From Methanobacteriota archaeon (GTDB taxonomy: Archaea > Thermoplasmatota > Poseidoniia > Poseidoniales > Poseidoniaceae), in contig PBUZ01000003.1 in NCBI GenBank assembly GCA_002728035.1, forward strand, positions 4,255 to 26,120: DNA of 21,866 bases, given 5' to 3'. The notes under the pieces are model-generated. The model had not been told where the DNA came from. It saw only the letters and a list, made by a program, of their open reading frames with translations, and made no database searches. Each line of letters starts with the position of its first letter. Within the stretch, counting starts at the first letter, position 1. A program made the position numbers and the translations under genes. Positions 1 through 21,866 of this stretch are shown here, piece by piece.

Positions 1-341
1 ATTTGTTGTTCGGCGTGTGTGGCCATGTGCGTCGTGGAATCAACTCCCTGTGCGGTTGAAGGGGTGTTGGTGAAGAGTTCACCCATTTCGCCCACCGCCG
101 CATCAGCGGTCGGTTCCAGTTGGTCGTTTGCGTCCGCATCGAGTGGTTCCTCGGTATCGCTGAGAGAGGGTTCGTATTGATGGTCGGATTGAACCATGAA
201 CGAGTCAAGATTGAGGCCTTTTGCTCGCTTGAACGATTGCTCCCTGAGGACATCGTCCTCCGGCGGAGAAGGCATGGCATCACCGCCTTCTTTCTCCTCC
301 ATGAGCAGATGCACTTCTCCGCGCCCTTGAACTTGGCCCAT
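1..341 (-). CDS. Unknown acidic protein, N-terminal part (cut by window start)
   Basis: The minus strand is open from an ATG at 341 to the window edge, giving 113 residues with no stop; the C-terminus lies outside. The product starts MGQVQGRGEVHLLMEEKE. It then becomes rich in Asp, Glu, Pro, Ser and Thr, as in a disordered acidic region, with one short basic stretch (SFKRAKGLNLDSF). I see no catalytic motif, signal peptide or membrane segment, and I do not recognise a family. Codon choice (GAC/GAG/CTC/GCG mixed with GAT) matches the neighbours, which favours a real gene. An in-frame GTG at 350 is an alternative start. It is divergent from the PEP carboxykinase gene, with about 137 bases between the two starts. 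Confidence 0.55.
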   Translation of the reverse strand, partial: MGQVQGRGEVHLLMEEKEGGDAMPSPPEDDVLREQSFKRAKGLNLDSFMVQSDHQYEPSLSDTEEPLDADANDQLEPTADAAVGEMGELFTNTPSTAQGVDSTTHMATHAEQQ

Positions 342-478
342 GGCGGACACCCTGCCCCAACGATTTCCCGACAGGGTTGATTTTGCGAACATTGGAGGCG
401 TCTGCAACGGAAACGAACACCTCAGTGAGGTTGCTGCCGAGCCAAAAGGGACAAAGAGGGGCGGCAGAAACGGTCAGC

Positions 479-2080
479 ATGGGCGGCATCGTCGGGACCC
501 CTTCTGGGAACCTCGAACAACACGGCATTACTCCTTCTGGAAGCGTCTACTGGAACCTTCCTGCAGAGGACCTGATCAACCTCGCCATTCAACGAGAGGA
601 AGGGTTTCTGAGCGCACATGGTGCTTTGGTCACCGAAACTGGCGAGCGTACCGGCCGGTCACCCAACGACAAATACATCGTTGATGAGCCGTCGGTTTCC
701 AACGACATCAATTGGGGCGATGTGAACGTCTCAACCGACGAAGGTACGTTCAAGCGCATGCGCGCAAAGGTGGTTGATTTTCTCTCCCAGCAAGACGCGT
801 TGTTCGTTCAAGACCTCTACTGCGGCGCTGATTTCTCCGAAGCCTTGCCCATTCGTGTCGTCAATCACAATGCTTGGCACAACACCTTCGCTCGCAACAT
901 GTTCATTCGTCCAGATGCTGCCCAACTTGAGAAGCACGAGCCCGAGTTCACCGTTCTTCACGCACCGCATTTCGAAGCCGATGCTGAAGCAGATGGCCTC
1001 AACTCCCAGTGCTTCGTCATCGTCAACTACGCCGAGAAAGAAGTCATCATCGGCGGCACGCGCTACGCTGGTGAAATCAAGAAATCCATCTTCTCGGTCA
1101 TGAACCTCATCTTGCCGAAAAAGGGCATCTTGCCCATGCATTGTTCCGCCAACACCACGGGGGAAAACACCGCGATTTTCTTCGGCCTTTCAGGCACTGG
1201 AAAAACCACCCTTTCCGCCGATCCAAAGCGGGCCCTCATCGGTGATGATGAGCACGGTTGGGGTGCGAACGGCGTCTTCAATTTCGAAGGCGGATGTTAT
1301 GCCAAACTCATCGACCTCTCGGAGGAAGATGAGCCGGCCATTTTCTCCACCACCCGTCGCTTTGGCACGGTGTTGGAAAACATCGTGGTTGACGCAGACG
1401 GCGTGCCTGACTTCCACGACACCTCAAAGACACAGAACACTCGAGGCTCCTATCCCATTGAATTCATCGATAATCGCACGGAGGACTCCAAGGGTGGCCA
1501 CCCGCAAAACGTCATTTTCTTGACGTGTGATGCCTTTGGCGTGTTGCCGCCCATCTCTCGACTCACCCCCTCGCAAGCGGCTTACCATTTCATCTCGGGC
1601 TACACCGCGAAAGTGGCCGGTACGGAAATTGGCGTGAAAGAACCGCAAGCCACGTTCTCGGCCTGCTTTGGTGAGCCCTTCATGCCCATGCATCCCGGCG
1701 TTTACGCTGATCTGTTGTCCGAGAAGATGGCCCAGCACGGTTCCACGGCATGGCTCATCAACACCGGTTGGTCAGGAGGCGCCTACGGTGAGGGAAGCCG
1801 AATGAAAATCAAGTACACCCGAGCCATGCTCAACGCTGCGCTTGACGGTGACCTCGACGATGTGGAATTCGTGACCGATGAGCGCTTCGGATTTGAAGTG
1901 CCTACCTCATGCCCAGGCGTTCCATCCGAAGTGCTCCAACCTCGCACCACCTGGAACGATGGTGAGGCTTACGACGCCACGGCAAACAAACTCGCCACCA
2001 TGTTCAACGAGAACTTCAAGCGATACGAAGCGGGCGTTTCAGCAGAGGTCAACGCTTCTGCTCCAACGCCGTTGGCGTGA
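479..2080 (+). CDS. pckA: Phosphoenolpyruvate carboxykinase (ATP)
   Basis: This cytosolic gluconeogenic enzyme converts oxaloacetate plus ATP to phosphoenolpyruvate, CO2 and ADP. The 533-residue product has the usual length of the ATP-dependent family. Its P-loop (kinase-1) reads GLSGTGKTTLS from residue 236, and kinase-2 reads LIGDDEHGW from residue 253, followed by FNFEGGCYAK. The N-terminal TGERTGRSPNDKYIV block is also typical. The ATG at 479 is chosen because MGGIVGTPSG... aligns with normal family N-termini; the frame stays open upstream to a TTG at 377, but those 34 residues look non-coding. No clear TATA box is seen at -26. The last 32 bases overlap the 3' end of the convergent PIN-domain gene. 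The ATP-type enzyme is common in bacteria, so ancestral transfer is plausible. Confidence 0.95.
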   Translation: MGGIVGTPSGNLEQHGITPSGSVYWNLPAEDLINLAIQREEGFLSAHGALVTETGERTGRSPNDKYIVDEPSVSNDINWGDVNVSTDEGTFKRMRAKVVDFLSQQDALFVQDLYCGADFSEALPIRVVNHNAWHNTFARNMFIRPDAAQLEKHEPEFTVLHAPHFEADAEADGLNSQCFVIVNYAEKEVIIGGTRYAGEIKKSIFSVMNLILPKKGILPMHCSANTTGENTAIFFGLSGTGKTTLSADPKRALIGDDEHGWGANGVFNFEGGCYAKLIDLSEEDEPAIFSTTRRFGTVLENIVVDADGVPDFHDTSKTQNTRGSYPIEFIDNRTEDSKGGHPQNVIFLTCDAFGVLPPISRLTPSQAAYHFISGYTAKVAGTEIGVKEPQATFSACFGEPFMPMHPGVYADLLSEKMAQHGSTAWLINTGWSGGAYGEGSRMKIKYTRAMLNAALDGDLDDVEFVTDERFGFEVPTSCPGVPSEVLQPRTTWNDGEAYDATANKLATMFNENFKRYEAGVSAEVNASAPTPLA

Positions 2081-3551
2081 GGCCGTCCAAAAGACGGCGC
2101 AACAACGGGATGTTCTTCCGTTCACTGTCGTCAAGTGCCAGCTCGGCTTGCACCATGCAGGTGCTCAACGCTTCGTACCGTTCATCATCCTGGGCCATCA
2201 TCGCACACTCCATCGCTTCATCAAACAATTCAATGGCCAATTCGGGACGGTCAATGGCCAACAAATCGGTCCCAACCCGTTCAAGCATCATCGAGCCTGT
2301 TGTAGGATCGCTCATGAGGCTTTTCGAGGCTTTCTCGACCCACGACGAAGCAACGGGATGTTCGCCGGTCAACGAGGCGGCGATGGCTGCAAGAACCATT
2401 GAGGGTATTGCGTCCGACGCTGAGGTTGACGGTTGCGTCGCGGCCGTCGTGAACAGGTCGAAAGCACGGCCGTCGTCGCCACTTTGAAGCGCCAACATGC
2501 CCAACCTTCGCATCGCCTTTCTCTCGGAACCCACATCATCGACCAGGGTGGCAAGGTGGAGGGCACGGGCGAGATGCCTTCGAGCATGTTGAAAATTACC
2601 AGACATGCGCGCCATCAATCCCAATGCAGATTCGGTACGCAGAAGACTGCCAGCCATTGCACGATGAGCAATTTCAGCCTGTTCTTCACCCAGGGGAGCG
2701 AGCCCCATGCCAACTTCTTCCATGACCTCCGTAAGCAGAACGGATGTAGTCTCAACCGCCCTCGCAAGATGTTCGTCAGCTTCCATTCTCAGGGTCGAGA
2801 GATGGGCGTCCAATTTGGAAACGGGGGCGCAGATCTGCGGTAAATTACCCAACGCCTCAAGGCGTTTTGGCTTGATGTTGTAGCCACGAATCACACGGGT
2901 CAAATCGGTGATACGTCGGCGTTCCACCCGCTGAGCGTCCTCCTCTTCAGCATGCAAAGCATGACTTGAAGTCAACAGAGAATCGACCATCCATGTCAAT
3001 TTTCGTTGGACGTCGTATTCGCTTTTTCTGCTGATGGCGTACTTCATTTCCGCAGCACGCACCTGCCGAGAGAGGCTGCGAAAACGCGCATCACGGGCGG
3101 CATCGGGTGCGTCGGCCACAAGCCGTTGGAGAAACGTCGACGGGGGGCAAGTCTCGAAGCGCAACTTGGTGCGTTCAGCCGTTGTGGTCATCTTGAAATC
3201 GTCGGAAACCAAGACCACTTCGCTGCTTTCCTCACCGAGGCTATCGGCGAGCACCATCAGCGACAAATCAACGTCCTGGGGGGCTGCTGTTTCGCCGATG
3301 CGCTTGGCCAATGCCCGAACATCGTCTTCCTCAACTGGAACGGAATGAAGCATGCCGTCAAGCGTTTTGAGCAGGTTTGGCCGACCCTCACAGCGACGAA
3401 ACGCGACGGTTGCAACCTCCTGCTCCACACCAGGCGTGATGAGAAGGCGGCTGCCACGAAGCATCGCCGAAAGATCGTCGACAAATCCGTCTTCGGCTTT
3501 CTGACCGAGATGGATGAAGCAGTTTGAATCGACGACCCAAACAGAACCCAT
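2049..3551 (-). CDS. PIN-domain protein with C-terminal helical (TPR-like) repeats
   Basis: A 500-residue two-part protein. Residues 1-125 form a PIN-type nuclease fold: VWVVDSNCFIHLG (Asp8), an ITPGVEQEV segment (Glu45), DLSLMVLADSL (Asp95) and VLVSDDFKM (Asp117/118). All four acidic positions expected of a metal-dependent PIN RNase are present, so it is probably active. Residues about 150-240 are charged and helical, possibly coiled coil. The rest is alpha-helical with TPR-like pairs (for example around ALGLMARMSGNFQHARRHLARAL). The ATG at 3551 is preferred to an in-frame TTG at 3563. It lies 45 bases downstream of the DEAD-box helicase on the same strand, suggesting co-transcription and a role in RNA turnover or processing (inference). 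Its 3' end overlaps pckA by 32 bases. The target RNA is unknown. Confidence 0.75.
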   Translation of the reverse strand: MGSVWVVDSNCFIHLGQKAEDGFVDDLSAMLRGSRLLITPGVEQEVATVAFRRCEGRPNLLKTLDGMLHSVPVEEDDVRALAKRIGETAAPQDVDLSLMVLADSLGEESSEVVLVSDDFKMTTTAERTKLRFETCPPSTFLQRLVADAPDAARDARFRSLSRQVRAAEMKYAISRKSEYDVQRKLTWMVDSLLTSSHALHAEEEDAQRVERRRITDLTRVIRGYNIKPKRLEALGNLPQICAPVSKLDAHLSTLRMEADEHLARAVETTSVLLTEVMEEVGMGLAPLGEEQAEIAHRAMAGSLLRTESALGLMARMSGNFQHARRHLARALHLATLVDDVGSERKAMRRLGMLALQSGDDGRAFDLFTTAATQPSTSASDAIPSMVLAAIAASLTGEHPVASSWVEKASKSLMSDPTTGSMMLERVGTDLLAIDRPELAIELFDEAMECAMMAQDDERYEALSTCMVQAELALDDSERKNIPLLRRLLDGLTPTALEQKR

Positions 3552-3596
3552 GGTGAAACTCAACGGGCGTCAAATCATCATGTTTGTGGACGCCAA

Positions 3597-5057
3597 TCAT
3601 GGGCGGTCGTCTCTGCGCTTGCTTCGACGGTTCGCGTTGTTGGAACGCCCCTGTTGGTTGCCACGACGGTGCTTTGGTTGCGGCGGGCGGCCTTTTGCAG
3701 GACGATTGGGTTGGTCACTTCGTTGCCCTCGTCGAGAACGGTTGTTTTTTTGCCGACCCTGCGAGGGTTGCTTATCGGAACGCTGCCGTTGACCGTTCTG
3801 CTTTTGCCCGCCCCGGTTGTACCGGCGCATCTCTCGACCTCTTCCAGTGCCTCGACGTGAAGCCCCCCCTACAGGGAAGCCTTTGACTCGGCCAGGTTTT
3901 TGCCCGGGTTTCGGACGGGCTTTCTCGAAGTGATACGGTTGGTCTTCAAGCACCTCAATTTCGTGGCCGAGGAGCCGTTGAATACCGACCAAATAGCCAG
4001 ATTCGCTCTCGTCACAAAAGGCGTAAGCGAGCCCTTCTCGCCCAGCCCGCCCAGTCCGACCGATGCGATGGATGTACACCTCGGGTTCGTTTGGGAGATC
4101 GTAGTTGAACACGTGCGTGACGTCTTCGACATCGATGCCGCGGCTGGCGATATCGGTGGCGACGAGAACAAAGACTTCGCCGTTCTTGAATCGAGCCAAT
4201 GCCTTGGTTCGTGCCGTCTGGCTCTTGTCACCGTGGATGGAATCTGCTGGAATACCCACCTTGGCAAGTTGTTTTGCGAGGCGATTGGCCCCGTGCTTGG
4301 TGCGGGTGAAGACGATTCCGCATGACACCATCTGACCTTCGAGGAGGTCGATCAGCAATTCTCGTTTGTCGGCTTTCCTGACAAAGGACACGTACTGTTC
4401 AATGCGGTCTGTCGTCGCCTCCTCGGGGCTGATGTCAACACTGACGGGGTCGTAGAGCATGTTGTTTGCAAGGGATCCAATGGCCTTTGGCATCGTTGCG
4501 CTGAACATCAAGTTTTGACGTCGTTCTGGCATCAAGCGAAGAATGCGCTCAACATCTTTGCTGAAGCCCATGTCCAACATACGGTCGGCTTCGTCGAGCA
4601 CGAAATGCTCAACATCACCCAACTCAACGTGGCCTTGGTTATGAAGGTCCAACAGGCGTCCTGGCGTTGCGACGAGGATGTCAACGCCGCGCCGCAGCGC
4701 CTTCACCTGAGGAGATTGCCCAACACCTCCAAAGATCACGGTGGAATACAACGGAAGATGCTGCCCATAAACGCGAAGACGCTCCCCGATTTGAGCAGCC
4801 AGTTCACGCGTTGGCGTGAGCATGAGTGCCCTGATGGGGCGCCCCGAGGCAGGTTTTTCGCTGGCCAGATGATGCAAAATAGGCAAGGCGAACGCGGCCG
4901 TTTTTCCGGTTCCAGTTTGAGCGATGCCCATGACGTCGCGCCCTGCCATCAACGCTGGAATCGTTTCTTCCTGAACCGGCGTCGGTGTGCGATACCCTTC
5001 ACCGTGAAGAGCATCCAAAATGCGTTCATCAAGCTCAAGTTCGTTGAAGGTGGTCAT
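3597..5057 (-). CDS. DEAD-box ATP-dependent RNA helicase (RhlE-like)
   Basis: A 486-residue cytosolic RNA helicase with the complete motif set: Q motif (Phe4, Gln29), motif I AQTGTGKT (46-53), PTRELAAQI (82-90), TPGRLLD (131-137), DEAD (155-158), an SAT motif, and motif VI HRIGRTGRAG. After the RecA-like core, roughly the last 100 residues are a disordered tail rich in Arg, Gly, Gln, Asn and Lys, typical of RhlE/DeaD-type helicases that bind RNA non-specifically or join RNP assemblies. The start at 5057 places the Q motif at the normal distance. It is the upstream gene of a probable two-gene unit with the PIN-domain protein. A G-rich GGTTGG cluster lies 45-72 bases upstream of its start. The likely role is ribosome assembly, structured-mRNA unwinding or RNA decay. 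Confidence 0.93.
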   Translation of the reverse strand: MTTFNELELDERILDALHGEGYRTPTPVQEETIPALMAGRDVMGIAQTGTGKTAAFALPILHHLASEKPASGRPIRALMLTPTRELAAQIGERLRVYGQHLPLYSTVIFGGVGQSPQVKALRRGVDILVATPGRLLDLHNQGHVELGDVEHFVLDEADRMLDMGFSKDVERILRLMPERRQNLMFSATMPKAIGSLANNMLYDPVSVDISPEEATTDRIEQYVSFVRKADKRELLIDLLEGQMVSCGIVFTRTKHGANRLAKQLAKVGIPADSIHGDKSQTARTKALARFKNGEVFVLVATDIASRGIDVEDVTHVFNYDLPNEPEVYIHRIGRTGRAGREGLAYAFCDESESGYLVGIQRLLGHEIEVLEDQPYHFEKARPKPGQKPGRVKGFPVGGASRRGTGRGREMRRYNRGGQKQNGQRQRSDKQPSQGRQKNNRSRRGQRSDQPNRPAKGRPPQPKHRRGNQQGRSNNANRRSKRRDDRP

Positions 5058-5101
5058 GTCGCTGCCTCAAGGACGAACACCCCGCGACCGTAGCCTTCGG
5101 A

Positions 5102-5129
5102 CCAACCGTTCCAACCAACCCTCCAACCC
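5102..5129 (-). promoter_or_regulatory. GGTTGG cluster upstream of the helicase gene (possible two-tetrad G-quadruplex)
   Basis: On the plus strand this stretch is a run of CCAACC units, so the helicase coding strand reads as repeated GGTTGG and GGGTTGGAGGG. Four or more GG tracts are separated by loops of one to four bases, enough in principle for a two-layer G-quadruplex. It lies 45-72 bases before the helicase ATG, in a 5' leader or upstream of the promoter. A role in helicase autoregulation is speculative. Confidence 0.3.
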
Positions 5130-5240
5130 ACTCCCTATGAACACCGAGGGTCAACCAACGGAACACACCCCCCATTCATTGGTAGGAACATCAAGACGGA
5201 GAAACCGAGAGTTTCTTGCTCCGAACGTCTTCTGCGTCGC

Positions 5241-6200
5241 ATGGAGAAGCCGCTTCATGTCGTGACCGGGGCGTTTGGTTACTCTGGCCGCTGGGTTGCA
5301 CACCATCTTCTCCAACAGGATGTGCGAGTTCGAACCCTGACCAACGCCGTTGGACGGGATGACCCTTTTGAGGGGTGTGTTGAGGTTCACGGTCTGGATT
5401 TCACCGATATGGACCGCTTGGTCGCTTCCCTCAAAGGAGCAGAGGTACTCTACAACACCTACTGGGTACGCTACAACAAAAGTGGAAAGCGCTTTGCCCA
5501 CGCCACCGCGGTCGAAAACACCCGCATCCTGTTTGAAGCGGCAAGGCGTGCTGGTGTCAAACGGGTGGTGCACTTTTCTGTAGCCAACCCAACCAAAGCA
5601 CCGCACTGGACCTACTTCGAAGGAAAGGTCGAGGTTGAACGACTCTTGAAGACCTCGGGGTTGTCCTACGCCATTTTGCGTCCAACCGTGCTGTTCGGAG
5701 GAGAACGCAACGTACTCATCAACAACATTGCGTGGATGTTGCGGCGTTTTCCCGTCTTCGGCGTCTTTGGTTTTGGCGGATACCCCATCCAGCCTGTCCA
5801 TGTTGAAGATGTGGCAGAAGTCGCTGTTGCCCAAGGGAAATTGGAAGAAAACACCGTTGTGGATGTCGCAGGACCTGAAACGTTTCGCTACAAGAACTAC
5901 ATCCGCTTGATGGTGAAGGCGCTGGGACTTCGACGACTGATCCTGCCCATGCCGCCCTTGGCCGCTTGGTTGTTTGGTCGTTGTCTGGGCGTGTTGCTCC
6001 AAGACGACGTCATCACCCGTGCCGAGATCAAAGGGTTGCGGCAAGGGCTGATGGCGTCCTCATCACCACCTGTGGGCACGCGTTTGTTTTCCGAATGGAT
6101 TGCAGAGCACGGTGCTTCGTTCGGTGAACGCTACCAAAACGACCTGAAAGAACGCGTCTATGCCGACCCGAAAGAACCAACAGATGCCGGTGATGTTTGA
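5241..6200 (+). CDS. NAD(P)-binding SDR-family reductase/epimerase (3-beta-HSD or NDUFA9-like)
   Basis: A 319-residue extended or atypical short-chain dehydrogenase. The N-terminus carries the dinucleotide-binding glycine pattern VTGAFGYSGR (Gly10, Gly13, Gly16). An LDFTDMDRL segment matches the adenine-pocket region, and a YxxxK pair is seen at Tyr125/Lys129 (YFEGK) preceded by a serine (HFSVANP). The C-terminal half has an LRPTVLFGG substrate-side motif and IQPVHVEDVAEV, as in NAD-dependent epimerases and complex-I 39-kDa-like proteins. Substrate is not predictable; candidates are sugar nucleotides, steroid or isoprenoid alcohols, or a quinone-related step. The hydrophobic stretch around LPMPPLAAWLFGRCLGVLL may be membrane-associated. 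The ATG at 5241 puts the glycine motif at the normal distance. It ends 3 bases before the convergent glutathione peroxidase gene. Confidence 0.85.
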   Translation: MEKPLHVVTGAFGYSGRWVAHHLLQQDVRVRTLTNAVGRDDPFEGCVEVHGLDFTDMDRLVASLKGAEVLYNTYWVRYNKSGKRFAHATAVENTRILFEAARRAGVKRVVHFSVANPTKAPHWTYFEGKVEVERLLKTSGLSYAILRPTVLFGGERNVLINNIAWMLRRFPVFGVFGFGGYPIQPVHVEDVAEVAVAQGKLEENTVVDVAGPETFRYKNYIRLMVKALGLRRLILPMPPLAAWLFGRCLGVLLQDDVITRAEIKGLRQGLMASSSPPVGTRLFSEWIAEHGASFGERYQNDLKERVYADPKEPTDAGDV

Positions 6201-6203
6201 AAT

Positions 6204-6656
6204 TCAAATTGGAAGAGTTTCAGGCGTCGCTCGGGTTGAGAAACGCTGCACATTGCCCTCGCCGTCGATGAGGAACTTCTCAAAATTCCAGCGAATGTCA
6301 CCTGAATGCCCGTCAGCATCGGACGTGACGCACAGTTGTTCGTAGAGCGGAATGCGCCCCTCTCCATTGACGTCGACTTTGGCCATGAGCGGGAAGGTCA
6401 CCTGGTATTTTGAGGTCGTGAATTCACAAATCTCCTCGTGAGTGCCGGGTTCTTGTGCGCCGAATTGGTTGCACGGAAAACCGACCACCGTCAACTCTTC
6501 ATGTTGGTCGTGGAGCGTTTGCAAGCCAGCGTATTGGGGGGTCGCTCCGCAAGCGCTGGCCACGTTCACCACCAACCAGCGCGTGCCGCCGAGGTCTCGC
6601 AACGTGGTCGTTTCGCCGTTCATGGTGAGAAAAAGGGTGTCAAGCAAAGAGGCCAT
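6204..6656 (-). CDS. Glutathione peroxidase-family thiol peroxidase (cysteine type)
   Basis: This enzyme reduces H2O2 and organic hydroperoxides, probably using thioredoxin-like donors in an archaeon. The 150-residue product carries NVASACGATPQYAGL with peroxidatic Cys36 in place of selenocysteine, GFPCNQFGAQEPG with catalytic Gln68, and RWNFEKFL with Trp123 and Asn124. The catalytic tetrad is therefore complete. Length is normal for the short monomeric bacterial type. The frame extends upstream, but the ATG at 6656 gives the canonical MASLLDT-like start and has a TATA-like box centred 26 bases upstream. It is divergent from the cyclophilin gene. No selenocysteine insertion signal is needed or seen. 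The family is widespread in bacteria and eukaryotes, so horizontal acquisition is likely. Confidence 0.93.
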   Translation of the reverse strand: MASLLDTLFLTMNGETTTLRDLGGTRWLVVNVASACGATPQYAGLQTLHDQHEELTVVGFPCNQFGAQEPGTHEEICEFTTSKYQVTFPLMAKVDVNGEGRIPLYEQLCVTSDADGHSGDIRWNFEKFLIDGEGNVQRFSTRATPETLPI

Positions 6657-6677
6657 GGTGTGTTCCTTTTCGCCGCC

Positions 6678-6687
6678 GATTATGAAC
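6678..6687 (-). promoter_or_regulatory. TATA-like box for the glutathione peroxidase gene
   Basis: The minus strand reads GTTCATAATC, centred 26 bases from the ATG at 6656. That is the spacing expected when transcription begins at or next to the start codon (leaderless). No Shine-Dalgarno sequence precedes this ATG. Confidence 0.45.
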
Positions 6688-6744
6688 ATGTGCTTCACCC
6701 CAACACAGGCAAATCCTCTTGAAGTGTCGCACGGTGGTCGTGCC

Positions 6745-7227
6745 ATGCAAGTTCTCATGGAAACCAGCGCAGGCAACATCACCATCGACCTTTTTCACGG
6801 AAGTGCCCCCGATACGGTCGCCAACTTCGTCAAACTCGTCAACCAAGGTCACTACGACGGTCTCCACTTCCACCGCGTGATCGAGGACTTCATGATTCAA
6901 GGCGGATGCCCGCACTCAAAGGACCCCATGTCTCGCCGTGCTGGAACTGGAGGCCCCGGGTGGCAAATCCCTTGCGAACCCTCTGCCCTCGCGCTCAAGC
7001 ACGACAAGCCCGGTGTCCTGTCTATGGCCAACGCTGGCCGAAACACAGGCGGCTCGCAATTCTTCCTGACCACCGTCGCAACCCCATGGCTCAACGGTAA
7101 CCACGCAGTGTTTGGCGCCGTCAGCGAGGGAATGGACGTCGTTCACACCATTGAGCGCTGCAGAAAGCTGCCTGGCGATCGCCCTGCAGAGCCCCAACAA
7201 ATCATTCGCTGCACCGTCATTGAGTGA
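6745..7227 (+). CDS. Peptidyl-prolyl cis-trans isomerase, cyclophilin type
   Basis: A 160-residue single-domain cyclophilin that catalyses proline isomerisation during folding; no signal peptide is seen, so it is probably cytosolic. Diagnostic segments are FHRVIEDFMIQGG (catalytic Arg and Phe/Met/Gln pocket), GVLSMANAGRNTGGSQFF and HAVFGAVSEGMDVV. Length and the compact bacterial PpiB-like loops fit the small prokaryotic class. The frame is open far upstream, but the ATG at 6745 starts MQVLMETSAGNITIDLF exactly where family members begin. The next gene starts 9 bases after the stop, suggesting an operon with the isoaspartyl peptidase. Linking proline isomerisation and isoaspartate removal as protein maintenance is an attractive but unproven reading. 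Confidence 0.95.
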   Translation: MQVLMETSAGNITIDLFHGSAPDTVANFVKLVNQGHYDGLHFHRVIEDFMIQGGCPHSKDPMSRRAGTGGPGWQIPCEPSALALKHDKPGVLSMANAGRNTGGSQFFLTTVATPWLNGNHAVFGAVSEGMDVVHTIERCRKLPGDRPAEPQQIIRCTVIE

Positions 7228-7236
7228 GGTGAATCC

Positions 7237-8184
7237 ATGGTTGTCCTCGCCGTGCACGGTGGTGCAGGCGGTGACGGACCTTGGCGGGGCATGACCGATG
7301 CTGACCCGCAACGTCTGGCCTGCATGCGTGCTCTTCTCAACGACATCGGTGAACGCCTGCACGCTGGCACATTGGACGCATTGGAAGCGGTGACGCTCGC
7401 GGTGGAAGCGATGGAAAACGAGCCGTTGTTCAATGCAGGAAAGGGTTCGGTTTTGGATGCAAGCGGTCAAGTAACCATGGATGCGAGCATCATGTGCGGC
7501 CAAGACCAAGCTGCTGGTTCGGTCATCGGGATTCGTACCTCTCGCCATCCCGTCCGCGTCGCTCGTCGTCTGCTCGATGCTGGATGGCCGGTGATGCTCT
7601 ACGGAGAGGCAGCCGATGCCTACGGCGAGGAACATGGCGTTGAACAGGTTGAGCCCACATGGTTGGTGACCGAACTTCGCTCGGCACAGTGGGCCAAATG
7701 GAAAGAACAACGGTTGCGACCAGGAGCAACCGATGAAGAAGACGCGCTGCTTGACCACGATGGAGAGCAAGACGGGTGGGGCACGGTGGGTGCCGTCGCC
7801 CTCGATGCTTCTGGAAGATTGGCTGCGGCCACCTCCACAGGAGGAATGACAGGGAAGCCTCTGGGGCGTGTGGGCGATACACCCCTCATTGGAGCGGGAA
7901 CATGGGCAGACCAACGCATCGCCGTCTCCTGTACGGGCATTGGCGAGGCGTTCATTCGTACCGCTGCTGCTCACCAAACCGCTGTGCTCCATCGAGAGAT
8001 GAAGATTGAGCAGGCTGCGCTGGCGGTGTTGGATGAAGTGGGGCCCTTTGGCGGACGCGGTGGGATGATCGCTGTGGACCGTGAAGGAAACGTGACGCTT
8101 CCCTTTCAGACCATGTTGATGTATCGCGGTATGTATTGCGACGGTTCTGTTCGGTTGGGTATCGGGCCCGAGTTGATGTATTAA
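7237..8184 (+). CDS. Isoaspartyl peptidase / L-asparaginase (Ntn-hydrolase, plant/IaaA type)
   Basis: A 315-residue precursor of the N-terminal nucleophile asparaginase family, which autocleaves to expose a catalytic threonine and removes isoaspartyl dipeptides or hydrolyses asparagine. The family start VLAVHGGAG is present, followed by FNAGKGSVLDASGQVTMDASIM. The predicted cleavage site is Gly182/Thr183 in the GTVGAVALD motif, with STGGMTGKPLGRVGDTPLIGAGTWAD downstream as the substrate-binding segment. The linker before Thr183 is long and acidic (about residues 160-180), as usual for the processed loop. A GAGGTGA Shine-Dalgarno sequence sits 5 bases before the ATG and overlaps the cyclophilin stop, so translation as a second operon gene is well supported. 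Confidence 0.93.
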   Translation: MVVLAVHGGAGGDGPWRGMTDADPQRLACMRALLNDIGERLHAGTLDALEAVTLAVEAMENEPLFNAGKGSVLDASGQVTMDASIMCGQDQAAGSVIGIRTSRHPVRVARRLLDAGWPVMLYGEAADAYGEEHGVEQVEPTWLVTELRSAQWAKWKEQRLRPGATDEEDALLDHDGEQDGWGTVGAVALDASGRLAAATSTGGMTGKPLGRVGDTPLIGAGTWADQRIAVSCTGIGEAFIRTAAAHQTAVLHREMKIEQAALAVLDEVGPFGGRGGMIAVDREGNVTLPFQTMLMYRGMYCDGSVRLGIGPELMY

Positions 8185-8224
8185 AGCCCCTAAGTTCATG
8201 ACCTGTTGAGCATGCGACAACTCC

Positions 8225-9397
8225 ATGCCTGTGGACGCAGATGAAGCCTTGCGAAGGGCGACATTGGTTCGCAGCGACCCTTCGTTGAGGGGGGTCAGTC
8301 GAGAAAACATCGCCAAAACGGAAGGTGAAGTGCTTTGGAGGTACTTCATGCCAGATGGAGAGCCTGTTGAAGAAGACGAACTCGTCGAGCGATGGAACAG
8401 CATGGGGCTGCCTCCCGCATGGGAGAACGTATGGATTTGCCCCAACCCTCGTGGCCACATCCAAGCCACAGGACGGGATGTGAAAGGGAGGTTGCAATAC
8501 CGCTATCATCCCGACTGGACGGAGATCACCACCGAAATGAAATACGATGATGTGGTCTATTTTGCTTCCCAACTTCCGCGATTGCGTCGCCAAGTTGCCC
8601 GAGACATCGACCAAGGCGACATGAGTCTCAACACCGTTTCAGCCCTCGTGGTCCGTCTGATGGACCTGTACAACATCCGTGTTGGGTCCGATGAATATGC
8701 AAAGGCCAACGAATCCTACGGTTTGACGACCTTGAAGTCCATGCATGTGAAGCACATCAAAGGCGATGATGCTGAAGGTCGTCACGATGCTGTGTTCACC
8801 TTTACGGGTAAATCGGGAAAAGATTGGGACATCACCATTGAGGACGACCATCTCGTTGATTTGATCCTCAAGACCAACCGGCTTGGAGCGAAGGATGCTG
8901 ACCTGTTCATGTACATCTCTGAGGCGGGCAACGAAGTGGATCTCAAAGCCGAACACATCAACCAATACATTCGGGCATCGAGTGGAGAAGGGTTCACGGC
9001 CAAAAACTTCCGAACATGGGCGGCGACCTCGCGTTGCGCAGAACGTTTGGCCTTTTTGTCGATTGAACGGACAGCAGAGGACATGGAAAAGTGGATGGCT
9101 TCTCTTCCCGCCGTGGAGTCGATGGAAAAATTGTGGACGGATGGGGTTTGGGCACCTCCAACCACTGAAACGGGCCGTAACAAAGCCCTGCTTGCCGTGG
9201 TTGATACCGTGGCAGCCAACTTGGGGAACACCCGTGCTGTCTGCCGCTCATCCTACATTCACCCTTGGTTTCTCGATGCATGGATGAACGATGAGTTGGG
9301 GGGTGCATGGGCGGAGTTTGCTGACATGCGCGCCATGGGGAACATGTCCACTGGCGAAAGTACGACGCTTCGGATTCTCAAGAAGTTGCGAAGTTGA
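8225..9397 (+). CDS. DNA topoisomerase IB (bacterial/poxvirus type)
   Basis: A 390-residue type IB topoisomerase that relaxes supercoils through a 3'-phosphotyrosyl intermediate. An N-terminal DNA-clamp region contains LPPAWENVWICPNPRGHIQATGRD and GRLQYRYHPDW. The catalytic core has IRVGSDEYAKANESYGLTTL (Arg152), FTGKSGKDW (Lys196 in the loop), KNFRTWAAT (Arg263) and the nucleophile Tyr344 in AVCRSSYIHPW. At the position usually held by the catalytic histidine the local sequence is LGNTRA, so an Asn may replace His. This small form is known in bacteria and poxviruses and differs from the large eukaryotic or thaumarchaeal enzyme, so it is probably transferred. It begins 40 bases after the peptidase and could be the third gene of that unit. 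A GTTCATGA sequence about 26 bases upstream could instead be a weak promoter. Confidence 0.94.
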   Translation: MPVDADEALRRATLVRSDPSLRGVSRENIAKTEGEVLWRYFMPDGEPVEEDELVERWNSMGLPPAWENVWICPNPRGHIQATGRDVKGRLQYRYHPDWTEITTEMKYDDVVYFASQLPRLRRQVARDIDQGDMSLNTVSALVVRLMDLYNIRVGSDEYAKANESYGLTTLKSMHVKHIKGDDAEGRHDAVFTFTGKSGKDWDITIEDDHLVDLILKTNRLGAKDADLFMYISEAGNEVDLKAEHINQYIRASSGEGFTAKNFRTWAATSRCAERLAFLSIERTAEDMEKWMASLPAVESMEKLWTDGVWAPPTTETGRNKALLAVVDTVAANLGNTRAVCRSSYIHPWFLDAWMNDELGGAWAEFADMRAMGNMSTGESTTLRILKKLRS

Positions 9398-9406
9398 TTT
9401 ATTTTC
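9398..9406 (+). terminator. T-rich tract after the topoisomerase gene
   Basis: The sequence TTTATTTTC follows the topoisomerase stop codon directly. Archaeal RNA polymerase can terminate at T-rich tracts without a hairpin, and no hairpin is seen. It precedes the fumarase promoter, so it would separate the two units. The evidence is weak because the tract is short. Confidence 0.3.
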
Positions 9407-9427
9407 TCAAGTAGGCGTTTGTCTATG

Positions 9428-9438
9428 TTTATTAATAA
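9428..9438 (+). promoter_or_regulatory. TATA box of the RHH-fumarase gene
   Basis: TTTATTAATAA stands out in an otherwise GC-rich window and is centred about 24-26 bases before the ATG at 9457. No Shine-Dalgarno sequence lies between, so the transcript is probably leaderless. This placement also supports translation from 9457, including the N-terminal DNA-binding domain. Confidence 0.65.
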
Positions 9439-9456
9439 CTAATTATTGGCCGTTGC

Positions 9457-11061
9457 ATGGCCAAACACCGAGCAGGCGACCGTCGCATCATCAGCATCAG
9501 TATTCCAGAAGACCTGGCAAAGAAATTGGACCGGCGCGTCGGCAAAGGACGAGAAGGTGGACGTTCCGCGACGATTGCAAAAATGATCCAGCAAAGCCTC
9601 GATGTGGCTGTTCAGGCCCCTGGGCCTGCTCCAGCACGTGCCCCACGTCGTGCGGATGCTCCTGTAGGTGAGGTACGAATTGAATCCGACACCATGGGCG
9701 AACTCGAAGTCCCCGCCGACCGCTACTACGGCTGTCAGACCGCTCGGTCGTTACTGAATTTTGACATCGGCCACGACACCATGCCGCTGGGTGTGATTCG
9801 AGCTTTTGGCATTCTCAAACAGGCCGCTGCAAAGACCAACGTGGCCCTCAAGCAACTTGACCCCGAGGTGGGCGACCTCATCATCGCCGCCGCCCAAGAC
9901 GTGATTGACGGCCATCTTAACGACCACTTCCCGCTTCGTGTATGGCAAACGGGAAGCGGTACGCAATCCAACATGAACACCAACGAGGTCATCGCCAACC
10001 GTGCCATCGAACTCGCCGGTGGAGTGCTTGGTTCGAAAGCACCCGTTCATCCAAACGACCACGTGAATCGAGCGCAATCGTCCAACGACACCTTTCCAAC
10101 CGCCATGCACATCGCTGCAGCCGAAGCCTTCACGCATCGCTTGCTTCCCAGCGTTCGCGCCCTGCGCGACTCGCTTCACGCCAAAGCCGTTGAGTGGAAC
10201 GACATCGTCAAGATCGGTCGCACGCACTTGATGGACGCCGTTCCCCTGACCCTCGGGCAAGAAGCCTCGGGATGGGTGGCGCAGCTCGATGCCGACCTCC
10301 GTCGCCTGGACTTTGCGCTGGATGACCTGTTTGAACTCGCCTTGGGAGGTACAGCCGTGGGAACGGGCCTCAACGCCCACCCGCTCTTCGCTCAAATGGT
10401 GGCCGATGAAATCGCTAACATCACCGGTCTAACCTTCTGTTCGGCCGAGAACAAGTTTGCACAATTGGCTGCTCACGACGCCATCGTAGCGGCATCCGGT
10501 GCGCTGAACACGCTGGCCGCCTCGCTGATGAAAATCGCCAACGACATTCGCTGGCTCGGTTCAGGACCTCGCTGCGGTTTGGGCGAACTTGCTCTTCCCG
10601 CCAACGAGCCCGGCTCTTCCATCATGCCGGGCAAAGTCAATCCAACACAATCGGAAGCCATGACGATGGTCTGCTGCCAAGTGATGGGGAACCACACCGC
10701 CATCACCGTGGGTGGCAGCCAAGGCAACTTCGAACTCAACGTGTTCAAGCCGTTGATGATTCACAATTTCCTTCATTCTGTTGACCTGCTGACCGACGCC
10801 TGTCGGACCTTCCGAACACGATGTGTTGATGGCTTGGTGGCGGTGGAAGAGAACATCCAATCGCACCTCGAAAATTCACTGATGTTGGTGACGGCCCTGA
10901 ACAACCACATCGGTTACGACAAGGCGGCGAAAATCGCCAAGAACGCCCACGAAAAAGGGTCAACTCTTCGCGAGTCAGCGCTGGAATTGGGCTACCTTAC
11001 GAACGCGGAATTTGATGCATGGGTTCGCCCTGAAGAGATGACGGGGCCAAAGCAAGGCTGA
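9457..11061 (+). CDS. fumC: Class II fumarate hydratase with N-terminal ribbon-helix-helix domain
   Basis: A 534-residue fusion. Residues 1-50 form a ribbon-helix-helix DNA-binding fold: strand RRIISISI (9-16), helix [12 protein letters not shown] (17-28), a Gly/Arg turn, and helix [13 protein letters not shown] (37-49). A Pro/Ala-rich linker (53-70) leads into a complete fumarase C that interconverts fumarate and malate in the TCA cycle. The core begins [20 protein letters not shown] and contains [31 protein letters not shown] and the signature loop [11 protein letters not shown] (386-396, catalytic Ser387/388). Normal FumC is about 460 residues, so the extra 70 are an addition. No plausible separate FumC start exists between the domains, and a TATA box fits the ATG at 9457. 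DNA binding, autoregulation or simple oligomer aid are all possible roles. Confidence 0.93.
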
Positions 11062-11068
11062 AGTCGTT

Positions 11069-12148
11069 TCAAGATTGGCGTAAAGCACGAAGTTTCGCTT
11101 GAAGAGCCGAGGCCCGTTCATCCACCTGTTCACTTGGGGCCGGTTCCTCGCTGTTCAATCGCCGATACAACATCTCTCTGTCCCAAACATGAACGTGCCC
11201 GTCCTCGCAACCAATGGCGACCCGTTTGGAGGTCCCGTGCATGGATCGAACCTTTGCAAAGTCCCCGTCCGCTATTTTCCCACCTTGGTTGGTCGCCCAG
11301 ACATTCACCGTGCTCCCAAGCCCCGAATCTCGAGCAAGCCAAAGCAAGGATGCGCCTTCATGCTCCATCGCTTCGGTTTGGGCCGAGACCGAAGCACCGT
11401 CCGAGGACCAGCACACCTCACCTGTTTCCGTTCGTCCTACTGCAAGGCCTTCGTCGGTGGTGGCAACATAGCCTTTCACCATGCATGTCACGTGTTCAAC
11501 AGCACCCTCCTCAGTGGAAAGAACGTCACCCGTATGGGAAACAACGGTTCCATCCGTTTGACCAAACAGCCCTTGCGAACGCCCCGATGCACCGCTTGTC
11601 GTGGGCGAAGAGGTGGGAGGTTTCGTGTGCGTGAAGGGGGGCGGCCCTGAGATGTCCAGATGACCGCACCGAGGACGACCCAATCCAGCGAGCAAGCGAC
11701 CTTCCGTTTGCACGAGAACCCAAGGTCGCTCGTCCATACGCTCCACCCAGGACAAGTTCCCGTCTTCGGTCATTCGCCAAACGGCGGATTCGATGAAATC
11801 GTTGTGTTCGATGTCGTAGACGGACGAAACGGCGACGATGTCGCCCTGCCACCAAACGAGATCGTCGGCACTGCCTTCGAGGGCCATCGACCAGCGTTGT
11901 TCACCCGTCAATCGATCGAGGGCCACAACATGCAACCCACTGGCGACCACGACCAAGTGCTCGTTGAGTGCAATGGCGCTGATGCGGTCGTTGGTTTGGG
12001 CGGTCCAGCGATGTGTTCCGTCTTCCGCCCAGTGCGTCAAACGGCCGTCCCAGCCGCCCGCGAAAACATCCTGGTCGTCTGTGAGATGAACCATGGACAC
12101 CGGTTGGTCCAAACTTCGGACCATCCATGTCGCTGCCTTCAGGTCCAT
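11069..12148 (-). CDS. Beta-propeller (WD40/PQQ-like repeat) protein
   Basis: A 359-residue cytosolic protein without signal peptide or membrane segments. It has repeated short strands ending in Trp or Gly-Asp turns, for example FAGGWDGRLTHWAEDG, LDRLTGEQRW, VGRTETGEVCW and IGCEDGHVHVWDRE. These are the blade pattern of WD40 or PQQ-type propellers, with roughly six to seven blades. A Pro/Ser/Thr-rich insert (PPFTHTKPPTSSPTTSG) near the middle probably forms a surface loop. The C-terminus (SEEPAPSEQVDERASALQAKLRAL) is a likely short helix or coiled coil. Such proteins usually act as interaction scaffolds; no enzyme activity is implied. The start at 12148 has a TATA-like box 27 bases upstream. 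It converges with the fumarase gene, 7 bases apart. Confidence 0.75.
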   Translation of the reverse strand: MDLKAATWMVRSLDQPVSMVHLTDDQDVFAGGWDGRLTHWAEDGTHRWTAQTNDRISAIALNEHLVVVASGLHVVALDRLTGEQRWSMALEGSADDLVWWQGDIVAVSSVYDIEHNDFIESAVWRMTEDGNLSWVERMDERPWVLVQTEGRLLAGLGRPRCGHLDISGPPPFTHTKPPTSSPTTSGASGRSQGLFGQTDGTVVSHTGDVLSTEEGAVEHVTCMVKGYVATTDEGLAVGRTETGEVCWSSDGASVSAQTEAMEHEGASLLWLARDSGLGSTVNVWATNQGGKIADGDFAKVRSMHGTSKRVAIGCEDGHVHVWDREMLYRRLNSEEPAPSEQVDERASALQAKLRALRQS

Positions 12149-12170
12149 GCAGCGTGGAAAGCATCCTCTG

Positions 12171-12180
12171 CCATAAGAAG
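12171..12180 (-). promoter_or_regulatory. TATA-like box for the beta-propeller gene
   Basis: The minus strand reads CTTCTTATGG, centred 27 bases before the ATG at 12148, with no Shine-Dalgarno sequence between. This matches the leaderless spacing seen at other genes here. Confidence 0.4.
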
Positions 12181-12283
12181 GTCGCTTGATAGCATCGCTT
12201 CTGGCCGCATCGCGGGTCGTTTGGTCACACCGAGCAAAAAAGAAAGGCTACCGATAACAACGCGATTTGGGGATGAAGAAGCG

Positions 12284-12751
12284 ATGATGACGCGAGACCA
12301 GATCGACAACGCTCAACAAGCCTGGGGAGACGGTATTGTCGCGATCGCCACGGCGCATCGCGAGGGCGGTGATTATGTCAGCATCGCTCGAAACCATGTC
12401 GAGACGTTGTACGCCTATGGGATGGGAAAGGTGTTGTTCAAGCCCACCCTCGCTGCTGTTGAGCAATTTCGGCCCACGTTTGAACAAGCGCTATCCTATT
12501 TTGTCGCTTCAAACAATGCATGCCCCGAAGACGGTGGATTTGCCATTAAGGGATGGACCAAGGTGAGGTTTGAAAACGCTGAGGTCATTGTCAATGAATC
12601 CATGGCCGTGGCGATGGGGAACTATTTCTTCACCTCGCCAGAGGGTGAGGAAGTCAAGGTGGAATACACCTTCGGGTATGTACTGGATGATACTGGCAAG
12701 CCACGAATCAATGTGCACCACTCCTCCATGCCCGCGGCCGTAGACTCGTGA
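12284..12751 (+). CDS. NTF2-like (SnoaL/CaMKII-association-domain type) protein
   Basis: A 155-residue single-domain protein with an NTF2-like cone-fold pattern: an N-terminal helix (QIDNAQQAWGDGIVAIATAHREG), a middle segment (TLYAYGMGKVLFKPT), then strands KGWTKVRFENAEVIV, VAMGNYFFTS and VKVEYTFGYVLDDTG, ending RINVHHSSMP. From memory of the family, similar bacterial proteins are often labelled phosphoribosyl-AMP cyclohydrolase, but no HisI metal-binding cysteines are present, so that name would be wrong. Function is unknown; such folds bind small ligands or form oligomer hubs. Start codons ATG 12284 and 12287 are adjacent; the long upstream open frame is antisense to the propeller gene and not coding. 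A weak TATA-like CGATAACAA lies about 28 bases upstream. It converges with the membrane-protein gene. Confidence 0.75.
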   Translation: MMTRDQIDNAQQAWGDGIVAIATAHREGGDYVSIARNHVETLYAYGMGKVLFKPTLAAVEQFRPTFEQALSYFVASNNACPEDGGFAIKGWTKVRFENAEVIVNESMAVAMGNYFFTSPEGEEVKVEYTFGYVLDDTGKPRINVHHSSMPAAVDS

Positions 12752-12763
12752 TGCCTCGCACCC

Positions 12764-13648
12764 TCACAACAGCGGAATTTGTTTTCGCGGCACGGCGAAC
12801 GAGAGGAGAAACGCCATGAGGCCAAAGATGCAAGCGGAATAATAGTGCCCCATTGTAAAAAATGCCAGAACTGAAGCGGTTCGAAGCAAAAGAACCGAGC
12901 CCGATTTGAGCGACCATACGGTGAACCCTGCGGCGATGAGTGCCATCCCCATGAAACCAAATCCAATGAGGATGTAGCCGCTTTTGGCACTCGGGTCCAT
13001 GAGCGGATTTTCTTCTTGTTCGGGAGTTTTGTCGATCGTCCGAATCTCGCAATCAGTTTCGCCTTCGGTATCGCATGGCTGAGCAGCGAAGGCGTCACTG
13101 GTGGGGAACGTGAAATCGATGGTGGTGAACCCGATGGGTTCAATCAATGCCGGTGGCGAAAGCAACACGCCATTGGAAAACACGTCTCGATGGCCGTCTC
13201 TGGCGACGATGATGTCCACTCGAATCAGTCCCGGATCGAGTTTTTCGAACGCGTAACCTCCGTTTTCATCGGTCATGTTTTCTTCCGAGACCCACATTTT
13301 GGTTGCATCGTCAAGCCAAGAAAGGTAGACCGTGGCATTCACCATCGGCTCACCGCTTGGCGAAACCACGGTGCCACGAAAAGTAGCGGTATCGTCCGGC
13401 GCCGATTGAGCGAGACGATACACGAATTCGTCAGGTCGCACCAGCCCGTCTTCTGGGGAAGCAAAATCCATGCCGTTCAAGAAACCCAGCATGCATGTAA
13501 ACAACAAAAACACGGCCAATGCTTTCCCAATCGGGTGAAGGTTGGGGTCTTCGATGGTCAACACAGCGTTTGATGAGGCAAAAATAACGGGTGATTCTTC
13601 GACCACCTCGTCGAGATAACTCCCCTCCTGTGAAAGGTCCTCTGCCAT
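12764..13648 (-). CDS. Membrane protein with carboxypeptidase-regulatory-like (Ig-type) domain
   Basis: A 294-residue membrane protein of unknown function. An acidic N-terminal tail (1-38) precedes a first membrane helix at about 40-60 (GKALAVFLLFTCMLGFL). Residues about 88-180 form a beta-sandwich like carboxypeptidase-regulatory or Cna-B repeats: FRGTVVSPSGEPMVNATVYLSW, then GGYAFEKLDPGLIRVDI. A short acidic linker with two cysteines (Cys192, Cys200) follows. Then come helices at about 224-246 and a hydrophobic block at 251-286, probably two more spans. If the first helix exits, the beta domain is outside the cell. It starts 21 bases after the hflX stop on the same strand, so it is probably co-transcribed with hflX. 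No Shine-Dalgarno sequence is evident. Confidence 0.75.
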   Translation of the reverse strand: MAEDLSQEGSYLDEVVEESPVIFASSNAVLTIEDPNLHPIGKALAVFLLFTCMLGFLNGMDFASPEDGLVRPDEFVYRLAQSAPDDTATFRGTVVSPSGEPMVNATVYLSWLDDATKMWVSEENMTDENGGYAFEKLDPGLIRVDIIVARDGHRDVFSNGVLLSPPALIEPIGFTTIDFTFPTSDAFAAQPCDTEGETDCEIRTIDKTPEQEENPLMDPSAKSGYILIGFGFMGMALIAAGFTVWSLKSGSVLLLRTASVLAFFTMGHYYSACIFGLMAFLLSFAVPRKQIPLL

Positions 13649-13669
13649 GAACAGAGGCAGGGTGTCGTC

Positions 13670-15049
13670 CTACTTGATTTCAATGCGATGTTGCCATCGA
13701 TGTTTCAGTTGAGCCTGTGCAGCGGTCGCCAGCCAAACAAGCATCCTCGCCGAACCGTCTTCACCCCGCTCATCGTCTTCAACCATCCCAGCTTCGTAGA
13801 CAGCAGCCACCACACGTTCGGTGGCGTCTTCTTCAGGAAGGGCGGGGGGTGAGACGATCACCTCAACAGCCCGACCAAACAAGCGTTGTCGAATCAAGGT
13901 CTGCAAGGCTTCAATCCCCTGTCCTGTATGTGACGAAACCGTCACGGGCGAAGGGAAATTCATGGCTTGAATCTCCTCAACCACGCGCTCGAGAACAGTG
14001 GGTTCGACGAGGTCTGTTTTCGTGAGAACGAGTTGAAGAGGCGGTGCTTCAAACGCCTCGTCCTCCTCCTCTTGCTGGCGCTCCAACACTTCACGGCGGG
14101 TGGTTTCCAATTTTCGTCGAATTTCGAGGAGGGGGTCGGAAGCATCCACCAAAACCATCGTTAAATCAGCATTTATTGCTTCAGCAATTGTTGCTTTAAA
14201 TGCTGTAAGTGTAGCGTTTGGTATATTATCAATAAAGCCAATGGTATCTGCCAAAAGAATTCGCGGGCTTTTCTCCATTCGCCCCACCGTGGTTTCCAAT
14301 GTTGAGAACAATTGGTCCTCCACCAACACCTCTTTTCCCGACAAGCGCTTGAACAGTGAAGACTTCCCAGCGTTCGTGTATCCAACGAATCCGACGGTCA
14401 ATGCGCCGCTACGCGCTCGTTGCCGGCGGTGCTCACGCTGTGCATTCGCATGCCGCTTTTGTCGGCGGCGCAGATTGGTCAATTCGCGATTGATGTTGGC
14501 AAGAACACTCTGAAGCGCCGTAACACCGCCACCACCGTAACCGGCACGCTCACCGGTGGTCTGTTGATTGGCCAATTCGCGCAACACCGTTCGGTCCGAT
14601 TGCAATTGTGCAATGCGAACTTGCGTTCTCGCCTCCACCGATGATGCGTGTGAAGTAAAGAGAGCAAGAAGAAGGCGTACTCGGTCCCATATTTCGGCCC
14701 CGACGGCGTCGCTGATGCCCACGAGTTGTCGCGGGGTAGCGTTGGTGTGAACGATCACCAGGTCAACCCCTTCCCAAGGATGGCCCTTGACCACACTGGC
14801 CAACTCTTCAGCCACGTCCTGGAGTCGACCTCGACCCAGGTATGTTCGAGGATCAACGGTACCTGCTTGTGAGATGGTCTCCACGATGGTGATCCCCATG
14901 GTTGTGGCAAGGGCCTCCAATTCACGGGTGTCTTCTTGACCACGAAGCAGCATCAAGGCTCGACGGCCCTCATGGTTGGTTCTTGCCTCACCGAGAACGA
15001 CGCCTCCGCTGCCCGCGACAACAAACGGGTTGCCGGCGGAACGAGCCAT
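13670..15049 (-). CDS. hflX: Ribosome-associated GTPase HflX
   Basis: A 459-residue GTPase that, in characterised homologues, binds and splits or rescues stalled large ribosomal subunits. The N-terminal HflX domain has VDPRTYLGRGRLQDVAEEL and VHTNATPRQL, then WDRVRLLLALFTSHASSVEARTQVRIAQL, and a GERAGYGGGG segment before a long basic coiled-coil helix. The G domain has G1 GYTNAGKSS (about 223-231), G3 DTIGF and G4 TKTD; a C-terminal extension follows. The ATG at 15049 (MARSAGNPF) is preferred: an upstream in-frame ATG falls within a TATA-like box centred 26 bases away. Residues about 263-296, around switch II, are encoded by an AT-rich patch of different codon usage. The membrane-protein gene follows 21 bases downstream. 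Confidence 0.95.
   Translation of the reverse strand: MARSAGNPFVVAGSGGVVLGEARTNHEGRRALMLLRGQEDTRELEALATTMGITIVETISQAGTVDPRTYLGRGRLQDVAEELASVVKGHPWEGVDLVIVHTNATPRQLVGISDAVGAEIWDRVRLLLALFTSHASSVEARTQVRIAQLQSDRTVLRELANQQTTGERAGYGGGGVTALQSVLANINRELTNLRRRQKRHANAQREHRRQRARSGALTVGFVGYTNAGKSSLFKRLSGKEVLVEDQLFSTLETTVGRMEKSPRILLADTIGFIDNIPNATLTAFKATIAEAINADLTMVLVDASDPLLEIRRKLETTRREVLERQQEEEDEAFEAPPLQLVLTKTDLVEPTVLERVVEEIQAMNFPSPVTVSSHTGQGIEALQTLIRQRLFGRAVEVIVSPPALPEEDATERVVAAVYEAGMVEDDERGEDGSARMLVWLATAAQAQLKHRWQHRIEIK
14161..14262 (-). other. AT-rich patch with atypical codons inside hflX
   Basis: By hand count about 32 of the first 100 bases are G or C, against a window that looks about 55 percent GC. 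In the hflX frame the codons switch to ATT/ATA for Ile, GCT/GCA for Ala, ACA for Thr, AAT for Asn and TTA for Leu, while flanks use ATC, GCC/GCG, ACC and CTC. The frame is intact and the protein remains HflX-like. The edges are sharp. Recombination with an AT-rich homologue is one explanation; assembly chimerism is another. Confidence 0.7.
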
Positions 15050-15070
15050 GCACGGGGGGAAGGTTAGCCT

Positions 15071-15078
15071 CATATCAG
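15071..15078 (-). promoter_or_regulatory. TATA-like box between hflX and the Pcc1-like gene
   Basis: The minus strand reads CTGATATG, centred 25-26 bases before the hflX ATG at 15049, fitting a leaderless start. The plus-strand reading CATATCAG is about 23 bases before the divergent ATG at 15098, so one element could in principle serve both, although the plus-strand gene also has a Shine-Dalgarno sequence. Confidence 0.4.
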
Positions 15079-15097
15079 CCCACCCCAAGGAGAGGCC

Positions 15098-15325
15098 ATG
15101 GCGGAACAGCACCGAATGGAGGTTCGCTGGTCAGGCGCGAACGAGGTGGTCACGATGTTGGTTGAGGCGGCACAACGCCACGGTTGCGAAACCACCGTCG
15201 AACAAGATGGTGACAACGCTTCGCTTTGTGCGAGTTTGGTCGACACCGATTTGCAGGCGCTTCGAGATCGGGTGGATGCTTTGCTGGTTGATTTTGCCGA
15301 TGTGGAAGAACACCACAACGGGTGA
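15098..15325 (+). CDS. Small protein resembling KEOPS subunit Pcc1
   Basis: A 75-residue protein: MEVRW strand, a helix (NEVVTMLVEAAQRH), two strands (ETTVEQDGDNASLCASL), then a helix containing LQALRDRVDALLVDF. This beta-alpha-beta-beta-alpha arrangement, the small size and the late ALR...VDALL segment resemble Pcc1, the dimerising subunit of the archaeal KEOPS complex that makes tRNA N6-threonylcarbamoyladenosine. The match is by pattern only; divergent Pcc1 proteins are hard to call by eye and another small alpha/beta family is possible. AAGGAGAGG lies just before the ATG and supports this start. The next gene begins 4 bases after the stop, so translation is probably coupled. No other KEOPS gene is in the window. 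Confidence 0.5.
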   Translation: MAEQHRMEVRWSGANEVVTMLVEAAQRHGCETTVEQDGDNASLCASLVDTDLQALRDRVDALLVDFADVEEHHNG

Positions 15326-15329
15326 TGAT

Positions 15330-15689
15330 TTGAGCGAAACCACGTTGCTGATCGATGCACATTGTGTGATGTGCAACGGCTTGGCTGGTTTTTTGAACAA
15401 GCGATTGAAAAAGGGGAGTTCGTTGACCATTCTTGGCCTTCAGTCCGAGGAGGGGCAAGCGCTGGTTTCCACCTTCCCCACCCGCCTTCAAGCCGTGGAC
15501 AGCCTGTACGTTGTTCGAAAGGGGAGGACCTACATCCGTTCTGCAGGAGCCATACGTCTGCTGTTGGAAATGCGGTGGTACTACGCGATGTTCTTTCCAA
15601 TCGCTTGGTTGGTCCCGCTACCGCTACGCGACGGCGTCTACTGGATGGTGTCCAAGGTGCGGCACCGCTTTGGTCGTACGGACGATTAG
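15330..15689 (+). CDS. DUF393-family thiol-disulfide oxidoreductase-like protein
   Basis: A 119-residue protein of the DCC/DUF393 family. The family start is seen as LLIDAHCVMCNGLAGFLNKR, with a CxxC pair (Cys13 and Cys16 from the proposed start) in a thioredoxin-like strand-helix context. The later segments LYVVRKGRTYIRSAGAIRLLLEM and PIAWLVPLPLRDGVYWMVSKVRHRFG are also typical, the last with an amphipathic, possibly membrane-touching helix. Activity has been proposed from the CxxC but is not established for the family. No in-frame ATG fits: the best start is TTG at 15330, immediately after the previous stop and preceded by GGTGATGA. An initiating TTG suggests low or coupled translation. Its stop overlaps the convergent exonuclease gene by 4 bases. 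Confidence 0.8.
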   Translation: MSETTLLIDAHCVMCNGLAGFLNKRLKKGSSLTILGLQSEEGQALVSTFPTRLQAVDSLYVVRKGRTYIRSAGAIRLLLEMRWYYAMFFPIAWLVPLPLRDGVYWMVSKVRHRFGRTDD

Positions 15690-16465
15690 AGGTCCAAATC
15701 CAGCACCACGGGCGCATGGTCCGAGACATCAAGGCCGCCTTGACGAACGATGGTGCAATCCACCAGGTGGCGTGCAGCGGCATCGTTCAAGAGGAAGTAG
15801 TCGATTCTCCAGCCGCGGTCTTTGACTCTGGCTTGGCCGCGATTGGACCACCACGAGTATGTTTTCACGCCCTCGCCAGTTTTGTGACGGAATGCATCAA
15901 GCCATCCATCGCCCAACAATGATGTGAACCATTCGCGCTCGTGAGGCAGGAAACCCGAGTTCTTTGCGTTCCCCTTTGGATTCCAAATATCGTCCTCCGT
16001 GTGTGCGATGTTGAGATCCCCGCAAACAACCACGGGGCGTTGGTCCTCGAGGTAAGGGCGAATGAATTGTCGCCATTCCTCCATCCATCCTTCCTTGAAC
16101 TGCTGGCGTTCGTCTTTGTTCGAGCCGCTGGGCAAATAGGTGTTGATGCAAACGACGCCATCGACCTCGCAGACCAAAACGCGGCCCTCGCTGTCGTTCC
16201 CATCCAATGTGCCGCCCTTTCCCTTGCCAACAACGGTATGCGGCGCCACCGTAGCGGTTGCAACGCCCGAGTAACCCTTCTTCTCGGCTGGATGAAGCGT
16301 CACGTTCCAGTTTACGGGCCAAGACCAATCCTTGGGAAGTTGTTCTTCGAGGGTGCGGGTCTCCTGAAGCATCATCACGTCCGGTTTGAGCGAGGTGAAA
16401 TACCCGTCTATGCCCTTGCGGATGGCCGCCCTCAAACCGTTGACATTCCACGACACAAAGCGCAT
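15686..16465 (-). CDS. xth: Exodeoxyribonuclease III / AP endonuclease
   Basis: A 259-residue DNA-repair nuclease of the exonuclease III (Xth/APE1) family, which cleaves 5' to abasic sites and removes 3' blocking groups during base excision repair. All core motifs are visible: FVSWNVNGLRAA (metal-site Asn), MLQETRT (metal-binding Glu), GYSGVATAT, VCINTYLPSG, VCGDLNIAHTEDD (catalytic Asp/Asn), WRIDYFL and the C-terminal DVSDHAPV (catalytic Asp/His). Length is normal and there is no added targeting sequence. A TATA-like box lies 27 bases before the ATG, just after the FAD oxidoreductase stop, so it can be transcribed on its own as well as by read-through. The stop overlaps the DUF393 stop by 4 bases. 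Confidence 0.96.
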   Translation of the reverse strand: MRFVSWNVNGLRAAIRKGIDGYFTSLKPDVMMLQETRTLEEQLPKDWSWPVNWNVTLHPAEKKGYSGVATATVAPHTVVGKGKGGTLDGNDSEGRVLVCEVDGVVCINTYLPSGSNKDERQQFKEGWMEEWRQFIRPYLEDQRPVVVCGDLNIAHTEDDIWNPKGNAKNSGFLPHEREWFTSLLGDGWLDAFRHKTGEGVKTYSWWSNRGQARVKDRGWRIDYFLLNDAAARHLVDCTIVRQGGLDVSDHAPVVLDLDL

Positions 16466-16488
16466 ATCGGCTGGTGATGGGTGGCGGT

Positions 16489-16496
16489 GAATAAGG
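16489..16496 (-). promoter_or_regulatory. TATA-like box for the exonuclease III gene
   Basis: The minus strand reads CCTTATTC, centred 27 bases before the ATG at 16465, and no Shine-Dalgarno sequence follows. It begins directly after the stop of the upstream oxidoreductase gene, suggesting an independent leaderless transcript. Confidence 0.4.
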
Positions 16497-16498
16497 CT

Positions 16499-17596
16499 TC
16501 AAGCAAGGCCTGCTGAAATGTTCTGGCCGCAAAGACGCCCTGTATCAGCGGCAGCATCTGCCAGTGCATGAGGGCTTTCGACCCATTCACCAGCCAGCAG
16601 AATCCCTTCCGAGGCATAGGCATCAAAGCGTGGTTTCTTTCCTTTGGTTTGAACCGTGATGTTGCTTTGTTTTCGTACATGGACAACATGTCGCTGCCAT
16701 CCGGTAGCATGTTCATCGAGAAAGGCCATCAAGCGTTCCAAACGCGCCTCGCCGTCTTCGTTCTCACGCGCTGCCATCAATGCGGAGAGTACCGCTCCGT
16801 TGTGGGGCCAACGGGGTTGAAGATTGGCTGCATCAACGACATAAGCACCTTCGTTCACATCGATCAGGCCGTGGAGGTTGCCGAGTGGTTTTGAATCCAA
16901 GACCGCATCAACCGTGCTAGCTTTGATCGGCTGAACCGTGCTCAACACTTGGTCTTCAGCCGACGGGAGTAAACGCTTGGCCGCAGACAAGCCACAGGCA
17001 ACCACCACCACATCGCTCTCAAAGGTGCGTCCATCTTTCAGGGAAACTTGCCCCTTGTTCACGGTCTCAACGGTGCAATGCGGTTCGATCAAGACACCCA
17101 CTTCATCCAACGCTGCTGCCATGCGTCCAACAACACCCGCCCAGCCTTCGCCAATCAAGGAAAGATGGCCTTTCTGCAACGCTTTGAGGCGCTTTTCGTC
17201 ATGAGGAGTTCCTGAGCCCGCCAAAAGAGTGGCGCCTCGGTAAGCGAGCGATGCGTTGTCTCTTGTGCGCAAGGCTCGACGAATTTCTGCTGCAAGGCGC
17301 ACGTTGTTGCGTGGCCGAAGGGGACCAACGCCGACCACATTCAAACGATCAAGGCGGGGCGAAGAATGAACGAGAGGGAGGCGACTGATCTTCTTGACGA
17401 CCTTCGCCAAGGGCCCCTTTTTGTTGAGCAAATGAAGCCCATAACCCAACGGAACACCAGCGATGGTTTGTGATGTCGCTCGTCCACCCAAGGTATCGGT
17501 TCGGTCAAGCACCACCACATGGTGGCCCGCTGTGGTGGCGTACAAGGCAGTGGTGAGGCCTGCGATGCCCGCACCAATGACCGTCACACGAGCCAT
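16499..17596 (-). CDS. FAD-dependent oxidoreductase (amine oxidase / phytoene desaturase-like)
   Basis: A 365-residue flavoprotein. The N-terminus is a Rossmann fold with VIGAGIAGLTTALYA (Gly8, Gly10, Gly13), an acidic ribose-binding end (VVVLDR) and a following LGGRATS arginine motif typical of the amine oxidase/phytoene desaturase superfamily. A GQVSLKDGRTFESDVVVVACG segment matches the second nucleotide-contact region. The C-terminus has the closing FAD motif EGILLAGEWVESPHALADAAADTGRLCG. It is shorter than typical carotenoid desaturases (about 490-500 residues), so a carotenoid role is uncertain; a protoporphyrinogen-oxidase-like or other dehydrogenase is possible. Substrate unknown. The ATG at 17596 gives the glycine motif at residue 8. 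It lies 33 bases upstream of xth on the same strand and is divergent from nadC. Confidence 0.85.
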   Translation of the reverse strand: MARVTVIGAGIAGLTTALYATTAGHHVVVLDRTDTLGGRATSQTIAGVPLGYGLHLLNKKGPLAKVVKKISRLPLVHSSPRLDRLNVVGVGPLRPRNNVRLAAEIRRALRTRDNASLAYRGATLLAGSGTPHDEKRLKALQKGHLSLIGEGWAGVVGRMAAALDEVGVLIEPHCTVETVNKGQVSLKDGRTFESDVVVVACGLSAAKRLLPSAEDQVLSTVQPIKASTVDAVLDSKPLGNLHGLIDVNEGAYVVDAANLQPRWPHNGAVLSALMAARENEDGEARLERLMAFLDEHATGWQRHVVHVRKQSNITVQTKGKKPRFDAYASEGILLAGEWVESPHALADAAADTGRLCGQNISAGLA

Positions 17597-17673
17597 GAAA
17601 CCAAGGAGGATGCGTCTCTATCAAAAGGTCGTTGGAGGGGTGCTTTGAAGTGGTCACCCGCATTCCATCCATC

Positions 17674-18618
17674 ATGCCCGATGAGCCACGACTGCCACAC
17701 GACCGTGGGCACGAATTGTGGACATTGGAAGATGGGGCAAGTCGAAAGCTCATGAGCAGCATCGACCGGTGGGTCAGTGCCATCGTCGGAGACGACGGCA
17801 TTGATATGCCGCTCTCCAGCAATTCCGAAGTCATTGAAGCAACCCTTTTCGCTCGTGAAGACGGTTTGGTGGCGGGGTGTGTTGTCGTTGATTATTTGCT
17901 CCAAATTTGGGCGCCTTCGCTTCGCATCACCTGGTTCGCGGGCGACGGGAAACGTGTGACTTCTGGTGATGAAATCGCCTCTCTTCGCGGTGACCGCGAC
18001 AGCGTCCTTCGTGCCGAACGCCCTGTGTTGAACATTCTCGGTCAACTTTCGGGTATCGCAACGGAAACCAAACGCTGGTCATCCATCGCTCCAAAGCAAA
18101 TCGCATGCACCCGCAAAACCGTTTGGGGACTTCTTGACAAATGGGCGGTCCACATGGGCGGCGGTTTGACCCATCGCTTGGCAAAGGACGATGCGACCAT
18201 GATCAAAGAAAACGACCTGGCAAGCATGCACAACGACATGGAAACGCATGAGCAGCGGTTGGTGACGTATCTGCAAAACGTAGACATGAACGAGGTTGGA
18301 GCCTTCCTTGAAGTCGAAGTTCGCACCGAAAAAGAAGCCCTGATGGCGGCGATGGTGTGGTCTCAACGTCGTGCCACCGAACAGGTTGACCGATTGGTCG
18401 TGATGTTGGATAATTTTTCTCCAGAAACGTGCAAGGCTGTCAATGAGCAGATGGTTGAACAACATGTTCGAGAGCATGTCGTTCTTGAGGCCAGTGGCGG
18501 AATCGTGTTCGACGACTTGGCCTCGTGGCACGAATGTGGACTGAATGTGGTTTCCACCAGCGCCGTGAACAGAGGCGTCAAGCCCCTCGACGTCAACATG
18601 CTCGTCAATGGTTTGTGA
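17674..18618 (+). CDS. nadC: Nicotinate-nucleotide pyrophosphorylase (quinolinate phosphoribosyltransferase)
   Basis: This enzyme converts quinolinate and PRPP to nicotinate mononucleotide, CO2 and pyrophosphate, the committed step from the de novo branch into NAD. The 314-residue product has LRAERPVLNILGQLSGIAT, the active-site block TRKTVWGLLDKWAVHMGGG followed by THRLAKDDATMIKENDL, LEVEVRTEKEAL, VVMLDNFSPE, and the phosphate-binding end LEASGGIVFDD...VVSTSAV. It is slightly longer than the usual 275-300 residues because of a 30-residue N-terminal extension and a diverged N-terminal domain. The ATG at 17674 is preferred; in-frame GTG 17650 and TTG 17632 are alternatives. The stop is 9 bases before the phosphopantothenate synthetase gene, so the two probably form a cofactor operon. 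NadA and NadB are not in the window. Confidence 0.93.
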   Translation: MPDEPRLPHDRGHELWTLEDGASRKLMSSIDRWVSAIVGDDGIDMPLSSNSEVIEATLFAREDGLVAGCVVVDYLLQIWAPSLRITWFAGDGKRVTSGDEIASLRGDRDSVLRAERPVLNILGQLSGIATETKRWSSIAPKQIACTRKTVWGLLDKWAVHMGGGLTHRLAKDDATMIKENDLASMHNDMETHEQRLVTYLQNVDMNEVGAFLEVEVRTEKEALMAAMVWSQRRATEQVDRLVVMLDNFSPETCKAVNEQMVEQHVREHVVLEASGGIVFDDLASWHECGLNVVSTSAVNRGVKPLDVNMLVNGL

Positions 18619-18627
18619 GGTGGACTC

Positions 18628-19368
18628 ATGGAAGGGTTTGCCGCCGACCCCAGTCATCCACGCTATGCTTCCTTGTTGATGCGTCATCGGCTTGAAGTCG
18701 CTGCCAAGCGAGGCATGCTTGCCGACAGTGCGATGATCGCTCATGGACGTGGCGAGGCCTTTGATTACATGCTGGGCGAGCAGACCACGCCGAATGCGCG
18801 GCATGCTGCACAACACGCACTTGTGTGCCTTGAACAGGCAGCTCGTCCGATCCTTAGCCTCAACGGAAACGTAACAGCGCTTGCTTGCGACGAGATGTTG
18901 CTTCTCGCCGACCACCTCAACTGTCCCTTGGAGGTCAACATCTTCTATCGAACGCCAGAGCGAATGGAAGCTTTGTTGTCGTTTATTGAAGAACGTCGAC
19001 AGGTACTTGACCTCGAGGTGAAGGTTCTCGGTGCATCTCCAGATGCGATGATTCCTGGCTTGAAAGGCCCTCGTGCGGCTTGTACCCGAGAGGGTATTTT
19101 CGAAAGCGATGTGATGTTGGTTCCGCTGGAGGATGGTGACCGTTGTCAAGCCTTGGTCAACATGGGAAAAACGGTCATTGTGATTGATTTGAATCCGCTT
19201 TCCCGCTCGGCTCAGCAAGCCACCATCACCGTGGTGGATGAACTCTCTCGCTCCCTCAACACCATGCTCGCGTTCGCTCAAGAAGAACGGCGAGCCGTTG
19301 ATGCATACGACCATCAAGCCAACCTCAAGGCAAGTCTTGCATGGATTGCTGATGCGGTCAATCGCTAA
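18628..19368 (+). CDS. 4-phosphopantoate--beta-alanine ligase (archaeal phosphopantothenate synthetase)
   Basis: A 246-residue enzyme of the archaeal CoA route that joins 4-phosphopantoate and beta-alanine with ATP, replacing bacterial PanC/PanK order. Characteristic segments are HPRYASLLMRHRLEVAAKRG, MIAHGRGEAFDYMLGE, ARPILSLNGNVTAL, LEVNIFYRTPERMEAL, VLGASPDAMIPGL and the strongly conserved DVMLVPLEDGDRCQALVNMGK plus VIDLNPLSRSAQQATITVVDE. The length is typical. This family is essentially archaeal and is one of the best taxonomic clues in the window. A GAGGTG Shine-Dalgarno sequence lies 5 bases before the ATG and overlaps the nadC stop, so translation in a nadC operon is well supported. 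Pantoate kinase, its usual partner, is not present here. Confidence 0.94.
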   Translation: MEGFAADPSHPRYASLLMRHRLEVAAKRGMLADSAMIAHGRGEAFDYMLGEQTTPNARHAAQHALVCLEQAARPILSLNGNVTALACDEMLLLADHLNCPLEVNIFYRTPERMEALLSFIEERRQVLDLEVKVLGASPDAMIPGLKGPRAACTREGIFESDVMLVPLEDGDRCQALVNMGKTVIVIDLNPLSRSAQQATITVVDELSRSLNTMLAFAQEERRAVDAYDHQANLKASLAWIADAVNR

Positions 19369-19411
19369 AAACCGCGAAATCTACGCCAGAAACGGGGTTT
19401 TCGGGAATATC

Positions 19412-19419
19412 TTTTTATC
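19412..19419 (+). promoter_or_regulatory. TATA box for the unknown gene at 19441
   Basis: TTTTTATC is centred about 26 bases before the ATG at 19441, after the end of the nadC operon. The intervening CAACACATTGC has no Shine-Dalgarno sequence, so a leaderless transcript is likely. It argues for the ATG at 19441 over an in-frame TTG at 19426. Confidence 0.55.
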
Positions 19420-19440
19420 AACACATTGCAAATCTTCACC

Positions 19441-20034
19441 ATGGAAAAGCCTGGTGGGCAGAAGACCTTCGGCTCCAGTGTATCCTTTGACTTGGACCTT
19501 CCGAACCTCCCTCGGCGACGACGAAAAAGGGCACGACGACATGCCGTAAAGGAAGAACATCGTGACGCTATGGACGTGGATTGTCCCGGTTGCGGCCACG
19601 CCTTGCCCGAAGAAGAATGGCTTCAAGCGTTGGTCGGATTTATTTCCGGCGCACATGCGTTTGATGTTGGTAATCCTGTGCAGGCCAAAGTGGTGCAAAC
19701 CCTGCATAACACGGTTACCAACATGGATCTACCGCAACCGCGAGATGTCTGGGAATTAAGCATCGTTGCACGCCTCAATCGTGAATTTGAGACGATGGTT
19801 GAGGCGGAGATGGTTCGAAGAAATGCTTTGATGAGTGAAATGTACACGCATGAGGAGGTGGAAGCCTACGGACGTCAGATTCAAGAAGATACGTTGGCCT
19901 TCGCAGAAAGCACACTCGCAGCACAACTTGAACAGGAAATCCGCGCCGCCCTCGAGCCACAATTGAGACGAGAGATTGAACAGGCGTTGTGGAAGCAATT
20001 CGACGAAGAGTTGGCTCGCAGGTCGAACGACTGA
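19441..20034 (+). CDS. Unknown protein with CxxC motif and helical C-terminus
   Basis: I do not recognise this 197-residue protein. The first 25 residues are low complexity, then a very basic stretch (LPRRRRKRARRHAVK) that could bind nucleic acid. A single DCPGCGHALPEEEW element (CxxC) follows, like half of a zinc ribbon; a second cysteine pair is not seen, so metal binding would need dimerisation or is absent. Residues about 70-120 may be a small globular domain. The C-terminal 75 residues (EVEAYGRQIQEDT... ELARRSND) are strongly helical, charged and probably coiled coil. It has its own TATA box at -26 and abuts the convergent leuB-like gene with no spacing. It looks like an archaeal lineage-specific gene. 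Confidence 0.65.
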   Translation: MEKPGGQKTFGSSVSFDLDLPNLPRRRRKRARRHAVKEEHRDAMDVDCPGCGHALPEEEWLQALVGFISGAHAFDVGNPVQAKVVQTLHNTVTNMDLPQPRDVWELSIVARLNREFETMVEAEMVRRNALMSEMYTHEEVEAYGRQIQEDTLAFAESTLAAQLEQEIRAALEPQLRREIEQALWKQFDEELARRSND

Positions 20035-21216
20035 TCAGCGCTGCTGAAGTTTCTGAGCCAGACGGCCTGCAATACTTTCACCGACGGCTGAGCACGAAGC
20101 GGTTCCACCGAGGTCGTAGGTCAGCATCGTTCCGTCCTTGAGGTGGTCAGCGACACTCTCGTCGATGAGGCGGCCGATGGCGACCAGATCGTCGTCGTTG
20201 TTCTTTCGGCCCAAATAATCCATCATCATTTGAACGGAATTGATGGTCGCAATAGGATTCACCTTGTTTTGTCCAGCATGCTTGGGAGCAGACCCGTGAA
20301 CGGGCTCGAAGAAGGCATGGTTGTCGCCGATGTTTCCTGAGGCCGCCATGCCCATACCGCCTTGCAGAACCGCACCCAAATCGGTGGAGATATCGCCGAA
20401 CATGTTCGAGGTCACCACGGTGTCGTAATGCTCTGGCGAGCGAGTGATCCACTGCATGAAGGCGTCAATGTAGCCGTAGTCTGCCTCTGTTTCGGGATAG
20501 TTGGCGGCCACCTCGTCGAAGGTCGCGCGGAAAAGTTGGCAACCGCGAGTCACGTTTGATTTGTCGATGCACGAAACTCGTCGAACGCCATCGGCTGGCG
20601 CACCGTTTCGAGTTTCTGCGATTTCAAAACCCATGCGAATCAAACGCTCTGAACCGCTCTTGGAGATGGGGCGTGGGTCGTAGGCGACCTCTCCCTCCAA
20701 ACCTGGGAAGGTCATGGGTTCTGGCTCGTATTCGGGACGTCCTTGTGCGCGGTCAGCGCTACGACGAAGCAGGGCATGGTAGAGACCCTCTGTATTTTCA
20801 CGGAGGATGGTCATGTCGACCATGCCGGGCTCCCAAATTTGGCGGAAGCCGCCGTGAATCTTGTGAGGTACGCCTTCGTACAGTTTGATCGGTCGCACAT
20901 TTGCATAGAGATCCAAACCGCTTCGTAGGCCAAGAATCACGGAGCCACCGGCCAAGTCGCCGTTGGGTAGGCGAGCGCCGGGGTAGCCGATAGCGCCGAG
21001 GAAGATGGCATCCGTTTCGTTCTTGCAGATTTCGAACGACCCTTCCGCCCACTCCTCGCCCGTGGCTTGGTAATGTTGGCCGCCGCATTCGATGACCGTT
21101 TGATCGAAACCGTGATTGGTATGAGCCTCAATGGTGTCGAGAATGCGTTGAGCCTCCAACGCGACTTCTCGTCCTGTCCCGTCGCCAGGCAGTACCGTGA
21201 TGCGATGGTCACTCAT
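20035..21216 (-). CDS. leuB: 3-isopropylmalate dehydrogenase-like beta-decarboxylating dehydrogenase
   Basis: A 393-residue NAD-dependent enzyme of the isopropylmalate/isocitrate dehydrogenase family, probably oxidising and decarboxylating 3-isopropylmalate in leucine synthesis. It shows [13 protein letters not shown] at the N-terminus, [12 protein letters not shown], the substrate-arginine segment [65 protein letters not shown] (metal aspartates) and the NAD-site loop [14 protein letters not shown]. The [13 protein letters not shown] pattern favours LeuB over isocitrate dehydrogenase, but tartrate/malate or homoisocitrate activity cannot be excluded. It is about 30 residues longer than most LeuB proteins, partly from an insert near [20 protein letters not shown]. 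The ATG at 21216 is preferred to GTG 21228. A perfect inverted repeat sits 25-47 bases upstream. No leuA, leuC or leuD is nearby. Confidence 0.8.
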
Positions 21217-21240
21217 GTCTTGGCGCACAAGAATCTTCTA

Positions 21241-21263
21241 CATGAACAAAACCCATGTTCATG
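21241..21263. repeat. Perfect inverted repeat upstream of the leuB-like gene
   Basis: CATGAACA, a 7-base spacer, then TGTTCATG: 8-bp arms with no mismatch. It spans positions 25-47 before the ATG at 21216, where TATA and BRE would lie for a leaderless archaeal promoter. A dimeric repressor operator is the natural reading; a leader hairpin is possible if transcription starts further upstream. Confidence 0.55.
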
Positions 21264-21390
21264 AACGGTTTGGAAGAGGGATTTTGTTGCCTTCGGTGAG
21301 GCGTCATCTCCCAATGAATGAGCCAAAAGACTGGTTTTTGTTCAATGCCATAGGGGATGCTTCATAGGCTGTCACGTTGCAAGAAACAGC

Positions 21391-21866
21391 ATGGCAGATG
21401 AACGGCAAAACGAACAGGAACGTCGCCTCTCTGTTGAAGACATGCCCGATGCTGTTCGCCAACTTGTGGACACCATGCTCGGCATCAATCCACATTGGAG
21501 CCTTGAGGAGTGGTTGGTTGAGCAAGCCAACCTCTCAATGGATTTGCTGGCTGTTGACTTGCTGCGGGAGAAGATGATGATCGACCAGCGCTTACAACGT
21601 TTGGATGACCTCGGTCGCCGGTTGGAAAGCAACGAGGTTGAAGCTGCAACAGCCGATCCCCATCAGCGAAACCTCTTCGATTGCTTCGACCTCAACGAAG
21701 CACATCCTCTACGGGGTTTGGGAGAGCGCGCCATCCAAGGCTTGGGCGACGATGAACGTCAAGATGAACATGAAGCACATCCATCCAACATCTTTCTCGA
21801 ACTCTTACCGCACGACAACACCGATGACCCGTTGCTCGCCATCGCCTGTCAGACCATCGTGATGGG
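21391..21866 (+). CDS. Unknown acidic helical protein, N-terminal part (cut by window end)
   Basis: The frame is open from an ATG at 21391 to the last base, giving 158 residues without a stop; the C-terminus is missing. It begins MADERQNEQERRLSVEDM, followed by DAVRQLVDTMLGINPHWSLEEWLVEQ. A leucine-rich helical segment (MDLLAVDLLREKMMIDQRLQRL) is a likely coiled coil. The later part is acidic with hydrophobic helices (NIFLELLPHDNTDDPLLAIA). I see no cysteine cluster or catalytic motif and do not recognise a family. Codon use matches neighbours. A weak TATA-like TTCATAGG is about 26 bases upstream. It is divergent from the leuB-like gene. Confidence 0.6.
   Translation, partial: MADERQNEQERRLSVEDMPDAVRQLVDTMLGINPHWSLEEWLVEQANLSMDLLAVDLLREKMMIDQRLQRLDDLGRRLESNEVEAATADPHQRNLFDCFDLNEAHPLRGLGERAIQGLGDDERQDEHEAHPSNIFLELLPHDNTDDPLLAIACQTIVM

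Follow-up and report, generated by a model that had tools for sequence, protein, structure and literature searches.

The gene considered here raises the question of why a fumarase of the TCA cycle should begin with what resembles a ribbon-helix-helix (RHH) DNA-binding domain, and on which DNA such a domain might act. The gene lies in a stretch of 21,866 nucleotides (the window) from G000, a Poseidoniales (Marine Group II) genome that totals 1.84 Mb on 115 contigs, with a completeness of 80.5%. An earlier note on this DNA had proposed a fusion of the two parts.

The fumarase and its N-terminal extension

The gene occupies positions 9457-11061 of the forward strand as a single open frame with an ATG start, encoding 534 aa; the stop-to-stop frame around it comprises 540 codons, six more than the ATG-started one. 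The protein begins with a predicted RHH domain in residues 1-50, continues with a loose linker, and ends in a complete class II fumarase. The fumarase part (FumC; 9670..11061, forward strand, residues 72-534 plus the stop codon) was matched by TIGR00979 (fumC_II) at 758.5 bits, with a cut-off of 664.75, over residues 73-529 and profile positions 1-457 of 458. In the full protein, Pfam identified Lyase_1, FumaraseC_C, a weak RHH_1, and no other domain. The top relative in the PDB, 6n1m, scored 654 bits with residues 71-533 aligned, and none of the 60 matches listed of 84 began before residue 48. The segment SSIMPGKVN, which we take to be the class II fumarase signature, was also found. The uninterrupted frame joining an RHH domain to a full class II fumarase, as the earlier note had described it, is confirmed. 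Between the two parts, the linker (9607..9669, forward strand, residues 51-71) is variable in sequence, with a dN/dS of 0.263 over columns 51-70, and partly disordered by prediction (pLDDT below 50 at residues 51-60).

The predicted RHH DNA-binding domain (9457..9606, residues 1-50) is supported by PF01402, AlphaFold2 helices, dN/dS, and residue conservation. It comprises, all on the forward strand, a basic N-arm (residues about 1-8), a strand (9481-9504, residues about 9-16) read from the sequence pattern and modelled by AlphaFold2 only at residues 9-11, and two AlphaFold2 helices, A (9508-9540, residues 18-28) and B (9562-9606, residues 36-50). The limits proposed previously, residues 9-49, fit both the profile matches and the predicted helices. 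A match to an RHH profile had been suggested as a check and does exist, although it is weak for the window itself: RHH_1 (PF01402) gave 17.8 bits (E 0.0033) with the first 73 residues and 14.2 bits (E 0.043) with the full-length protein, and the scores ranged from 14.2 to 18.7 bits over the scans, all under the curated cut-off of 20.5. Of 27 aligned extensions, 26 matched RHH_1 at E up to 0.1, that of the window among them, and the best E was 2.7e-5. When six extensions were scanned singly, two exceeded the cut-off (21.3 bits) and three reached 18.0-20.1; the divergent extension of genome G028 gave no Pfam match in a single scan. Three fragment proteins of this family (P0127, P0128, and P0130) are named ribbon-helix-helix by NCBI.

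The full-length AlphaFold2 model shows, with low confidence over the domain, two helices (residues 18-28 and 36-50) preceded by two short strands (4-6 and 9-11), and a disordered linker. The model of the domain alone keeps both helices, lacks the strand, and is also of low confidence; the 10-residue mean pLDDT over the domain ranges from 46 to 75 across the two models. RHH domains are obligate dimers, so a poor single-chain model is to be expected. A PDB profile search with the domain returned weak matches, ribonuclease PH (E 0.27) and residues 6-40 of NikR 2bj1 (E 0.77, not significant). The low-confidence domain model matched solely RHH antitoxins (ParD) in Foldseek, without significance, and gave nothing informative in VIA-align.

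The extension is a translated, constrained part of the protein under purifying selection. The dN/dS is 0.041 over residues 1-50 and 0.036 in the fumarase, values based on 15 close pairs out of 76 coding sequences, which share sequences and are non-independent. A mis-called start is ruled out by the value in the domain, and the earlier assumption that the protein does not start after residue 50 is favoured by this selection. The extensions of the dN/dS set were picked by a pattern that fixes R10, I11, and S15 and restricts positions 13 and 14, so that conservation there is partly built into that set. Conservation was counted in 121 proteins, comprising the window's and the best-scoring 120 of 847 homologues, a selection made with no motif filter and biased to close relatives. 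R9, R10, I11, S15, P17, E18, L24, D25, and G31 are invariant (121/121), S13 is found in 118, and R36 and S37 in 120 each; position 12 is I in 52, M in 42, V in 17, and L in 10, and position 16 is I in 111 and L in 10. In RHH strands, every second residue points into the DNA groove, and the residues between point to the core. Here the presumed DNA-facing set (R9/I11/S13/S15) is more conserved than the core set, as is the R-S pair with which helix B begins. The extension resembles the RHH_1/CopG regulators NikR, ParD, and CopG in its strand-helix-helix order, its S-I-S-I-P strand, and its R-S at helix B, and differs from them in being fused to an enzyme.

Distribution of the fused domain

The earlier note had suggested looking for the same architecture across Marine Group II, and its spread there is supported. 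The domain profile matched 183 of 318 Poseidoniales genomes, which belong to 16 of the 22 genera and to each of the two families; this is a count of profile matches, with only some of the matching places listed, and includes one weak case with no fumarase match (G226, E 5.6e-4). In a sample of 389 genomes of the phylum, 78 of 82 matches fell inside Poseidoniales; the other four (G346, G359, G381, and G388) are weak, at E 5.7e-5 to 6.5e-4, and were assessed by frame length only, the frame of G388 being 743 residues long. Judged by these profile scores, strong matches to this RHH subfamily appear confined to Poseidoniales among the genomes searched. Matches in the homologue protein set are mostly without an organism name.

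Among 80 named loci (of 525 relatives), the extension is present in 46 and absent in 34. The domain-less fumarases inspected start at or just before RIExDTMG, and they are found in part of g1 (the window's genus code), part of g5, one of two g10 loci inspected, g3 except G028, g7, g8, g9, g11, and g14. That each of the two families has the domain points to an ancient origin followed by repeated losses. Absence from close relatives, which the earlier note had held to speak against a functional fusion, does occur in some loci of the same genus code (L025-L028), but the promoter element described below is missing there too.

The fumarase of G028 (L180, g3) has a very divergent N-terminus resembling a strand-helix-helix, and the other g3 fumC genes inspected are without one; its promoter contains TTTATTAATAATGAATAATAG, an element like that of the window. 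Extreme divergence and a second acquisition are possible readings. No standalone kin of the domain were found among 12 inspected of 94 short profile-matching proteins (0.55-1.75 of the query length, mostly on short contigs). All 12 bear the same extension, and P0128, P0178, and P0188 continue into the fumarase start. In P0180, on a 938-base contig, the extension continues into the sequence of another enzyme, and this protein is probably a chimaera. A second, unfused domain in G145 is apparent only and is cut by the contig end. Two assemblies contain two differing fumC copies, one of them g5-like (G148, L097 and L195; G160, L193 and L194), possibly by bin contamination or transfer. FastTree places the domain-less fumarases of L250-L254 (g14, second family) together with the one from G130 (g8, first family; 96), and a transfer of fumC between the families is possible.

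A promoter element that accompanies the domain

Upstream of the gene lies a putative operator, TTTATTAATAACTAATTATT (9428..9447, forward strand), recognized by comparison. It is A/T-only and partly palindromic, with overlapping inverted repeats (TTATTAATAA; AATAA-N4-TTATT), and begins 29 bp ahead of the start codon, where the TATA box of a presumably leaderless promoter would lie. The earlier note had placed a TATA box some 20 bases ahead of the gene; an A/T element is indeed present, but it starts further upstream and is longer than a TATA box. Its core is carried by 80 of the 81 domain-bearing fumarase genes and by none of the 48 domain-less ones, scored as TTATTAA, TTATTTAATAA, or TTTAATAA at most 60 bp upstream with patterns defined after inspecting the upstream regions of the 80 named loci. 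These 129 genes derive from 159 selected loci, of which two were unparsed (L078 and L255), 25 of the other 157 were removed as duplicates, and three were left out as cut or masked (L256, L263, and L264). In 75 of the 80 genes, the distance from the start of the core to the ATG is 27-31 bp; it is 25 bp in two, 42 in two, and 53 in one. The sole domain-bearing gene without a scored core, L228, has the near variant TTATAATTAATAACTAAATAAT.

The upstream block of extension-bearing genes is A/T-only or nearly so, and the element occurs in several forms. The window and many members of the second family have TTTATTAATAAC(T/C)AATTA, one g5 clade has TTATTTAATAATTAATTATTAA, which contains a perfect 18-bp palindrome, part of g1 has the shorter TTTATTAAA(C/T)GCC, and TTTAATAAC is found in g6, where the domain has diverged too.

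An unusually strong TATA box could also account for such a block. The RHH domain would then act elsewhere, at other promoters or as a nucleoid-type binder tethering fumarase to DNA, and the domain-less genes would be element-free because they are read from an upstream promoter. This explanation, which we consider unlikely, is the one that survives best beside an operator. The element does occupy the site expected for the TATA box of a leaderless archaeal gene, and in 152 upstream regions of G000, with start codons called mechanically, the A+T content rises weakly from -28 to -24, which hints at leaderless promoters in this genome. The word itself, however, is essentially unique to fumC there: in the 289 kb of G000 examined, fumC is the one place with TTTATTAA, and the 20-mer with up to three mismatches has a single place, also fumC, with one place for the reversed control as well. 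An ordinary genome-wide TATA word is ruled out by the occurrence of TTTATTAA in 1 of the 152 upstream regions.

Among 25 g5 genomes, each of the 13 with the domain has the 22-bp site at fumC and each of the 12 without it has the site nowhere; one site lies off fumC (G050). In 32 further Poseidoniales genomes, the figures were 23 of 23 and nowhere in 9 of 9, with three sites off fumC (G215, G221, and G248); the genomes are incomplete, and 'nowhere' refers to the assembled sequence. Only four matches off fumC thus occur in 36 domain-bearing genomes other than G000, and such single sites carry little weight, since reversed patterns also match (at most two per genome in the g5 set and six in the set of 32). 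The element is almost confined to the fumC promoter in the genomes searched. In many members the repeat exceeds the length of a TATA box, and four g5 genomes (G037, G052, G063, and G093) have an additional copy lying 46-47 bp upstream of the first, which fits an operator with several sites better than a TATA box.

The neighbourhood of the gene allows relatives with and without the domain to be compared at the same locus. The upstream neighbour, DNA topoisomerase IB (8225..9397, forward strand; PF01028/PF21338), serves as a marker in both. Between its end and the fumarase core, 12 loci with the domain (L003-L014) have 270-673 bp, and ten without it (L025-L028, L193, and L250-L254) have 50-58 bp. 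Domain and element are both absent in these ten, and L025-L028, with the genus code of the window, are 92% identical over residues 70-530 or 531. So small a gap would permit co-transcription with the topoisomerase gene, in which case the whole promoter may have been lost, as the strong TATA box would have it. On an unrooted IQ-TREE tree of 129 fumarases, which does not distinguish gain from loss, the domain state changes eight times, and four of these changes are forced by well-supported branches. The best tree yields eight independent pairs; in the four scored on supported branches, the element goes with the domain in 3.9 of 4 and never the opposite way (p 0.125, the lowest value that four pairs allow). 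That the promoter type tracks the domain is left unexplained by a strong TATA box.

In the window, the region 5' of fumC (6745-9397) encodes a cyclophilin, Asparaginase_2, and topoisomerase IB according to Pfam. At least one of these three is also found 5' of fumC in the relatives compared, so the neighbourhood seems to be old and to have been shortened in some of them.

Proposed autoregulation and its alternatives

Strong comparative evidence, namely a conserved, almost domain-exclusive, and near-unique element, points to an operator at the fumarase's own gene. Autoregulation of its own promoter, one of the roles put forward in the earlier note, is the likely one in view of the co-occurrence of element and domain. 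With a probability of about 70%, we consider the RHH-fumarase to be a trigger enzyme that regulates itself in the manner of PutA, with RHH dimers that bind the operator at its own TATA position and repress the gene. DNA binding, repression rather than activation, the pairing of dimers in the tetramer, and modulation by substrate are inferred.

Class II fumarases are generally tetrameric. In the proposed autoregulation, each fumarase polypeptide would carry its N-terminal RHH domain on a flexible linker, and the four RHH units of the tetramer would pair into two dimers, which the linker of about 20 flexible residues should allow. The dimers would seat on the A/T-only inverted repeats overlapping the fumC TATA position, and the overlapping repeats could hold two of them. 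An operator over that position implies repression through exclusion of TBP/TFB by the bound RHH-fumarase, that is, negative autoregulation; the near-unique site, with few copies elsewhere, would make fumC essentially the entire regulon. A metabolite gate, akin to the earlier note's idea of an enzyme reporting the fumarate/malate state to DNA, may be added only tentatively: occupancy or assembly of the tetramer might shift the spacing of the RHH dimers, so that the fumarate/malate level would set fumC repression across a widespread lineage of marine archaea. A ligand-independent control of copy number is equally compatible with the data.

A role as an activator, which would bind beside the core promoter and recruit TBP/TFB, appears improbable. 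Genes without domain and element have other upstream sequences, and either sign of regulation could accompany this. The element, however, covers the TATA position itself, and archaeal regulators sited there usually repress. PutA, moreover, is a repressor (PMC5293562). The RHH domain as a protein-protein module, mediating extra dimerisation or antitoxin-like partner binding without binding DNA, is slightly less probable still: the E. coli RHH domain conferred the oligomeric state of E. coli PutA on a PutA lacking RHH (PMC5293562), and the Foldseek matches are ParD antitoxins, but conservation is among the highest at the strand residues presumed to face DNA and at the R-S pair, and protein binding does not predict a coupling of the domain to a promoter element.

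If autoregulation by the RHH-fumarase is true, it would place a trigger enzyme in the core of the TCA cycle and in archaea, and would suggest that a regulator can arise by the addition of about 50 residues to a housekeeping enzyme. The joint gain or loss of a protein domain and a DNA site would constitute a ready-made natural experiment. To our knowledge, Marine Group II archaea are uncultured; an enzyme and operator that are self-contained and testable with purified protein and short DNA would be a rare entry to their regulation.

Relation to known systems

The earlier note knew of no described system of this kind. That claim does not hold, since in trifunctional PutA an RHH domain is joined to a metabolic enzyme, and the protein acts as a repressor of its own gene (PMC5293562). 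The RHH-fumarase shares this layout, an RHH-type domain, here assigned through weak profile matches, being fused to a complete metabolic enzyme. The likeness to PutA (type C, enteric bacteria) would extend from the N-terminal RHH domain and the catabolic enzyme to repression of the own gene and a single target region, E. coli PutA binding only the putA-putP spacer (PMC5293562 and PMC8249747). PutA differs in being a bacterial flavoenzyme whose dimer is made by the RHH domain, in also controlling the transporter gene putP, and in moving to the membrane with proline. The RHH-fumarase, in contrast, is an archaeal enzyme of the TCA cycle, presumably a tetramer even without RHH, and its site is A/T-only and apparently at its own gene only. 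The PutA family domains, proline dehydrogenase and P5C dehydrogenase, are absent from it by Pfam.

From class II fumarases, which it resembles in its full-length catalytic part with TIGR00979 above the cut-off, the protein differs by a 71-residue extension with a domain of DNA-binding type. BirA, NadR, and PepA differ from it in fold and DNA-binding mode. They are alike in that they are trigger enzymes, enzymes that double as regulators of transcription (PMC8249747). A fumarase with an RHH or other DNA-binding domain in archaea or Marine Group II was not found in the open-access literature searched. The RHH trigger enzyme is a kind already known through PutA, and the fumarase version, the archaeal host, and the A/T-only operator at the own promoter appear new within that literature.

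Upstream sequences of domain-less genes

Domain-less fumC genes have other conserved upstream elements. The sequence CGTRCGAACKGTGAAGAAGT, at about -40 to -20 from the ATG, is present in most of L029-L043, L048-L051, L055, L058-L060, L065, and L071. It was found at fumC in 7 of 7 g5 genomes, with five other copies at three mismatches and reversed controls of at most four per genome; possibly it is bound by a different regulator that has taken over from autoregulation. A third type is the conserved, hairpin-like TCTTCTCTCGTAGAGAGAAGC, at about -55 to -35 (L045, L053, L054, L056, and L057). In g3 and g7, GAGGGAAAGGGACATGGAC is conserved about 45-25 bp before the ATG of the domain-less fumC (L181, L182, and L184).
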